A DNA stretch of 64,000 nt, from positions 62,001 through 126,000 of the forward strand of contig JAUXUD010000023.1 in NCBI GenBank assembly GCA_030680835.1, written 5' to 3'. Positions 1-64,000 of this stretch are shown here, in pieces. The notes below the pieces were generated by a model, which had not been told where the DNA came from, ran no database searches, and was given only the letters and a program-made list of their open reading frames with translations. The position numbers were made by a program, and so were the translations under genes. Source of the DNA: Bacteroidota bacterium. GTDB lineage: Bacteria; Bacteroidota; Bacteroidia; UKL13-3. Positions within the stretch are counted from its first letter, which is position 1; each line of letters opens with the position of its first letter.

Positions 1-3000
1 AGGTATAATTTCCTTCCGCTGTTGGTGTGAATACCGGACTTTGACAGTTATTACAGCTTAAATTAGTTGACGGACTCCATGCATAGGTGAACCCGCTTCC
101 GCCGGTTGCATTGGCAGTTATGGTTGCGCTTTGAGGGCCGTAACCCAGGTAAATATTTGTGTCCACGCCGCCGGTATAGTTGTTGTTTTCAGGAGTTACA
201 GAAATGTTGCATAATGGGATTGCTCCATTCATGGTTACAGCAATAGTATTTGAGGTTTTGGTTCCGCATGACCTGGAGTTGCTTACATTATAGTTACCTG
301 CTTGAGAAACTATAATGGATTGTGTCGTTTCAAGATTCGACCATAGGTTGCCTGAAACGTTGTCAGAGGTGAGCGTAACCGAACTACCTTCGCAAATATC
401 TGTTGAACCGCTTGCTATAATTACCGGTTCAGGAACAGGACTTACCATTCCATAAATATTTTTGGTTGTTGCGATAACCTGATCGGTGGTGCAATCAAAG
501 CTTATAAGGGTTGCTCCGGATTCCAGTGTAAACACATCACCCGGACCGGTAAGTGTTAAAGTATGCTCAAGCAAATCCAAAGTACCGGATTGAACCCGGA
601 AATCCTGGCCAATTCCATTTAATCTAAGATTCTCATTTAAATAAACGGTACCTGAAGGTTTATCAATAGTGAACAAACCATTTGGCAAATCCAAAGCATT
701 TATATGTTGATCTGTTGTTCCGTTTAACGTGATAGTTGCGTTACCGCCGACTGCAGCATCAACAGAGTACAAATTGCCTTTCAAAAAAACAGAACCTGAA
801 TAAATGTCGCTTTTAATGTTGTTTATTATAAGATTTCCACCTATGCTGATGGTTCCGAGATATAAATAGTCAACATAGTTTAAAGTTAGATTGCCGGTAA
901 TCACCAGTGGATTGCCAGTTGATGTTCCTTTAACCTCAAAGTTATAACGAACAACGGAGGGAAGCGAAACTGTAATATTACCAAAGGTAAGCGAGCCCGG
1001 GGTAATACTTGTAGTATACATACCAGAAAAACTTATTGAAGAAATTTCCGATGGACTTACTGTCCCGGCAATGTGTTCGAAAGACCCACCAATTCGCAGA
1101 TTCGCATTATCAGCACCTGAAAAATCAACTGTTCCCGATGACTTGTTAATAATGATTCCCGGAAGCATGGCATTTGTTCCTGTGCTTACATATTGAGTTC
1201 CTGTTCCGTTAAAAATAACATTGCCTAAACTTATGAAGGAAGTATCGTAAGAGGTAAGATTACCTTTCAAAAAAACAGAACCTGTGTGGATGTAGCTTAT
1301 AATGTTGTTAATTATAAGATTTCCACCAATACTGATGGTCCCTGGAAAGAAAGTAGTTACATCGTTTAAAGTTAAATTGCCGGTAATCACAAGTGGGTTG
1401 CCGGTTGATGTTCCAATTACTTCAAAGATATCTAAATATGAAATAGAGGGAATCGAAACCGTAATATTACCGAAGGTAAGTGAGCCAGGGGTAATACTAG
1501 AAATACTAGAAAAATTTATGGAAGAAAATGCCGATGGACTTACCGTCCCGGCAATGTGTGCGAAAGATCCACGAATTCGCAGATTCGCATTATCAGCACC
1601 TGAAAAATCAACTGTTCCCGATGACTTGTTAATAATAATTCCCGGAAGCATGGCATTTGTTCCTGTGCTTACATATTGAGTTCCTGTTCCGTTAAAAATA
1701 ACATTGCCTAAACTTCTAAATGAAGTATCGTAAGAGGTAAGATTACCTTTCAAAAAAATAGACCCCGTGTAGATGGCACTTTTAATGTTGTTTATTATAA
1801 GATTTCCACCAATACAGATGGTTCCGGGATATAAAGTAGATACATCGTTTAAAGTTAAATTACCGGTAATCACCAGTGGGCTGCCGGTTGATGTTCCTTT
1901 TACTTCAAAGTTATAATAATATGCATTGGAGGGAATTGAAACCGTAATATTACCGAAGGTAAGTGAGCCCGGGGTAATATTGGTAGTACCAAGACCAGAA
2001 AAAAATATGGAAGAAATTGCCGATGGACTCACCGTCCCTGCCATGTGAACAAAAGATCCACCAATATGCAGATTTGCATTATCTGCACCAGAAAAATCAA
2101 CTGTTCCCGATGACTTGTCTATAATAATTCCCGGAAGCATGGCATTTGTCCCTGTGCTTACATATTGGGTACCTGTTCCGTTTAAAATAATATTGCCTGT
2201 ACTTGTAAAGGAGGTATCATTAGAGACTAAATTTCCTTTCAGGTAAATTGAGCCTGCACCAATTGACCTATTGATTGAATTAATAGTTAAATCTCCACCT
2301 ATGGTAATAAATCCAGGATTCAAAACATCCACACTATTTATAACCATATTACCTGCAATTTTCAAGGGGTTTGATTCTGTTGTACCGATGACAGTAAAGG
2401 ATCTATTTGTACCAACTGTCAAATCGCCAAAAGATATAGACCCAGGAATTAAACTTAAGTCATGATTACTAAGGAATATAACCGAAAATATAACCGACGG
2501 AAATGTGGACGGATTTAGCGTTCCCGAAAGGTTTACAAAAGAACCCGCCATTCTTAGATTTGCATTGTCAGCTCCTGTAAAGTCTGCCGTACCTGATGAC
2601 TTTTTAATGATTATACCGGGTAGCATGGCATTTGTTCCGGTACTTATATATTGATCACCGGTACCACAAAGTATTACATTTCCCGGGCTAACATATCCTA
2701 CATCATTAGAGACTAAATTTCCTTTCAGGTAAATCGATCCTACACCGCCTGCACCGATTGACCTGTTAATTGAATTAATAATTAAATCTCCATCTATGGT
2801 AATAATGCCGGGAATCAAAAGATCCACACTATTTATAATCAGATTACCTGTAATTTTTAAGGGATTTGATTCCGTTGTACCACTGACAGTAAGTATTCTA
2901 TTTAACGCAACTGATACAGTCAAATCGCCAAATGTAATAGAACCCGGAATCAAACTTAAAAATTGATTACTAATGAATATAACCGACGGAAAGGTGGACG

Positions 3001-3934
3001 GATTTACCGTTCCTGAAATGTTCTCAAAAGAACCGACCATTCTTAGATTTGCATTGTTAGCTCCTGTAAAATCTGCTGTACCTGAAGGCTTTTTAATGAA
3101 TATACCGGGTAGCATGGCATTTGTTCCGGTACTTATATATTGATCTCCGGTACCACAAAGTATTACATTTGCCGGGCTAACATATTCTACATCATTAGAA
3201 ACTAAATTTCCATTCAGGTAAATAGAACCTGCACCAATTGACCTGTTGATTGAATTAATGACAAGATTTCCACCAATTGAAATAAAACCTGGAGTCAAAT
3301 AATCTAAACTATTAATAACCAAACTCCCACTAATCTTCAAAGGGTTTGATTCTGTTGTACCACTGACAGTAAAGGAATAACTTGTACCAACTGATATGGT
3401 CAAATCATTAAATAATATATCGCCAGGTGTTAAAGTTGGGTAAGTTCCGGTAAAATTTATGTTGCCATTATTATGTATGTACGTCCCACCTGAGTTTGTA
3501 AAATTTCCGCCAACAGTGAACAATGCCGGGGCAATGAAAACACCATCGGCCTGACTAAACCCACCGCTGCCAATAGTAATGGTTGCTGCGCCTGCAACAG
3601 AAACGGTTCCGGTGTAGCCCGAACGCATCGCCAATGAAAGCACATTTACATTTACATCCACCAGCAAATCATCAGTTCGTGTAATATCTAGGATCACATC
3701 ATCTGATGTCCCGGGAATTCCCGAAGGTGACCAGTTGGAGGAGGTTGACCACTTGTTGTTACCCGATGCATTCATCCAGGTCTTTGTTGTTCCATATACA
3801 TCCATTAACAAACAAAATAAAATAAAAATGATTGCTAAATATTTCTTCTGTTTGCCTTCAACGGCAAATGAACGTTTAACAGGTTTGTGCACATTAGGGG
3901 TAATGCTGCTAAAAATCAATATTGGTTTTTTCAT
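1..3934 (-). CDS. Giant secreted repeat adhesin, N-terminal part (cut by window edge)
   Basis: About 1,311 codons of one open frame are visible; the C-terminus lies beyond the left edge. The start at 3934 (MKKPILIF) is the only ATG before the hydrophobic export segment at residues 32-44, which gives an unusually long charged n-region. Residues about 50-160 hold a Bacteroidota surface-protein opening (WSTSSNWSPSG). Residues about 165-1050 are tandem units of 161-163 residues rich in G-N-L/I-x-I-N steps, suggesting a beta-helix-like stalk. Residues about 1180-1225 look like an Ig-like module (CEGSSVTL, then WSNLETTQSI), and about 1260-1311 like a SprB/PKD-type module (TITANATGGSG). No catalytic motif is seen. 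A T9SS sorting domain would be expected at the missing C-terminus, but that is inference. It lies directly downstream of a LytTR two-component system on the same strand, with its own predicted promoter and operator. Confidence 0.85.
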   Translation of the reverse strand, partial: MKKPILIFSSITPNVHKPVKRSFAVEGKQKKYLAIIFILFCLLMDVYGTTKTWMNASGNNKWSTSSNWSPSGIPGTSDDVILDITRTDDLLVDVNVNVLSLAMRSGYTGTVSVAGAATITIGSGGFSQADGVFIAPALFTVGGNFTNSGGTYIHNNGNINFTGTYPTLTPGDILFNDLTISVGTSYSFTVSGTTESNPLKISGSLVINSLDYLTPGFISIGGNLVINSINRSIGAGSIYLNGNLVSNDVEYVSPANVILCGTGDQYISTGTNAMLPGIFIKKPSGTADFTGANNANLRMVGSFENISGTVNPSTFPSVIFISNQFLSLIPGSITFGDLTVSVALNRILTVSGTTESNPLKITGNLIINSVDLLIPGIITIDGDLIINSINRSIGAGGVGSIYLKGNLVSNDVGYVSPGNVILCGTGDQYISTGTNAMLPGIIIKKSSGTADFTGADNANLRMAGSFVNLSGTLNPSTFPSVIFSVIFLSNHDLSLIPGSISFGDLTVGTNRSFTVIGTTESNPLKIAGNMVINSVDVLNPGFITIGGDLTINSINRSIGAGSIYLKGNLVSNDTSFTSTGNIILNGTGTQYVSTGTNAMLPGIIIDKSSGTVDFSGADNANLHIGGSFVHMAGTVSPSAISSIFFSGLGTTNITPGSLTFGNITVSIPSNAYYYNFEVKGTSTGSPLVITGNLTLNDVSTLYPGTICIGGNLIINNIKSAIYTGSIFLKGNLTSYDTSFRSLGNVIFNGTGTQYVSTGTNAMLPGIIINKSSGTVDFSGADNANLRIRGSFAHIAGTVSPSAFSSINFSSISSITPGSLTFGNITVSIPSISYLDIFEVIGTSTGNPLVITGNLTLNDVTTFFPGTISIGGNLIINNIISYIHTGSVFLKGNLTSYDTSFISLGNVIFNGTGTQYVSTGTNAMLPGIIINKSSGTVDFSGADNANLRIGGSFEHIAGTVSPSEISSISFSGMYTTSITPGSLTFGNITVSLPSVVRYNFEVKGTSTGNPLVITGNLTLNYVDYLYLGTISIGGNLIINNIKSDIYSGSVFLKGNLYSVDAAVGGNATITLNGTTDQHINALDLPNGLFTIDKPSGTVYLNENLRLNGIGQDFRVQSGTLDLLEHTLTLTGPGDVFTLESGATLISFDCTTDQVIATTKNIYGMVSPVPEPVIIASGSTDICEGSSVTLTSDNVSGNLWSNLETTQSIIVSQAGNYNVSNSRSCGTKTSNTIAVTMNGAIPLCNISVTPENNNYTGGVDTNIYLGYGPQSATITANATGGSGFTYAWSPSTNLSCNNCQSPVFTPTAEGNYT
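781..3440. repeat. Five-unit tandem coding repeat, 483-489 bp per unit
   Basis: The anchor agcatggcatttgtt recurs at 1164, 1647, 2136, 2622 and 3111, giving unit lengths of 483, 489, 486 and 489 bp, all multiples of three. The units encode 161-163 residues each. Two subfamilies are visible. Units near 800-2200 share phrases such as NKSSGTVDFSGADNANL and GTSTGNPLVITGNL. Units near 2230-3400 use ILCGTGDQYISTGTNA and GTTESNPLKI. Resemblance at DNA level within a subfamily is high, so unequal recombination could change copy number without shifting the frame. Confidence 0.85.
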
Positions 3935-3984
3935 ATGGCTGAAATTTAAGTGCCCCCTAAAAGAGGACTATCTATTTGTTCAAC

Positions 3985-4016
3985 CAAAGTTAGCAGCAGT
4001 AGAATAAGGTAAGCAA
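3985..4016 (-). promoter_or_regulatory. Predicted Bacteroidota sigma-A promoter of the adhesin gene
   Basis: Read on the minus strand, TTG (4016-4014) is followed by 21 bp and then TAACTTTG (3992-3985), a full match to the -7 consensus TANNTTTG. Transcription would start near 3979, leaving a leader of about 45 nt before the ATG at 3934. The direct repeats at 4026-4055 sit about 10 bp upstream of the -33 element, where an activator would act. Confidence 0.6.
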
Positions 4017-4025
4017 CCCCCAACT

Positions 4026-4055
4026 TATAAGTGTTGGACTTGGGTGTATAAGTGT
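4026..4055 (-). promoter_or_regulatory. Perfect 9-bp direct repeat, 21-bp pitch: candidate LytTR operator
   Basis: Read on the minus strand, ACACTTATA occurs at 4055-4047 and again at 4034-4026, separated by exactly 12 bp. LytTR-type DNA-binding domains are known to bind two roughly 9-bp direct repeats about two helical turns apart. The site lies between the end of the LytTR regulator gene and the predicted adhesin promoter. Assigning it to this regulator is inference from architecture and position. Confidence 0.6.
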
Positions 4056-4072
4056 AGAGAAATGAGTTATTT

Positions 4073-4831
4073 TTACAAACGTACCCTTTTTAGAAAATCA
4101 TCTTTTTTCCTCACGGATACATCCACGAGGCTGTCGTCATTCATAATAACATGACCACCGCTGCCGCGAACATATTTTTTGACCTGTGCGAGGTTGATGA
4201 TAAAGGAATGATGCACCCGCATAAAATTGTCTACTTCCAAAAATTCTTCATATTCTCTTAAAGGTTTGGAAACCATCAGGGTATTTTTTTGCAAGAAATG
4301 AAAAATGGTATAGCTGCCATCCGCTTCTAATTTTATAATATCTTTTACATCAATAAATATTAAACCTTCTTTAGTAGGAAGTGCAATTCTTTGATTTTTT
4401 TGTTTTGGCTCCATAATCGTTTGAAGCAGCAGGTCAATCCTATCTGAATTGTCCTTTTTATTTTTATTGCTAATTGATCTTTCAACGGCAGCTATCAACT
4501 CCATGTGGTTGACCGGTTTCATCAGGTAGTCTATGGCTGCGTACTTAAAAGCCCTAACAGCATAGTGGTCAAAAGCAGTGACAAAGATGACGGAAAAATT
4601 TCGTTCGCTTATTTTGTCCAGAATTTCAAATGACAACTTGTCCCCCAACTCAATATCCATAAAAACTATTTCCGGTTGCACAGCAGATAAAGCATTAATG
4701 GCATCTTCAACATTACCCGCTTCACCAACTACATGAACTATGGGGCAATGCATTTTCAACAGTCCTTTTAATACGCTCATGTTTCGTTTTTCATCCTCAA
4801 CGATGAATGCCTTGCTATTTGCTTCTAACAT
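4073..4831 (-). CDS. LytTR-family response regulator
   Basis: 252 residues. The N-terminal receiver domain (about 7-125) has the acidic pair E12/D13, phosphoacceptor D59 (VFMDIEL), T85 and K105 (YLMKPV). The C-terminal LytTR DNA-binding domain (about 145-250) carries the usual ADGSYTIFHF and MRVHHSFIINL stretches. The gene begins 9 bp after the stop of the sensor kinase gene, so the two are almost certainly co-transcribed and cognate. The kinase would phosphorylate D59 and the dimer would then bind paired direct repeats. Such a pair occurs just past this gene, ahead of the giant adhesin, which is the likely target. The ATG at 4831 is the only reasonable start. Confidence 0.95.
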   Translation of the reverse strand: MLEANSKAFIVEDEKRNMSVLKGLLKMHCPIVHVVGEAGNVEDAINALSAVQPEIVFMDIELGDKLSFEILDKISERNFSVIFVTAFDHYAVRAFKYAAIDYLMKPVNHMELIAAVERSISNKNKKDNSDRIDLLLQTIMEPKQKNQRIALPTKEGLIFIDVKDIIKLEADGSYTIFHFLQKNTLMVSKPLREYEEFLEVDNFMRVHHSFIINLAQVKKYVRGSGGHVIMNDDSLVDVSVRKKDDFLKRVRL

Positions 4832-4840
4832 ATAGCAAGT

Positions 4841-7717
4841 TTATGAAAAATATCCGATAAAATTCAATATGATTTTGGTGCCGGATGCCATACCGTTTGC
4901 ATTCGTTAAATCTTCAATATTCAGTACAATTTTAAAGCTGCCTTCGGAATTATACTTTTCAATTCGCGATTCAATTATGTCCATTGCAGCCGACTTGTGT
5001 CCTGAAGGTTTTTGCAAACCAGCTTTCACCCTGCCACAGCCATTGTCTTCAATGCTGCATAACAAATTATTTGATCTTTTTTTAAAAGATAAAATCAATG
5101 ATCCATTCCGTTTGCCACATAAACCGTGATGAATCGCATTTTCAATAAAAGGTTGCAACAACATGGATGGGAATTCACACTCTGGAGTATCGATGTCAGC
5201 GTCTACCTCCACACCAAATTGAAATGAATGGTTGCAACGCAGTTTTTCCATTTCAATATACCTTGTCAGAAAATTTATTTCATCAGAAAGTGGTAATTGT
5301 TCTCTTCGGGCATTTTCAAGAGTCATACGCATCAAAAGAGCAAAATCGCTCAGATAAATGCTCGCTTCCATTTTCTTCTGCTTTAAAACAAAATCCTGAA
5401 TAGAATTAAGTGCGTTAAACACAAAATGAGGATTCATTTGTGAACGCAAAGCCCGAAGCTCAACCTTTAAAGATTCAGTTTTCAATTGCTCCTCCTTTCT
5501 GATTGTGACAATACGTTGCCATATAAACCCTATAGGGGCCAGGCTCAGGAAACCAACGACCAGCAGCATAAACCAGATTTCTTTCCAAACGGGAGGATGA
5601 ATATAAAAATCCAGGACTTGTGATTGTGTATTCCACGTGTCATTTAAATTTTCTGCCTGCACCTCAAAATGGTATATATCGGGAGAAAGAGATGCAAACG
5701 ACACATTTGGTATACTTGTATATGTCCATTCTGTATCAACGTTATCTATTCTGTAACGGTAATTAATTTTTCCAAAACTCCGGAATGAAATTCCGGTAAA
5801 CGAAATATTAATATTATTTTGCTCATGATTGAGATCATACGTTTTTCCAATCCTTTTTTCTTCATGGTTGATGTATATTTTCGAGATGAGCAATCTGGTT
5901 TCATGATTTGGTTGATTTGTTATATCTACCGGGTATTGGATGACTCCGTTTTCGGTTGCTATCCATAAATTGCCCGCTTTAACAAACACATCATATATAA
6001 GCATGGGTGGCTGGTAAGGCAATTTTCGGATTTCCTTAATTTTTACAAATCCATTGGCTTTTACAAAATCTATTCTATATACGGAATAAGTACCTACAGC
6101 AAAAACTTTGTTTCCATCAATACACAAACGGCTTATTTCATGTTCCATCCCATACTTGCGTCTTAAGGAGAGGATAGAATCTCCCGATTTTACCAAAACA
6201 CCTTCGGTTCGGCTGGCAATCCAAATAGTGCTGTCATCACTAGCCCGCATCATATTTACCGGGGCATTATAGTGTTCATTACCTTTGAGAGGCACAAGTT
6301 TTTCATCCTGAAAATAAAACAGCCCCTTTTCAGTTCCGGCAATTATTTTGTTCTTTTCTTCTGCAAGGCCATATATCCGATAGGGGTTATTCTCCAAAGT
6401 GTGCCTTATCCTTTTTCCTTTTGGGTGAAATTCTATTATTTCAAATCCTGCAGCATAAAATATTCCTCTCTTTGACAAGTAGCCAGTTTTAAAAAACCCC
6501 TTTTTAAATGGAACAATTTTATTATCAGACGAAATTACTTTGTGTTGGAGAATATAATAATAGTGTTTTTTTTTGCATACCAAATCATAAGGAACAGCAT
6601 GCCTATCTGGAGCAAATAATCGATGTGCCCCAATTTCATTGAATTGATACAACTGACCGTCTGCTGTTCCTGCCAAGTAATGTTTTTCAGTTGCGCTTAT
6701 TCTACTTACTACATTTCCTCCGAAAAACTTATTATCAAAAACTTTCAGGTTTAGTTCGGGCAACAACAGCAAACCATGCGAATAAGTACCCGCCCACAAA
6801 TTGCCTTCCTTATCTCTGAAACAATTGGTAATATTGTAATCCCCCAGCATTTTATTCTTCAATTCAAATTCACTGCTATAAATAAATATCCCTCTATTAG
6901 AGGAAACCAGTAAGTCACCGGATTTATCTTCCAAAATCCGGCTAACATTTAATTTAACCGGAAAATAGGCTACCTTTTTGATAGAGGTAAAATCTGAAAA
7001 ATACAAACAGCTTTCAGTTATTAATATAAGTCCCTTCCGGGAAGGGAATAAACTGTATGATTCAGTCCAATTTTCATTAGGAGGAAGGCCACCCATTCCC
7101 TGCTTAAAGGTTTTATCAAAATACCATACCTTTGAACTGTCAGCTAAAAAACTCATACGTCCGAATTCATCAATCCATGGTTTGAATGGATCAGATTCAT
7201 CTGGTACATTAGGCATCTTATATTTTTCAAAATCTGCAGAGCCAAATGTTTCAATCTTATTATTTCTAATCTTGCATCCTTTGGTTGCTATCAACCATGT
7301 ATTTCCAAAGCTGTCATTGATGGCATGTGCAATATAACCTTCCAAATCCTTATTCTTTAGAAGGGGCTCATTTGAAGAATTTGAAATCCTGTTATTCTCA
7401 TAATAACAGAGTTTGCCATTCATGGTTCTAAACCAGATTCGGCCCATTTTGTCCTCAATCATTCCCAGTACTGAATTATCGGATAACCCTTCAGCAACGG
7501 TAAAGATTTCAAACCGGGTCCCGTCAAACCGGCAAGCCCCTTTGTCGGTCCCAAACCAGATATAGCCCTTTGAATCCTGCATAATTTCATAAACGGTATT
7601 TGAAGGTAAACCATTTTCAACTGTATATTTCCGATGGAAAGGATCCTGGGCCCGAAGCTGACAAGCCAGGATTATAAAAGTGCAAATAAATAGAGCAGCT
7701 GGATTTCGAATATTCAT
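4841..7717 (-). CDS. Membrane sensor histidine kinase, LytS type, with propeller and Y_Y_Y sensory domains
   Basis: 958 residues from the ATG at 7717, where a clear signal peptide starts (hydrophobic core, then CQLRAQ). The periplasmic region (about 25-600) has propeller blades of the two-component-regulator type (GLPSNTVYEIMQDSKGYIWF, GLSDNSVLGMIEDKMGRIWF). A Y_Y_Y domain follows at about 620-710 (INISFTGISF, YRYRIDN). One membrane segment lies near 720-742. The cytoplasmic part is a His_kinase/HATPase unit: phospho-His about 764 in QMNPHFVFNALNS, N-box FIENAIHHG and G-box DNGCGR. An upstream TTG at 7756 is in frame but falls inside the predicted promoter, so it was not used. It probably senses an extracellular cue and signals to the LytTR regulator 9 bp downstream. 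Confidence 0.93.
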   Translation of the reverse strand: MNIRNPAALFICTFIILACQLRAQDPFHRKYTVENGLPSNTVYEIMQDSKGYIWFGTDKGACRFDGTRFEIFTVAEGLSDNSVLGMIEDKMGRIWFRTMNGKLCYYENNRISNSSNEPLLKNKDLEGYIAHAINDSFGNTWLIATKGCKIRNNKIETFGSADFEKYKMPNVPDESDPFKPWIDEFGRMSFLADSSKVWYFDKTFKQGMGGLPPNENWTESYSLFPSRKGLILITESCLYFSDFTSIKKVAYFPVKLNVSRILEDKSGDLLVSSNRGIFIYSSEFELKNKMLGDYNITNCFRDKEGNLWAGTYSHGLLLLPELNLKVFDNKFFGGNVVSRISATEKHYLAGTADGQLYQFNEIGAHRLFAPDRHAVPYDLVCKKKHYYYILQHKVISSDNKIVPFKKGFFKTGYLSKRGIFYAAGFEIIEFHPKGKRIRHTLENNPYRIYGLAEEKNKIIAGTEKGLFYFQDEKLVPLKGNEHYNAPVNMMRASDDSTIWIASRTEGVLVKSGDSILSLRRKYGMEHEISRLCIDGNKVFAVGTYSVYRIDFVKANGFVKIKEIRKLPYQPPMLIYDVFVKAGNLWIATENGVIQYPVDITNQPNHETRLLISKIYINHEEKRIGKTYDLNHEQNNINISFTGISFRSFGKINYRYRIDNVDTEWTYTSIPNVSFASLSPDIYHFEVQAENLNDTWNTQSQVLDFYIHPPVWKEIWFMLLVVGFLSLAPIGFIWQRIVTIRKEEQLKTESLKVELRALRSQMNPHFVFNALNSIQDFVLKQKKMEASIYLSDFALLMRMTLENARREQLPLSDEINFLTRYIEMEKLRCNHSFQFGVEVDADIDTPECEFPSMLLQPFIENAIHHGLCGKRNGSLILSFKKRSNNLLCSIEDNGCGRVKAGLQKPSGHKSAAMDIIESRIEKYNSEGSFKIVLNIEDLTNANGMASGTKIILNFIGYFS

Positions 7718-7726
7718 AAGGCTATT

Positions 7727-7756
7727 CAAAAATAAGACGATTCCAAAATAATGCAA
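7727..7756 (-). promoter_or_regulatory. Predicted promoter of the two-component operon
   Basis: On the minus strand TTG (7756-7754), 19 bp, then TATTTTTG (7734-7727) match the Bacteroidota consensus TTG-N19-TANNTTTG. The start site would be near 7720, only a few bases before the ATG at 7717, so the transcript would be nearly leaderless. Confidence 0.55.
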
Positions 7757-7905
7757 TTAAAAATTAATATTTTTAGTTTAAAGTAAAAAACGTAATTTTT
7801 TCATAGCTGCCGCTTTGCGGCTTCTCTGAATGTCTAAAAGTGATAAAATTTCGGGCCAATACGTTCATTTCAACGAAGGCCCATAAGTTGTTTAGGGTAA
7901 CTTTG
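7757..7905. other. Intergenic AT-rich stretch between divergent genes
   Basis: This is the left part of the 264-bp gap between the divergent sensor-kinase and carA operons. It holds a small hairpin (GCCGC-TTT-GCGGC, 7809-7821) without a T-run. A weak reading frame here has no codon or family support. Nothing else is recognised. Confidence 0.4.
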
Positions 7906-7961
7906 TCCATTGACCATAGCGAATTTACTATCGACTATGGACTATCGGCCATCGACTTGTT
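7906..7961. repeat. Degenerate 7-bp periodic repeat upstream of carA
   Basis: Eight consecutive heptamers can be read: TCCATTG, ACCATAG, CGAATTT, ACTATCG, ACTATGG, ACTATCG, GCCATCG, ACTTGTT. The core unit is ACTATSG. It ends about 10 bp before the carA promoter. The period matches the perfect heptamer array at 44174-44267. Confidence 0.6.
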
Positions 7962-7971
7962 AATATTTCAA

Positions 7972-8004
7972 TTTGCCAGTTCGTTTGGCTTTACTTACTT
8001 TTGC
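7972..8004 (+). promoter_or_regulatory. Predicted carA promoter
   Basis: TTTG (7972-7975), a 20-bp spacer, then TACTTTTGC (7996-8004) match the Bacteroidota -33/-7 consensus. Transcription would start near 8010, about 10 nt before the TTG start of carA. This supports a short leader and the chosen start. Confidence 0.6.
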
Positions 8005-8020
8005 CCAAATCTAAACTATA

Positions 8021-9121
8021 TTGAGTCGTTCAGTTAATAAGTTCCCTGCTACGTTGCTTTTAGCCGATGGCACGGTATTTACCGGTACTTCAATCGGTAA
8101 AATTGGTTCTACAACAGGCGAAATCTGCTTTAATACAGGCATGACGGGCTACCAGGAAATTTTTACAGACCCCAGTTATACGGGTCAGATATTGGTTCAA
8201 ACCAATGTGCATATTGGCAATTATGGAATTGCCGAAACCGAAGAAGAATCCAAAAGCATTAAAATTGCAGGCCTTGTGTGTAAAAATTTCAATGTTCCAT
8301 ACTCACGCAAACAAGCCGACCAATCGGTTCAGGAATATTTTGCCTTAAACAACCTGGTGGGGATTGCAGATATTGATACCCGCGAAATTGTACGCCACGT
8401 GCGGAGCAAAGGCGCCATGAATGCAATTATTTCATCAGAGATTAAATCGATTGATGAGTTGAAAGCCGAACTGGCTAAAGTTCCTTTAATGGAAGGACTA
8501 GAGCTTGCATCAACGGTTTCCACCAACAAAACCTATTTTATGGGCAATGATGGCGCATCCAAGCGTGTTGCCGTGCTGGATCTGGGGGTTAAACAAAATA
8601 TATTAAGGTGTTTGCTTGAACGCGATACCTATCTGGCGGTTTTTAACTGTAAAACTTCATTTGAAGAAATGATGCAGTTTAAACCGGATGGATTTATGAT
8701 CAGCAATGGACCCGGAGACCCCGGCGTTATGCCATATGCTGTTGAAACCGTTACCAAAATTGTGAATGCAGGAGTTCCTTTGTTCGGAATTTGTCTGGGA
8801 CATCAGATGCTTGCTGAGTCGCAGGGTTTGCACACATTTAAAATGTTTAACGGGCACAGGGGATTGAACCATCCCGTTAAAAATATCATTACCGGACATT
8901 GTGAAATTACTTCACAGAATCATGGTTTTGGAGTGAGTCTGGAAGAAACCAACAATCACCCTACAGTAGAATTAACCCATATTAATTTAAATGATAACAC
9001 CGTAGAAGGAATTCGCCTGAAAGGCAAAAAGGCATTTTCGGTTCAATACCACCCCGAAGCTGCTCCGGGGCCTGAAGACAGCAGGTATTTGTTTGATGAT
9101 TTTATAACCATGATGAATTAA
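8021..9121 (+). CDS. carA: Carbamoyl-phosphate synthase, small (glutaminase) subunit
   Basis: 366 residues, normal length. With CarB it makes carbamoyl phosphate from glutamine, bicarbonate and ATP for pyrimidine and arginine synthesis; this subunit hydrolyses glutamine. The N-terminal CPSase small-chain domain (about 8-135) includes GEICFNTGMTGYQEI. The C-terminal class I glutamine amidotransferase domain (about 183-360) has nucleophile C258 (FGICLGHQM) and H344/E346 (QYHPEAAPG). The start is TTG at 8021: an in-frame stop lies at 8012 and no ATG occurs before residue 41. The predicted promoter ends 16 bp upstream. carB is not in the window. eno follows 60 bp downstream, a neighbourhood I recall from other Bacteroidota. 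Confidence 0.96.
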   Translation: MSRSVNKFPATLLLADGTVFTGTSIGKIGSTTGEICFNTGMTGYQEIFTDPSYTGQILVQTNVHIGNYGIAETEEESKSIKIAGLVCKNFNVPYSRKQADQSVQEYFALNNLVGIADIDTREIVRHVRSKGAMNAIISSEIKSIDELKAELAKVPLMEGLELASTVSTNKTYFMGNDGASKRVAVLDLGVKQNILRCLLERDTYLAVFNCKTSFEEMMQFKPDGFMISNGPGDPGVMPYAVETVTKIVNAGVPLFGICLGHQMLAESQGLHTFKMFNGHRGLNHPVKNIITGHCEITSQNHGFGVSLEETNNHPTVELTHINLNDNTVEGIRLKGKKAFSVQYHPEAAPGPEDSRYLFDDFITMMN

Positions 9122-10471
<1,350 letters not shown>

Positions 10472-10485
10472 AAATAAGTACGAAA

Positions 10486-10776
10486 ATGAACAGCAATATC
10501 ATAAAAACAATTCGTAACAAGTATTTTCTTGCCACCCTTGCTTTTGTGTTATTGCTGTTGTTAAACGACCGCAACAGTTTGTTTGACCAATATGAATACA
10601 GTAAAAACCTGAAAGAGGTGAAGGAAAAACACCGTTACTATCAACAGGAAATTACCAAAGTCAGAAACCAACAAAAAGAGCTTTTTGGTTCAGCCAAAAA
10701 CCTTGAAAAATTTGCCCGTGAAAAATACCTAATGAAACGAGATAATGAGGATATTTTTGTAATGGTGGAAGAGTAA
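10486..10776 (+). CDS. Septum formation initiator protein (FtsB/DivIC-like)
   Basis: 96 residues. A short cytoplasmic tail, one membrane helix (about 14-30, FLATLAFVLLLLL) and a periplasmic coiled coil (about 38-75, KEVKEKHRYYQQEITKVRNQ) are followed by the family's closing stretch LEKFAREKYLMKRDNEDIFV. Members join FtsL/FtsQ-type partners at the division septum. It starts 14 bp after eno and so is likely translated from the eno transcript. The family assignment is firm; FtsB and DivIC cannot be told apart by sequence here. Confidence 0.9.
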   Translation: MNSNIIKTIRNKYFLATLAFVLLLLLNDRNSLFDQYEYSKNLKEVKEKHRYYQQEITKVRNQQKELFGSAKNLEKFAREKYLMKRDNEDIFVMVEE

Positions 10777-10816
10777 TTGTAAATTTAAATCCCCGGTTTT
10801 AAACAAAACTCAAATT

Positions 10817-10847
10817 TTTGTGTTTAATGTAAAAATTTGTATCTTAG
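10817..10847 (+). promoter_or_regulatory. Predicted promoter of the pirin-like gene
   Basis: TTTG (10817-10820), 19 bp, then TATCTTAG (10840-10847) differ from TANNTTTG at one base. The start site would fall near 10853. A purine-rich AGGAGGGG lies 4 bp before the ATG at 10879, unusual in a phylum that mostly lacks strong Shine-Dalgarno sites, and it favours that ATG over an upstream in-frame TTG. Confidence 0.45.
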
Positions 10848-10878
10848 TTTTATTGATAATAAACTAATAGGAGGGGTT

Positions 10879-12030
10879 ATGGATAAAAAATCAGAAAGAA
10901 GAAGTTTCCTGGGTAAATTGGGTTTGGGCATCGTCGCACTCATGGCCAAGCCTTTTGTAAGTAAGGCCGAAACAATCCAAAGTGAATTAATGGAACTCAA
11001 TAAAATAAACGAATCCAGGCAAAGCATCCTTAAAATAAAGCCCATGGGCTTTCAATGGGAAACAGCCGATCCTTTTTTATTTTGTGTGCATCATGAAGAT
11101 AAATTCCCCAGGGGAAATGACGAAATGGGTCCTGCAGTTTCGCTTGCAGGCAGGCAACTGGGCGATGATTTTATAACCAAAGATGGATTCAGGATGTATC
11201 ATGGCAAAAGGGTTCCGGGTTTTCCCGGGCATCCGCACAGGGGATTTGAAACCATAACTGTTGTGCGCGAAGGCCTGGTTGACCATGCCGATTCATTGGG
11301 TGCTGCAGGCCGTTATGGAAATGGCGATGTACAATGGATGACAGCGGGTGGGGGCGTGCAGCATTCGGAAATGTTCCCTTTGCTGCATAAAGACAAGGAA
11401 AACCCGATGGAACTGTTTCAGATTTGGCTCAACCTGCCTAAAAGAAATAAAATGGTTGCGGCCCATTTTAAAATGTTATGGGCTGAAACCATACCCAAAT
11501 ACAAGTATAAAGATAAAGCAGGTAAGAGCACTGAAGTAGAAGTAATGGCGGGCAAAATCGGCAAGTATCAGGCACCCGCTCCACCACCTGATTCATGGGC
11601 ATCAGACCCCGGCAACGAAGTGGCTGTTTGGAATATAAAAATTCAGCCAGGCGGAAGTTGGGAAATTCCTAAAGCTTCGACCGGTATTAACCGGACTTTA
11701 TACTTTTATTTAGGAGAAAATATAACTATCGAAGGGCAGTCAATTCCAAAATACCACGCCGTTGAAGTGAGACCAGAAAATGAACTGAGTATTAAAAACG
11801 GTAACACTGAAGCCCGCATTTTATTATTGCAAGGCAGGCCCATTAATGAACCCGTAATTCAATATGGTCCGTTTGTAATGAACACTAAAGAAGAAATTAA
11901 CCAGGCATTTGAAGATTACCACAACACCCAGTTTGGTGGATGGCCCTGGCCTAAAACAGCCCAGGTACATCCGAGGGAAAAAGGAAGATTTGCCAAACAT
12001 GCCGATGGAAAAATTGAAGAGAAAGGCTAA
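10879..12030 (+). CDS. Pirin-family cupin protein with Tat-like leader
   Basis: 383 residues. The leader reads KKSERRSFLGKLGLGIVALM, which resembles a Tat signal (RR followed by a hydrophobic stretch), so the protein may be exported folded. The pirin N-terminal cupin follows, with metal-ligand motifs HPHRGFET and, about 35 residues later, GGGVQHSEM (H-x-H and H-x-E pattern). The C-terminal cupin domain runs from about 270 to 350. Pirins bind iron, and some degrade quercetin; the substrate here is unknown. The length exceeds typical cytosolic pirins because of the leader and a C-terminal extension rich in W, P and K. The gene stands alone with its own predicted promoter and converges on the VOC gene 9 bp downstream. 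Confidence 0.88.
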   Translation: MDKKSERRSFLGKLGLGIVALMAKPFVSKAETIQSELMELNKINESRQSILKIKPMGFQWETADPFLFCVHHEDKFPRGNDEMGPAVSLAGRQLGDDFITKDGFRMYHGKRVPGFPGHPHRGFETITVVREGLVDHADSLGAAGRYGNGDVQWMTAGGGVQHSEMFPLLHKDKENPMELFQIWLNLPKRNKMVAAHFKMLWAETIPKYKYKDKAGKSTEVEVMAGKIGKYQAPAPPPDSWASDPGNEVAVWNIKIQPGGSWEIPKASTGINRTLYFYLGENITIEGQSIPKYHAVEVRPENELSIKNGNTEARILLLQGRPINEPVIQYGPFVMNTKEEINQAFEDYHNTQFGGWPWPKTAQVHPREKGRFAKHADGKIEEKG

Positions 12031-12039
12031 GCCTTGTTT

Positions 12040-12477
12040 TTATTTCTCAACACAGTTAAACATCCACTGAACTCCAAATTTATCGGTGCAGCTGCCAAAA
12101 TAAGCGCCCCAAAACATATCCTGAAGCTCCATGGTTATCTTACCGCCTGCTGACAATGCATCAAACAATTTTTTGGTTTCTGCTTTGGTATCGGGTTCAA
12201 GATTAATATGAACATTATTACCAAAATTAACCGTAAAACCCATTGATTCCGGTGCATCGGTTGCCATAATCACATGGCCGCCAACAATAGGTAATTCAAT
12301 ATGCATGACTAATTTTTTATCTGCTTCAGGAAGAGGAGGGGCACCTTCCGCAGCGGGTATATCACTGAAACGTGCAATACCGCCTGCGCCAAAATCTCCA
12401 CCGAATACAGATTTGTAAAAATTAAATGCTTCCTCCGTACAACGGGGAAAATTCAGGTAAGTACTTGTTCTTGCCAT
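12040..12477 (-). CDS. VOC-superfamily (PhnB/glyoxalase-like) protein
   Basis: 145 residues. The sequence follows the PhnB-like pattern: YLNFPRCTEEAFNFYKSVFG at the N-terminus, GHVIMATDAPE in the middle, FDALSAGGKITMELQDMFWG, then FGSCTDKFGVQWMFNC at the end. These are two beta-alpha-beta-beta-beta units of the vicinal oxygen chelate fold. Members are small metal-binding or resistance proteins, and no substrate can be named. It converges with the pirin-like gene and is followed downstream on its own strand by nothing within 9 bp. The NADH dehydrogenase gene lies 44 bp upstream on the same strand. Confidence 0.85.
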   Translation of the reverse strand: MARTSTYLNFPRCTEEAFNFYKSVFGGDFGAGGIARFSDIPAAEGAPPLPEADKKLVMHIELPIVGGHVIMATDAPESMGFTVNFGNNVHINLEPDTKAETKKLFDALSAGGKITMELQDMFWGAYFGSCTDKFGVQWMFNCVEK

Positions 12478-12521
12478 AGTTGATTTTTTATAAGTACAAG
12501 TATAATTTATAAATTAATATT

Positions 12522-13793
12522 TCAGGTATTCTTGTTTGTAAAATTTTTATGGCTTGAAAGGATCAATCGCAATGAAGAATTTTTTGTGATATACGTCCAG
12601 GCCCAGTTGATGAAAATGATCAGTTTATTTTTAACACTCAATATGAGCATCAAATGTAAAAACATCCAAACAATCCACGCAAAATACCCTTTGAAATGAA
12701 TGAAAGGAAGGTCTACAACAGCCTTATTGGTGCCTATGGTTGCCATCGATCCTTTATCTTTATACTCAAACTCAATCTGTGGTTTGTTATTGATTATTGA
12801 TTTTAGATTCTTTGCAAGCAGCCTGGCCTGATTGATGGCTACATTTGCCACTTGCGGATGACCTTTTGGATATTCAGGAGTTTCCATATACGCAATATCA
12901 CCCACTGCAAAAATATTTTCAGTTTCAAATACTTTATTCATTCGGGATACTTTGATTCTGTTTCCTACAGTTATTATTTCGGGAGGGAAGCCTCCGATTT
13001 TGTTTCCTATAACTCCTGCACTCCATATAACCGTTCGGGTATTAATCAATTCTCCTGTGTTCAGGGTTAATATCTTTCCGTTATAATCTTTTACAAAAGT
13101 TTCGCAATAAATAGTTACACCCATTTGTTCCAAATATTTTTTAGAAGCTTCCTGAGCCATTTTGCTCATGTTACTGAGGGTATGTTTACTTCCTTCGATC
13201 AGTATAATTCTGAATTTTGAAAAATCAATTCCCTGATAATCCTTTGGCAATACATGGTTTTTTATTTCGGCAAATGCGCCCGATAATTCAACACCGGTTG
13301 GGCCCGCACCCACAATAACAAGATTCAACAAGCCTTCTTTTTCTGTATCATTTGCCGAAATAATTTTTTCAAAAGTTTCAAGAATATGGTTTCGTATGGT
13401 TATAGCGTCGTAGGTTGATTTTAAGGTAAACGAATGCTTTGCAATTTCAGCATTGTTATAAAAATTGGTTTCACATCCAATGGCAATTACTAAATAATCA
13501 TAATTAAATTCACCTATCGTGGTGCTTATTTTATTCAGTTCCCTTTCAACATTTAACACCTCAGCCATTCTGATCTGAACATTTGGGTTATTTTTAAAGA
13601 TATACCTGAAAGGAAACGAAATACTGGAAGGCTCAATCTGAGAAGTGGCAACCTGATAAAACAAAGGCTGAAACTGATGGTGGTTTATTTTGTCGATAAG
13701 CAGTATATCAAAAAGTTTTTTGTCCAAATGCCTGGCCAGTTGTATACCTGCAAACCCACCTCCGATGATGATTATTTTTTTTCGTTGAAGCAT
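12522..13793 (-). CDS. Type II NADH dehydrogenase (NDH-2), FAD-dependent
   Basis: 423 residues from the ATG at 13793 (MLQRKKIIIIGGGFAG). An in-frame start at 13952 would overlap the upstream DUF4256 gene by 104 bp and add an unrelated leader, so it was rejected. The FAD-binding Rossmann motif GGGFAG is at the N-terminus. The NADH-binding motif VIVGAGPTGVELSGAFAEI lies near 165-185, and the FAD-contact phrase ENIFAVGDIAYME near 295. The C-terminus has hydrophobic helices (YFAWIVWMFLHLMLIL) that anchor it to the inner face of the membrane. NDH-2 passes electrons from NADH to quinone without pumping protons. The neighbours give no pathway link. Confidence 0.93.
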   Translation of the reverse strand: MLQRKKIIIIGGGFAGIQLARHLDKKLFDILLIDKINHHQFQPLFYQVATSQIEPSSISFPFRYIFKNNPNVQIRMAEVLNVERELNKISTTIGEFNYDYLVIAIGCETNFYNNAEIAKHSFTLKSTYDAITIRNHILETFEKIISANDTEKEGLLNLVIVGAGPTGVELSGAFAEIKNHVLPKDYQGIDFSKFRIILIEGSKHTLSNMSKMAQEASKKYLEQMGVTIYCETFVKDYNGKILTLNTGELINTRTVIWSAGVIGNKIGGFPPEIITVGNRIKVSRMNKVFETENIFAVGDIAYMETPEYPKGHPQVANVAINQARLLAKNLKSIINNKPQIEFEYKDKGSMATIGTNKAVVDLPFIHFKGYFAWIVWMFLHLMLILSVKNKLIIFINWAWTYITKNSSLRLILSSHKNFTNKNT

Positions 13794-13848
13794 TTTTCTG
13801 AAAGTATCATTGCAAATTAAAGCGGATATAAAAAATTTCTTGTGCAGC

Positions 13849-14406
13849 TTATACCCTAAGCGAGCCGCGGAACCCTCTTCCGGCATAGTATGATTCGGCA
13901 CCGTTGTGATACACAAAGACAGTGCCGAAACGGAAATCCGCAAAAATAGCACCGCCCAATTTTCTGATGGCAGCAGGGGTTTTTATCCAGCTCGAAGTTT
14001 TCGAATCGAATGTGCCCAATTTTTGCAACTCACGGTATTGTTCTTCTGTTAAAAGTTCAATACCCATGTCGGCTGCCATTTCAATAGCGCTGTTTTGGGG
14101 CTTATGTTCTTTCCTTGCCTCCAGTGCTTCATGGTCGTAACAAATGCTTCTGCGGCCTTTAGGACTTTCTGCTGAGCAGTCATAAAAAATGAATTCACCT
14201 GTCTTATTATCTAAAGCAACAACATCGGGTTCCCCGCCGCTTATTTCCATTTCATTAAGCGACCATAGTTTTTCATTATTTGCCTCCAGCTTTGCCCGTA
14301 TTTTAGCCCATTCCAAACCTTTATGCCGATTCATGTTTTTCTCAAAACGAGCTTTCAGTATTTTGAGCAGCTCCTCACTTGGTTTTGGTGATAATTCCTT
14401 TTTCAT
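13849..14406 (-). CDS. DUF4256-domain protein
   Basis: 185 residues, cytosolic, without signal peptide or membrane segments. The sequence carries the conserved phrases of this uncharacterised family: EISGGEPDVV, FYDCSAESPKGRRSICYD, EMAADMGIELLTEEQYR and the ending YYAGRGFRG. Acidic and aromatic residues are conserved around the central block, but no catalytic residue is established. It lies 55 bp upstream of the NADH dehydrogenase gene on the same strand and could share its transcript. Its function is unknown. Confidence 0.88.
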   Translation of the reverse strand: MKKELSPKPSEELLKILKARFEKNMNRHKGLEWAKIRAKLEANNEKLWSLNEMEISGGEPDVVALDNKTGEFIFYDCSAESPKGRRSICYDHEALEARKEHKPQNSAIEMAADMGIELLTEEQYRELQKLGTFDSKTSSWIKTPAAIRKLGGAIFADFRFGTVFVYHNGAESYYAGRGFRGSLRV

Positions 14407-14496
14407 ACGATTAATTAATTTATGTATTCAATTATTAACTAGTTCAAACTATTTTACAATTATCTAATTTGATTAATAGGGAAGAGTATAAATTTT

Positions 14497-15690
14497 CTAG
14501 TATTCGCGTTTCAGTTCTCTTGCCAAGCCCCCAAATCCAATCGTTATATAATGCATATTACCAGAAATCCCATTATATTTTTTATCAAATCCGGGTATGT
14601 TGTAGGCATATCTTACTCTTATAAAACCATAACTGGATTTAGGACGGTAAGAAGGTGTTTTTTGTCCAAATTTTACATCAAAATTAACACCAATCATATA
14701 CGTTGTTGTAAACTCCAACGACACTTCTTTTAATTCTGGCGTTTTCTCCGTATCTTTTGATGGTGGACTAATACACATGGCACCAATACCGGCAAAAGGC
14801 GAAATCTTCACCCTGTTATTATTTAATGTTACGTAACCAATAGACGCTTCTGGCAAATACACCATTGATTTTGAACCTTTTCCCCATATTCCTAATGAAT
14901 AATAAATATCCTTTTTTGTCTTGTTGAATCCTATATAATCACGTAAATACAATTCAAATTTTTTATAACATATATCAAATGCTACTCCAAACGGTACATT
15001 ATTTGTGTAATTATCGCTTAATATACCTGTATAAAAGCTATACCCACTAAAAAACTCAAAAGCCATTCCCCAATCCTTATGAACAAGTTTATATCTGATA
15101 TGTTTTTTAGTGAAATCCTTATATTCACCCGTAGAATATTCTTCAAGGTATTTATCAGCCTTACTATTTAAGGTATCCTGTGAGAATTCACTTTTTTGCA
15201 TATCGGAGGTAAGATACTCAAAATTTAAAAGGAGAAATTTTTTTGATTCAGCATTAATATCTGCTATTTGTATTTGGTTCATTATTTTTGCCGCGTTTTC
15301 TTGTGATTTTATTTTTAACCTCTCATACAGCTTGTCGTCTGGTGGCTTTATGCGTTCATTATAGCTCGCAACTTTAATAGAATCAAATGCTTTAATATTA
15401 TTTGCTAATTCTTCATATTCATTAGTCCAATACAATATAAACCAATATTCAACAGGGTAAAATGCAAAGTAGTTTTTATCATCTCCCTTTTTTATTAAGT
15501 AATTTTTGATCTCCTTCACTTTATTAATGTCATTTTCTATAAATCTATCCAACAATAAATTTCTTCCTTTGGAAATAATGGTTGATTTAGAATCCTCATA
15601 GTTTAAAATTTGCTTCTCTAAACTATCAACCTGACTATAGATAGAAGTCGTCACAAGAATCAAAATTATTGAAATCGTTAACCTTGTCAT
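14497..15690 (-). CDS. Secreted protein with helical N-terminus and outer-membrane barrel-like C-terminus, function unknown
   Basis: 397 residues. Residues 1-19 form a signal peptide (ISIILILVTTSIYSQ). Residues about 20-200 are charged, helical and lysine-rich with no recognised family. Residues about 205-397 alternate aromatic and polar residues in strands (MAFEFFSGYSFYTG, YGFIRVRYAYNIPGF, MHYITIGFGGLARE) and end near an aromatic residue, as outer-membrane beta-barrels do. It is flanked by AT-rich gaps and probably forms its own transcription unit. I do not recognise a named family. Confidence 0.75.
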   Translation of the reverse strand: MTRLTISIILILVTTSIYSQVDSLEKQILNYEDSKSTIISKGRNLLLDRFIENDINKVKEIKNYLIKKGDDKNYFAFYPVEYWFILYWTNEYEELANNIKAFDSIKVASYNERIKPPDDKLYERLKIKSQENAAKIMNQIQIADINAESKKFLLLNFEYLTSDMQKSEFSQDTLNSKADKYLEEYSTGEYKDFTKKHIRYKLVHKDWGMAFEFFSGYSFYTGILSDNYTNNVPFGVAFDICYKKFELYLRDYIGFNKTKKDIYYSLGIWGKGSKSMVYLPEASIGYVTLNNNRVKISPFAGIGAMCISPPSKDTEKTPELKEVSLEFTTTYMIGVNFDVKFGQKTPSYRPKSSYGFIRVRYAYNIPGFDKKYNGISGNMHYITIGFGGLARELKREY

Positions 15691-16012
15691 TTTATCTTTA
15701 ATTAATCATTAGTTTATGCTTGTTATTATTTTTCAAAATTCGACACCGGTCTTATTACAATAAGTTGTTGTGGATATTATTCAGTAAATCTATCTCCCGA
15801 AACTACAAAACGAAAATATATTATTTACCGGGAACTACAAAAGACCAAATTAATTCTATGCAATGTTAATGGCTGCCGGTAGTTGAAGTGAAGGTCTAAA
15901 TAATCACTTGATTCTCTATAATAACGATATGCTTTTTCAAGAATTATCGCATGGGCTTATTTTAAAATAAGTTTTAAAATTGTCGACTATTGAACAATTA
16001 AAAAAAAATCGC
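15691..16012. other. 322-bp AT-rich gap without a gene
   Basis: No frame with coding character is seen on either strand. A perfect 16-bp palindrome CTTATTTTAAAATAAG lies at 15956-15971, about 40 bp after the end of copA on the minus strand. It lacks a GC-rich stem and a clean T-run, so calling it the copA terminator would be a guess. Confidence 0.5.
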
Positions 16013-18430
16013 CTACACTTTCTTCCACTTTAGCCGCAGACTGTTACCTACCACACTCACACTGCTGAGCGCCATAGCAGCGCCTGCAATCATGGGATTA
16101 AGCAGGAATCCTGTGAAAGGATATAATATACCGGCTGCAATTGGAATGCCTGTGATGTTGTAAATGAATGCCCAAAATAAATTCTGACGAATGGTGGCAA
16201 CGGTTTGTTTGGAAAGCATAATCGCTTTTGGAATTTTATTCAGGTCGGATGAGATAATAGTCATTTTTGCAACGTCCATAGCTATATCACTTCCTTTGCC
16301 CATGGCAATGCTAACATCAGCCTGCGCCAATGCAGCGCTGTCATTAATGCCATCACCCACCATGGCAACAATTTTTCCCTTGGCCTGTATGTTTTTAATA
16401 AAATCTGATTTTTGTTGCGGCAACATTTCTGCTTTATAATGTTTGATGCCTGTTTGTTCAGAGATCGCTTTGGCGGTAGCTTCGTTATCACCGGTTAGCA
16501 TATATACTTCTATGCCCATTTGATGCAGATCCTGGATAGCTTCCCGTGAAGTAGTTTTTATTTTGTCGGATATGGTTATTGCTGCCAATGCATGAACAGG
16601 GTTTGCAAACCATACAACTGTTTTTGAAGCTTCATGCCATAACTTGGCTTGCTCCGATAGTTGTTCTGAAATCTGTATGTTATTTTCAATTAACAATTTT
16701 TTGTTTCCAACAACATACATTTGTCCTGATATAATGGCTTTTACACCCTTTCCGGTAATACTTTCAAAGTCTGAAACGTTTATGGGAGTCAGGTTATTAA
16801 AATGCCTGACCACCGCTTCTGCTAAGGGATGCTCAGATTGTTTTTCAATACTGAATAAAATTTGTTTATCCGAATCATCATTATTAAACCAGACAATTTC
16901 ACTCACCATGGGTTTGCCTTCAGTGATTGTTCCTGTTTTATCCAGAACCATTGCGTTAATGCTTTTTGTTAATTCCAAACTCTCAGCATCCTTGATGAGA
17001 ATTCCGTTTTCGGCACCTTTGCCAACTCCTACCATAATTGCGGTAGGTGTTGCCAAACCAAGTACACAGGGGCAGGCAATTACCAATACAGTAACCATTG
17101 CCATTAATCCTTGTGTAAAACCGTTTTCAGTACCCATTAACCACCACGCTGCAAATGAAAGGATGGCAATAACAATAACTATGGGCACAAAAATCCCAGC
17201 AATTTTATCAACCATTTTTTGAACGGGAGCTTTGCTGCCTTGTGCATCCTGAACCATACTAATAATCTGTGCAAGCATGGTTTCACTTCCCACCCGTTCG
17301 GCACGAAACCTAAAACTGCCTTTTTGGTTGATTGTACCTGCAAATACTTTTTCGGCTTCTCTTTTCAAAACTGGAACGGATTCTCCGCTCAACATGCTTT
17401 CATCTACATAAGAATTACCATCTGTTACCACTCCATCCACAGCTATTTTCTCGCCGGGTTTCACCCGTATAATATCACCTGCATTTATTCTTTCAACCGG
17501 AATTTCCTTTTCGTGGCCGCAATTTTGAATTACCCTTACCGTTTTAGGCTGCAAACCCATTAGTTTTTTTATAGCAGAAGCAGTATTGCCTTTTGCTTTT
17601 TCTTCCAACAGTTTTCCCAATAAAATGAATGCAATAACTACGGATGCCGCTTCAAAATATACATGACCGTGCAAACCCCGTTCATGCCAAAAGTGTGGAA
17701 ACAACGTATTAAATACACTGAACAGATAGGCAACACCTGTACTTAATGAAACAAGTGTATCCATATTGGCAGAACGATGGGTAGCCTGTTTCCATCCGTT
17801 AATAAAAAAATCTTTACCGAACCATAGAATAACAGGAGTGGATAACAACCACATGATTTCATTGGCATAAGATATTTCCATAAAAAACATTCCAATGATG
17901 ACTACGGGAATAGCAAGAATTGAAGCCCATACAGTGTTTCTTTGCAGTTCCCTGTATTTTTTATCATGAATGGCTTCAAGGGTTTCTGATTCTTTTGAAT
18001 CGTTTTCTATCACCAAGTCATATCCAATAGATTGAACCGCTTCACGCAGGTTTTTTGCCTGAATGAGATTTGGCAGATATTCTATGGTTACTGTTGCTGC
18101 TGCAAAATTTACAGAAGCATTCAGCACCCCGTTTTGTGCATTAATAATGCTTTCAACGCTTAGGGCACAAGAAGCACAGGTCATTTGTAATACAGGGAAT
18201 ATTTTCTTTATTGTGGGAACTCCATAACCTAAATCACGAATGGTTTTTACGGCCAGTGGAATTATTTTGGCGTTTTCCGGGGGGATAGTTACCCTTCGGT
18301 TATTGAGTTCTACTTTATACGAAGAAATTGCGTTCAATTGTTTTAGTCCATTGTCCACAATGCGTGCGCAATGTTCGCTCTCAACTCCTTCCAATGGAAT
18401 ATAAAATGGTGGTTTTATTTCTGCTGCCAT
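16013..18430 (-). CDS. copA: Copper-type P1B ATPase exporter
   Basis: 805 residues from the ATG at 18430; an in-frame ATG 45 bp upstream adds an unrelated leader. Two ferredoxin-like metal-binding modules lie at the N-terminus. The first (about 9-72) has lost its CxxC and keeps only H20-C21. The second (about 76-142) has the intact MTCASC motif (C85, C88). The core has the TGE-like loop LSGESVPV, the membrane CPC (453-455), DKTGT with phospho-Asp D497, the HP motif (QSEHPLAEA) and GDGIND. CPC with CxxC marks a Cu(I)/Ag(I) exporter. The AraC regulator gene with a CxxC N-terminus lies 73 bp upstream on the same strand and is the likely controller. Confidence 0.94.
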   Translation of the reverse strand: MAAEIKPPFYIPLEGVESEHCARIVDNGLKQLNAISSYKVELNNRRVTIPPENAKIIPLAVKTIRDLGYGVPTIKKIFPVLQMTCASCALSVESIINAQNGVLNASVNFAAATVTIEYLPNLIQAKNLREAVQSIGYDLVIENDSKESETLEAIHDKKYRELQRNTVWASILAIPVVIIGMFFMEISYANEIMWLLSTPVILWFGKDFFINGWKQATHRSANMDTLVSLSTGVAYLFSVFNTLFPHFWHERGLHGHVYFEAASVVIAFILLGKLLEEKAKGNTASAIKKLMGLQPKTVRVIQNCGHEKEIPVERINAGDIIRVKPGEKIAVDGVVTDGNSYVDESMLSGESVPVLKREAEKVFAGTINQKGSFRFRAERVGSETMLAQIISMVQDAQGSKAPVQKMVDKIAGIFVPIVIVIAILSFAAWWLMGTENGFTQGLMAMVTVLVIACPCVLGLATPTAIMVGVGKGAENGILIKDAESLELTKSINAMVLDKTGTITEGKPMVSEIVWFNNDDSDKQILFSIEKQSEHPLAEAVVRHFNNLTPINVSDFESITGKGVKAIISGQMYVVGNKKLLIENNIQISEQLSEQAKLWHEASKTVVWFANPVHALAAITISDKIKTTSREAIQDLHQMGIEVYMLTGDNEATAKAISEQTGIKHYKAEMLPQQKSDFIKNIQAKGKIVAMVGDGINDSAALAQADVSIAMGKGSDIAMDVAKMTIISSDLNKIPKAIMLSKQTVATIRQNLFWAFIYNITGIPIAAGILYPFTGFLLNPMIAGAAMALSSVSVVGNSLRLKWKKV

Positions 18431-18503
18431 AATTTTAATTTTAATTACGGCACAAAATTGACGGTAGCAGAACACAAAAACGTTATACTATTTTCCGAAA
18501 GCG

Positions 18504-19073
18504 TTATATAAATTTCACTTCATCCAAAGGTTTGCGTTTTTCACTTCGGATGTCTTTGAAATGGCTGGGAGTTAGTCCGGTAACCTTTTTAAACTGTGCA
18601 CTTAAATGTGCCACACTGGAATAATTGAGCTGAAAGGCAATTTCTTTAAGAGAAAATTCATCGTAAACGAGGAGTTCTTTCACCCTTTCAATTTTTTGTG
18701 CAATAAAATATTTTTCAATTGTAGTTCCTTCCACTTCTGTAAACAGGGTAGTTATGTATTTATAGTCATGATGCAACTCACGGGTTAGATAGTCGGAAAG
18801 ATTGGTCTTGAGTTCATTGTTTTTATGATGCACCTGTTCAACAATCAATGTTTTTATTTTCTCAATTAACCTGCTTTTCTTATCATCTATAATTGCGAAT
18901 CCAACGAGTTGCAGCCGCTTATCTATAATTGACTTTTCATGGTTTGTCAGTTCCTTTTCCAGTGTAACTTCGCCTAATGAAACATATACAGGCTTGTATC
19001 CGAGTTGTTCCATCTCCGATTTCACAACCATCTTGCAGCGGTTACAGACCATGTTTTTAATATGCAGTATCAT
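18504..19073 (-). CDS. AraC-family regulator with CxxC heavy-metal-binding-like N-terminus
   Basis: 189 residues from the ATG at 19073 (MILHIKNMVCNRC). The first 60 residues resemble a small HMA-like ferredoxin fold with C10 and C13 in MVCNRCK, then a helix (VVKSEMEQLGY) and strands. A linker helix follows. The AraC DNA-binding domain spans about 95-180, with the two helix-turn-helix units SLKEIAFQLNYSSVAHLSAQ and the closing GLTPSHFKDIR. The gene sits 73 bp upstream of copA on the same strand. The simplest reading is that the N-terminus senses Cu(I) or a similar thiophilic ion and the C-terminus activates copA. That role is inferred from context. Confidence 0.88.
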   Translation of the reverse strand: MILHIKNMVCNRCKMVVKSEMEQLGYKPVYVSLGEVTLEKELTNHEKSIIDKRLQLVGFAIIDDKKSRLIEKIKTLIVEQVHHKNNELKTNLSDYLTRELHHDYKYITTLFTEVEGTTIEKYFIAQKIERVKELLVYDEFSLKEIAFQLNYSSVAHLSAQFKKVTGLTPSHFKDIRSEKRKPLDEVKFI

Positions 19074-19113
19074 CGGTCTGGCAATTGTTTCACATAGAAA
19101 GCAAAAAAGCCCG

Positions 19114-19123
19114 CACAATTGTG
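19114..19123. promoter_or_regulatory. Perfect 10-bp palindrome upstream of the AraC-copA pair
   Basis: CACAATTGTG lies 41 bp before the AraC start codon in an otherwise plain gap. It could be a regulator site or the stem of a weak terminator for the upstream gene. Its length alone is not decisive. Confidence 0.25.
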
Positions 19124-19182
19124 TTCGGATTTCATAAAACCATCCTTGTTTTCTTTATTCACTTTATTCTATCTGTTAATTA

Positions 19183-19650
19183 TTAAACTTTGTTTGAAAT
19201 GCTGATTATAGAATCGGTGAATGTTATATTTCCAACTGGGTATGATTGTGAAAAACCTTTTGTAAGAAATTGGTTCGGAAAAAACACAGAACCCGGTGGA
19301 AATATTATTGCAGAATCCAAACTTCCTGTATTTGCAGGATCCATTGCCCCAATTAATATTTCCCCATTAATATCTTTGCGCAACCAAAAATAATGAAACA
19401 CGTTCGTGTCAGAAGGATTTATCGCCGGAACTTCAAAGCCTTTTTGAAGATAATAAAGTTTACCGTTAATAGAATCCGTGCGTATTATACTGTTATAAGT
19501 AGTTCGTGCTGACCATCCTGAAACATGATCCGGTGAATACAATTTTAAATAATTGCCAACACATAATGGAAGATAATAATCTGAAGCTGTTTGTGCAAAA
19601 GAAATCTGTGCCGTAAAAATTGAAACTAAAATATATAAATATTTTCTCAT
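19183..19650 (-). CDS. Small secreted protein of unknown function, possibly truncated
   Basis: 155 residues. Residues 1-19 form a signal peptide (YLYILVSIFTAQISFAQ). The mature part is beta-rich with tyrosines and short phrases such as YLPLCVGNYLKLYS and GKLYYLQKGFEVPAINPSD, seen in long Bacteroidota exported proteins that normally end in a T9SS sorting domain. Here the frame stops at SIISISNKV without one, so the gene may be a truncated copy. It lies about 110 bp upstream of the AraC gene and on the same strand, but shares no visible function with it. Confidence 0.6.
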   Translation of the reverse strand: MRKYLYILVSIFTAQISFAQTASDYYLPLCVGNYLKLYSPDHVSGWSARTTYNSIIRTDSINGKLYYLQKGFEVPAINPSDTNVFHYFWLRKDINGEILIGAMDPANTGSLDSAIIFPPGSVFFPNQFLTKGFSQSYPVGNITFTDSIISISNKV

Positions 19651-19810
19651 AAAACTTATGTCGGTGTTTATAGTGCCGACCCTGCACTTTTATATTTATA
19701 ATTGATTGTCAATTTGTTTTATTACTGGGGTTCATAACGAAATTATAAAATTTACAGGGAACAAAAAAAACTAAAATAATTTATGACTTTGTTGCTTGTT
19801 TGAAATATTT

Positions 19811-20761
19811 TTATTCCAAACTTATTACCAATTTACCGCTTGCATGTCCCTTACTCAGGTAATTCATCGCTTCTGCAGACTGGTTAAGTGAATATAGCCG
19901 TTCAATAACCGGCTTGATACTGCCTTTTTCCATAAGTTTCGAAAGCATCTCCAGGTCTGTTTTATTTGATTTTGCCATCATGGATTTCATCTTTTTCGAA
20001 CCAAAAGACAATATACCTCCGAAAATAAGTGATTTAAAAATTTGAGATAATGAACCGCCTATCATTACAAATACGCCACCCGGAGCCAGGGTTCTTTTAT
20101 AATCCAGAAGCGGATAATTTCCATTAATACCCAATATGAGGTTATAATGATTTTGTTTTTTGCTGAAATCCTCTTGTGCGTAGTCAATTACCTCATCTGC
20201 ACCCAAAGATTTTGTCTGTTGTATATTCTTTGAACTGCAAACTCCGGTTACCTCAGCCCCAAAATATTTGGCAAGCTGAACAGCAAATGTTCCCACACCA
20301 CCCGCACTACCAACAATTAAAACTTTATACCCTTTTTGAATGTTGCCTTTATCACGCAAGGCCTGAAGTGCAGTTAAACCTGCCATTGGCAGAGATGCTC
20401 CCTGCACAAAAGATATCTGAGAAGGTTTTGCTATCAATGCTTTTTCAGGCGCTGTAACATATTCGGCAAGGCCCCCAAAGCCATAGCGGGCCAAATACCC
20501 AATTACTTCATCACCGGGTTTAAACAGTTTAATATTCTTACCCACAGACTCTATACTCCCTGAGATATCTGACCCAAATATCCCTTTCTTTGGGATGATG
20601 ATCCCCGCCTTCATAGAACGGTAGTCAGCAGCATTCAATGAAACGGCATGTACTTTTATTAAAGCTTCATTGTTTTTTGGTACGGGTTTATCCATTTCAC
20701 AATAGATAAGTTTTTCGGGTGAACCTTTTTTGTTGTATACAACTGCTTTCATTTTTCCCAT
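19811..20761 (-). CDS. Zinc-independent MDR-family NAD(P)H quinone oxidoreductase-like protein
   Basis: 316 residues. The N-terminal GroES-like domain has the MDR phrases EALIKVHAVSLNAADYRSM, GSDISGSIESVGKNIKLFK and PGDEVIG. The Rossmann domain has the nucleotide-binding motif GSAGGVGTFAVQLAK and the LGADEVIDY strand. The catalytic and structural zinc cysteines of true alcohol dehydrogenases are absent, as in quinone oxidoreductases and enoyl reductases. Substrate unknown. The start is ATG 20761, or equally plausible ATG 20752 (MKAVVYNKKG), which matches most relatives. The membrane-protein gene 46 bp upstream on the same strand may share its transcript. Confidence 0.88.
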   Translation of the reverse strand: MGKMKAVVYNKKGSPEKLIYCEMDKPVPKNNEALIKVHAVSLNAADYRSMKAGIIIPKKGIFGSDISGSIESVGKNIKLFKPGDEVIGYLARYGFGGLAEYVTAPEKALIAKPSQISFVQGASLPMAGLTALQALRDKGNIQKGYKVLIVGSAGGVGTFAVQLAKYFGAEVTGVCSSKNIQQTKSLGADEVIDYAQEDFSKKQNHYNLILGINGNYPLLDYKRTLAPGGVFVMIGGSLSQIFKSLIFGGILSFGSKKMKSMMAKSNKTDLEMLSKLMEKGSIKPVIERLYSLNQSAEAMNYLSKGHASGKLVISLE

Positions 20762-20807
20762 TTGATTAGGGTCTGCTAAACTCAGCTAAAGAAATCAAAA
20801 TTAATAT

Positions 20808-21536
20808 TCAGTTTGGAATTATTTTTCTTTTTTTAATAAGTGTAACTCCAATCCCCAGAAACCAAAACAATGAAAGAAAAGATCCAAGTACCACTATACT
20901 TTCCAATGGTTCAAAAATATATCGACCTAGTGCTGAAATAGCGTTACATGTTCCTGAAATTAATCCAATAACAGATATGGCTATACTTCCAACCCTTTCT
21001 TTTATCATTACATAACTTGCCAATATTACAGCTATCGAAGGAATAAATATACAATAGAAAGCTGTAATTGGTGTTTGGAATTCTACTGATAAAGTTTCTA
21101 TGGCTGCAAGGTAAATTGTACGAAGTTCATTATTTTCCGTTGCCTGATATCTGCTTACAATTTCCAGCAAAGCAGGGTATTTTGACCAGGTAATAGCCAA
21201 TTCCAGAAAAACAAACAATATAAATAACATTAAAGAAATGAGCATTATTCCTTTGTGACTTTTTTTTAAAAACTCATATAACCCGTATGCAACAAGTATA
21301 TACAAAATGTCGGTTATGATCGAGAACCAAATAATAAACCACCATAAGCTTGACTTCCCATTTAAATATGTAAGCCATGAAAAAGCATCTTTTGGTAAAG
21401 GGGATCCTGATAAAACAAATAAAATCGTTATTACGACATATCCAATGGCAATTGCAATACCTGAAATACCTGCCCAAAGAAACATTCTTTGATTGAATAA
21501 AATGTTTTGGTTTTCTTCATTACATTTGGTTTTCAT
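20808..21536 (-). CDS. Polytopic inner-membrane protein, possibly DUF4386-like
   Basis: 242 residues with about six hydrophobic segments: near 18-42 (AGISGIAIAIGYVVITILF), 63-85, 95-115 (IMLISLMLFILFVFLELAI), 155-178, 187-205 and 215-233, ending in a short positive tail (KKRKIIPN). The layout and the absence of any catalytic motif resemble DUF4386-type membrane proteins, but I cannot confirm the family by eye. It lies upstream of the oxidoreductase gene by 46 bp on the same strand. Function unknown. Confidence 0.75.
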   Translation of the reverse strand: MKTKCNEENQNILFNQRMFLWAGISGIAIAIGYVVITILFVLSGSPLPKDAFSWLTYLNGKSSLWWFIIWFSIITDILYILVAYGLYEFLKKSHKGIMLISLMLFILFVFLELAITWSKYPALLEIVSRYQATENNELRTIYLAAIETLSVEFQTPITAFYCIFIPSIAVILASYVMIKERVGSIAISVIGLISGTCNAISALGRYIFEPLESIVVLGSFLSLFWFLGIGVTLIKKRKIIPN

Positions 21537-21639
21537 TTTAAATACTTCCTTATTTTAATTAGAAATCACAACAAATCTTCTTTAACCTGTTAATGGCTGG
21601 CTTTTATTTTTCACTTTTGATAATTACAAAAGGCAGGCA

Positions 21640-22257
21640 TTAAAAATTAATGCCAAAATGAAGACCCGGTTCTCCAATAAAATAATTCGGCCATTTGTTA
21701 TTCAATTGGGTAAACGATTGAGGCATTTTGGTGTATATAGGTCTGTGAGTTACAGCAATAGAGGGTTCTATGAAAAATCTGTTGTTGAAAAACTTTAATT
21801 GGTAACCTAAGCGATAGGTATTAAACATCTGATACCCATTTTTTATTTTGTCACCATTGTCATCAACAAAAGTCTGCCTTGCTTGCATTATGTGGATGGC
21901 AGTATATAATCCCTTCCACCAAAACCGTTGATATGCTATAGCTATTCCATATTCCCTGATGTATCCTGGAAATTTTTCTTCAGGAGCTTCAAATGACTTT
22001 CCATAAGGTATACCCAGTGGCCATGCATATTTCCATGTTTTTGCTTCAACGGAAATTACATTGTTAAGCTTTACCCGGTACCCAAAGTTGAGCTGCACAA
22101 AGTCAGGAGTATTTGTAGGAACCAAATTCCCTAACATAAAAAATGTGCTCCCAATAAAGAAATTTCCCTGGGTTAAATCTTGCTTTTTTATTTGTCCGTT
22201 CAAGGTGTACGTTGTCAATACTAAAACAGATACCCATATAACAAGCTTCTTTTTCAT
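21640..22257 (-). CDS. Exported outer-membrane beta-barrel-like protein
   Basis: 205 residues. The signal peptide is residues 1-21 (KLVIWVSVLVLTTYTLNGQ). The mature part has alternating strands rich in W, Y and F (FVQLNFGYRVKLNNVISVEA, KTWKYAWPLGIPYG, GIAIAYQRFWWKGLYTAIHI, FNTYRLGYQLKFF) and ends with a terminal phenylalanine in GLHFGINF, typical of proteins inserted by the BAM machinery. About eight strands are plausible. No ligand or function can be assigned. It may be transcribed with the thioredoxin-fold gene 59 bp upstream on the same strand. Confidence 0.78.
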   Translation of the reverse strand: MKKKLVIWVSVLVLTTYTLNGQIKKQDLTQGNFFIGSTFFMLGNLVPTNTPDFVQLNFGYRVKLNNVISVEAKTWKYAWPLGIPYGKSFEAPEEKFPGYIREYGIAIAYQRFWWKGLYTAIHIMQARQTFVDDNGDKIKNGYQMFNTYRLGYQLKFFNNRFFIEPSIAVTHRPIYTKMPQSFTQLNNKWPNYFIGEPGLHFGINF

Positions 22258-22316
22258 AAAATGAAAATATTAACTATTTATCAGCCATATCCTGATGATG
22301 AATTGAATGAATGGTT

Positions 22317-23567
22317 TTAATGGCAATTAATTCTTTCAACAAATTTCTTTGTCTGGCTATAATCTTCATTACTTTTCTTTGCCAATTCAATTGCTTTCGC
22401 TGCCTGAATAAGTGCTTTTTTTGAGTCTCCCAATTTGTATAACAAACAAGCGTAGGTGTCGTTATTTGAATAATTGTTATTAAGTTCAATTGAACGAACA
22501 GCGCATTTCATCGCAACTTTAATTTTATCACGGTCTTCTTCTTGTTCATATATATTCCAGGCAAAGTTGTTTAATTCAGTTGCGTCGTTCCAGATTTTAG
22601 AAATGTATTTGATAAGCGTTTTATGGTATTTATCTGCTTCACCTTTTTTATCATAAAAGGCCAATAGGGACGAAAGAACCAAATTTTTACTCCCAATTAC
22701 ACCTGTTAGTCTGCCATCCATTTCCTTAAAAATATATTGCACTCCTGTGTCATACTCCTTTAGCATTTCAATGGCAGTGTTGAAAGTAGAGTCATCTTTT
22801 TCGTCAATTGCTTTATAAATAGCATATTTTAAAATCCATACGATCCTTGTGTTTACCTGGTCTTTTTCAAAATACTTGTAAAATATGACCTTGTTTTTAA
22901 CCAAAAAAGTGAAGGCTGTAGTTTGAAAGGGAATAAATATTTTAAATTTGTGAACACTAAACTCAAAGATAAACCTGATGTTTTTTTCCTGCCTAAATTC
23001 TGTAGGATTGACCGAGCTTAAATATTCATTCGCAACTGTTGAGTCAAGTTCCGATGCATCACGCAGCATATAGGCGTATTCAAACAGAAAATTGGCATCC
23101 CGGTTTCCTTTGTTGTACAGGTCTTTGTAATTTGAAAGGGTTTTATTTGTATATAAAGCATTTTTAGCTTGTTTAAAAAAATCTTCCGGAGTAAAAACAC
23201 CGACGATCTTATGCAGTTCCTTACCTGAGTTGTCAAAAAAAATAAATGATGGAAAAAGCCGGACATTATAAATTCTATTTAACTCAATTCCTGTTTCCTT
23301 TTTTGTATTAATTTCAAAGTTTATAAATTTTGAATTGTAAAAGTCGTAAACCTGTTTGTCTTTAAAAGCTGTCTTTTCCATTTTCAAACAAGCACCACAG
23401 CCATCAAAATGGAAGTATAGCATAACAGCCTTGTGTTCCCTTTTGGCAATTTCAAATACTTTTGTGTATTCAATTTTATTGAAGGCAATGGTTGTATCTG
23501 AAGCAAATGCAGTTGTACTCCAAATAAACAGTAACATTAGTATGGGTGTTTGTTTCTTTTTTATCAT
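22317..23567 (-). CDS. Periplasmic thioredoxin-fold protein with C-terminal TPR-like region
   Basis: 416 residues. The signal peptide is residues 1-22 (cleavage after TTAFA). The thioredoxin-like domain (about 30-140) has the redox motif C57-G-A-C60 in YFHFDGCGACLKMEKTAF and the cis-proline region NVRLFPSFIFF. The remainder is helical. Its last third has TPR-like helices (ELNNFAWNIYEQEE, AVRSIELNNNYSNNDTYACL, KKALIQAAKAIELAKK). Such proteins act on disulfides of exported proteins, and the partner is unknown. It is the first gene of a possible unit with the barrel protein downstream. Confidence 0.88.
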   Translation of the reverse strand: MIKKKQTPILMLLFIWSTTAFASDTTIAFNKIEYTKVFEIAKREHKAVMLYFHFDGCGACLKMEKTAFKDKQVYDFYNSKFINFEINTKKETGIELNRIYNVRLFPSFIFFDNSGKELHKIVGVFTPEDFFKQAKNALYTNKTLSNYKDLYNKGNRDANFLFEYAYMLRDASELDSTVANEYLSSVNPTEFRQEKNIRFIFEFSVHKFKIFIPFQTTAFTFLVKNKVIFYKYFEKDQVNTRIVWILKYAIYKAIDEKDDSTFNTAIEMLKEYDTGVQYIFKEMDGRLTGVIGSKNLVLSSLLAFYDKKGEADKYHKTLIKYISKIWNDATELNNFAWNIYEQEEDRDKIKVAMKCAVRSIELNNNYSNNDTYACLLYKLGDSKKALIQAAKAIELAKKSNEDYSQTKKFVERINCH

Positions 23568-23864
23568 TACTTGATGCGTTTTTTGGGTTTCTATTTTTTA
23601 CTTTTTAACAGGTCGATTTAAAATAGTTATATAACGGCTTGTCATCCCTATGACAATAATTTTATATATTACCCCTATTCCAAAAATGTTTTTTATTTTA
23701 GGGCAGAATGGTTCAACTTGAAGGTTGGTATTGCCGGATTATTTTGCGTAGAAATTTAAATATCAACTCATTATAAGTGATACCACTGCATATAAAAAGT
23801 TGGGTTTGTTTAACAAGCTAATGGATTGAAAATTTGAAAACCGGCAGCTATCAGGCCTTAATTC
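23568..23864. other. 297-bp AT-rich gap with a short direct repeat
   Basis: No gene is seen. Near the end of the RND pump gene, TTAATTCTTAATTT occurs twice in a row (about 23858-23885), overlapping the last codons of the pump gene. Such AT-rich direct repeats are common next to Bacteroidota genes. No GC-rich terminator hairpin is visible. Confidence 0.5.
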
Positions 23865-26800
23865 TTAATTTTTAATTCTTAATTTATTTTTCGCTGTATC
23901 CACCAAATAATATACCATCGGTACTAAAAATACGGTCAGGATTAAAGATGAAAGCAGTCCGCCAATAATTACCCAGGCAAGTCCGTTTTTCCATTCGGCT
24001 GCTGTTCCTGTTGCCATTGCAATCGGTAACATTCCAAAAACCATTGCGAGAGTTGTCATCAAAATGGGTCGCATACGCTCTTTACCGGCAATAATCAATG
24101 CTTCTTTAAAATGTTTCCCCTGAGCTTTTAACTGGTTGGTAAAATCAACTATCAAAATTGCATTTTTTGCTACCAGACCCATCAGCATAATCATGCCCAA
24201 CAATGCAAATAAACTAATATTGCTTAACGACAAATTCAACGCAAAAAATGCTCCGATTGCAGCAACAGGGATAGAAAATAAAACTACAAACGGATAAACA
24301 AAACTATCATAGAGTGCTACCATAATCAGATAAATCAGCAAAAACGAAATCAGCAATACAGAACCCAATGCGCCAAAGCTGTCGTTCTGTCTTTTAATAT
24401 CGCTACCCCAGGTCATTTGCAGACCGTTTGGGAGCGGATTTTCTTTAAAATATGCCATTACATCGCCCGCCACGGTTCCGGAGGGTCTTCCCAATGCGTC
24501 TGCTGTAAGCGTAACTGCCGGTTGACGGTCTTTTCGCTCAAGCAAGGAGGGAGCGTTGTCTTGCTCAACGGTGGCAAATTGTGAAACCTCAACAGGCAGG
24601 CCCATGGGATTAACAATTGAAAGCCGTTGCACATCCTCAAAATCTTTACGGTTAAAATCATCTAACCAAATTCTTACGGGATATTCTGTTCCATTTTCTG
24701 TTAATGTTGCATCTTCATTTCCTGTAATGGCTGTTCTGAGGTTCACTCCAAGATATGCTGTTGTTAAGCCCAGTCGTTGCATTTTATCTTTATCGGGAAT
24801 TATTTTGTATTCGGGATTTCCTTCTTCTACCGACAAACGCACATTATCGGCACCGGGTATTTTTTCAATAATTGATTTTAATTCCTTGCCAGATTTCATC
24901 ACCAAATCCAAATTATTTCCGCTTAAAGTTATTTCGATAGGTGCAGATTTTGGAATTAAACCCAGGGCAGCCATCGAATAATTTATACCCGGAAACTTTT
25001 GTTGTAATTCACTTCTCAATCGTTTCATAAATGCTTCTGTTGGCTCTCGTTTCAGATGCGCATCGTTTAACTCCGTCTTCTTCATATTTAGCTGAATGGT
25101 AAATTCAGATTTGTTGGCTGAACCAACACCCAAACTACCGATACCTGTGCTGGGTCCGCCAATGTTGCTGAATACGGTTGCCACTTCGGGTTGTTTAATA
25201 ATGTAGGTTTCAATTTTTTGAACCATTAAATTATTTTGCTGGATGGAAGTTGATTTATCAAATTCCAAAGCCATCCTGAATTTCCCCTGGTCGCCTGTTG
25301 ATATGAGCTCCTTGCCAATAATGCCCTGTTTCATGATACCTAAGGTAATAACAAAAAGCAACAATACTATTCCGGTAAAAATAAGTTTGTGGCTTAAAAC
25401 CCATTCTAATTTTCTGCCATACCAATTGATAAATTTTACTAACTGATGTTCGAACCCAAGTAAAAAACGATTGAAAAGGTTGCCCGGTTTTAAATCTTCT
25501 TTTTTCCCTATGCGTGATGCCATCCAGGGAGTTAACGTAAACCCGACCAGCAAACTGGTAAGTGTGGAGGTAATTACCACCACCGAAAATTGTTTGAGCA
25601 TATCGGCAACAAATACCTGTAAAAAAAGAATGGGTAGAAAAACAACTACGTCAACCAATGTGATAGATAATGCTGAAAATCCAATTTCCATACGGCCTTC
25701 CATTGAAGCGGTTCTTTTTTCCTTGCCCATATCCAGATGGCGTTGAATATTTTCTAAAACAACGGTTGCATCATCTACTAAAATTCCTATAATTAACGAC
25801 ATTGCCAATAAAGTCATGAGATTAAGGGTATAACCCAAAAGCCACATTACTGCAAATGCCGTAACCAAAGAAGTAGGAATAGCAACCAATACAATTAGCG
25901 AATTTCTGAAACTTCTTAAAAATAAAAGCATTACCAATGAAACCAGGATCACTGCCAATATCAAATCAAAAACAACTGAATTAACTGCTGCAATCGTATT
26001 GTCGGTACTGTCGTCTGCAATAATAAATGCAACCCCCGAATGTGTATTTTGCTGTTCAATGGTTTGAAATTTTGCACGAACTGATTTTGAAACATCTACC
26101 GCATTTGCATCTCCCTGTTTTTTTAATAAAAGTCCGATACCGTTTTTGCCATTAAAACGACTGATGGAAGTTGTTTCTTTAATACCATCAATAACATTTG
26201 CCACATCTTTTACATAAACAGGACTACCAGAAACAGGCATTGCTATCTGAACATTTTTTATGTCTTCTAATGTTGTAAACTTTCCGGTTAAGCGAACCGA
26301 ATTGCTTTCTTTGCTGGTTTGCACTTTTCCGGCAGGCAAATCCAAACCCGAACGGTTAATTGCATCAACAACCTGATATAATGAAATTTTGTAAAGTTTC
26401 AGTTTGTCCTGCTTTACTTTTACTTGTATTTCTCTTTCTTCTCCCCCTAAAATGGTAATTTCTGCCACACCTTTTATTTGTTGAATTTGAGGCAGGTAAT
26501 CATCTTTCATTTTTTGATAAAAGCCGGTAGCCGACATATTACTTGTTGCACTGATTGACATGATGGGCAAATCATTTGGCGAAACTTTACTCATTACCGG
26601 ACTTAAAATATCCCTGGGCAAATCTTTGCGTATATTATCGATATAGCGCTGAGCATCCTGCATGGTTTTATCCAAATTAGTTCCGTATTTTAAATTGACA
26701 ATGATGATTGAGGCATTGGGTAACGACTTTGTTACCAGGTAATCTACACCTTCCAGATTTGACAAAGCATCTTCTATTTTCCGTGAAACGGAAGTTTCTA

Positions 26801-26975
26801 CTTCATTGGGTTCCGCACCGGGATAAACAGTTTTAATCACCACAACAGGTTGATTAAAGTCGGGCATTAATTCGTAGCTTAAATTTTTATACCCAATAAT
26901 TCCCAGGAGGGTAAAAATGCTAAAAAGCACAATTATCAGCGATGGGCGTTTGATTGCAATTTCTGTAATATTCAT
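23865..26975 (-). CDS. RND-family (HAE1-type) efflux pump, inner-membrane subunit
   Basis: 1,036 residues, normal for the family. There are twelve membrane segments in the RND 1+5, 1+5 pattern: TM1 at 10-28, a large periplasmic loop, TM2-6 about 335-480, TM7 about 525-545, a second loop, and TM8-12 about 855-1030. The proton-relay acidic pair is in TM4 (GILVDDATVVLENI). The porter-domain opening YPGAEPNEVETSVSRKIEDAL is typical of HAE1 drug and solvent pumps rather than CzcA metal pumps. It is the last gene of the tetR-led operon, 13 bp after the fusion protein gene. The three products would form a tripartite exporter. Substrate unknown. Confidence 0.95.
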   Translation of the reverse strand: MNITEIAIKRPSLIIVLFSIFTLLGIIGYKNLSYELMPDFNQPVVVIKTVYPGAEPNEVETSVSRKIEDALSNLEGVDYLVTKSLPNASIIIVNLKYGTNLDKTMQDAQRYIDNIRKDLPRDILSPVMSKVSPNDLPIMSISATSNMSATGFYQKMKDDYLPQIQQIKGVAEITILGGEEREIQVKVKQDKLKLYKISLYQVVDAINRSGLDLPAGKVQTSKESNSVRLTGKFTTLEDIKNVQIAMPVSGSPVYVKDVANVIDGIKETTSISRFNGKNGIGLLLKKQGDANAVDVSKSVRAKFQTIEQQNTHSGVAFIIADDSTDNTIAAVNSVVFDLILAVILVSLVMLLFLRSFRNSLIVLVAIPTSLVTAFAVMWLLGYTLNLMTLLAMSLIIGILVDDATVVLENIQRHLDMGKEKRTASMEGRMEIGFSALSITLVDVVVFLPILFLQVFVADMLKQFSVVVITSTLTSLLVGFTLTPWMASRIGKKEDLKPGNLFNRFLLGFEHQLVKFINWYGRKLEWVLSHKLIFTGIVLLLFVITLGIMKQGIIGKELISTGDQGKFRMALEFDKSTSIQQNNLMVQKIETYIIKQPEVATVFSNIGGPSTGIGSLGVGSANKSEFTIQLNMKKTELNDAHLKREPTEAFMKRLRSELQQKFPGINYSMAALGLIPKSAPIEITLSGNNLDLVMKSGKELKSIIEKIPGADNVRLSVEEGNPEYKIIPDKDKMQRLGLTTAYLGVNLRTAITGNEDATLTENGTEYPVRIWLDDFNRKDFEDVQRLSIVNPMGLPVEVSQFATVEQDNAPSLLERKDRQPAVTLTADALGRPSGTVAGDVMAYFKENPLPNGLQMTWGSDIKRQNDSFGALGSVLLISFLLIYLIMVALYDSFVYPFVVLFSIPVAAIGAFFALNLSLSNISLFALLGMIMLMGLVAKNAILIVDFTNQLKAQGKHFKEALIIAGKERMRPILMTTLAMVFGMLPIAMATGTAAEWKNGLAWVIIGGLLSSLILTVFLVPMVYYLVDTAKNKLRIKN

Positions 26976-26988
26976 TTTTTTGCTGATT

Positions 26989-28065
26989 TTAATTGATCCT
27001 TACATTCGCACCATTAAAAATATTTATAAAGCCACTTGTTACCATTACATCACCTGCTTTTAAACCTCCCGACACAACTGCCTTATTCTGTATTTTTTTT
27101 GAAATAGCAATGTTTTGCAAAACAGATTTACCGTTTTTGATAAGATAAACCTGCGGTTGATCTGATGATCCTACAATTGCTGTAGCGGGAATGACAATTT
27201 GTTTTTCAGCGGTTTCATTTTTCATTCCGGCAGCCATCGATGACACTTTGCCAAACATTCCTGATTTTATTTTCAAATCAGATGTATTGGTTACCGTAAA
27301 CTGAACCGGGAAACTACTTCCCATATTGGCTTTACTCCCTATCAAAATAGCCTTCCCAAGTAATGAAATTTCAGCGTAAGCATCTGCTGCAACGGAATAA
27401 CTTTGATTTAATTTGAACTGCCTTAACTCACTTTCGGGAACATTTACTGTGAATTTTAAATTGGTGATGTCGGTTATCTGAAGCAACGGAACTCCGGGTG
27501 CGGCATAAGCGCCTTCTTCACTTAGCTTTGCAGTAACAATACCGGTAAAAGGAGCTTTGATACTTGTTTTATTTATTTGCTCGAGCAAAGTGGCTTTTTG
27601 CACTTTTGCAGATTTCAAACCCAGTACAGCTTTTTCAAGCTGAACACCTTGAATAGCGTCTGCCTTGGCTAAAATTGTATAGCGATTTACATCTGCTTCC
27701 AGTCCTTCAATCTGCAATTCAATCGCATGCAGTTGTAATTTCAGCAATGAATTATCCAACTGAATTAGCGGTTGTCCTTTATTTACAAAACTTCCTGCAT
27801 CAACCTGTATTTCATTTATTTTACCCTGTATCTCTGCACTTATTTTGGTTTCCTTATTGGGTTCAAATGTTCCCGAATAGAAAAATTCTGCATGTACATC
27901 TTCAAATTGAAGGGTATCTGCCATAACATGGATGGCTTGCTCCTTATCATACTGATAAATTTTTTGCAGCGTAATTTCTTTATTATTCTTCAGTTTTACT
28001 ATTACCATAACAATTATTGCAAGTCCGGCAACAATTCCGGTTATTTTATTCCAGTTCATATTCAT
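26989..28065 (-). CDS. RND efflux periplasmic adaptor (membrane fusion protein)
   Basis: 358 residues. An N-terminal membrane anchor (about 8-24, ITGIVAGLAIIVMVIV) is followed by the barrel-sandwich half EPNKETKISAEIQGKINEIQ, a helical hairpin (about 105-165), the second lipoyl half IKAPFTGIVTAKLSEEGAYA and a beta-barrel domain. The C-terminal membrane-proximal domain has ATAIVGSSDQPQVYLIKNG. It bridges the pump and the TolC-like channel. The gene starts 6 bp after the tolC-like stop and ends 13 bp before the pump gene. Two closely spaced ATGs (28065 and 28059) are possible starts; the first is used. Confidence 0.94.
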   Translation of the reverse strand: MNMNWNKITGIVAGLAIIVMVIVKLKNNKEITLQKIYQYDKEQAIHVMADTLQFEDVHAEFFYSGTFEPNKETKISAEIQGKINEIQVDAGSFVNKGQPLIQLDNSLLKLQLHAIELQIEGLEADVNRYTILAKADAIQGVQLEKAVLGLKSAKVQKATLLEQINKTSIKAPFTGIVTAKLSEEGAYAAPGVPLLQITDITNLKFTVNVPESELRQFKLNQSYSVAADAYAEISLLGKAILIGSKANMGSSFPVQFTVTNTSDLKIKSGMFGKVSSMAAGMKNETAEKQIVIPATAIVGSSDQPQVYLIKNGKSVLQNIAISKKIQNKAVVSGGLKAGDVMVTSGFINIFNGANVRIN

Positions 28066-28071
28066 AATATA

Positions 28072-29403
28072 TTATTTCTTATTTAAAAGGTTTCCGGTTA
28101 ATTTTTTTAATTCCCAATCTGCTTTCAGATAATCAATTACGGCAGACAGATAGGTTTGTTGGGCTTCCCGTAACGTATTGTCTGCCAGCAGCACATCAGT
28201 TAAACTTGCAGTTCCTTGTTTTTGTTGGAGTGCGGTTTGTTCAAAAACAGATTGAGCCCATTGAATTTGAACTGTAGTTGTTTCAATTGTATTTTTAGCA
28301 AGCATCCTTTGCTGTTTTGCATTTTCCACCAGCATCGTATTTTGTTCGGTAAGTAAATTCATTTGCAGTTCGTTGTTTTGCAGTTCAATTTTCTTCTGAT
28401 TAATTTTTCGTTGCGTAACCGTTCCGTTAAATAAAGGGTATGACAATTGAATGCCTGCAAAACCGATAGGATAAAAATTTAAAAAATCGTTCGGTTCTTT
28501 GTCATATCCATAACCTGTTGTTCCGTATGTACCGTAAAGGGAAAGCGAAGGCAATCTTGAAAATTTTAAAGTACTTAGTTCACTTGCCAGTAATCGGTAT
28601 TGTGTTTTTGTAAGGCGAATATCCAGGGTTGATGAACTTATATATTCATGGGTATTCTGAAAATAAATGTTCGGTTCAATTTGCAGACTTTGTTCGATGG
28701 GAATACCCATTGTGAATTTCAACGCATTTAAAACCTGACTGTATTTACTGCTGATGCTTTCCTTTTGTGCGGTTAATTGTGCTACCTGAAATTTTACCTT
28801 GTTTACATCTGTTCCCCTGGCAAGAAGCTGTTCATTGAGCAGTTGCATATTATGTAAAAGTTTTGTGGCATTTATAAGGTTGCTGTCTATAAATGCAGAT
28901 TGGCGATGCAGTATTTGAGCATTATAATAAAGGTTTGAAATTTCAAAATAAATCTGTTCTTCAGTTTTCAGATATTGCAAATCTGTTAATTCCGAAGCTA
29001 TTTTAGTTGTTTGAATAGCTCCGTACACTTGCGGATTATACAATGGCATTGACAATTGTAAGTTTGCATTGATATTGTGCGGAACTCCAAATTGAGCTTC
29101 CTTAAACTTTCCTTCAGGCGCTGTTGGGTTAAAAGTAGACAATGGCATAAGCTGATAGGGCAGATTTGTAAAATACCTGTAATCAGCATTCGCCGTTACT
29201 TTTGGAATTAAACCGGCTTTTGCTTCTTTCTGCTTTTGTTCGCCAACAGAAATATTATTTCTGCTTATCTGCAGGTTTTTGTTGTGAACCTGTGCCGTGT
29301 CCAAGCACTGTTGTATTGTCCATATCTGGGCACTTGATTTATGAAATCCGGATACAAAAAGCAGCAGGATAATATATTGTGTGTAAATACTTACTAACTT
29401 CAT
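28072..29403 (-). CDS. TolC-family outer-membrane efflux channel
   Basis: 443 residues. The signal peptide ends near residue 25 (FHKSSAQ). Two outer-membrane-efflux repeats follow, each with long helices and a beta segment: IWTIQQCLDTAQVHNKNLQ opens the first, and TLDIRLTKTQYRLLASELST with LSLYGTYGTTGYGYDKEPND opens the second. The C-terminus has the usual QGTASLTDVLLADNTLREAQ helix. It forms the outer-membrane exit of the tripartite pump. It is placed before the adaptor and pump genes, the common order in Bacteroidota efflux operons. Confidence 0.93.
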   Translation of the reverse strand: MKLVSIYTQYIILLLFVSGFHKSSAQIWTIQQCLDTAQVHNKNLQISRNNISVGEQKQKEAKAGLIPKVTANADYRYFTNLPYQLMPLSTFNPTAPEGKFKEAQFGVPHNINANLQLSMPLYNPQVYGAIQTTKIASELTDLQYLKTEEQIYFEISNLYYNAQILHRQSAFIDSNLINATKLLHNMQLLNEQLLARGTDVNKVKFQVAQLTAQKESISSKYSQVLNALKFTMGIPIEQSLQIEPNIYFQNTHEYISSSTLDIRLTKTQYRLLASELSTLKFSRLPSLSLYGTYGTTGYGYDKEPNDFLNFYPIGFAGIQLSYPLFNGTVTQRKINQKKIELQNNELQMNLLTEQNTMLVENAKQQRMLAKNTIETTTVQIQWAQSVFEQTALQQKQGTASLTDVLLADNTLREAQQTYLSAVIDYLKADWELKKLTGNLLNKK

Positions 29404-29429
29404 GAATTAAATTTTTTTGATGAATTGTA

Positions 29430-29744
29430 CTATTGAAAATATGGGTTAAACAGGGTGAATGAGCCCTTAATATTTAGAAATTGCTTTGCAATGGTCATGT
29501 AATCCTTTTGTTCATTCCTGCAGAAAACAGAAACATCATTTTCCATATTGTGAATATGCTGCAGTGTATTTGCATCAACTTTCCATTTCTTACCACTATT
29601 AAGTTTAAGGGTGTGCATCTCATTATTTTGCTGGAGTTCCGGATGCATATAGGTTTCTGCCTGTACTTTTAACTTTTCTTCAGTTGCGTTGCCCAATCCG
29701 GGTAAAAACAAACCAACTGATCTAAATAAAATTATCGTTTTCAT
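29430..29744 (-). CDS. Small exported protein inside the RND operon, function unknown
   Basis: 104 residues, encoded between the tetR-like gene (13 bp away) and the tolC-like gene (26 bp away), so clearly part of the operon. The N-terminus is hydrophobic (MKTIILFRSVGLFLPGLG) and resembles the leader of Bacteroidota lipoproteins, but the position where a lipobox cysteine would be expected reads G-L-G-N, without Cys. The middle phrase LKLNSGKKWKVDANT recalls a small Bacteroidota periplasmic family with LNNGEKWKVN. The usual longer C-terminal part of that family, as I remember it, is missing here. It could be a pump accessory or sensor, or a decaying lipoprotein. Confidence 0.6.
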   Translation of the reverse strand: MKTIILFRSVGLFLPGLGNATEEKLKVQAETYMHPELQQNNEMHTLKLNSGKKWKVDANTLQHIHNMENDVSVFCRNEQKDYMTIAKQFLNIKGSFTLFNPYFQ

Positions 29745-29757
29745 ATTTTGTAATTGT

Positions 29758-30351
29758 TTATTTTTCTATCATTTTTAAAAGCCCGTTTAACACGGTATTA
29801 CCATCTTTAATCAAATCAGAATGATGCCCCGATAGTTTCCATTTCAATACAGTCATACGCATACTGCCCATTATAATAGTTGTAATAGTTGCCGGACCGA
29901 TTAATTCACGATAAATTCCTTCTTTCTGCCCTTTCTTTATAATCGTACTAATATGTGTTTGCATCAGTTCCATCATGGTTGAAACCTTTTCGCTAAGCTC
30001 TTTATTAAATTGAAAAATTCCTTCCGAAAAAATAACGCTGACAATAGCCGGTTTCTTTAAAAATGTTTTTAATTGTGAAGCAAATATTGCTTTTAACTGT
30101 TCTGTTGGCGTGTTTCCCTCTTGAGAGATTATTGCTGCAATCCGCTCTTTCATTTCTAAAATAAAATACGATAAAAGTCCCAGCATAATATCATTCTTAC
30201 TTTTAAAATGCCGGTATAATGCAGCCTCTGAAAGTCCAAGATCGGCAGCCAGGTTTTTTATGGTCAATTCCTGTATGCCAAACTGATCAATCCGCAAAGT
30301 GGCGGCTTCCATAATTTCTATTTGTCTGTCTGTGAATTTAATGTTTTTCAT
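29758..30351 (-). CDS. TetR-family repressor of the efflux operon
   Basis: 197 residues from the ATG at 30351 (MKNIKFTDRQ). A longer in-frame start at 30432 would lie inside the predicted promoter and was rejected. The N-terminal helix-turn-helix (about 20-50) reads LTIKNLAADLGLSEAALYRH, followed by the typical FKSKNDIMLGLL. The C-terminal ligand domain (about 60-190) is all-helical. As first gene of the operon with a palindrome over its own -7 element, it most likely represses itself and the pump until a ligand binds. Ligand unknown. Confidence 0.92.
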   Translation of the reverse strand: MKNIKFTDRQIEIMEAATLRIDQFGIQELTIKNLAADLGLSEAALYRHFKSKNDIMLGLLSYFILEMKERIAAIISQEGNTPTEQLKAIFASQLKTFLKKPAIVSVIFSEGIFQFNKELSEKVSTMMELMQTHISTIIKKGQKEGIYRELIGPATITTIIMGSMRMTVLKWKLSGHHSDLIKDGNTVLNGLLKMIEK

Positions 30352-30389
30352 TTTCAAGCTTCTCTTTATAAACGACTTTATGAATGTAA

Positions 30390-30405
30390 GTAAGTGTTCG
30401 CTTAC
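30390..30405 (-). promoter_or_regulatory. Candidate TetR operator (palindrome)
   Basis: GTAAG-N6-CTTAC on the plus strand (30390-30405), with an additional offset TGTAAG arm at 30385-30390. It overlaps the -7 element of the predicted promoter and the expected start site, and lies 39 bp before the tetR ATG. Bound repressor would occlude polymerase. Confidence 0.6.
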
Positions 30406-30437
30406 AAAGGTAATTGTTTTTTTTTCACACATGCAAA
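30405..30437 (-). promoter_or_regulatory. Predicted promoter of the tetR-RND operon
   Basis: On the minus strand TTTG (30437-30434), 21 bp, then TACCTTTG (30412-30405) match both elements of the Bacteroidota consensus exactly. The start would be near 30399, giving a leader of about 48 nt. Confidence 0.65.
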
Positions 30438-30660
30438 TTTATTTTTCAGAAACAGTAATATTCTAACGGGAATCCTATGGTACGGGGTGAAATGGGTTGG
30501 GATTTGTAATGGATTGATTTGAGAAGCTGGGCAAATCCGGGGTGAATCTGTGTTATGGATTGCGCTAAAATAATTAATTTATGCGTCACGTTAATTAAGG
30601 AGCTAAGACAGGCGAATAAACATTTAACTTTTAGCGTAAATTTTGTATTATTGACGGAGC

Positions 30661-31311
30661 ATGATAAAGGTTACGGAACTGTACAAATCTTATGGAATTT
30701 TGCCGGTATTGAAAGGTGTTAATTTACATATTCAAAAAGGTGAAATTGTTTCTATTGTAGGGGCCTCGGGGGCAGGTAAAACCACCTTACTTCAAATTAT
30801 GGGTACGCTGGATGCGCCCGATAAAGGCTCGCTGAAAATTGACGGACAGGAAGTATCGGGTTTAAAAGGAAGGGTTTTGGCCCGGTTTAGGAATAAAAAT
30901 ATTGGCTTTGTATTTCAGTTTCACCAGCTTTTGCCGGAGTTTACTGCACTTGAAAATGTATGTATGCCCGGTTGGATTGGCGGACAAAACGAAGCTGAAG
31001 TGCATAATAAAGCCAAAGACCTGCTCGGTTTTTTAGGATTGAACGACAGGATTTCGCACAAGCCCTCAGACCTGAGTGGGGGAGAACAGCAACGGGTTGC
31101 AGTGGCACGGGCTTTAATCAATAATCCGGCAGTTATTTTGGCAGACGAACCCTCGGGCAACCTGGATTCGAAAGCGGCTGAAGATTTACATCAATTGTTT
31201 TTTAAATTACGCAATGAATTCCATCAAACCTTTGTTATTGTTACGCATAACCAGGTTTTGGCCAGGCAGAGCGATCGGATGCTAACCATCAAGGATGGAG
31301 TAATCATTTAA
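30661..31311 (+). CDS. lolD: ABC transporter ATPase, LolD/MacB type
   Basis: 216 residues. Walker A is [12 protein letters not shown] (about 36-47), the Q-loop region is [19 protein letters not shown], the signature is [15 protein letters not shown] and Walker B is [12 protein letters not shown]. The H-loop is FVIVTHN. The phrase [19 protein letters not shown] is characteristic of LolD, the ATPase of the lipoprotein-releasing LolCDE complex. No lolC/lolE-like permease gene is nearby, so a MacB-type role cannot be excluded. recQ begins 13 bp downstream, with a TTG start, so the two are probably co-transcribed. Confidence 0.85.
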
Positions 31312-31324
31312 AATATCAAACTCC

Positions 31325-33238
31325 TTGACTATTCAGCAAATTTTAAAACAATATTGGGGTTACGAGCAATTCAGACCCTTGCAGCAGGATATTGTTGAGG
31401 AAGTAATAAAGGGAAACGATACCCTGGCTTTATTACCCACAGGAGGCGGTAAATCTATCTGTTTCCAGGTTCCGGCATTAGCCATGGAAGGCATGTGTTT
31501 GGTTATTTCACCCTTAATTGCCTTAATGAAAGATCAGGTGGAAACCTTGCAAAAGCTCGGAATTCAGGCCCATGCCATTTATTCAGGAATTCCATATAAT
31601 GAAATCAAACTAATCCTGAATAATTGTGTTCACGGTGGCGTAAAATTTTTATATCTATCTCCCGAACGGCTGGGTTCAGAACTGTTTAAAGATTATTTGC
31701 CCCAGTTAAAAGTGAACCTGCTGGCAGTTGATGAAGCCCATTGTATCAGTCAGTGGGGCTTTGATTTCAGACCTGAATACCGGAAAATAGCAGCATTACG
31801 AAAGTTACTACCCAACACGCCGGTGCTGGCCTTAACAGCTTCTGCCACCAAAGAAGTGGTGGAAGATATTCAACAGCAACTGGCTTTTAAAAAGAACAAA
31901 GTCTTTAAAAAGAGTTTCGAGCGGTTAAATCTGCATTATGTGGTTAGAATTACGGAGCGCAAGTTCGACCAGATGCTGGATGTATTTAATAAGACCAAAG
32001 GAAGTGGTTTGGTATACGTGAGAAACCGGAGAAAAACTGAAGAAATAGCAGATTATTTGTTGAAAGCCGGAATCAGCGCATCATTTTATCATGCCGGATT
32101 AAGTAATGAACTTAGGGTGGAAAGGCAAGAGCAATGGATAAAAAACCAAACCCGGGTTATGGTTTGCACCAATGCCTTTGGAATGGGAATTGATAAACCC
32201 GATTGCAGTGTGGTGGTTCACTTTGAAATGCCCGATTGCCTGGAAGCTTATTATCAGGAGGCGGGCAGGGCAGGGCGGAACGGAGAAAAAGCCTTTTGCG
32301 TACTTTTATACAATGGTGCCGATGAAGCCGAATTGAAACACCGCATTGAACAAAACTTTCCACCTGAGGCAGAAATAAGAAAAGTTTATGATGCGTTGGG
32401 AACTTATTTTCATATTAAGGTAGGTGCAGTTTCTGAGCGTAGTTTTGAGTTTGATTTACCCCATTTTTCTGCACATTTTAAGATGAGTCCGGTATTGGTT
32501 TATTCGAGCTTAAAGTTGTTGTCGCAGTTGGGCTTTATCCATTTGAGTGAAGCCTTTTACAGTCCTTCGCGCCTGCAGGTTCTTTACAAACAAGAGCAAC
32601 TTTTAAACTTTCAGAAAGAGAATGAACCATTGGATGATTTACTGAAATTATTACTAAGAAGCTATGGTGGAATTTTTGATGCACGGGTTGTGATCAATGA
32701 AAAATTTCTTGCCATGAAACTGAATGTATCGGAAAACGATTTGCGTTCAAAACTACAAAAGTTACATACGTTAAAAGTGCTGGAATACCTGCCTCAAACA
32801 GATGCTGCCCAATTGAGCATTATCGATCAGCGCTGGGATGCAAATTATATTCATTTGGATCAGGCCCTGATAAGAGACCGGAAAAATTTGTTTATCGATA
32901 AACTTAACCAGATGGTGTATTATGCAAAAGACCGGAATATGTGCAGAAGCCGGAAGATACTGGCCTATTTTGATGAATTGGGCGCATTGGATTGCGGAAC
33001 CTGCGACACCTGCATTGAAAAAAGAAAGCACTTGTTAAAAAACAGTGCGTATAAATTAATTGAAACAGCCATAAAAAATGCCTGTTTGGCTGAACCTATT
33101 GATATACAGGGATTGTGTAACAAGGTTAGCGCATACAAACAGGAAGATATTGTGGGTATTGCGCGCATATTATTAGATAAAGGTATATTGCAACTCAACT
33201 CTCAGCATCTATTGTTTTGCAAAAAAGAAGATTCATAA
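31325..33238 (+). CDS. RecQ-family ATP-dependent DNA helicase
   Basis: 637 residues, starting with TTG at 31325. An in-frame stop at 31301 and the lack of any ATG exclude an earlier start, and TIQQILKQYWGYEQFRPLQ matches the start of relatives. Motif I is LLPTGGGKS, motif II is VDEAHCISQWGFDFRPEY, and motif VI with the arginine finger is QEAGRAGRNG. The RecQ zinc-binding region (about 545-580) has MCRSRKIL and DCGTCDTC, giving four cysteines. No HRDC domain is obvious at the C-terminus, so this is the shorter RecQ class. It unwinds DNA during repair and recombination. The first glycosyltransferase gene overlaps its end by 22 bp. Confidence 0.92.
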   Translation: MTIQQILKQYWGYEQFRPLQQDIVEEVIKGNDTLALLPTGGGKSICFQVPALAMEGMCLVISPLIALMKDQVETLQKLGIQAHAIYSGIPYNEIKLILNNCVHGGVKFLYLSPERLGSELFKDYLPQLKVNLLAVDEAHCISQWGFDFRPEYRKIAALRKLLPNTPVLALTASATKEVVEDIQQQLAFKKNKVFKKSFERLNLHYVVRITERKFDQMLDVFNKTKGSGLVYVRNRRKTEEIADYLLKAGISASFYHAGLSNELRVERQEQWIKNQTRVMVCTNAFGMGIDKPDCSVVVHFEMPDCLEAYYQEAGRAGRNGEKAFCVLLYNGADEAELKHRIEQNFPPEAEIRKVYDALGTYFHIKVGAVSERSFEFDLPHFSAHFKMSPVLVYSSLKLLSQLGFIHLSEAFYSPSRLQVLYKQEQLLNFQKENEPLDDLLKLLLRSYGGIFDARVVINEKFLAMKLNVSENDLRSKLQKLHTLKVLEYLPQTDAAQLSIIDQRWDANYIHLDQALIRDRKNLFIDKLNQMVYYAKDRNMCRSRKILAYFDELGALDCGTCDTCIEKRKHLLKNSAYKLIETAIKNACLAEPIDIQGLCNKVSAYKQEDIVGIARILLDKGILQLNSQHLLFCKKEDS

Positions 33239-34320
33239 TTTTAACGGTAACAAACGACCTGAGTTTCGATCAGCGCATGCAGCGCATTGCAGGGGTATTG
33301 GCCAAAAACGGGTATGATGTAAAACTGGTTGGGAGACGGCGAAAGCATTCTATTCCGCTGGATAAAATGCCTTTTGAACAGCACAGAATCTCTTGTTTAT
33401 TTGAGAAGGGAAAGCTTTTTTATCTGGAATACAACCTGAGATTATTTTGGTATCTACTGTTTTCGAATGCCACGGTTTATGCTGCGGTTGACCTGGATAC
33501 GCTTTTACCCTGTACTTTGGTGGCTAAATTAAAAGGCAAAAAGCTGGTATTTGATGCGCATGAATATTTTACCGAAGTTCCGGAAGTGACTGAAAGGCCT
33601 GCTATAAAAGCCATTTGGCAAGGCGTTGCAAATATTTGTATTCCCAGGGTTGACAAGGCCTATACGGTAGGCAATGAGCTGGCTAATTTGTTTTCAAAAC
33701 AATACGGAATTCAGTTTGAAACCATTTTAAATACACCTGAATATATTAAGCGGGATATAGAAATAAAAGGAGCAAATGAAATCCCGATTATCATTTACCA
33801 GGGGGCTTTAAATGAGGGGAGGGGTTTGCCCCAGTTAATACGCGCCATGCAACAGGTGGATGCAAAACTGCTAATCGCCGGAGAAGGTGATTTGAGTGTA
33901 TCTTTAAGGCTTTTGGTAGCAGAATTAAAGCTTGAAACCAAAGTTAATTTTACAGGATTTATTAAACCAAAAGATTTATCGGCTTTTACAAATAAGGCAA
34001 CTATTGCCAGCAATTTGCTTGAACCCAAAGGTCTGAGTTATCAATATTCCTTAGCCAACAAGTTTTTCGACTATATGCATGCTGGCATTCCTCAAATATG
34101 TGCCGATTTTATAGAATACCGGCAAATCAATCAAAATTATAATATTGCCATGCTCTGCAATTGTGAGGAAAATGAGATTGCACGAAACTTAAATAAATTA
34201 CTTAGCGATAAGCACTTATACCAGCAGATGGAACAAAATTGTGCATTAGCCGCACAAGTTTATAATTTGCAGCGGGAAGAAAAAAAATTATTAAACATCT
34301 ACAAGCAATTGTTTACTTGA
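33217..34320 (+). CDS. GT-B glycosyltransferase (family 4-like)
   Basis: 367 residues. The most upstream sensible start is TTG at 33217, inside the 3' end of recQ (22-bp overlap), giving MQKRRFIILTVTNDLSFDQR; no ATG occurs until much later. The N-terminal Rossmann domain has DQRMQRIAGVLAKNGYDV and KKLVFDAHEYFTE. The C-terminal donor domain has PIIIYQGALNEGRGLPQLIR, LLIAGEGD and the E-x7-E-like region LEPKGLSYQYSLANKFFDYM. It transfers an unknown sugar, probably to a surface polysaccharide or lipid. It is translationally coupled to the next glycosyltransferase by a 4-bp overlap (TTGA). Confidence 0.88.
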   Translation: MQKRRFIILTVTNDLSFDQRMQRIAGVLAKNGYDVKLVGRRRKHSIPLDKMPFEQHRISCLFEKGKLFYLEYNLRLFWYLLFSNATVYAAVDLDTLLPCTLVAKLKGKKLVFDAHEYFTEVPEVTERPAIKAIWQGVANICIPRVDKAYTVGNELANLFSKQYGIQFETILNTPEYIKRDIEIKGANEIPIIIYQGALNEGRGLPQLIRAMQQVDAKLLIAGEGDLSVSLRLLVAELKLETKVNFTGFIKPKDLSAFTNKATIASNLLEPKGLSYQYSLANKFFDYMHAGIPQICADFIEYRQINQNYNIAMLCNCEENEIARNLNKLLSDKHLYQQMEQNCALAAQVYNLQREEKKLLNIYKQLFT

Positions 34321-35435
34321 ACCCATTATTAAACATCGTTAGTTTTGATATTCCATACCCTGCCAATTACGGAGGGGTAATTGACGTGTTTTATAAACTG
34401 AAAGCCTTGTCGGAAACCGGGGTTGATATTATTTTGCATTGTTTTGAATACCGCGACAGGAGCAGGAGTGCAGAGCTTGAAAAATACTGCAAAAAAGTAT
34501 ATTACTATAAACGAAAGGTATGGATCAATCCGTTTCAGCGATTGCCTTATATAGTAGCCACCCGAAACAATGCACACCTGCTGGAAAATCTGCTTGAAAA
34601 TGATGCACCGATTTTGTTTGAAGCCTTGCACAGTTGTTATTTTTTGGATCACCCGAAACTGGCAAAGCGAAAAAAAATTGTGAGGATGCATAATATTGAA
34701 CACGATTATTACCGCTTGCTGGCAGAGGCCGAAAAAAATGTTTTCATCAGAGCCTATTACCGTTTTGAATCGAAATTATTGTTAAAATACGAAGAAATAC
34801 TTGCCAATGCCGACATGATTCTGGCCATCTCCCCCAATGATACCAAACAGCTTTCGGCCATGTTCAAAAAAAGCTGCTTTTATCTGCCGGCCTTTCATGC
34901 CAACAAGGAAGTATTGTCGAAAACAGGTCGCGGAAACTATTGTTTTTACCATGGCAAACTAAGCGTAGCTGAAAACAATCAGGCTGCACTGTTTCTCGTT
35001 AACCAGGTTTTTAGCAAGCTCAGTATACCCTTTGTTATTTGTGGAGATGGTGTTTCACGGGAGCTTAAATTAGCTGCCTCCGGATGTCCAAATATTCAGA
35101 TTTTAGAAGGACTATCAACGGCCGAAATTGATGAGCGGATCGAGCATGCCCAAATTAATGTGCTCTCCACATTTCAACCCACCGGGATTAAACTAAAATT
35201 GCTTAACGTGTTATACAGAGGCCGCTTTGTACTTACCAATCCTGCAATGGTTGACAATACCGGGCTGCAGGATTTATGCATTGTAAAATCACGGGCTGAT
35301 GAATTTGTTGAGATAATTCCTAAAATTATGGAACAGGAGTTTACCGAACAGGATATAGCAAAAAGGAGGGAAGTACTATATTCAAACTTTAATGTTGAAA
35401 AAGATGCAATTATTTTAAAAAGTCTTATCAATTAG
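34317..35435 (+). CDS. GT-B glycosyltransferase-like protein
   Basis: 372 residues. It starts with TTG at 34317, overlapping the preceding stop in TTGA. The N-terminus, LLNIVSFDIPYPANYGGVID, is the glycosyltransferase pattern with a glycine-rich acceptor loop. KIVRMHNIEHDYY and ADMILAISPND are typical of GT-B enzymes. The C-terminal half has IPFVICGDGVS, IQILEGLSTAEIDERIEHA and STFQPTGIKLKLLNVLYRG, the donor-binding region. It likely works with its neighbour on the same glycan. The end overlaps the convergent ftsE gene by 8 bp. Confidence 0.85.
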   Translation: MNPLLNIVSFDIPYPANYGGVIDVFYKLKALSETGVDIILHCFEYRDRSRSAELEKYCKKVYYYKRKVWINPFQRLPYIVATRNNAHLLENLLENDAPILFEALHSCYFLDHPKLAKRKKIVRMHNIEHDYYRLLAEAEKNVFIRAYYRFESKLLLKYEEILANADMILAISPNDTKQLSAMFKKSCFYLPAFHANKEVLSKTGRGNYCFYHGKLSVAENNQAALFLVNQVFSKLSIPFVICGDGVSRELKLAASGCPNIQILEGLSTAEIDERIEHAQINVLSTFQPTGIKLKLLNVLYRGRFVLTNPAMVDNTGLQDLCIVKSRADEFVEIIPKIMEQEFTEQDIAKRREVLYSNFNVEKDAIILKSLIN

Positions 35436-36123
35436 ATTCTGTCACCAGTTTATTTACAATTACTTTTCCTCCTTCGCAACGCATAATGGTTCCCGGAAAC
35501 TTATCGATGATCCGGTAATCGTGGGTTGCCATTAGTACTGCCGTACCGGTTTTACTTATCTGATGCAGGAGATTTAAAATATCATCGCTCGTTTTGGGAT
35601 CCAGATTTCCGGTGGGTTCATCGGCAAGTATTACTACCGGTTTATTAAGCAAAGCCCGGGCAATAGCCAAACGTTGTTGCTCGCCACCGCTTAATTCAAA
35701 AGGCATTTTGTGAGATTTGGTATCCAAACTCACCATTTCCAATACTTCCTTGATACGCTGTTTTATATCGTGCTCGCTTTTCCAGCCGGTAGCTTTTAAA
35801 ACAAATGCCAGATTGTCAAAGGCATCCCGGTCAAAAAGCAATTGGAAATCCTGAAACACAACACCCAGTTTCCGTCTTAATTTTGGGATATCCGATTTTT
35901 TTAAATCCTTTAATGGAAAGCCAACAATTTCACCGGTACCATTTTCAAGCGTTAATTCTCCATAAAGTACTTTTAGTAAACTGCTTTTTCCACTGCCGGT
36001 GCTGCCAATTAAGTAAACAAATTCTGATGGCCCCACCTGTATCGTAACATCTGACAATATCAAATTATGTCCCTGAAAAATTCCACCTCTTAATATGGAT
36101 ATGATTGGTTTTACGCTGCTCAT
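35428..36123 (-). CDS. ftsE: ABC-type ATPase, FtsE-like
   Basis: 231 residues. Walker A is [12 protein letters not shown], the Q-loop region is [19 protein letters not shown], the signature is [16 protein letters not shown], and Walker B is [12 protein letters not shown] with MATHDYRII as H-loop. The phrase [19 protein letters not shown] is characteristic of FtsE, which with FtsX links septal ring assembly to cell-wall hydrolysis. ftsX is not adjacent. The gene starts in an ATGA overlap with the stop of a small upstream gene, so the two are translationally coupled. Confidence 0.87.
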
Positions 36124-36326
36124 GTAAGTTCTATTTTAGTCATTTGTCCAAATGGAATGCTGTTCATCAACTCCTTAATTTTTTCAATTTTGTCACCAAG
36201 ACCGCATTTTTCGAGTGCTCTTTCGGGTCTGTCGGTTCGGGTATAGGCAATTAGTGTAAAATTGTCGTCCCTTACCTGCAAGTAATCAGGTATTTTAGCT
36301 TTACCTTTAATTTTAATTATATACAA
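36120..36326 (-). CDS. Small conserved protein coupled to ftsE, function unknown
   Basis: 68 residues. No ATG is available; the start is TTG at 36326 (YIIKIKGKAKIPDYLQVRDD), and its stop overlaps the ftsE start by 4 bp. The sequence is soluble, with a beta-rich first half (FTLIAYTRT) and a helical second half (IEKIKELMNSIPFG). I recall similar short proteins next to ftsE in other Bacteroidota, without an established function. The coding call rests on the coupling and on conserved-looking composition. I would not carry over any enzyme name. Confidence 0.65.
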   Translation of the reverse strand: MYIIKIKGKAKIPDYLQVRDDNFTLIAYTRTDRPERALEKCGLGDKIEKIKELMNSIPFGQMTKIELT

Positions 36327-36392
36327 AATTAATTTTTATTATTATTTATTTGGTTCAAAATAAGTATAATTGCGCAACAAAAAAACTAAACA

Positions 36393-38126
36393 ATGAAGGA
36401 TTTTTCGCAAAAAGTTCTCCCGATCGGTATGGCAACTGCCTTATTTTTAGGAGCATGTGCCGGCCCGGCTAACTTTACCAAAAACAGTTATACCGTAAAC
36501 CCGAACCCGCTTGAAATGAAGGGGGACTCGGTGAGCATCATGATTGTAGGTAATGTACCGCCTAAGTCAATTAAGGCAAGTACTTTATTAACCTTTCAGC
36601 CCATTCTTAAAACGAGTGATGGTCAGGAAATTAAGTTAAAAGAAGTTTCTGTAAAAGGAACCAAAGCCAAAGGCGCTGCTGATTACACCATTGACACGAA
36701 AACAGGTGGCAAAATTACCTATACCGACAAAATCGCTTATACCAGTGATTTGAAGAAGGTTAAAATGTATCCCCGTTTTTCTTTTCAGGGCAAAGCCATC
36801 CCGGTTGCCGACAGTATTATGGTTCAGGGAACGATTACCACTGCATTAATGCTGAATTTTACAGGTGAAGTGCTGATGAATAAGGACAATTATCAGCCGA
36901 TTCTGAACAATAAAGCTGTGAGCATTTATTTCCCAATGGATGTGCAAAAGTTTAACCCGAATTTTAAAACGGGTAATACCATTAGCAACAAGGTACAGAT
37001 TGCAGAATTGAAAAAATTATTGAAAAAGGATCCTAACTGGAATGTTAAAGGGATTTCAATCAATGCATTTGCATCACCTGATGGGGAATTGGAACGCAAC
37101 AACAACTTATCGAAAGGACGTTCGGAAAGTACTTTTGCGTATTTTAAAAATGAATTGAAAAAACTGGGCTTTTCGGAAGTGAATGACGAAAACTTTAGCA
37201 TGGGTTATATGCTTGCCGAAGACTGGAAAGGTTTTAAAACGGAACTTGAAACTTCAAATCTGGCTGATAAGGATGGTATGCTTGAAATATTAAACAATTC
37301 AAGCATCAGCGATGAAGAGCGTGAAAGTTTATTACGCAGAAACTTTGAGAAATCGTGGAAAAAAGCGGCTGAATCTATTTTACCCAAATTACGCAGGTCG
37401 GAGTTAGTTTTGATAGGTGGCAAACCTTTTAAAAATGATGCAGATTTAAAAAATTACTATGGCAAATACGATCAATTGGAAAATGAAGAATTGTACCATT
37501 TGGCAATTATCACTACCGATTTAACACAAAAAGCTGAAGTGTTAAATGCTTATAATACAAAGAATCCAACCGACTGGAAAGGATTTTCGGACCTGGCAGC
37601 CGTTCAGATTCAGCAAAACAATTTATCGGATGCTTCCAGCAATCTGGATAAAGCCAATACGTTGAGTCCGGATAATGGAATGGTATTAGCCAATATGGGT
37701 GCCATTGCCCGCGCAAAAGGTGATTATGCAGGTGCACATGCACTTTATGTAAAAGCAGGTGCCAAAGGTGCTGATGTTAGCTATAACCTGGGATTGTTTG
37801 ATATTAAGAGTGGCAACTACGCATCGGCAGTAAGCAATTTAAACAAAAGCGGCAAAGCCGATTTTAACGTAGCCCTGGCTCAGTTGTTAAATGGTGATGC
37901 TAATGCAGCCAAAACAACTATTGACAATATAAACACCGAATCGTTAACCTGGAAACATTATTACCTGCGCGCAATTTGCGGTGCCAGAATGAATAACCAG
38001 GATGTAACCACCACCAATGTTGCCCGTGCAGTAGCATTAAGCCCTGATGCAAGAACCTGGGCAAAAGATGATCTGGAGTTCAGAAATTACTTTTCTAATC
38101 CATTATTTGAAGCTGCTATAAGATAA
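36393..38126 (+). CDS. Lipoprotein with OmpA-like and TPR regions
   Basis: 577 residues. The signal sequence ends in the lipobox LGAC (Cys about 22), so the mature protein is lipid-anchored. Residues about 35-180 form a beta-rich domain (MKGDSVSIMIVGNVPPKSIK). About 185-330 resembles an OmpA-type peptidoglycan-binding domain (VSIYFPMDVQKFN, then NAFASPDGELERNNNLSKGR). The C-terminal 200 residues have TPR-like repeats (ASSNLDKANTLSPDNGMVLA, ANMGAIARAKGDYAGAHALY). Such combinations bridge outer membrane and cell wall, and some serve the type IX secretion machinery. Which applies here is not decidable. It is divergent from the ftsE unit and ends in a strong terminator. Confidence 0.82.
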   Translation: MKDFSQKVLPIGMATALFLGACAGPANFTKNSYTVNPNPLEMKGDSVSIMIVGNVPPKSIKASTLLTFQPILKTSDGQEIKLKEVSVKGTKAKGAADYTIDTKTGGKITYTDKIAYTSDLKKVKMYPRFSFQGKAIPVADSIMVQGTITTALMLNFTGEVLMNKDNYQPILNNKAVSIYFPMDVQKFNPNFKTGNTISNKVQIAELKKLLKKDPNWNVKGISINAFASPDGELERNNNLSKGRSESTFAYFKNELKKLGFSEVNDENFSMGYMLAEDWKGFKTELETSNLADKDGMLEILNNSSISDEERESLLRRNFEKSWKKAAESILPKLRRSELVLIGGKPFKNDADLKNYYGKYDQLENEELYHLAIITTDLTQKAEVLNAYNTKNPTDWKGFSDLAAVQIQQNNLSDASSNLDKANTLSPDNGMVLANMGAIARAKGDYAGAHALYVKAGAKGADVSYNLGLFDIKSGNYASAVSNLNKSGKADFNVALAQLLNGDANAAKTTIDNINTESLTWKHYYLRAICGARMNNQDVTTTNVARAVALSPDARTWAKDDLEFRNYFSNPLFEAAIR

Positions 38127-38145
38127 GAAGCTTCAACAATATTGT

Positions 38146-38186
38146 AAAGCCCCAATGTTCGGTTGAACATTGGGGCTTTGTTTTTT
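38146..38186 (+). terminator. Rho-independent terminator
   Basis: A perfect 15-bp inverted repeat (38146-38160 with 38165-38179, arm aaagccccaatgttc, loop ggtt) is followed by G and a run of six T. It ends the lipoprotein gene. The T-run reaches the last codon of the convergent TonB-receptor-like gene. Confidence 0.92.
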
Positions 38187-40149
38187 ATTGAGATTGCCGG
38201 CTTTTAGTCACCCTTGTCAGATTCACCGTTATTCCAAAGAACATACGTAAATCAAATTGTGCCCCAATCGAATGATAACGCTCCAATCCATTGAAGATAT
38301 TCCGGATTGTCAGGTTCAGGCTAAGAATATCATGAACAGCCCGTTTTGAAATGCTGAGATCACACACAAGAAATCCTTTGATCAGTTTGTGTGGATTCTT
38401 TGATTCAATGGATCTGCCCGGAGTAATCACATCGAAAGTTGCAGCGCCCTGGTACGCAGTTCTCAGGCATGCATTAAATCTTTCAGGCAACTGGTAGTTG
38501 AGGAGCATTGAGAACCGATGTACCGGGAGACTGCGTGTTAGTTCACGATTACCGGCTACCTGGAACGTGATAAGTCCCTCCATACCCGCATTCAGTTTTG
38601 GCGTGATCAGTAACTTTGCTGTACCCCCACCTATAAAGTTCAAGGTTTGCCCGCTCGAATATCTGCCAACCACAATATCAGGAACTGTTGAATTATTATA
38701 AAGATATGCCACATCATAAAAAGGCAATGCATCAATAAATTTAAGTCCGGTATAGAGCTTCCACATAAACAGGCTGTGGCCGTTTGATCGTAATGAAATA
38801 TCTGTGCTCAACTGTCTTGTGCCGCGCAGTAATATATTTGTCCGGCCTCTTTCATATGCTGACACAAAGTAATTCTCTTCTTCATCAATAAGGCGATAAC
38901 TATGGCAAATGTTGAAACTCCAAAGGCGATTGGTTTCCGATTTCCACCTCAGCGTTGCAGCGGCTTTTGATCCCATATAACCCGAACCCGCTGCCGATAC
39001 CAATTGAAAATCGCCTGAAAAGGATAAGCCATTTCTGTAAATTATATGTGTGTGAATACTGGGAATATAAAATGCATGAATGCCTGTTGTACTTAGTTGG
39101 TTACGATAATATCTATAAGCAAAGCCGGGTTCAACAGCAACACGATGGCTTTTCCAACAGGTAGTGTGTGAATATGATGTGTTTATAACCCCATGTGTAT
39201 TTGAAGGCAGCATGGGTGAATTTTTGAATTGACTTTGTGCATCTTCCCATAAAATAGCTGTTGAAACTTTTAAGTTGCCCTTATTGCTAGTTTTTAATGA
39301 AGTAACAGAGGTTGCACTGTATTGTTTTCCTGTCACGAGAATCTCATATTTCTCCGGGTCAAAAAGATAATCTGAGGCCTCAGTCACGTACGCCTGCATA
39401 TGATGCCTGAGTTTGCCACCATCATAACCCAGCCCGAATCTTACTGATTCAAGTGAAGATTTTGAGGTTAAAGGATTGTTAGTATTAACCCGGTTAAAAA
39501 TTGCAGCATCCCTGAAGAAATAATCCTGGTATGTATACGAACAGCCCGCGCTCCAGGTATTGTTGCCAAAACCTGCAACATGGCTGTAATTCAGCCCCAC
39601 TTTATCTACATTCGGTGTAGGTGTAATATACCTGAACGGGCCGGGATCTCCTGTTTCATTACCATTGCCCAGATATCCGGTATATGATGGACTGTTCTTC
39701 TTCTTTGTGATTATATGAACAATACCTTTATCTGCAAATTCTCCGTAATATAAACATGGCTCGGTTACCACCTCAATATGGTCTACATCGGCAAGTGCAA
39801 TACCGGTCATATTTACTGCTACTGCATCAAACCTGCTAAGATCAATCCGCACACCGTCAACCATGAAAATCCATGATTGAAATTTATAGTTTGAAGTAGC
39901 TCCAAATTGTGCAAAATACCTGTCGCCATTAATAGTGGTGTAAGTTCCGTTCTCAATTAACAGGAACAAATCGCTCAATCGCGAAAGCCCTGCATTTAAC
40001 ATCTGCTCACCTGTGATTATCTGAATGGAAGGATTCATGTGAATGGAATCTTCGTTTGATTGTTGCACCTCATGCCCAATATTTACAAGGGTTGAGGCTT
40101 GTGAAAGCAAACTACAACAAATTGCGGGTATGATTAAGATAGCCTTCAT
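38185..40149 (-). CDS. TonB-dependent receptor-like outer-membrane protein
   Basis: 654 residues from the ATG at 40149 (MKAILIIPAICCSLLSQA). An in-frame start at 40296 would lie deep inside the upstream gene. The plug domain spans about 40-170 (IQIITGEQMLNAGLSRLSDL, WIFMVDGVRIDL, LADVDHIEVVTEPCLYYGE, GIVHIITKKK). The rest forms a long beta-barrel with strands ending in aromatic residues. No N-terminal carboxypeptidase-like domain is present, and no SusD-like partner is nearby, so polysaccharide uptake is unlikely. The start codon overlaps the stop of the upstream barrel gene (ATGA), so the two proteins are probably made together. Ligand unknown. Confidence 0.85.
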   Translation of the reverse strand: MKAILIIPAICCSLLSQASTLVNIGHEVQQSNEDSIHMNPSIQIITGEQMLNAGLSRLSDLFLLIENGTYTTINGDRYFAQFGATSNYKFQSWIFMVDGVRIDLSRFDAVAVNMTGIALADVDHIEVVTEPCLYYGEFADKGIVHIITKKKNSPSYTGYLGNGNETGDPGPFRYITPTPNVDKVGLNYSHVAGFGNNTWSAGCSYTYQDYFFRDAAIFNRVNTNNPLTSKSSLESVRFGLGYDGGKLRHHMQAYVTEASDYLFDPEKYEILVTGKQYSATSVTSLKTSNKGNLKVSTAILWEDAQSQFKNSPMLPSNTHGVINTSYSHTTCWKSHRVAVEPGFAYRYYRNQLSTTGIHAFYIPSIHTHIIYRNGLSFSGDFQLVSAAGSGYMGSKAAATLRWKSETNRLWSFNICHSYRLIDEEENYFVSAYERGRTNILLRGTRQLSTDISLRSNGHSLFMWKLYTGLKFIDALPFYDVAYLYNNSTVPDIVVGRYSSGQTLNFIGGGTAKLLITPKLNAGMEGLITFQVAGNRELTRSLPVHRFSMLLNYQLPERFNACLRTAYQGAATFDVITPGRSIESKNPHKLIKGFLVCDLSISKRAVHDILSLNLTIRNIFNGLERYHSIGAQFDLRMFFGITVNLTRVTKSRQSQ

Positions 40150-40715
40150 TTCATGACCCTCCCGAACCATTGAGGTGTGTTGAAATAATAACGAACGCCT
40201 ATGGTTACATTCGTAAAATCTATTCTTGTCTTTGTGAATTCTCTCTTCCAGCCTGCACCGGCCGAAACTCCCCATTGTGCATACGCTGGCCTCCACTCAA
40301 TATTCGAAGCGAGTTGCATCATCATTTCAGATTCCCTAAGGTTTCCGGCACCAGGTGTTTCATTGAATACCATATATGCATTTCCAATTGAGACGCTGTT
40401 GATCCAACTAAATTGTTGATGGAACTTATAGGTATAATTGTAACCCAGTGCGCAATGATAATCAGAATAGGAAGGAACAATGCCCCGGCTCTTCATTTCT
40501 GCCATTTCTGTGCGCAGAAACAGATACCCATTCCAGAAATTGCTGCCAAACTCTATTGCAGACGAATTGGGTAAGCTATACCATTTATTAATTGAGGGTA
40601 CACTTATCGTAGTTCCACCAAAAATACCAATTGAAAGTGTTTTGAAGTTCTGCCTGTCCTGGGCTAAACCAACGGTCATGATGGATGATAATGCGAAGAG
40701 CAAAATAAGTCTCAT
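40146..40715 (-). CDS. Exported beta-barrel-like protein coupled to the TonB-receptor-like gene
   Basis: 189 residues with a signal peptide at 1-18 (LLFALSSIMTVGLAQ). The mature protein has alternating strands (TLSIGIFGGTTISVPS, AIEFGSNFWNGYLFLRTEMA, HCALGYNYTYKFHQQFSW, WGVSAGAGWKREFTKTRIDF, VTIGVRYYF), suggesting a small outer-membrane barrel, although the end is not a terminal aromatic. Its stop overlaps the start of the receptor-like gene. A -7-like TACATTTG (40751-40744, minus strand) precedes it without a good -33 element. Function unknown; it may be an accessory of the receptor. Confidence 0.75.
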   Translation of the reverse strand: MRLILLFALSSIMTVGLAQDRQNFKTLSIGIFGGTTISVPSINKWYSLPNSSAIEFGSNFWNGYLFLRTEMAEMKSRGIVPSYSDYHCALGYNYTYKFHQQFSWINSVSIGNAYMVFNETPGAGNLRESEMMMQLASNIEWRPAYAQWGVSAGAGWKREFTKTRIDFTNVTIGVRYYFNTPQWFGRVMK

Positions 40716-40888
40716 AAGGTTGAGTGGATGCTAACAGTCTGAACAAATGTAATGAATTTTTAATCATTGTCATTTTTAACAAAAAATTAAATTAGAAGTA
40801 ATAAAAAATTCAGGTAAATTTGTTTGATTGAAATAGAAGCCATTTTATTTCAACTATAATACCCAAACAAAAACTAAACCATTCAATA

Positions 40889-41095
40889 ATGAAAATATTA
40901 TTAGATATCCCTGATAATAAGGCTGCATCTTTACTGGATGTACTAAGAAGTATTTCTTACGTAAAAGCCAAAACACTTAGTGATGAAAAGGCTTTACTGA
41001 TGGAAGAGATCAAGGAAGCGGTAGAAAACCTTAAATTAGTGCGTCAGGGGAAATTAAAAGCCCGTCCTGCTAAAGAGTTATTGAATGAGTTATAG
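40889..41095 (+). CDS. Antitoxin-like small protein
   Basis: 68 residues. MKILLDIPDNKAASLLDVLR opens a short strand and helix; a helical middle (ALLMEEIKEAVENLKLVRQG) and the ending KARPAKELLNEL follow. This layout is common for Bacteroidota antitoxins paired with RelE/ParE-type toxins. The ending ELLNEL overlaps an ATG reading MSYSI, the usual coupled start of a toxin, but that frame stops after five codons. No intact toxin follows. The family call is based on layout and resemblance. Confidence 0.6.
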   Translation: MKILLDIPDNKAASLLDVLRSISYVKAKTLSDEKALLMEEIKEAVENLKLVRQGKLKARPAKELLNEL

Positions 41096-41169
41096 TATAT
41101 GATAAGTCAGAAAAGGAAAATCTTTCGGATAATGAACTTGATGATCTTTTGAAAAACATTCCTGAATAA
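41085..41169 (+). pseudogene. Broken remnant of a toxin gene
   Basis: The ATG at 41085 overlaps the antitoxin end and reads MSYSI before TGA at 41100. In the adjacent frame the reading continues as VYDKSEKENLSDNELDDLLK and stops at 41169. A frameshift after the fifth codon plus loss of the remainder would explain this. It is too short to identify a toxin family. Confidence 0.35.
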
Positions 41170-41463
41170 GTCAAATTGAATTGTATCATATGTATTTATA
41201 ATGAGGGTGGTAACTCATAAAAGGAAACTGTTTTAATGGTTTGACCCAACTTTTGGGACTATGCCTCTGGAAAAACCAAAAATCTGAAAGATATTAGTAG
41301 CTTCGTGCTTTGATTGTGCTATTTTCGAGTGGAAATGATGTTAAGGCAATGGTGTTCGAATCATTCTTGGTGCATGGTACAAATAAGAATAAAACAATAT
41401 TTCAAAAATACAATTCCTAAAAGCTATGGTTATTTAAAATCAATTATATAAAAATTAAAGAAA
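41170..41463. other. Intergenic stretch, nothing recognised
   Basis: No coding frame, hairpin terminator or repeat is visible in this AT-rich stretch. Together with the toxin remnant it makes a 368-bp gap that looks like a decayed locus. Confidence 0.4.
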
Positions 41464-42069
41464 ATGAAATTCAAGTGGCATTTTTATTTTTTATACATAA
41501 TTTTTATTATTCTATCCATACAATGTTCCAAATATGATCCTTGCAAAGGACTAACTAAAAAAACATTTACAGATACTGCCTGGATAGAAAATATATATAA
41601 ATCAAAAATACCATACCATTGTCCCGACACCCTCGTATACTTAAGTAATTTTGGCGATTCCGCTGTACTTTATGGGAGTTGTTCACACAGCTTTTTTAGC
41701 AATAAAACTTCTGCGGCTAATAATATCGACTGCCCTGATGACATCATCACTGTATACGAAAAAATTGATTATCGATTTAAAGGAAATAATGTTGAGCTAT
41801 CTGACATACAATTAGGTTTAAGTTCATTCCATACTTCAATTAATAATTATAAGCCTGGAATTTTTTTCGGCATCGATAAGCATCATTTTGTTGACTATGA
41901 GTTCTATTTCCCCTATAATCAGGATTCAATCTTTGTAAACAATGTTACTATTATAGGTAATTTATTTTATACTGATCGATACACGGCTCTTTTATTATAC
42001 AATTACGTTTATGGTTTGATAAGGATAAATTATAACGGTAAAATCTGGACAATACGAAATATAAAGTAA
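41464..42069 (+). CDS. Lipoprotein of unknown function
   Basis: 201 residues. The signal sequence is strongly hydrophobic (FYFLYIIFIILSI) and ends in the lipobox SIQC (Cys about 21). The mature part is beta-rich with many Tyr, Asn and Asp (DYEFYFPYNQDSIFVNN) and four further cysteines spread over the first 75 residues. It is very AT-rich relative to the neighbouring parE, which may indicate acquisition or low constraint. No family recognised. It stands alone on its strand, 216 bp upstream of parE. Confidence 0.65.
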   Translation: MKFKWHFYFLYIIFIILSIQCSKYDPCKGLTKKTFTDTAWIENIYKSKIPYHCPDTLVYLSNFGDSAVLYGSCSHSFFSNKTSAANNIDCPDDIITVYEKIDYRFKGNNVELSDIQLGLSSFHTSINNYKPGIFFGIDKHHFVDYEFYFPYNQDSIFVNNVTIIGNLFYTDRYTALLLYNYVYGLIRINYNGKIWTIRNIK

Positions 42070-42212
42070 TTACAACGGCATAATACCTTCAATTTACAGC
42101 ATCGAAAAAAGCCCGGAATCCACATTACCACCAGGCAACAACAGTCAACCGGGAGTACACAAGGTCCATTATTTTTTTTAGAATGCCAGTCGTCAGCGGC
42201 CTCTACACCCGT

Positions 42213-42221
42213 TTATCCACA
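42213..42221 (+). promoter_or_regulatory. Perfect DnaA-box-like 9-mer upstream of parE
   Basis: TTATCCACA matches the DnaA-box consensus TTATNCACA exactly and lies 65 bp before the parE start. A single 9-mer is expected by chance about once per 30 kb, so this is only a candidate. Confidence 0.3.
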
Positions 42222-42285
42222 ACCCTGTGCAAAATAAGCCTGCAGGTTCAACAAAAAGCGCGTATTTTTACGCTTTATTTTTGAA

Positions 42286-44166
42286 ATGGCAGCAGAAGCA
42301 GTTAGGTACGACGAAAGTAGCATTAAATCATTGGATTGGCGGGAGCATATACGGCTACGTCCGGGTATGTATATTGGCAAATTGGGCGACGGTAGCGCCA
42401 TGGATGACGGGATTTACATTTTATTGAAGGAGATTATTGATAACTCCATTGACGAATATGTGATGGGCAATGGTCGCCAGATTGATATTAAAGTTACAGA
42501 CAGCAAGGCATTTATAAGGGATTACGGACGTGGAATTCCATTGGGAAAGGTTATTGAGTGCGTTTCACAGATAAATACGGGCGGGAAATACGATTCCCAG
42601 GCGTTTAAAAAGTCGGTGGGTTTAAATGGAGTGGGAACCAAGGCGGTGAATGCATTGTCGGCGAGTTTTAAAGTGCAATCTTTCAGAGATGGTAAAACCA
42701 AGATCGTAGAGTTTGAAAAAGGGAATCTGATTAAGGACCACAAGCTTCAGGATACCATTGAACCCAACGGCACTGCAATTACCTTTATTCCGGATGATGG
42801 CATTTTTAAGCATTATCGGTTTATCAGCGAGTTTTTTGAAAACATGCTCTGGAATTATGTGTATCTCAACTCCGGATTAACGATTTGGTTCAACGATAAA
42901 AAATTCTTTTCCAAAGATGGTTTGCTGGATTTGCTGAAACGCAAAACCAATGAAGAAGCATTGCGTTACCCGATTATTCATTTAAAAGGGGAGGACATTG
43001 AAGTAGCGATTACCCACGAAAATCAGTATGGAGAAGAGTATTACAGCTTTGTAAACGGTCAGCATACCACGCAGGGTGGAACGCACCTGAATGCTTTCAG
43101 AGAAGCATTTGCCAAAACAGTTCGTGAGTATTATAAAAAAGATTTTGATTTGGCGGATATACGTGCAAGCATCATAGCTGCTGTAAGCATCCGGGTGCAG
43201 GAGCCTGTATTCGAAAGTCAGACCAAAACCAAGCTGGGTTCAAGCAATATGGCGCCCACCGAATCGCAATCGGTAAAACAATTTGTAACCGATTTTTTAA
43301 AGAAAAGTCTGGATGATTATTTACACAAACACCCCGAAACCTCCGATGCATTACTACGCCGCATTAACCAGAGTGAGCGCGAACGCAAGGAGATGGCCGG
43401 TATAAAAAAACTGGCTAATGAACGTGCTAAGAAAGCGAATCTGCACAACAAAAAATTACGCGATTGCCGCGTACATTATAACGAAAGCAAAGACGAACGT
43501 AAATTTGATACCACTTTATTTATAACTGAAGGAGACTCGGCAAGTGGTTCCATTACCAAATCGCGAAACGTGGAGTTTCAGGCAGTATTTAGTTTACGCG
43601 GAAAGCCATTGAACAGTTATGGTTTAACCAAAAAAATTGTATACGAAAACGAAGAGTTTAACCTGCTACAACATGCGCTTAACATTGAAGAGAGCATTGA
43701 AGACCTGCGTTACAACCGCATTGTAGTGGCAACCGATGCCGATGTGGATGGGATGCATATACGTTTGTTATTGCTCACTTTTTTCCTGCAATTTTTCCCG
43801 GATCTGGCAAAAAACGGACATTTATATATTTTGGAAACCCCTTTATTCAGGGTTCGTAACAAACAAAAAACCATTTACTGTTACAGTGATGAAGAAAAGC
43901 AAAATGCAATCCACCAATTAGGAACCCGGCCCGAAATTACCCGTTTTAAAGGCCTGGGAGAAATTTCGCCCGAAGAGTTTGGTTTGTTTATAGGAGAAGA
44001 TATGCGCCTGCAACCGGTATTGGTTCGCCATGATACCCCCATCCAAAAAATGCTGGAATATTATATGGGCAAAAACACCATGGACCGCCAGGCATTTATC
44101 ATTGATAATCTACGTATTGAAAAGGATATGGTTTATAAATCAGAAATCGAAGAGGAATTGGTGTAG
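42286..44166 (+). CDS. parE: DNA topoisomerase IV subunit B
   Basis: 626 residues, the GyrB/ParE family without a GyrB-type insert. The N-terminal GHKL ATPase domain has [24 protein letters not shown] and [14 protein letters not shown]. The transducer domain is at about 230-400. The TOPRIM domain has [15 protein letters not shown] and [15 protein letters not shown], with the acidic metal ligands. The C-terminus has [14 protein letters not shown]. The phrase [20 protein letters not shown] is typical of Bacteroidota ParE. With ParC it decatenates daughter chromosomes. The parC gene is not adjacent but 17 kb further on. A TATTTTTG element lies too close to the start codon to be its -7 box. Confidence 0.93.
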
Positions 44167-44173
44167 GCAACAA

Positions 44174-44267
44174 ATGTACGATGTACGATGTACGATGTAC
44201 GATGTACGATGTACGATGTACGATGTACGATGTACGATGTACGATGTACGATGTACGATGTACGATG
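44174..44267. repeat. Perfect 7-bp tandem repeat, about 13.4 copies
   Basis: The unit ATGTACG is repeated without error from 44174 to 44267, starting 8 bp after the parE stop and ending about 40 bp before the end of the convergent fdhD gene. Because 7 is not a multiple of 3, any frame through it cycles with a 7-residue period (YDVRCTM). Those frames are not real proteins. Such arrays change length by slippage. Confidence 0.95.
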
Positions 44268-44305
44268 AAAATATTGGGGTTACAATTTAATAAAAAATAA
44301 AACAA

Positions 44306-45154
44306 TTATTTTATATCAATTCGTTCCGGAGCGCTATAAATATTAAACCGCTGTTCCCGTAAAAAACCTACCAAAGATATATTTAATTCCTGTGCCAGTT
44401 GAACGGCCAGGCTGGAGGGGGCACCTACGGCTGCAACTATTGGGATGCCTGCCATGGAGGCTTTTTGTATGAGTTCAAAACTGGCTCTGCCGCTTAATAA
44501 TAATATTGAGTTTGTTAATGGAATTTGATTTGAACCCAATGCGGCTCCGATGAGTTTATCCAATGCATTGTGCCTGCCAACATCTTCTCTGCTTAATTGC
44601 AATTCGCCTTTGTTATTAAACAGGGCACAGGCATGTAAACCACCTGTATGTTCAAAAACATTTTGGGTTTTGCGTAAGGTATCCGGTAGTTCAAACAAGG
44701 TTGTATTTGTTACGGTAAATGTATTATTTTGTTGTATGTCGCAAAGCGTGTGTATGGCATCAATACTGGCTTTTCCACAAACCCCGCAGCTTGATGTGGT
44801 ATAAAAATTTCGTTGTAGTTTTGCAAAATCTATGTCTGAATTTTCGTTGAGTTCAACCCGAACAATATTAAATTGATTCTCTATGGTGTTGGCTTCTGTG
44901 CAATATTTTATCTGTATGATTTCTTCTGTACTTTTAATGATCCCTTCGGTGAATAAAAAACCTAAAGCCAGTTCAAAATCGTTGCCGGGAGTACGCATGG
45001 TAACCGAAATACTTTTTTGCTCACGATGTTGGTTCAGGCCATAACCCAGGCGTATTTCAAGCGGTTCTTCCATGGCTAGTAAATCGGGGAGGGCAGAACT
45101 GTTGTTAACATTAACTTTAATTATTTGAACAGGACTTACGGAAGACTTTGTCAT
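44306..45154 (-). CDS. fdhD: FdhD sulfurtransferase for formate dehydrogenase
   Basis: 282 residues. FdhD moves sulfur from a cysteine desulfurase to the molybdenum cofactor of formate dehydrogenase. The family block EEPLEIRLGYGLN, the N-terminal TPGNDFELALGFLFTEG, the loop TTSSCGVCGKASID with C123 and C126 (the sulfur-carrying pair), SREDVGRHNALDKLIGAAL and LSGRASFELIQKASMAGIP are all present. The start is 1 bp after the stop of the M1 peptidase gene. No formate dehydrogenase or molybdopterin gene occurs in the window, so its client is elsewhere. Confidence 0.95.
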   Translation of the reverse strand: MTKSSVSPVQIIKVNVNNSSALPDLLAMEEPLEIRLGYGLNQHREQKSISVTMRTPGNDFELALGFLFTEGIIKSTEEIIQIKYCTEANTIENQFNIVRVELNENSDIDFAKLQRNFYTTSSCGVCGKASIDAIHTLCDIQQNNTFTVTNTTLFELPDTLRKTQNVFEHTGGLHACALFNNKGELQLSREDVGRHNALDKLIGAALGSNQIPLTNSILLLSGRASFELIQKASMAGIPIVAAVGAPSSLAVQLAQELNISLVGFLREQRFNIYSAPERIDIK

Positions 45155-45155
45155 G

Positions 45156-47507
45156 CTAGTTTACAATAAATTTTGAGTTAACCTGACCCAAACCATCATT
45201 GAATTTTAGAATATAGGAGCCTGGTTTCCAAAGCGGGGTTTTCATGACGAGTTCATTTTTACCTGCTTCTATGTTTTCTGAATAAACCAGTTTGCCAGTT
45301 ATATCATATACTTCAATGATGCCCGCATTGTGCTCAAATGGAAATTCAACTTTCACCATTCCTTCACTTGGGTTGGGAAAGACTTTAAATAATCTCTTCT
45401 CATTTTCAACAGAACCTATTCCTGCTTTTACATCATAATATCCAAATACATAATCACCTTTTTTAAGGTTGTTTACCCAGAACCTGCCGGTTTTATCCGT
45501 AAGGCTTGAACCGGTTTGTTTGGTTAAATCTGTTTCAATGGCAAATGCGGTTTGTGCATTCGGACGATACAACAGAACCAGGCTGTCTTCTGTTCCTGTA
45601 ATCAATTCGTTATCCAAATGTCCTGAGTTTTTATTAGCAGTTGTACCATCATAATTAAAAAAGGCTGTTGATTTAAATCCTTTAGGCCAAATGCCATTAA
45701 TATGCCAGTATCTTTCTGATGAAACCCTGATTCCATTCGTGAAAAGGCCTTTTTCCTGCCAGGGTCTTACAAAATGATGCTGTACAAAAACAAAGGACGA
45801 GTCGGTGTTTTGTTGAGGTGTGAATGTAAACAAAGCGCTTGGAAACGACTGCACGCCGGTACCTTTTACCCATGCCGACTGAGTTGTTACACCCAGCATC
45901 GTTCCCGGCTTTTCTCCAAGCAGGGCAAGATTAAAGGCATCCCAGTAGCCTATAAAATCTTCTGAATATTTATTACGTACCAAAAGCTGAAAATACTGAT
46001 TCACTTTATTAAATTCACCATCATAATATTTAACAAAAGCAAAAATGCTGTCCGGAATATTTGTTTTGTATCTCGACATTAAGCGGAATACAGGTTTAGA
46101 ACCGAAATCACCTCTTGGGTCAGCTCTTACAAATTGCAAATCAATATGTCCTTTATCAAAAATATAGGAATTGAAAAATGAGTTGATCATTCCTCCGAAA
46201 CGTTTTGCAAAATGATTTTGAAGGTCGGTACTTGACGCATCTTTGAAACTGTATTTTTGCAAATAAGATTTACAGGTATTAAAGAAAGCGGTATCATCAT
46301 TTATCAGCATGCGTAAACTATGCACCATTAAGGCTCCCTTGGTATACACATGGGTTCCATAGGTTTGGGCCAAAGGCACAACTGATACCGGCATATAAGC
46401 ACCATCTCTAACATGAGCCCAACGCAAAGCGGTAAATAGCTTGTTATTTATGTCTGCATTATAGGCGTCATTTCCATAAACACATTCCAGATACAAGGCT
46501 TCACAATAGCTGGCCCAGCCTTCGTTTAACCACATATCAGACGGCGTTCGGGCTGTAACCAGATTTCCCCACCAATGGTGCGAAAGTTCATGGGCAATGA
46601 GTGATTCACTTGCTGTGGTGCCGTCAACAGCATACAATGGGTATGATATGTTACCGGCATGCTCCATAGCTCCCGAATTAAAAGGCACTCCCACATAGCC
46701 AATCCGGTCGAACAGGTAAGGACCAAATTTTGATTCAAAACAAGTTAGGGCATCATTCAGTCTGATAAATGATGCTTTCATATTTGCAGTATCTTTGGGT
46801 TCAACCGCCAGAATAATTGGAATATCGCGTTGAATGCCATGGTACACATTGTTTAATAAAACATATTTGCTAACTGCAACATTGGCTATATACGTTGGAA
46901 TAGCCTGGTGTAAATACCAGTTCCAGCAAATACCTCCATTATTGGGTGTGGCCGGTTCCTGCAGTCCATTGCATACAGCCATATAACCCGAATCGGTGGT
47001 AATATGAAATTCATAAGTAGCCCGGTCGGTAAAATTATCTATGCAGGGAAACCAGCACCTGCCAAAGCCGGGCGGATTGGAAGCCATACCAACTCCCATA
47101 TTATAAGCATAGTTTCCATTAAAAAAGAAACCGCCCCATTTGGGGTCCAGTACCGGAAAACCGCTGTAAGATATAGACAAATTTATAGTATCAGCCAGTT
47201 GGTAATTTTTGGTAATGCTGATGTGCACGGTTGAATCGGTTTTGCTGAAATTTAGCGTATCTCCATTGCCTGTTATAAACTCAGGGTTGAGCTTTAATAA
47301 ATCAAGGGTAATATTTTTTACCTGATTGTATTTAAAAACAGCTTTAATATAAACGGTTCCTTCAATATATTTACTGCTAAAATTCCGGATGCTGTTATTT
47401 ATATTATAGTGAATAATATCAATAGAATCTGTACGATTCGCCTGTATATAAGCAGGTTTAAGATTAAATAATAACAGAAAGCATAAGATTGAATATAGTT
47501 TCTTCAT
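45156..47507 (-). CDS. Secreted M1-family metallopeptidase with T9SS sorting domain
   Basis: 783 residues from the ATG at 47507 (MKKLYSILCFLLLFNL), which begins a clean signal peptide; an in-frame start 45 bp upstream would spoil it. The M1 N-terminal beta domain spans about 30-220. The exopeptidase loop is GAMEH (about 279-283, usually GAMEN). The zinc site is HELSH (306-310) with the downstream Glu in NEGWASYCEALY. The last 80 residues are a type A sorting domain (VFPNPSEGMVKVEFPF, VYDITGKLVYSEN, LWKPGSYILKF), so the enzyme is exported by T9SS to the surface. A -7-like TACCTTTG (47522-47515, minus strand) lies 7 bp upstream of the ATG. Confidence 0.93.
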   Translation of the reverse strand: MKKLYSILCFLLLFNLKPAYIQANRTDSIDIIHYNINNSIRNFSSKYIEGTVYIKAVFKYNQVKNITLDLLKLNPEFITGNGDTLNFSKTDSTVHISITKNYQLADTINLSISYSGFPVLDPKWGGFFFNGNYAYNMGVGMASNPPGFGRCWFPCIDNFTDRATYEFHITTDSGYMAVCNGLQEPATPNNGGICWNWYLHQAIPTYIANVAVSKYVLLNNVYHGIQRDIPIILAVEPKDTANMKASFIRLNDALTCFESKFGPYLFDRIGYVGVPFNSGAMEHAGNISYPLYAVDGTTASESLIAHELSHHWWGNLVTARTPSDMWLNEGWASYCEALYLECVYGNDAYNADINNKLFTALRWAHVRDGAYMPVSVVPLAQTYGTHVYTKGALMVHSLRMLINDDTAFFNTCKSYLQKYSFKDASSTDLQNHFAKRFGGMINSFFNSYIFDKGHIDLQFVRADPRGDFGSKPVFRLMSRYKTNIPDSIFAFVKYYDGEFNKVNQYFQLLVRNKYSEDFIGYWDAFNLALLGEKPGTMLGVTTQSAWVKGTGVQSFPSALFTFTPQQNTDSSFVFVQHHFVRPWQEKGLFTNGIRVSSERYWHINGIWPKGFKSTAFFNYDGTTANKNSGHLDNELITGTEDSLVLLYRPNAQTAFAIETDLTKQTGSSLTDKTGRFWVNNLKKGDYVFGYYDVKAGIGSVENEKRLFKVFPNPSEGMVKVEFPFEHNAGIIEVYDITGKLVYSENIEAGKNELVMKTPLWKPGSYILKFNDGLGQVNSKFIVN

Positions 47508-47679
47508 ATAGTTCCAAAGGTAAGTGAAAATTTCAAGAGTTTTTTTGTCCACAAAAAGTCTGATTTTTGTGGGAATTTAAGCATCGAAATATGCTATTAA
47601 AACCTTACTTTGCAATGATTTTAAAGTTTCATACATAGAAAGCAGATTTTGCATGTGAAACTGTAACAAAAATTAGTAT

Positions 47680-50304
47680 ATGGCAGAAGATAGAATTATT
47701 CAAATCAACATTGAAGATGAAATGAAAACAGCCTACATCGATTACTCGATGTCGGTGATTGTGAGCCGTGCCCTGCCCGATGTAAGGGATGGTTTAAAGC
47801 CGGTTCACAGAAGGGTTTTATTTGGCATGACAGAGTTGGGAGTCGGTTCAAACCGCCCCTTTAAGAAGTCGGCACGTATTGTGGGAGAGGTAATGGGCAA
47901 GTATCACCCGCATGGTGATTCATCGGTATACGATGCCATGGTGCGAATGGCTCAGGAATGGAATATGCGTTATATGCTGGTTGATGGCCAGGGAAACTTT
48001 GGTTCGGTTGATGGCGATAATCCGGCGGCCATGCGTTATACGGAAGCCCGTTTGCGCAAAATGGCTGAAGAACTATTGACTGATATAGAAAAGAATACGG
48101 TTGATTTCAGATCGAATTTTGATGATAGTTTGCAGGAACCTACTGTGCTTCCTTCAAAAGTTCCCAATTTATTAATGAACGGAGCATCGGGGATTGCGGT
48201 GGGTATGGCTACCAATATGGCTCCCCATAATTTAACCGAATGTATTAACGGCATTGTTGCATATATAGAAAACAGGGATATCACCATTCCGGAGTTGATG
48301 AAATATATTAAAGCTCCTGATTTTCCTACCGGCGGTATTATATATGGTTATGAAGGGGTAAAAGATGCCTTTGAAACCGGCAGGGGACGGATTGTAATGC
48401 GTGCCAAAGCAGGCTTTGAGGTTTCCAAAACCGGTAAAGACCAGATTGTAATTAATGAAATTCCATATCAGGTAAATAAGGCTACTTTAATCAAACAATC
48501 GGCAGATCTGATAAACGAAAAAGTAATTGAAGGCATTAGTGATGTACGCGATGAGAGTGACCGTGACGGATTGCGCATTGTTTATGATTTGAAACGTGAC
48601 TGTGTGCCTAATGTGGTTTTAAACAAATTGTTTAAATACACTCAGTTGCAAACTTCTTTTAGTGTAAACAATGTGGCCCTGGTAAAAGGGCGTCCTTTAT
48701 TGCTGAACCTAAAAGATTTAATTGTACATTTTGTTGAACACCGCCATGTGGTGGTGGTTCGCCGTACCCAGTTTGAACTGGAAGAAGCACAAAAGCGTGC
48801 ACATATTTTAGAAGGATTGCTAATTGCCTTAGATCATCTGGATGAAGTGATTGCATTAATCCGCAAGTCGCGCACACCTGACGAAGCCAAATCCGGTTTG
48901 ATGGCAACCTGGGCTTTATCCGATATTCAGTCAAAAGCTATTCTGGATATGCGTTTGCAACGTTTAACCGGATTGGAGCGCGATAAAATTAAGGATGAAT
49001 ATGCACAGATTATGGAGTTGATAGACCGCTTAAATGCAATTCTGAGCAATGAAGATGTGCGCATGCAGATTATAAAAGATGAGCTTGCCGAAATGAAAGA
49101 TAAATACGGCGATGAGCGCAGAAGCCGGATTGAAATGATAGGCAATGAAATGAGTATGGAAGATTTAATTCCGGATGAAGAAGTGGTAATTACCATTTCA
49201 CATTTGGGATATATGAAACGTACTTCACTGAATGAGTACCGGACGCAAGCCCGCGGCGGACGTGGCAGTAGGGGAGTAGCCAAACGCCAGGAAGATTTTG
49301 TTGAAGATATTTTTATGGCAACCAACCACAATTATTTATTGTTGTTTACCGAACAGGGACGTTGTTTCTGGCTTCGTGTTTTTGAAATACCCGAAGGCGA
49401 AAAAACAAGTAAGGGAAGGGCCATACAAAACTTAATAAACATTCCGGTTGAAGATAAAGTTAAAGCATTTTTATGTGTTAAAACATTAAGTGATCCGGAA
49501 TATTTAAATAAGAATAATGTTATAATGGTGACCCAAAAAGGAACCATCAAAAAAACAACGCTTGAAGCCTATAGCCGTCCGAGGGCAAATGGTATCAATT
49601 CGATGAATGTGCGCGAAGGCGACACATTGGTTGAAGCCCGTTTAACCAACGGAACCTGCGAAATAATTATAGCCAGCAGGTTGGGTAAAGCCATTCGTTT
49701 TAATGAAAGCGGAGTAAGACCTATGGGAAGAAATGCTACCGGAGTTCGTGCCATTCGTTTGGGTGAAGGAGACGAGGTAATAGGCATGGTTTCTATTGAA
49801 GATCCTAAGGTTACCAATGTATTGGTAGTAAGTGAAAACGGAATGGGCAAGCGTACCGAAGTGGAAGCATACCGTATAACCAAACGGGGTGGCAAAGGCG
49901 TGATGGCGATGAATGTTACTGAAAAAACCGGCAAGCTTGTTTCCATTAAAGATGTGGACGATACCAACGATATCATGATCATTAACAAGAGTGGAATCAC
50001 CATCCGTTTAAGTATGAGTTCGCTCAGGGTATTGGGACGCGTAACGCAGGGAGTACGTTTGATTAATATTGGCGGCAAAGACGAAATAGCCAGTGTTGCC
50101 AAAATAAACTATATACCCGGAGAAGAAGAAGGAGAGGGAGAAGGCGAAGGCGAAGAAGGGGAAACCGTTGAAGGTTTTGAAGTGATTGCCGGAACGGATA
50201 AAGAGGTAGAAGAAACAGGTCCTGAAATGCCGGAAGATGATACAGATGAAGCCGGTGATGAGGAAACAGATGACACTGAAGAGGAAGTGCCTCCGGTTGA
50301 ATAG
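47680..50304 (+). CDS. gyrA: DNA gyrase subunit A
   Basis: 874 residues. The breakage-reunion domain opens with [20 protein letters not shown], and the catalytic tyrosine is Y120 ([10 protein letters not shown]). The quinolone-determining stretch [10 protein letters not shown] keeps Ser81 and Asp85, the usual susceptible state. A coiled-coil tower follows, then a C-terminal six-blade pinwheel whose GyrA-box reads QARGGRG, a variant of QRRGGKG. The last 50 residues form a strongly acidic tail rich in E and D ([14 protein letters not shown]). With GyrB (not in the window) it supercoils DNA. The start at 47680 fits the family. A terminator follows. Confidence 0.96.
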
Positions 50305-50325
50305 ATAGATATTAAAATTGTTAAC

Positions 50326-50367
50326 AAAAAAAAAGCAATGAACTCAATTGTTCGTTGCTTTTTTTTT
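50326..50367 (+). terminator. Rho-independent terminator after gyrA
   Basis: An imperfect stem of AGCAATGAAC with GTTCGTTGCT lies within A-tract and T-tract flanks, followed by a run of nine or more T. It starts about 22 bp after the gyrA stop. Confidence 0.8.
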
Positions 50368-50568
50368 ATGAATAAATTTAGTTTTCGCCTTAAAAAGTTA
50401 ATTGAATATGTAGTTAATTTGTTGATAAGTAATAATTTTACGGTTTTGTACAAATATGAATTTATGAAACACTATTTAATTAAATTTGACTTAAAATAAT
50501 CTTAAATATTTTTTTTAACAATCGATATTAAGCCGTAACAATTATTGTAAAAATAAATCCAATCAAAT

Positions 50569-53500
50569 ATGAAAAAACAACTACAAAACTATTTTTTATG
50601 CAGCATGCTATTTATCCTTTGGGGGATAAAAACCAATGCCACACAATTAAGCGGAATCTATACTATTGATTCTGCAGGCACGGCCAGTTCAACCGTTTTT
50701 AAAGATTTTACATCGGCTATCACATTTCTTACAAGTTCCAACACGCGTGGTGATGGCGGGCCATCCAATTCATCTCCTTTTGGCGTGTCGGGTCCGGTTG
50801 TTTTTGATGTGATGCAAGGTACATATACCGAACAAGTTAGTATTATTGCGATACCCGGAGCTTCTGCAACCAATACTATTACATTTGACGGAGGTATTGG
50901 GAATGCCGCAACAAGAATACTGCAGTATGCAGCCACCAGTACAACAGATGGACATACATTAAGGTTCAGTGCATGTACGTATATAACTGTGCAAAATATA
51001 ACCGTGCAAGCAACTGGTAGCTCTAATGGATTGGCTGTTCATTTTTATGGAGCCTGTTCCTTCAACACAATTAAAAAATGCAGCGTGATTGTAGCTTCCA
51101 GTTCATCTGCTAATTTCAGAGCAATCAATTGTTCCGGTTCAACAGTACAAACAAGCGGAGGTGGCTGCAGCGGCGCATCTCCTACATCTGCTATCAACAA
51201 TATCTTTATTGATTCCAATTATGTATCCGGGGGTTATTATGGAATATTTCTAAGTTCAAGCAGTGCAGGCCCGGGTTCATATAATTTTTATATCAGGGGC
51301 AATCAATTATACAATGCCTATTTACATGCTATTGGAGCATCGGGCAGTTATGGTTACCTGATTATGGGAAACCACATAAAACCAACCGCGCAAAGCGGAA
51401 GTTATGGATTATACCATTGCAATGGTTCAACAGGTGCTCAATCCTATCATATTGTAAACAATATCTTCGAAAATTGCGGAGCTGCCGGAATCAACTGGCT
51501 TACTCCAAATCCTGGATCCGCAACCCGATCAAGAGTACTGCAGAATTATTTCAAACCCACTTTTATTAGTGCAAGTGCTGTTGCAATAAATGTTACTTAT
51601 GGGCCTAATACGGATGTTTGGTCTAATACTATCCTCATGAATAGTCCGGGAGGTACCGGAATTGTTACCGCAAATGCTGCTTCTCAGGATATCAGGAACA
51701 ATATTATTATACATACTTCACCAACTGCAACTGGTTTGTGCATAACTCAGGCATCTTCAACTTCGCTTCTTAACTATGATTACAATGTATATATAAAGAA
51801 TAACCCTTCAAGTCCGGATCTCATTCAGGTTAATGGAGCAAATTACCAGGCTTCCAATTTTAAAGGGGTATCAGGATTTAATACCAATTCAACTACAGAC
51901 AATCCTGCTCTTGTTGCACCTCCAGCTGATATCAGGCCCAATAATATTTGTCAGAAAGGTGCTGCTTTAACCATTACCGTTCCTGCATACGGAACTTTAA
52001 ATACCGATATAAACGGTATTACCCGTTCGGTGCCTCCTCAGATTGGTGCATCGGAACCTGCAGGCGGATTGCTGCTGGATGCCGCAGCAGTTAGTTTCAC
52101 ATTGCCTGCTATTTACCCGGTAGCGGCTGGTGCACAGGATGTGAAAGTAGTCATTAAAAATTCAGGAAACTCTTCAATTACTTCACTGAATGTTACGGCT
52201 TCTTTAGGTGGAGCCAATTTTAAAACAATTGCATGGAGCGGAACTTTGGCTTCATGCGCAGTGGATACGGTAACATTCACAGGCGCAAATCAATTGACTT
52301 TAACTTCAGGCTCAAATACATTAAGGGCCTGGGTAGATGGTCCGAATGCTTCGCTTGACAGCAACGCAACCAATGACACAATAGGCAGAACCTTTTGTAC
52401 CCCTTTGGCAACAGGTACCTACACAATTGATACAAGTGGACTGGGCAATTTTACCAGTTTTGCACAAGTGGCAAACGTGTTAAATTGCGGGGGTATTATC
52501 GGATCAGGTCCTACCGTGTTTAATGTGGTTTCGGCTACATATAATGAGCAGATCGCCCTGGATTTAATAAACGGGACTTCTGTTGACAATCCTATTATTT
52601 TTCAATCATTGGCCAATCATCCCGATTCGGTTAATCTTACTTTTAACGCAGGTATTGGGAATAACTATACTATAAAACTTACCAGCGCTTCGTATATTAA
52701 ATTTAATGCAATTACATTAAGCTCAGCCAATGCAACTTATAGCAGAGTTGTTGAAATGAGCGGTCAAACATCTTTTGACACGCTGATAAACTGTAAATTA
52801 ATCTCTGCTGCTGTTGGCACAACTGCCAATACTGCGGCAGTGGTTTACGGAAATGGAATAACTGGCAAGCGAAATGTTTTTATGAACAATCAATTTACAA
52901 ACGGAAGCTATGGCCTTTATTTTTATGGGTCATCAGCCACTTCAGTAAGTGATAGTAATATTGTTGAAAATAACACATTTACCAGCTGTTATTATCAATC
53001 ACTTGCAGTGAGCTATACCAATAATATAAAAATCAGAAAGAACATAATTTTACCTGCTTCCTATACCACTCATTATGGAATATATGTAACTAACTCTGCA
53101 AATGCCGTTGAACTGATTGGAAATAGTGTTACCGGAATGTTAGGTGGATATGCAATATACTTTTCGGGAAATAATGGAACCGCTGTAATGCCGGGAACAA
53201 TAAAAAACAACGTAGTTGCAGGAGGAATTTCGAATAATTTCTACGGAATGTATATGTCGAGTTGCACAAACTATCAGGTATATAACAACAGTATCAGCGC
53301 TAATTCTACAGCTAACACCAATTATGCCTGCTACACACAATTTACATCTTCAACAGGAAATACAAATGTGTTTAGAAACAATGTATTTGCCAATACTGCA
53401 ACCAATACAGTAATAACCAGTGCCGCCTTGTATGTTTACAATCTACTTTATTTAAATAGCGATTATAATGATTTATATACTGCAGGTGCAACGCTTGTAA

Positions 53501-54765
53501 ATATAGCTACACCAGCAGCCTCACATCCCAATATTTTCTCATGGAGGAATGCATCCACCTATGAGAAAAATTCTATTTCCTATAGACCGGGTTTTGTAAG
53601 CAATACCAATCCAAGACCCAACCCAATGGATTCATGTTCATGGGCATTGAACGGAAATGGAATCATCATTGCGGGCAATAATTACGATTTTGACAATAAC
53701 CCAAGGTCAACCAATATTTATGATGGTCCGGTTGATTTGGGTGCTTTTGAATTTACCCCGCTTTCGGCACCTCCAATGGCCACCACTACAGCAGCGCAAC
53801 TGGCACCCGATTCAAACCAGGTATTTATGTTTGGCGGAGATACTGTAGCAACCATTAAATGGGATGCCGGCTATGCAGTTCCCTCTTCAGTTACGGTAAG
53901 AAGATATAACGGCAACCGGCCGGTATTTATTGATACAGGCGCTACCAATTATATGTATCAGTATATAGATGTTTCGGGTACATCGGGCTATTATTTGTTT
54001 AACCTGAACCAATATTACAAAAACGAATGGCTGGGCAGAGTGGCTTATGAATCGCTGTTAAGAATGGCCAGAAGAGATACCAATGCTACCGGATCCTGGG
54101 TTCCTTATGCTTCTACTTCAAGTTCGGTTGATACCGTAAGAAACGTTATTACCCTAAACTTAATTAATGATCTGGGTTATATTTATACAGGTACCGATAA
54201 TAACAATCCACTACCCGTTAAGTTAATTTATTTTGCAGGTATTAAAAAGCAAAATGAAGTATTGCTAAACTGGACCACCGCACAGGAGATTAACTCGGCA
54301 TCCTTTACTATTGAGCGTTCTTTTGACAAGAACAAATGGGAGAAAATAGGAACGGTAAAAGCAGCCGGAAACAGCAAGCAGTTGAAAAATTATCATTTCA
54401 CCGATTTGGTTAATAACAAGGGAATCCTGTATTACCGTTTACGAATGAATGATTTGGACGGTAAATTTGAGTATTCGAAAGTGGTGATCATTAACCCTGA
54501 TAAAGACAATAGCAAAGATGTTGAGGTATACCCAAATCCGTTTGACAACCAGTTGTTCATAGCGCTGAATAATTTTACCGACCTAAACGTTCAGGTTGAT
54601 TTAAAAGACATCACCGGCAAATCTGTTATAAGCCAAATGCTAAGCTTTACAGCAGGCAGTGGGATATTGAATCTTGAAAAATCAACAGACCTGAAACCCG
54701 GAGTTTATATTTTAAGTATGAAAGTGAATGGGATTGATGTAGTGAGGAAGATTGTGAAGCAATAA
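50569..54765 (+). CDS. Giant secreted beta-helix protein with T9SS sorting domain
   Basis: 1,398 residues with a signal peptide (LCSMLFILWGIKTNA). Two right-handed beta-helix modules (about 30-480 and 620-1070) each open with a similar phrase (GIYTIDSAG and GTYTIDTSG) and contain N-x-I-x-x-N steps. Between them lies a CARDB-like domain (about 500-610, AQDVKVVIKNSGNSSITSLN). Residues about 1220-1310 form the fibronectin-like linker common in T9SS clients (LLNWTTAQEINSASFTIERS). The last 80 residues are a type A sorting domain (VEVYPNPFDNQLFIALN, LKPGVYILSMKV). It should be exposed on the surface or released. No catalytic residues are recognised; adhesion or glycan binding is plausible. Confidence 0.88.
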   Translation: MKKQLQNYFLCSMLFILWGIKTNATQLSGIYTIDSAGTASSTVFKDFTSAITFLTSSNTRGDGGPSNSSPFGVSGPVVFDVMQGTYTEQVSIIAIPGASATNTITFDGGIGNAATRILQYAATSTTDGHTLRFSACTYITVQNITVQATGSSNGLAVHFYGACSFNTIKKCSVIVASSSSANFRAINCSGSTVQTSGGGCSGASPTSAINNIFIDSNYVSGGYYGIFLSSSSAGPGSYNFYIRGNQLYNAYLHAIGASGSYGYLIMGNHIKPTAQSGSYGLYHCNGSTGAQSYHIVNNIFENCGAAGINWLTPNPGSATRSRVLQNYFKPTFISASAVAINVTYGPNTDVWSNTILMNSPGGTGIVTANAASQDIRNNIIIHTSPTATGLCITQASSTSLLNYDYNVYIKNNPSSPDLIQVNGANYQASNFKGVSGFNTNSTTDNPALVAPPADIRPNNICQKGAALTITVPAYGTLNTDINGITRSVPPQIGASEPAGGLLLDAAAVSFTLPAIYPVAAGAQDVKVVIKNSGNSSITSLNVTASLGGANFKTIAWSGTLASCAVDTVTFTGANQLTLTSGSNTLRAWVDGPNASLDSNATNDTIGRTFCTPLATGTYTIDTSGLGNFTSFAQVANVLNCGGIIGSGPTVFNVVSATYNEQIALDLINGTSVDNPIIFQSLANHPDSVNLTFNAGIGNNYTIKLTSASYIKFNAITLSSANATYSRVVEMSGQTSFDTLINCKLISAAVGTTANTAAVVYGNGITGKRNVFMNNQFTNGSYGLYFYGSSATSVSDSNIVENNTFTSCYYQSLAVSYTNNIKIRKNIILPASYTTHYGIYVTNSANAVELIGNSVTGMLGGYAIYFSGNNGTAVMPGTIKNNVVAGGISNNFYGMYMSSCTNYQVYNNSISANSTANTNYACYTQFTSSTGNTNVFRNNVFANTATNTVITSAALYVYNLLYLNSDYNDLYTAGATLVNIATPAASHPNIFSWRNASTYEKNSISYRPGFVSNTNPRPNPMDSCSWALNGNGIIIAGNNYDFDNNPRSTNIYDGPVDLGAFEFTPLSAPPMATTTAAQLAPDSNQVFMFGGDTVATIKWDAGYAVPSSVTVRRYNGNRPVFIDTGATNYMYQYIDVSGTSGYYLFNLNQYYKNEWLGRVAYESLLRMARRDTNATGSWVPYASTSSSVDTVRNVITLNLINDLGYIYTGTDNNNPLPVKLIYFAGIKKQNEVLLNWTTAQEINSASFTIERSFDKNKWEKIGTVKAAGNSKQLKNYHFTDLVNNKGILYYRLRMNDLDGKFEYSKVVIINPDKDNSKDVEVYPNPFDNQLFIALNNFTDLNVQVDLKDITGKSVISQMLSFTAGSGILNLEKSTDLKPGVYILSMKVNGIDVVRKIVKQ

Positions 54766-54794
54766 CAGTTTAAAGCTTTTGTATAAATTTTAAA

Positions 54795-54829
54795 AAATCC
54801 GCAAGCATATAGTTTTGCGGATTTTTTTT
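54795..54829 (+). terminator. Rho-independent terminator
   Basis: Stem AAATCCGCAA (54795-54804) with TTGCGGATTT (54815-54824), then a T-run to 54829. It ends the giant beta-helix gene. Confidence 0.88.
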
Positions 54830-54879
54830 GATTATTAGATATAATTATTCCAAACCCAATCTCAATTCATTGAATAATA

Positions 54880-54952
54880 TTCGACTCCGATGGAGTCGCA
54901 TGTTTATAGAAAATGTACGCCCCTATAAACATGCAACCCCATCGGGGTTGAA
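54880..54952. repeat. REP-like double-hairpin palindrome next to the Y1 transposase
   Basis: Hairpin CGACTCC-GAT-GGAGTCG (54882-54898), then a 12-bp perfect inverted repeat GCATGTTTATAG / CTATAAACATGC (54898-54909 and 54923-54934), then hairpin CAACCCC-ATC-GGGGTTG (54934-54950). The whole forms one large nested palindrome. It lies 58 bp beyond the transposase stop, on its 3' side, as for RAYT-associated REP sequences. Confidence 0.8.
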
Positions 54953-55010
54953 CAAAAAATCTTATGTGAAAACTAAGTAAATTGTCAATATCTAATTTTG
55001 TATATTTAGT

Positions 55011-55472
55011 TTATTCAATCCATTCGAATAAATATTCATCATTGTATTCTATTTCAAATTTTACTAAAAAATCTTCAAACTCATCTTTAAAGGTTCTCAA
55101 TTTATGGTGCTCTTTTTGATTCATAATATATCTGATTATCCTATCTAAATTTGAATGACTATAAGAAAATGCACCATACCCTTCCTGCCATTGAAACATA
55201 AATTGTGAAAATTTTTTCTCTTTAATAAAACTATTCGATGCCTTTTTGACCTCTCTAACCAAATCCGATAAACAACAAGCTGGTTTCATTCCGATTAAAA
55301 AGTGAATATGGTCTGGCATTCCGTTAATTGCCAGCATTTTTTGACCCTTATTTTTAACTATACCACTCATATATTTAAACATTTGTTCTTCCCAAATTGG
55401 ATGAATAAAGCTGTTTCTACCTTTAACGGCAAAAATTATTTGTACATATAACTGTGAAAAAGTACCAGGCAT
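55011..55472 (-). CDS. Y1 (HUH) transposase, RAYT/IS200-like
   Basis: 153 residues. The HUH motif is H55-I-H57 in GMPDHIHFLIG, and the catalytic tyrosine is probably Y115 in DRIIRYIMNQ. The opening phrase MPGTFSQLYVQIIFAVKGR and the ending NDEYLFEWIE are typical of Bacteroidota proteins often annotated IS200/IS605 transposase. No accessory TnpB-like gene is beside it. Flanking REP-like palindromes rather than IS ends suggest a domesticated RAYT. Such enzymes nick single-stranded DNA at hairpin structures. The start is the ATG at 55472. The gene looks intact. Confidence 0.88.
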   Translation of the reverse strand: MPGTFSQLYVQIIFAVKGRNSFIHPIWEEQMFKYMSGIVKNKGQKMLAINGMPDHIHFLIGMKPACCLSDLVREVKKASNSFIKEKKFSQFMFQWQEGYGAFSYSHSNLDRIIRYIMNQKEHHKLRTFKDEFEDFLVKFEIEYNDEYLFEWIE

Positions 55473-55491
55473 AATAAGTTAATGAATAATG

Positions 55492-55680
55492 TTAAAATTC
55501 TTTATTATTTCTTCCTCTTATCCTAACTCCATATATTACTCCTGCTACTACCAAGATTGCAACCCCGCCATCCAGTGGAGCATCCTCTACTTCATCTTCA
55601 AAATCGGGTTGCGCACAAACCGGTAGGGATTGCAATGATAATATGAAAGCAAAAACTAAAATGTGAATGTATTTTTTCAT
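55492..55680 (-). CDS. Tiny exported protein with PID-CTERM-like sorting signal
   Basis: 62 residues. A signal peptide (HILVFAFILSLQSLPVCAQ) is followed by a very short acidic segment (PDFEDEVEDA). The C-terminal part is PLDGG, then a hydrophobic helix (VAILVVAGVIYGV) and a basic tail (RIRGRNNKEF). This Pro-Leu-Asp-Gly-Gly, transmembrane and basic-tail arrangement resembles the PID-CTERM sorting signals of Bacteroidota small proteins. It lies 59 bp downstream of the 1,298-residue surface protein on the same strand. Function unknown; the mature chain would be only about 12 residues plus anchor. Confidence 0.75.
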   Translation of the reverse strand: MKKYIHILVFAFILSLQSLPVCAQPDFEDEVEDAPLDGGVAILVVAGVIYGVRIRGRNNKEF

Positions 55681-55739
55681 GTTAATTTGATTGTTGGTTG
55701 AAATGGAATTTTATTGATTCGGGTTCGTATTCAAAGGCA

Positions 55740-58700
55740 TCAGTACTTGAAAAACTTAATAAGTTGAGAACTGCTTTTAGGGTCAAAAAGGCTGATAAAA
55801 TACAAGCCTGGTTTTAAATGAAGTGTTGATATACTGGTATGGCTTTCAAATATTTTACCACTTTCCATTTCCTGTCCCATAATATTGAATAACCGATAAG
55901 TGAAAGATGTATTTGGCTTCAGTAATTGCAGGTTTAACAAGTCTTTTACCGGATTTGGATAAACCAGTGCCCATTTACTTTCGCTTGATGCTTTCTCCAA
56001 AATTTTTGTAGCAACTTCATTAAATAAAAGCTCAAACCGTCCTTCCCCCTGGGATAAACTATCAGCATTAACTTCAAAAAAATAATTTTGATTTTGTAGC
56101 AGATCTATAATAGTGTTGAGATAATTATCTTTTAAAACAATTTGGGTATCTGCAAAACTGTTTAGCTCTTGAAAGCTGAGTTGATAGGATGCTTTAACGG
56201 CTTTAATTCCGAGCTTGATCGAATATGATTTTGTTGGGTCAAAATCATTTAGGTAATTTATTGAAACTTTACGATTTTGTTCCGGAATTAAATAAATATT
56301 GATATTCGCATTCATCAGTTTCAAAATATCTTCATTTGCATTAAAGCTATCTGATTTGTTTTCTAAAAACCTGATAACACATTCATCGTTGTTGGCCTGA
56401 TCATAAACTAATTTAATACTCAAATAATTTGTTTTTTTTGCCTTAAACAGATTGGATGGGTTACTGTTAACTTTTACTGCCTCGGTGCATGCCAGGGCCG
56501 GGTTTGAGCCGTTTGCCCGCACAAAAAATGCCTGTCCCGATGCAATAATTCCAGACACATTATTGGTTTGTGTAAGTCCGTCGAAATTTCCGTAAGAACC
56601 AATACCCGGATTCCAGATCCAGATGATATCCTTCATATTCGTTTTCGTCCAGCCGCTTGCCGCATTCCAATCAATGGCAGAAGGGTAGGGGTTTGCAATT
56701 AAATTCCATCCGTCATCAGTGTTTATTGCCTGGGTTCCTGCAACATTCAGGCATCCATTGGAACAACTTACCGCAAAGTTTTGCGTTCCCGTTTTTACAA
56801 GTCCACCCGCCAATAAAATTGCCGATTGAGGTGCCGGTTTGCTGCCGTCGATACATACGGTGCCTTGCGAAACCGGACCTCTGAAATAAAAACGATACCC
56901 GGTTCCTGCAACCAAACTTTGTGTGCAATTAGTCACACCTTCCCAACGCGAACCCGATGATGAAGCATTTTTACTTTCGTTGAAATAAAAAACGGAAGTA
57001 TCGTTTGCCTGCGAATAGTGAAATCCATTTGAATTGTAATTGGCTGCATTCAGCGGGCCACTGCCGGTTCCGGGGCCTGTAATCCAAACATCATCGCGGT
57101 AATCCAGCAGATTTACGCCCGAACTAAACGGGAATCCCACAAATCGGTTTCTTCGGGTATTTGAATTGATATAGCGTTCAATATTTATATTGCCGGTGAT
57201 TAGCGATTGATGTGTGTTTCCAAGGGATGCCGTGGCAAGACTATCCGACTTTAAAGTGAGTTTATTAGCTGTAAATAAAACAGAATTACCAAGAACCCCA
57301 AATCTTAATTCACCTCCGGGTTTTATGTTCAGATTGGATCCAATGGTTGCGGTTGCAGGGTTGGTTCCATCTCCAATGGTAAACGTTCCCATTGTGTTAT
57401 TATTGGGATCAAAATAGAGTGTGTTATCTCCCGAAACTGGTGAAACATTGGGTCTTCCAGTTATGCTGATGCTGGAGTTGTTTGTTACGGCTAAACTCCC
57501 ATTGCCTGAAATTTGGTTTACTGTGAGTGCATTTGCACCCAATGTAACGATGGATGAATTGGCAATTGCTAAAATTCCTGTTATGGTTAAAGGCCGGTTT
57601 GTACTGATTGAATAATTGGCTGTTACGTTTGCCGGATTTCCAAAACTTGCCGCTTGCACAAATGTAGGGAATGCGCTTGAGGTAGCGGCGTTAAATACAT
57701 AGCTGGCCCCTGCATTAAATGTTCTGCTTAAGTTTGTTGTTCCAATGCTGGTATTAATACCGTCTGTATTGGATGTATATAAACTTGCCCCACTGTTTAA
57801 AATAAAATTTGCATTGGTATTGATGCTTGTGCTGTTAATGCCGCCATTAAATGTGTAAATATCCGCATCCAGAATTCCATGTACAGTTAAGGTTCCCTGG
57901 TAGCTTGTGTTTGCAGCGCTTTCTCTTCTTAACAACAGATTCGACAGGAGCCGCACTGCCGTTCCTGAATTGATACAGATATTGGTATAATTTAAACAAC
58001 TAATGGTGTTTAATGAAAAGGTTTGAGGCGAATTTATTGTGCCGGTACCGCAAAAATAAAGGGTTCCGTTTCCGGTATTGGCAGTTGTTAAAGTTCCAAA
58101 TAATGCGGTTTGAACCAAATTGCCTCGCAGTTGTACTTCACCCGAAGCACTTGCTGAAGTGGATGCAAAATCAAGGGTACCGCCGGTTAAATTCAGGTTT
58201 CCACCAATAGCCAATACCTTCCGTGTAGAATTGGTTAAAGCCACAACCCCTGATGAAACCGTGACGTCATTGGCTACAAAAATAGAATCGGCAAGTGTTG
58301 CTTTACTGTCTCCCGAATACCTTAAATTATAGTAATGGGCTCCGCTGCCAACTGCTAATACAGGTATGGTTTGAGATGAGCTCCCGCAAAAATCTATCGT
58401 GCTGGTTCCAATGGTATAATTACCGGAGCCCGGAGTAAAAGTTCCGGTTAAGCCGATAACACCGTTTGCCAATGTTCTTGAATAATTATCGGAACTCAGA
58501 TTATTGTATATAAAGGCGGGAATGCTTTGACCGTTTCCTCCTGCAAAATGGATGGTGCCGCTTAATGCAGCAGTAAAGCTTCCGGGATTAAATATTCCAT
58601 AGATATTAATGATGCCCGAAGGAAATACCCGTGTTCCCGACCCGCTTAAACTTAAGTTTCCATAACTGGTTTGGGTAATATTTTGTACGCCTGAACCGGC

Positions 58701-59636
58701 TCCATATACAATACTGCTCAGTAAACTTACATAGCTAAAGTTTGGGATTGTGGTATGGTTAATTGTTAATGTTGAATTCGCTGAAACATAAATTCCGTTT
58801 GAACAGTTTACTGCAAAACTATCTGGAATTAAAAAGTCAGTAGGATGCAAACTGTCGCCAATAATAATTCCCGAGCCGCTGCCGCTTACAAGCCAGCCTG
58901 CGCCAATTGTTGCATTTGATTGATTTACCACATGAAACATTTGGTTCAGGGCAGAAAAATTTGCCGGTGCATTGCCTGCACTTAAAGTAGAATCATCGGT
59001 CCAGCTGTTTAAATCATTACAATAGCCCGATGTTTTTAAATAAAAATTTGTGATGCCGCCTGAAGCAGAAGTAGTACCGCCAATTGCAATATTATTGATT
59101 CTGAAATTTCCTGTAGAAGTGGCACCATAACCCCAGATTCTGAATGTTATTGTTCCTGTTGTTGCTGATACAGGCAGGTTTGAATTTGCAGAGATACTAC
59201 TTAAGGTACTTGTATTTGAGTTGGCAGCTCCGTTTAGTATTGTGGTTCCTGCAGTTGCAAATGCATCCAGACTATATTGTACCGTAATGCTTTGTGGCCC
59301 TGTAGCACTGCGGCCTGCATCAAATGCAAAACTGCTCACAGATGTTTGGTAATTCGCATCCGGGGTAATGCTTAGCTGCCAGTATTTGGTAGATGTAGAA
59401 AATGTTCCCGCGGTTGACCAGCTGGATACACTTACCGATGATGAGCCTGAAATATACGAAATGGTACCGGAGCTTACCGTTAATGCCGAAGCTGTAATAT
59501 TACTGAGTGCTCCTGTTTGGTTATAGTTGGCAGGAGCCGAAGCCCAGCTCCAGGAGGCTATTTGTGAAAATCCTGTATGTGTAAAACATACCATAAAAGT
59601 TATTGTGAATACGCGTTTTACTTTTGAAAATTTCAT
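55740..59636 (-). CDS. Giant secreted repeat protein with T9SS sorting domain
   Basis: 1,298 residues with a signal peptide (VFTITFMVCFTHTGFSQ). Residues about 25-190 form a jelly-roll-like opening domain common to T9SS clients (SWSWASAPANYNQTGALSNI). About 250-850 are degenerate, strand-rich repeats with G-N-L and T-x-T-x-G patterns, probably a beta-helix-like stalk. About 870-1080 contains phrases such as RRNRFVGFPFSSG and AINTDDGWNLIANPYPSAI, seen in the region preceding T9SS sorting domains. The last 80 residues are a type A sorting domain (ALVYPNPVKDLLNLQLLKPN, LHLKPGLYFISLF). It should be secreted and surface-attached. No enzyme motif is visible. The tiny PID-CTERM-like gene follows it. 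Confidence 0.88.
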   Translation of the reverse strand: MKFSKVKRVFTITFMVCFTHTGFSQIASWSWASAPANYNQTGALSNITASALTVSSGTISYISGSSSVSVSSWSTAGTFSTSTKYWQLSITPDANYQTSVSSFAFDAGRSATGPQSITVQYSLDAFATAGTTILNGAANSNTSTLSSISANSNLPVSATTGTITFRIWGYGATSTGNFRINNIAIGGTTSASGGITNFYLKTSGYCNDLNSWTDDSTLSAGNAPANFSALNQMFHVVNQSNATIGAGWLVSGSGSGIIIGDSLHPTDFLIPDSFAVNCSNGIYVSANSTLTINHTTIPNFSYVSLLSSIVYGAGSGVQNITQTSYGNLSLSGSGTRVFPSGIINIYGIFNPGSFTAALSGTIHFAGGNGQSIPAFIYNNLSSDNYSRTLANGVIGLTGTFTPGSGNYTIGTSTIDFCGSSSQTIPVLAVGSGAHYYNLRYSGDSKATLADSIFVANDVTVSSGVVALTNSTRKVLAIGGNLNLTGGTLDFASTSASASGEVQLRGNLVQTALFGTLTTANTGNGTLYFCGTGTINSPQTFSLNTISCLNYTNICINSGTAVRLLSNLLLRRESAANTSYQGTLTVHGILDADIYTFNGGINSTSINTNANFILNSGASLYTSNTDGINTSIGTTNLSRTFNAGASYVFNAATSSAFPTFVQAASFGNPANVTANYSISTNRPLTITGILAIANSSIVTLGANALTVNQISGNGSLAVTNNSSISITGRPNVSPVSGDNTLYFDPNNNTMGTFTIGDGTNPATATIGSNLNIKPGGELRFGVLGNSVLFTANKLTLKSDSLATASLGNTHQSLITGNINIERYINSNTRRNRFVGFPFSSGVNLLDYRDDVWITGPGTGSGPLNAANYNSNGFHYSQANDTSVFYFNESKNASSSGSRWEGVTNCTQSLVAGTGYRFYFRGPVSQGTVCIDGSKPAPQSAILLAGGLVKTGTQNFAVSCSNGCLNVAGTQAINTDDGWNLIANPYPSAIDWNAASGWTKTNMKDIIWIWNPGIGSYGNFDGLTQTNNVSGIIASGQAFFVRANGSNPALACTEAVKVNSNPSNLFKAKKTNYLSIKLVYDQANNDECVIRFLENKSDSFNANEDILKLMNANINIYLIPEQNRKVSINYLNDFDPTKSYSIKLGIKAVKASYQLSFQELNSFADTQIVLKDNYLNTIIDLLQNQNYFFEVNADSLSQGEGRFELLFNEVATKILEKASSESKWALVYPNPVKDLLNLQLLKPNTSFTYRLFNIMGQEMESGKIFESHTSISTLHLKPGLYFISLFDPKSSSQLIKFFKY

Positions 59637-60132
59637 GTCAGGTTTCCTTCCTAAAATTTAATGGTTAACTCCAATTCCTTTTTTTAGCCAATAACATTTC
59701 AAGCCCAAACAAAATTTGTTTTGAGCAATGTTTCTAATAACTGATTGGTTGTGGTGAAAACGGTACCTGTTTACACTTACATGTTAAGCGAAGCTTTGAA
59801 CTTGGTTAACAATACAAAAGCGCAAAGAAGGTTGGAAAGTAAAAGAAATAATAAACTATGAATCTACCTTTTCCGTTGTTACTACCCATGGCTCCTTCTT
59901 TGCTGATTCAAAGGAAATACCTTTAAATTTACCAAACAAGTTTTTGAAGCAACTTAAATCCTATAATTGGGATTTTATTTTAGTGCTATTTAAATTCAAA
60001 AATTGCATGCATGGTTCGACCCTGATGGGGTAGTAGGTTTATTGCAGATATGCCTCCTGCTATACCTGCTATAATCATTCGACTCCATCGGGGGGGTCGA
60101 ATAAAACATTAGTTAAATAATTCTTCGTTAGC
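59637..60132. other. 496-bp AT-rich gap between two minus-strand genes
   Basis: No coding frame of note and no tRNA-like fold. The only structured element is the REP-like palindrome at 60015-60101, just after the barrel gene. A GGAAGGAAA stretch 8-16 bp before the 59636 start codon could act as a weak ribosome site. Confidence 0.5.
60015..60101. repeat. Second REP-like palindrome, partly decayed
   Basis: The outer arms TTCGACC (60015-60021) and GGTCGAA (60095-60101) are perfect inverted repeats. Inside are a left hairpin (ACCC-TGATG-GGGT), a right hairpin (CGACTCC with GGGGGTCG) and an imperfect inner inverted repeat (ATTGCAGATAT with ATACCTGCTATAAT). It shares the CGACTCC and GATGG cores with the element at 54880-54952, but its inner arms differ. 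Confidence 0.65.
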
Positions 60133-60852
60133 TTAAAAAATAAAACAGTTTTTTGACCTTTTTTCAGAAAATGCCCAGGTCAATCCAATTGTATGATTCC
60201 ACAACCAGTTATGCGTAGTTGAACCAATGGATGAATTATTTTTATTTGATGTCCAGGCAATATTGGATTGCATATTGATAGAAAATTTTCCTGAAATGAT
60301 GATGTTAACCCCGATTCCTCCGGGGATATTAATCTCATAAATTCCTTCCCTGTCATTACCAAAAAGGCCAAAGTTGGGTGTTAAACTTGAAGTTTGCACT
60401 CTTCTGAACCCGATGCCATACATTAAATAAGGTTCAAACACAGAGGGGTTTATTTTATGCATAAATTTCCATCTGGGCGTAAATTCAATACCACTTACTT
60501 TATGATGAAAATGATAATTGTTATTTGTATTATAATAACCCCATTCACCATGATATGCTCTTAAAGAAAAATCATAGATTTGATTGTGGTATTTATTAAT
60601 TGAAATAAAACCGATTCCCGGCTCGTTTTTCCGGTTTGGATCATCTGTATTGATACCTATTTTATGTTTTACGAGATCAAAATCTAAAAATCCAACTCCA
60701 AAATTGCCGGCATATTCTGAAATTCCGACTCCTGCAGTAATACTCCATTTATAATCGGGGATTTTATAATTCCCGGTTTGTGCGTTGGTATGGTAAGAAA
60801 AGCAAATTGAAAGAGAAACAGTCAATAATTTAATTAACTTTGATTCTAACAT
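60133..60852 (-). CDS. Outer-membrane beta-barrel-like protein, function unknown
   Basis: 239 residues from the ATG at 60852 (MLESKLIKLLTVSLSICFSY), with a signal peptide ending near THNAQ-like NAQ; an in-frame start 33 bp upstream is less fitting. Strands rich in aromatic residues follow (YKWSITAGVGISEYAGNFGV, YDFSLRAYHGEWGYY, VFEPYLMYGIGFRRV, WNHTIGLTWAFSE), suggesting an 8- to 10-strand barrel of OmpW/OmpA size. The protein ends in a cysteine-containing CFIF. It shows no clear relation to the adjacent giant protein. Function unknown. Confidence 0.72.
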   Translation of the reverse strand: MLESKLIKLLTVSLSICFSYHTNAQTGNYKIPDYKWSITAGVGISEYAGNFGVGFLDFDLVKHKIGINTDDPNRKNEPGIGFISINKYHNQIYDFSLRAYHGEWGYYNTNNNYHFHHKVSGIEFTPRWKFMHKINPSVFEPYLMYGIGFRRVQTSSLTPNFGLFGNDREGIYEINIPGGIGVNIIISGKFSINMQSNIAWTSNKNNSSIGSTTHNWLWNHTIGLTWAFSEKRSKNCFIF

Positions 60853-61067
60853 TGTTTTTGGTTCACAAGTTTTAATAAAAAACAATCAGGATATAAATAC
60901 ATAGCCATTCTTGTTTTTAATACTTGTTTGAACACAATATCAATATCGCAAATATTGAGCCGTTAAAAAAATATACATAAAAGAAGACTTTGGCGTTACA
61001 TAATTCTGACTAAATAAATGCGCTTTGGGCATTAAACAGAAGTCTTCATAATATCAGAAAGCCGTGG

Positions 61068-61097
61068 TTATCCGCATAATTTTAAATTTGTGGATAG
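61068..61097 (+). promoter_or_regulatory. Two DnaA-box-like 9-mers upstream of parC
   Basis: TTATCCGCA (61068-61076) and TGTGGATAG (61089-61097, reverse orientation) each differ from the DnaA box TTATNCACA by one base. They face each other 12 bp apart. A -7-like TAGCTTTGC follows at 61116-61124 with a poorly spaced -33 candidate. The pair is suggestive only. Confidence 0.25.
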
Positions 61098-61143
61098 TGT
61101 TTTTATAATAATCAATAGCTTTGCTTGCATTGACTATTGACGA

Positions 61144-63828
61144 ATGGACGAGATGAATTTAGATAATAATCCTGAGAATCAGGATGATGAAACCCCGCAT
61201 GAATACCATATAACGGCTGTAAACGGCTTGTATGAAAATTGGTTTTTGGACTATGCTTCCTACGTAATCCTTGAACGTGCAGTGCCTGCCATTGAAGATG
61301 GATTAAAACCCGTGCAGCGTCGTATTATGCACTCCATGAAGGAGATGGATGACGGCCGGTTCAATAAAGTAGCAAACGTAATCGGACAAACCATGCAATA
61401 TCACCCACATGGTGATGCTGCCATTGGCGATGCACTGGTAAATTTAGGGCAGAAAGATTTATTGATGGAAACCCAGGGAAACTGGGGAGATGTAAGAACC
61501 GGAGATTCGGCTGCTGCACCCCGTTATATTGAAGCCAGACTATCGAAGTTTGCTCTGGAAGTTGCATTTAACAAGCAAACCACCCAATGGCAGAACTCTT
61601 ACGACGGAAGAAAAAAAGAACCGGTATGTCTGCCCATGAAGTTTCCTTTGTTATTGGCACAGGGTGTTGAAGGCATTGCCGTGGGCCTGGCTACCAAAGT
61701 GATGCCCCATAATTTTTGCGAATTAATTACAGCTTCCATTGATTATCTGAAAGGCAAAAAATTTGAACTTTTCCCTGATTTTGCCACAGGAGGCACCGTA
61801 GATGTTGCCAATTACAATCAGGGTCGCAAAGGCGGAAAAGTAAGAGTGCGGGCACGGATTGAGGAATCGGACAAAAAAACCTTATTTGTAAGGGATGTTC
61901 CTTATGGTACCACAACCACTCAGTTAATTGATTCCATTATCAAGGCCAATGATTCGGGGAAAATTAAAATCAAGAAGGTAATCGACAATACAGCTAAGGA
62001 TGTTGAAGTTGAAATTCAACTGGCACCTGGCGTTTCACCCGATAAAACCATAGATGCGCTTTATGCTTTTACCGATTGCGAAATCAGTATTTCGCCCAAT
62101 GCATGTGTAATTGTTGACGACAGACCCGTTTTTGTAGGTGTTGATGAGTTGTTGCAGATTTCTACTGAAAAAACAAAAGAGCTGCTTCGCCAGGAACTGG
62201 AAATTAAAAAGGGGGAACTGGAAGAACAGTGGCATTACAGCAGTATTGAAAAGATTTTCATAGAAAAGCGAATTTACCGCGATATTGAAGAATGTGAAAG
62301 CTTTGAAGAAGTAATTGATGTGATCTGGAAGGGGATGAATAAGTATAAAAAATTATTCAGGCGTGCTTTAACCGAGGACGATATTTTACGGTTGACTGAA
62401 ATCAAAATCAAGCGCATTTCCAAGTACGATTCGTTTAAGGCTGATGAAATTATGAAAGGCCTGGAAGCTCAATTGGCGCAGGTTATCAGCGATATTGAAA
62501 ACCTCAAGGCATATTGCATCAAATACTTTGAAAACCTCTTAAAGAAATACGGTAAAGGCCGTGAACGCAAAACCGAAATAAAAACTTTTGATACCATTGA
62601 CTCAAAAACAGTTGCGATTGCAAACCAAAAATTATATGTAAACCGGGCAGAAGGCTTTGTGGGTTATGGTTTAAAAAAGGACGAATACCTTTGCGATTGC
62701 TCAGATATTGACGATATCATCGTATTTAAGAAAGATGGGAAGATGATTGTGAGCAAGGTGCAGGAAAAAGCATTTATGGGCAAAGATATTATTCATGTGG
62801 ACGTGTTCAGAAAAAATGATGAACGCCGCATTTATAATATGATTTATCTGGATGGCAAAACAAAGGTTAGCTATGCCAAACGCTTTCCGGTAACCGGAGT
62901 AACCCGGGACAAAGAATACGATTTAACTCAGGGAACACCCAATTCGAGGGTTTTATATTTTACTGCAAATCCATCGGGTGAAGCCGAAGTGGTAAACATT
63001 ACTTTAAGTCCGCTAAGTCATGCACGCAAGCTGAGTTTTGATTTCGACTTTACCGATTTAGCCATTAAAGGCAGAGGTGTACAGGGAAATATACTAAGCA
63101 AATATCTGGTTAAAAGTATCAAATTAAAATCAAAAGGCATATCAACCCTGGGTGGCATAAACCTGTGGTATGATGATGCCATAGGCAGAATAAACACCAA
63201 TGAACATGGCAGTTATCTGGGCAATTTCCTGGGAAATGATTTGATTCTGGCATTATATAAAGATGGCAATTACGAGCTCACCAATTTTGACATCAGCAAT
63301 CATTATGAATACGAGCAACTCATACATATCTGTAAGTTTATTCCCGACAGACCTGTAAGTGTAATCTATTATGACGCAAGAGGAAAAAACTTTATAACGA
63401 AGCGATTTTTAATTGAGACGCTAACCCTAAATAAAAAATTTATTTGCATACCGGAAGAAAAGGGCAACTATATTTTGCTGGCAACCCATTACAAAAATCC
63501 GATTGTAATTTTAACTACAGGCAAAGGAAAATCGCTACTGGAAACCCAGATTAACCTGGCAGAATTTATAGAAGTTAAAGGGTGGAAGAGCATTGGTAAT
63601 AAATTTGCAGGCAGCGATTTAACAAAGCTCGAATTATTACCTCCTGATCCGGAAGATGAACTGGAAGAAGCCATTCAGGATGCTACCGAGAATTTGGTGA
63701 ATGAAGATTTGTTTTCACAGGAAGAAGAGAAAATCAAGAAACTATTATCGGATGATTCTGAAATGGAAACCCATATTAAAAAACCCAAACCAAAAGGAAA
63801 AGGTCCGGAACAACCGAAGTTATTTTAG
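61144..63828 (+). CDS. parC: DNA topoisomerase IV subunit A
   Basis: 894 residues, GyrA/ParC family. The opening phrase ENWFLDYASYVILERAVPAI and the catalytic tyrosine Y128 (AAPRYIEARL) lie in the breakage-reunion domain. The stretch HPHGDAAIGD corresponds to the quinolone region, without the Ser of GyrA. No GyrA-box is present in the C-terminal region, consistent with topoisomerase IV and not gyrase. The last 50 residues are basic and proline-rich (KKPKPKGKGPEQP). With ParE it unlinks chromosomes. parE lies 17 kb upstream in this window, a separation worth noting. The end overlaps the convergent rlmF by 9 bp. Confidence 0.93.
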   Translation: MDEMNLDNNPENQDDETPHEYHITAVNGLYENWFLDYASYVILERAVPAIEDGLKPVQRRIMHSMKEMDDGRFNKVANVIGQTMQYHPHGDAAIGDALVNLGQKDLLMETQGNWGDVRTGDSAAAPRYIEARLSKFALEVAFNKQTTQWQNSYDGRKKEPVCLPMKFPLLLAQGVEGIAVGLATKVMPHNFCELITASIDYLKGKKFELFPDFATGGTVDVANYNQGRKGGKVRVRARIEESDKKTLFVRDVPYGTTTTQLIDSIIKANDSGKIKIKKVIDNTAKDVEVEIQLAPGVSPDKTIDALYAFTDCEISISPNACVIVDDRPVFVGVDELLQISTEKTKELLRQELEIKKGELEEQWHYSSIEKIFIEKRIYRDIEECESFEEVIDVIWKGMNKYKKLFRRALTEDDILRLTEIKIKRISKYDSFKADEIMKGLEAQLAQVISDIENLKAYCIKYFENLLKKYGKGRERKTEIKTFDTIDSKTVAIANQKLYVNRAEGFVGYGLKKDEYLCDCSDIDDIIVFKKDGKMIVSKVQEKAFMGKDIIHVDVFRKNDERRIYNMIYLDGKTKVSYAKRFPVTGVTRDKEYDLTQGTPNSRVLYFTANPSGEAEVVNITLSPLSHARKLSFDFDFTDLAIKGRGVQGNILSKYLVKSIKLKSKGISTLGGINLWYDDAIGRINTNEHGSYLGNFLGNDLILALYKDGNYELTNFDISNHYEYEQLIHICKFIPDRPVSVIYYDARGKNFITKRFLIETLTLNKKFICIPEEKGNYILLATHYKNPIVILTTGKGKSLLETQINLAEFIEVKGWKSIGNKFAGSDLTKLELLPPDPEDELEEAIQDATENLVNEDLFSQEEEKIKKLLSDDSEMETHIKKPKPKGKGPEQPKLF

Positions 63829-64000
63829 CAGAGTTACTTTATTATTCCTATCTGTAAAAGTCCAGGCTACCACCCGGCTCGACTTTTGTCCCTGAGACAT
63901 ATTGATCGTTTTTACTGCAATGGCTTTAATCAATTTTAGCTGCTGATAAATGCCAGGCAGGTTTTCTTTTTTTGAAACCAAAGTAGAATACCAGCTACAT
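63820..64000 (-). CDS. rlmF: 23S rRNA (adenine-N6) methyltransferase RlmF, C-terminal fragment at window edge
   Basis: The last 59 codons are visible; the rest lies beyond the right edge. The reading SWYSTLVSKKENLPGIYQQL, the phrase INMSQGQKSSRVVAWTFTD and the ending VTLLK resemble the conserved C-terminus of RlmF, which methylates A1618 of 23S rRNA. The catalytic NPPF motif is upstream of the visible part and cannot be checked. It overlaps the parC end by 9 bp on the opposite strand. Confidence 0.75.
   Translation of the reverse strand, partial: CSWYSTLVSKKENLPGIYQQLKLIKAIAVKTINMSQGQKSSRVVAWTFTDRNNKVTLLK

Follow-up and report, generated by a model that had tools for sequence, protein, structure and literature searches.

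A candidate LytTR operator between a sensor kinase/regulator gene pair and a T9SS-exported surface-protein gene in a Bacteroidota bacterium

AgrA of Staphylococcus aureus, a LytTR regulator of Firmicute peptide quorum sensing, works with a sensor unlike the kinase of the Bacteroidota locus considered here. Its P2 DNA, with the repeats ACAGTTAAG and ACAGTTAGG (PMC8228455), has a pitch of 21 bp as measured here; the repeats are reported to be centred near -60 (PMC4227749), and the 9-bp consensus ACAGTTAAG is described as being contacted by H169, N201 and R233 (PMC11039898, citing Sidote et al. 2008). The E. coli systems YpdA/YpdB (annotated PyrS/PyrR) and BtsS/BtsR resemble the present locus in joining a LytTR regulator to a kinase of the LytS type. 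For YpdB, the operator described is a direct repeat (PMC4847170), also with a measured pitch of 21 bp, its half-site GGCATTTCAT being unlike the ACACTTATA found here, BtsS is reported to bind pyruvate in its membrane domain (PMC10653868), and the targets of both systems are named as transport proteins (PMC5552118). More generally, LytTR repeats are described as lying mostly 12 bp apart and, in autoactivated operons, as biased to about 10 bp upstream of the -35 element (PMC6193735). The same source presents the LytTR Regulatory Systems HdrRM and BrsRM of Streptococcus mutans, which resemble the present locus in the 12-bp spacing and the position about 10 bp ahead of -35, and in which the regulators pair with a membrane protein, not with a histidine kinase as here (PMC6193735). 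For kinase/LytTR pairs from the same class as the present bacterium, the titles listed in literature searches include no apparent description of operators.

The window, that is the whole 64-kb stretch of DNA that was analysed, corresponds to positions 62001-126000 of contig C42 in a genome of 4.3 Mb and 104 contigs. On its minus strand, a kinase gene is followed by a LytTR regulator gene, 138 bp of intergenic DNA and the gene of a 1479-aa surface protein. The sensor histidine kinase (4841..7756, minus strand) counts 971 aa from a TTG codon, its true start being perhaps the ATG at 7714 instead, and contains a Reg_prop propeller, a Y_Y_Y domain and a His_kinase domain (PF06580, 2.3e-21), all above the Pfam cut-off, with the H-box NPHFVFNALNSIQ read from the translation. 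A short part of the propeller also resembles PorZ, a T9SS protein, in a match to its NCBIfam model (1.1e-9) that stays under the model cut-off. After 9 bp on the same strand comes the regulator gene (4073..4831, minus strand), encoding 252 aa with Pfam matches to Response_reg (3.5e-16) and LytTR (8.2e-14), a receiver in which D13, D59, T85 and K105 are all conserved, and the C-terminal motif VDVSVRKKDDF. With a receiver plus LytTR domain beside an adjacent PF06580-type kinase, the two genes have the make-up of a LytS/LytTR two-component system, in a genome with 13 LytTR matches in total; the nearest named relatives of the regulator in its search belong to Niastella and Terrimonas (Bacteroidota).

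The window holds the first 1311 of the 1479 codons of the surface-protein gene (2..3934, minus strand), which continues for about 505 bases beyond it (L064:9495-13934). The protein has repeats rich in beta structure and ends in a sorting domain of T9SS type A (residues 1406-1477; TIGR04183, 30 bits for a cut-off of 23), a domain also present in the next two proteins downstream. Compared with adhesive domains, the part inside the window gives only a G8 match under threshold (22.4 bits, cut-off 22.9). An adhesive function is conceivable, and so is the sensing of an extracellular cue by the propeller kinase. The original prediction had placed kinase, regulator, repeats, promoter and large ORF in line on one strand, and all five do lie on the minus strand; its description of the adhesin as 'giant', however, is out of proportion for a protein of 1479 aa.

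The intergenic DNA contains the perfect 9-bp direct repeat with 12-bp spacer and 21-bp pitch that had drawn attention to the locus. Its form, ACACTTATA-N12-ACACTTATA (4026-4055, minus strand), begins 17 bp past the LytTR stop codon, the distal half-site occupying 4055-4047 and the proximal one 4034-4026. The promoter TTG-N21-TAACTTTG, which the repeat had been said to precede by about 10 bp, is likewise in place: 9 bp separate the end of the proximal half-site from a -33 element TTG (4016-4014, minus strand), and 21 bp further lies a -7 element TAACTTTG of the Bacteroidota TAnnTTTG type (3992-3985, minus strand), 33 nt from the proximal half-site. The Bacteroidota box consensus is reported to occupy -12 to -5 (PMC9723704); if the box sits there, transcription is predicted to start near 3980, and the candidate operator would therefore span about -46 to -75. 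Its centre would fall near -60 like that of AgrA P2, here counted from a predicted start.

Comparison with AgrA brings out further similarities. A profile alignment lays the V-S-V-R-K-K of the regulator on the A-S-V-R-N-V of AgrA, with a similarity of only about 20 bits; both proteins have S-V-R at the C-terminal strand of the LytTR domain, and R241 of the regulator probably corresponds to AgrA R233. The half-site core ACACTTA differs by one base from the ACAGTTA of AgrA P2 and is repeated at the same 21-bp pitch, in front of a promoter whose type is unlike that of AgrA. Two 9-bp repeats two turns apart, upstream of a -33 element and similar in sequence to a known operator, are what characterizes LytTR operators, and the pair is on these grounds a putative member of the group. 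All features of the locus fit the known LytTR kind, and it represents an ordinary type of switch in an interesting setting. The reading preferred here, with a probability of about 0.82, is that the pair serves as the LytTR operator of the adjacent regulator, placed before the surface-protein promoter and acting in activation. This core claim draws its support from the agreement of five observations set out below and above, namely the enrichment of pitch 21 in the family, the peak of a sister half-site, the distance to the -7 element, the layout of locus L202 and the AgrA operator. It is thus very likely, as judged from comparative sequence evidence, that the operator is real, belongs to the adjacent regulator and drives the gene of the T9SS-exported surface protein.

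A chance origin of the pair is the first alternative to be weighed, in which case transcription of the surface-protein gene would come by readthrough out of the kinase operon or begin at an unregulated promoter. Repeats of this size are not rare in 64 kb, where perfect 9-bp repeats occur roughly once per pitch and a single further non-tandem case with pitch 21 lies at 62193; the pair is notable because of its site beside a LytTR gene. For the intergenic segment itself (3935-4072), 14 of 20,000 dinucleotide shuffles produce a run of 9 bp or more at pitch 21, and 74 of 20,000 do so at any pitch from 19 to 23. The alternative can also invoke the genome-wide count of the window-type half-site at pitch 21, which is modestly above its reversed control (see below). 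Against it stand the shuffles, the concordance of pitch, position, strand and -7 distance in the family, and the AgrA-like sequence, which together make it very unlikely; chance was rejected on the shuffles, the family pitch and the geometry. A wide scattering of the pair over the genome had been named beforehand as a sign against an operator, and the perfect ACACTTATA pair occurs a single time. With up to three mismatches, seven matches are found, including the perfect pair, versus 17 for the reversed pattern; these near-matches were dropped as further operators, their count below the control indicating chance.

No close orthologue of the regulator exists among 196 genomes of relatives, where the best match has about 45 % identity, and a general survey of LytTR loci was therefore undertaken. 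A match to the regulator is present in 130 of the 196, and 80 LytTR loci were taken among the matches listed. In the non-coding DNA touching the LytTR or kinase genes of these loci, pitch 21 accounts for 27 pairs with at least 8/9 identity, 11 of them perfect, spread over 21 loci and 16 genera, versus means of 4.6 pairs (maximum 9) and 0.6 perfect ones (maximum 3) for 28 other pitches between 12 and 40 in the same DNA. Pairs devoid of motif likeness (e.g. in L104, the second in L098 and the third in L144) are retained among the 27, and tandem- or random-looking pitch-21 matches in loci of the window's own genome (L069, L070, L071 and L073) are excluded from the counts. Pitch 21 is also highest in the more distant non-coding DNA of the 80 loci (20 pairs with at least 8/9 versus a mean of 7.6, only two perfect), where some of the pairs may be further operators and others may express a general bias. 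In the window's own genome, another LytTR gene has a same-strand ORF of 2619 aa behind it (L071:6679-17337), and the 200 bp searched around the gap contain no pair with 8/9 identity or better at pitches 17-25.

An expectation-maximization (EM) search of the DNA near the LytTR genes of relatives yields the half-site CNRCCA[CGT]TTAW. Downstream positions predominate among the chosen sites (36 of 44 follow the LytTR stop codon, 35 of these on the LytTR strand), and in 13 of 16 same-genus loci the site lies at +28 to +40, to be compared with +17 for the start of the window pair. EM totals at several other pitches (e.g. 15, 16, 19 and 28) exceeded that of pitch 21 through more numerous, weaker sites: pitch 21 gives 44 sites with a mean of 19.4 per site, pitch 16 gives 80 with a mean of 13.4. 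Since such totals are inflated by weak sites, the argument on pitch uses identity counts instead. When the motif was applied to the window, its own operator was missing from the best 15 matches listed, because the CC of the motif is AC in this operator (A, not C, at position 4). This may denote a sister class of half-site and not evidence against the operator, as most training loci have regulators of the R type; the core CACTTA is common to the window half-site and several relatives. For several regulators in which V or I precedes the conserved R (L119, L126, L128 and L154), no clear pair is seen nearby.

Both half-site types were searched for genome-wide as pairs in 395 genomes of the same class. 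The sister half-site CCACTTAT forms 85 pairs with a gap of 3-30 bp, 45 of which have pitch 21 (25 genomes) and nine pitch 20, no other pitch exceeding five; its reversed control, run on 295 genomes, places 3 of 55 pairs at pitch 21, with a largest count of eight at pitch 33. From 42 candidate regions, 40 CCACTTAT loci were fetched; in 10 of them a LytTR gene lies no more than 4 kb away, and in 20 of the other 30 the site lies at most 250 bp from an ORF start, as would be the case in a dispersed regulon. In one family in particular, many ORFs, some of them about 1240 aa long, are preceded by dispersed CCACTTAT pairs with pitch 21 (L253-L273, in genomes G142, G175, G312, G335, G288, G103, G205 and G234), and this ensemble looks like a genome-wide LytTR regulon.

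The window-type half-site ACACTTAT forms 67 pairs, with 15 at pitch 21 (11 genomes) versus a mean of 1.9 elsewhere. Four of the 15 are tandem repeats with a 21-bp unit, all in genome G327; their exclusion leaves 11. The reversed control in the same 395 genomes has 8 of 54 pairs at pitch 21 and as many at pitch 15, so that the genome-wide concentration of ACACTTAT at pitch 21 is weak and only modestly above this control, and confidence in the preferred reading was lowered from 0.85 to 0.82 on that account. The reversed control may not be neutral, since certain LytTR half-sites contain a portion similar to ATTCAC; its pitch-21 pairs of TATTCACA are non-coding in six of eight cases (L289, L291, L293-L296), with no LytTR gene in the stretch. 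It is the neighbourhood of LytTR genes that tells ACACTTAT apart from this control: a LytTR gene lies within 4 kb in 4 of 10 pitch-21 loci (the window and L194-L202, G327 excluded) versus 0 of 8 reversed-control sites. The gene adjoins the site in the window, L202 and L199, and is 3.5 kb away in L197; at six of the nine loci other than the window, the fetched stretch contains no LytTR gene. For eight ACACTTAT loci with pitch 20 or 22, LytTR genes are found about 1.8 and 6 kb away in two. At L199:8677-9050, three copies of ACACTTAT follow one another at pitch 21 directly behind a LytTR ORF of 106 aa, too short for a receiver.

Geometry relative to the promoter also recurs. Among 57 pairs from 39 loci, a TAnnTTTG box lies 31-33 nt past the end of the proximal half-site in nine, versus 0.17 expected from upstream DNA; the nine come from six genomes and include the window, at 33. 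Six further boxes occur at other distances between 0 and 82 nt, three of them at 53-54, i.e. one repeat unit further. Such a distance is that of an activator presumably bound just upstream of the -33 element. The window layout recurs in L202, from another family of the same class, where a LytTR gene whose protein is 33 % identical to the window regulator, a ACACTTATT pair at pitch 21 and the gene of a 601-aa T9SS cargo succeed one another on one strand. Other kinase/LytTR loci of the class resemble the window in gene pair, pitch, downstream position and -7 distance, and differ from it in their mostly CC-type half-sites. Their downstream genes often encode proteins of about 1250 aa that resemble TonB-dependent receptors, as judged by length and C-terminus only.

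Activation, and not repression, is inferred from the location of the operator upstream of -33. A protein bound to a genuine LytTR operator could instead repress or merely tune the promoter, or feed back on the kinase-regulator operon. LytTR repressors do exist, as reported for CoxC (PMC11347149), and another pair of the same genome, C5b, is placed upstream of a LytTR-kinase operon itself. For C5b, a search with two mismatches gave four matches versus two in the control, and only the perfect copy was trusted. The CoxC repeats, however, are described as overlapping the -35 element, whereas those of the window stop 9 bp upstream of -33, close to the 10 bp favoured in autoactivated operons (PMC6193735); moreover, no such pair occurs in the 300 bp upstream of the window kinase, and the genome contains no second copy of the perfect pair. 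Repression, tuning or feedback is for these reasons unlikely.

The operator might also be recognized by a LytTR protein other than the adjacent one, the genome encoding 13 in all, and an example of action at a distance is suggested by contig C19, which bears an operator of the C5a type in trans. In the C5a system, TACCGTTCCCT pairs at pitch 21 number four, one of them with a mismatch, versus none in the control, and they lie 95-117 bp ahead of an ORF. These pairs (L066:9965-14848 and L189; contigs C5 and C19 of genome G000) precede a sensor-less kinase fragment of 224 aa and large ORFs, at least one of which is a T9SS cargo. Yet the pairs beside the other LytTR genes of the genome are unlike that of the window in sequence (TACCGTTCCCT, TACCATTCA, ACACGTTTA and CACATTTCATCC), and V before the conserved R is shared by the window regulator with C39 alone, among the 11 of 13 C-termini that were read. 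In C39 (AVRKK), ACACGTTTA occurs twice at pitch 21, 938 bp past the stop codon. The pairs of C5a, C30 and C39 were spotted by eye outside the strict next-to-operon rule and are illustrative, not part of the controlled counts. Control by a LytTR protein other than the adjacent regulator is decidedly unlikely, and the comparative tests speak, as the original prediction did, for an operator of the neighbouring regulator before the surface-protein promoter.

Differences between half-sites may reflect a recognition code, to which even odds are given here: the residue before the conserved contact arginine (R241 in the window regulator) would set the half-site step. A basic residue (SRR, SKR) is hypothesized to go with a CC step, CCA[CG]TTA, and V or A with AC, ACA[CG]TTA, a code that spans Staphylococcus AgrA (SVR, ACAGTTA) and the window regulator (SVR, ACACTTA). 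With one pair per locus, CC is present in both halves of the top pair in 18 of 22 basic regulators versus 0 of 4 non-basic ones (Fisher p 0.005); the four basic exceptions are L066, L067 and L113, with CC one base over, and L103. LytTR genes at most 4 kb from CCACTTAT pairs have a basic residue in 10 of 10 cases (the parse of L277 being doubtful), and those at most 4 kb from ACACTTAT pairs in 0 of 4 (V in the window, then A, F and M), a comparison that shares 4 of its 10 CCACTTAT loci and two ACACTTAT loci with the first test and is to be read against a base rate of 54 basic residues in 73 parsed among the 80 loci. The sample for the code comprises few non-basic cases and related sequences, and L199 has a truncated LytTR ORF. 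BtsR carries SRR, and its site, ACC[GA]CT[CT]A, would agree with the code. Sites like CATTTCAT accompany C30 (SREK) and YpdB (SRSK) and may form a third half-site class. If true, the code would make it possible to predict operators in different phyla from the protein sequence.

Operator class, pitch, the usual place just past the regulator gene and the fixed distance to TAnnTTTG emerge jointly from these comparisons. With operator class and geometry so defined, targets become readable from sequence, which provides a testable rule on which surface proteins and receptors each kinase/LytTR system controls. In the window, the propeller would perceive a ligand or a surface cue and so alter the activity of the kinase, which would phosphorylate the regulator at D59. 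Two regulator subunits would then occupy the two ACACTTATA half-sites, two helical turns apart and centred near -60, and the bound regulator would aid RNA polymerase at the TTG/TAACTTTG promoter, leading to production of the 1479-aa cargo and its export via the T9SS.

Two minor features of the window can be added. A short tandem repeat with a 7-bp unit occupies 44174-44267, right behind an ORF ending at 44166. A terminator-like hairpin of seven pairs lies at 3952-3968 (minus strand), within the predicted leader that separates the promoter from the surface-protein ATG; it is the one hairpin of this kind found in 3800-4300 versus a shuffle mean of 0.4.
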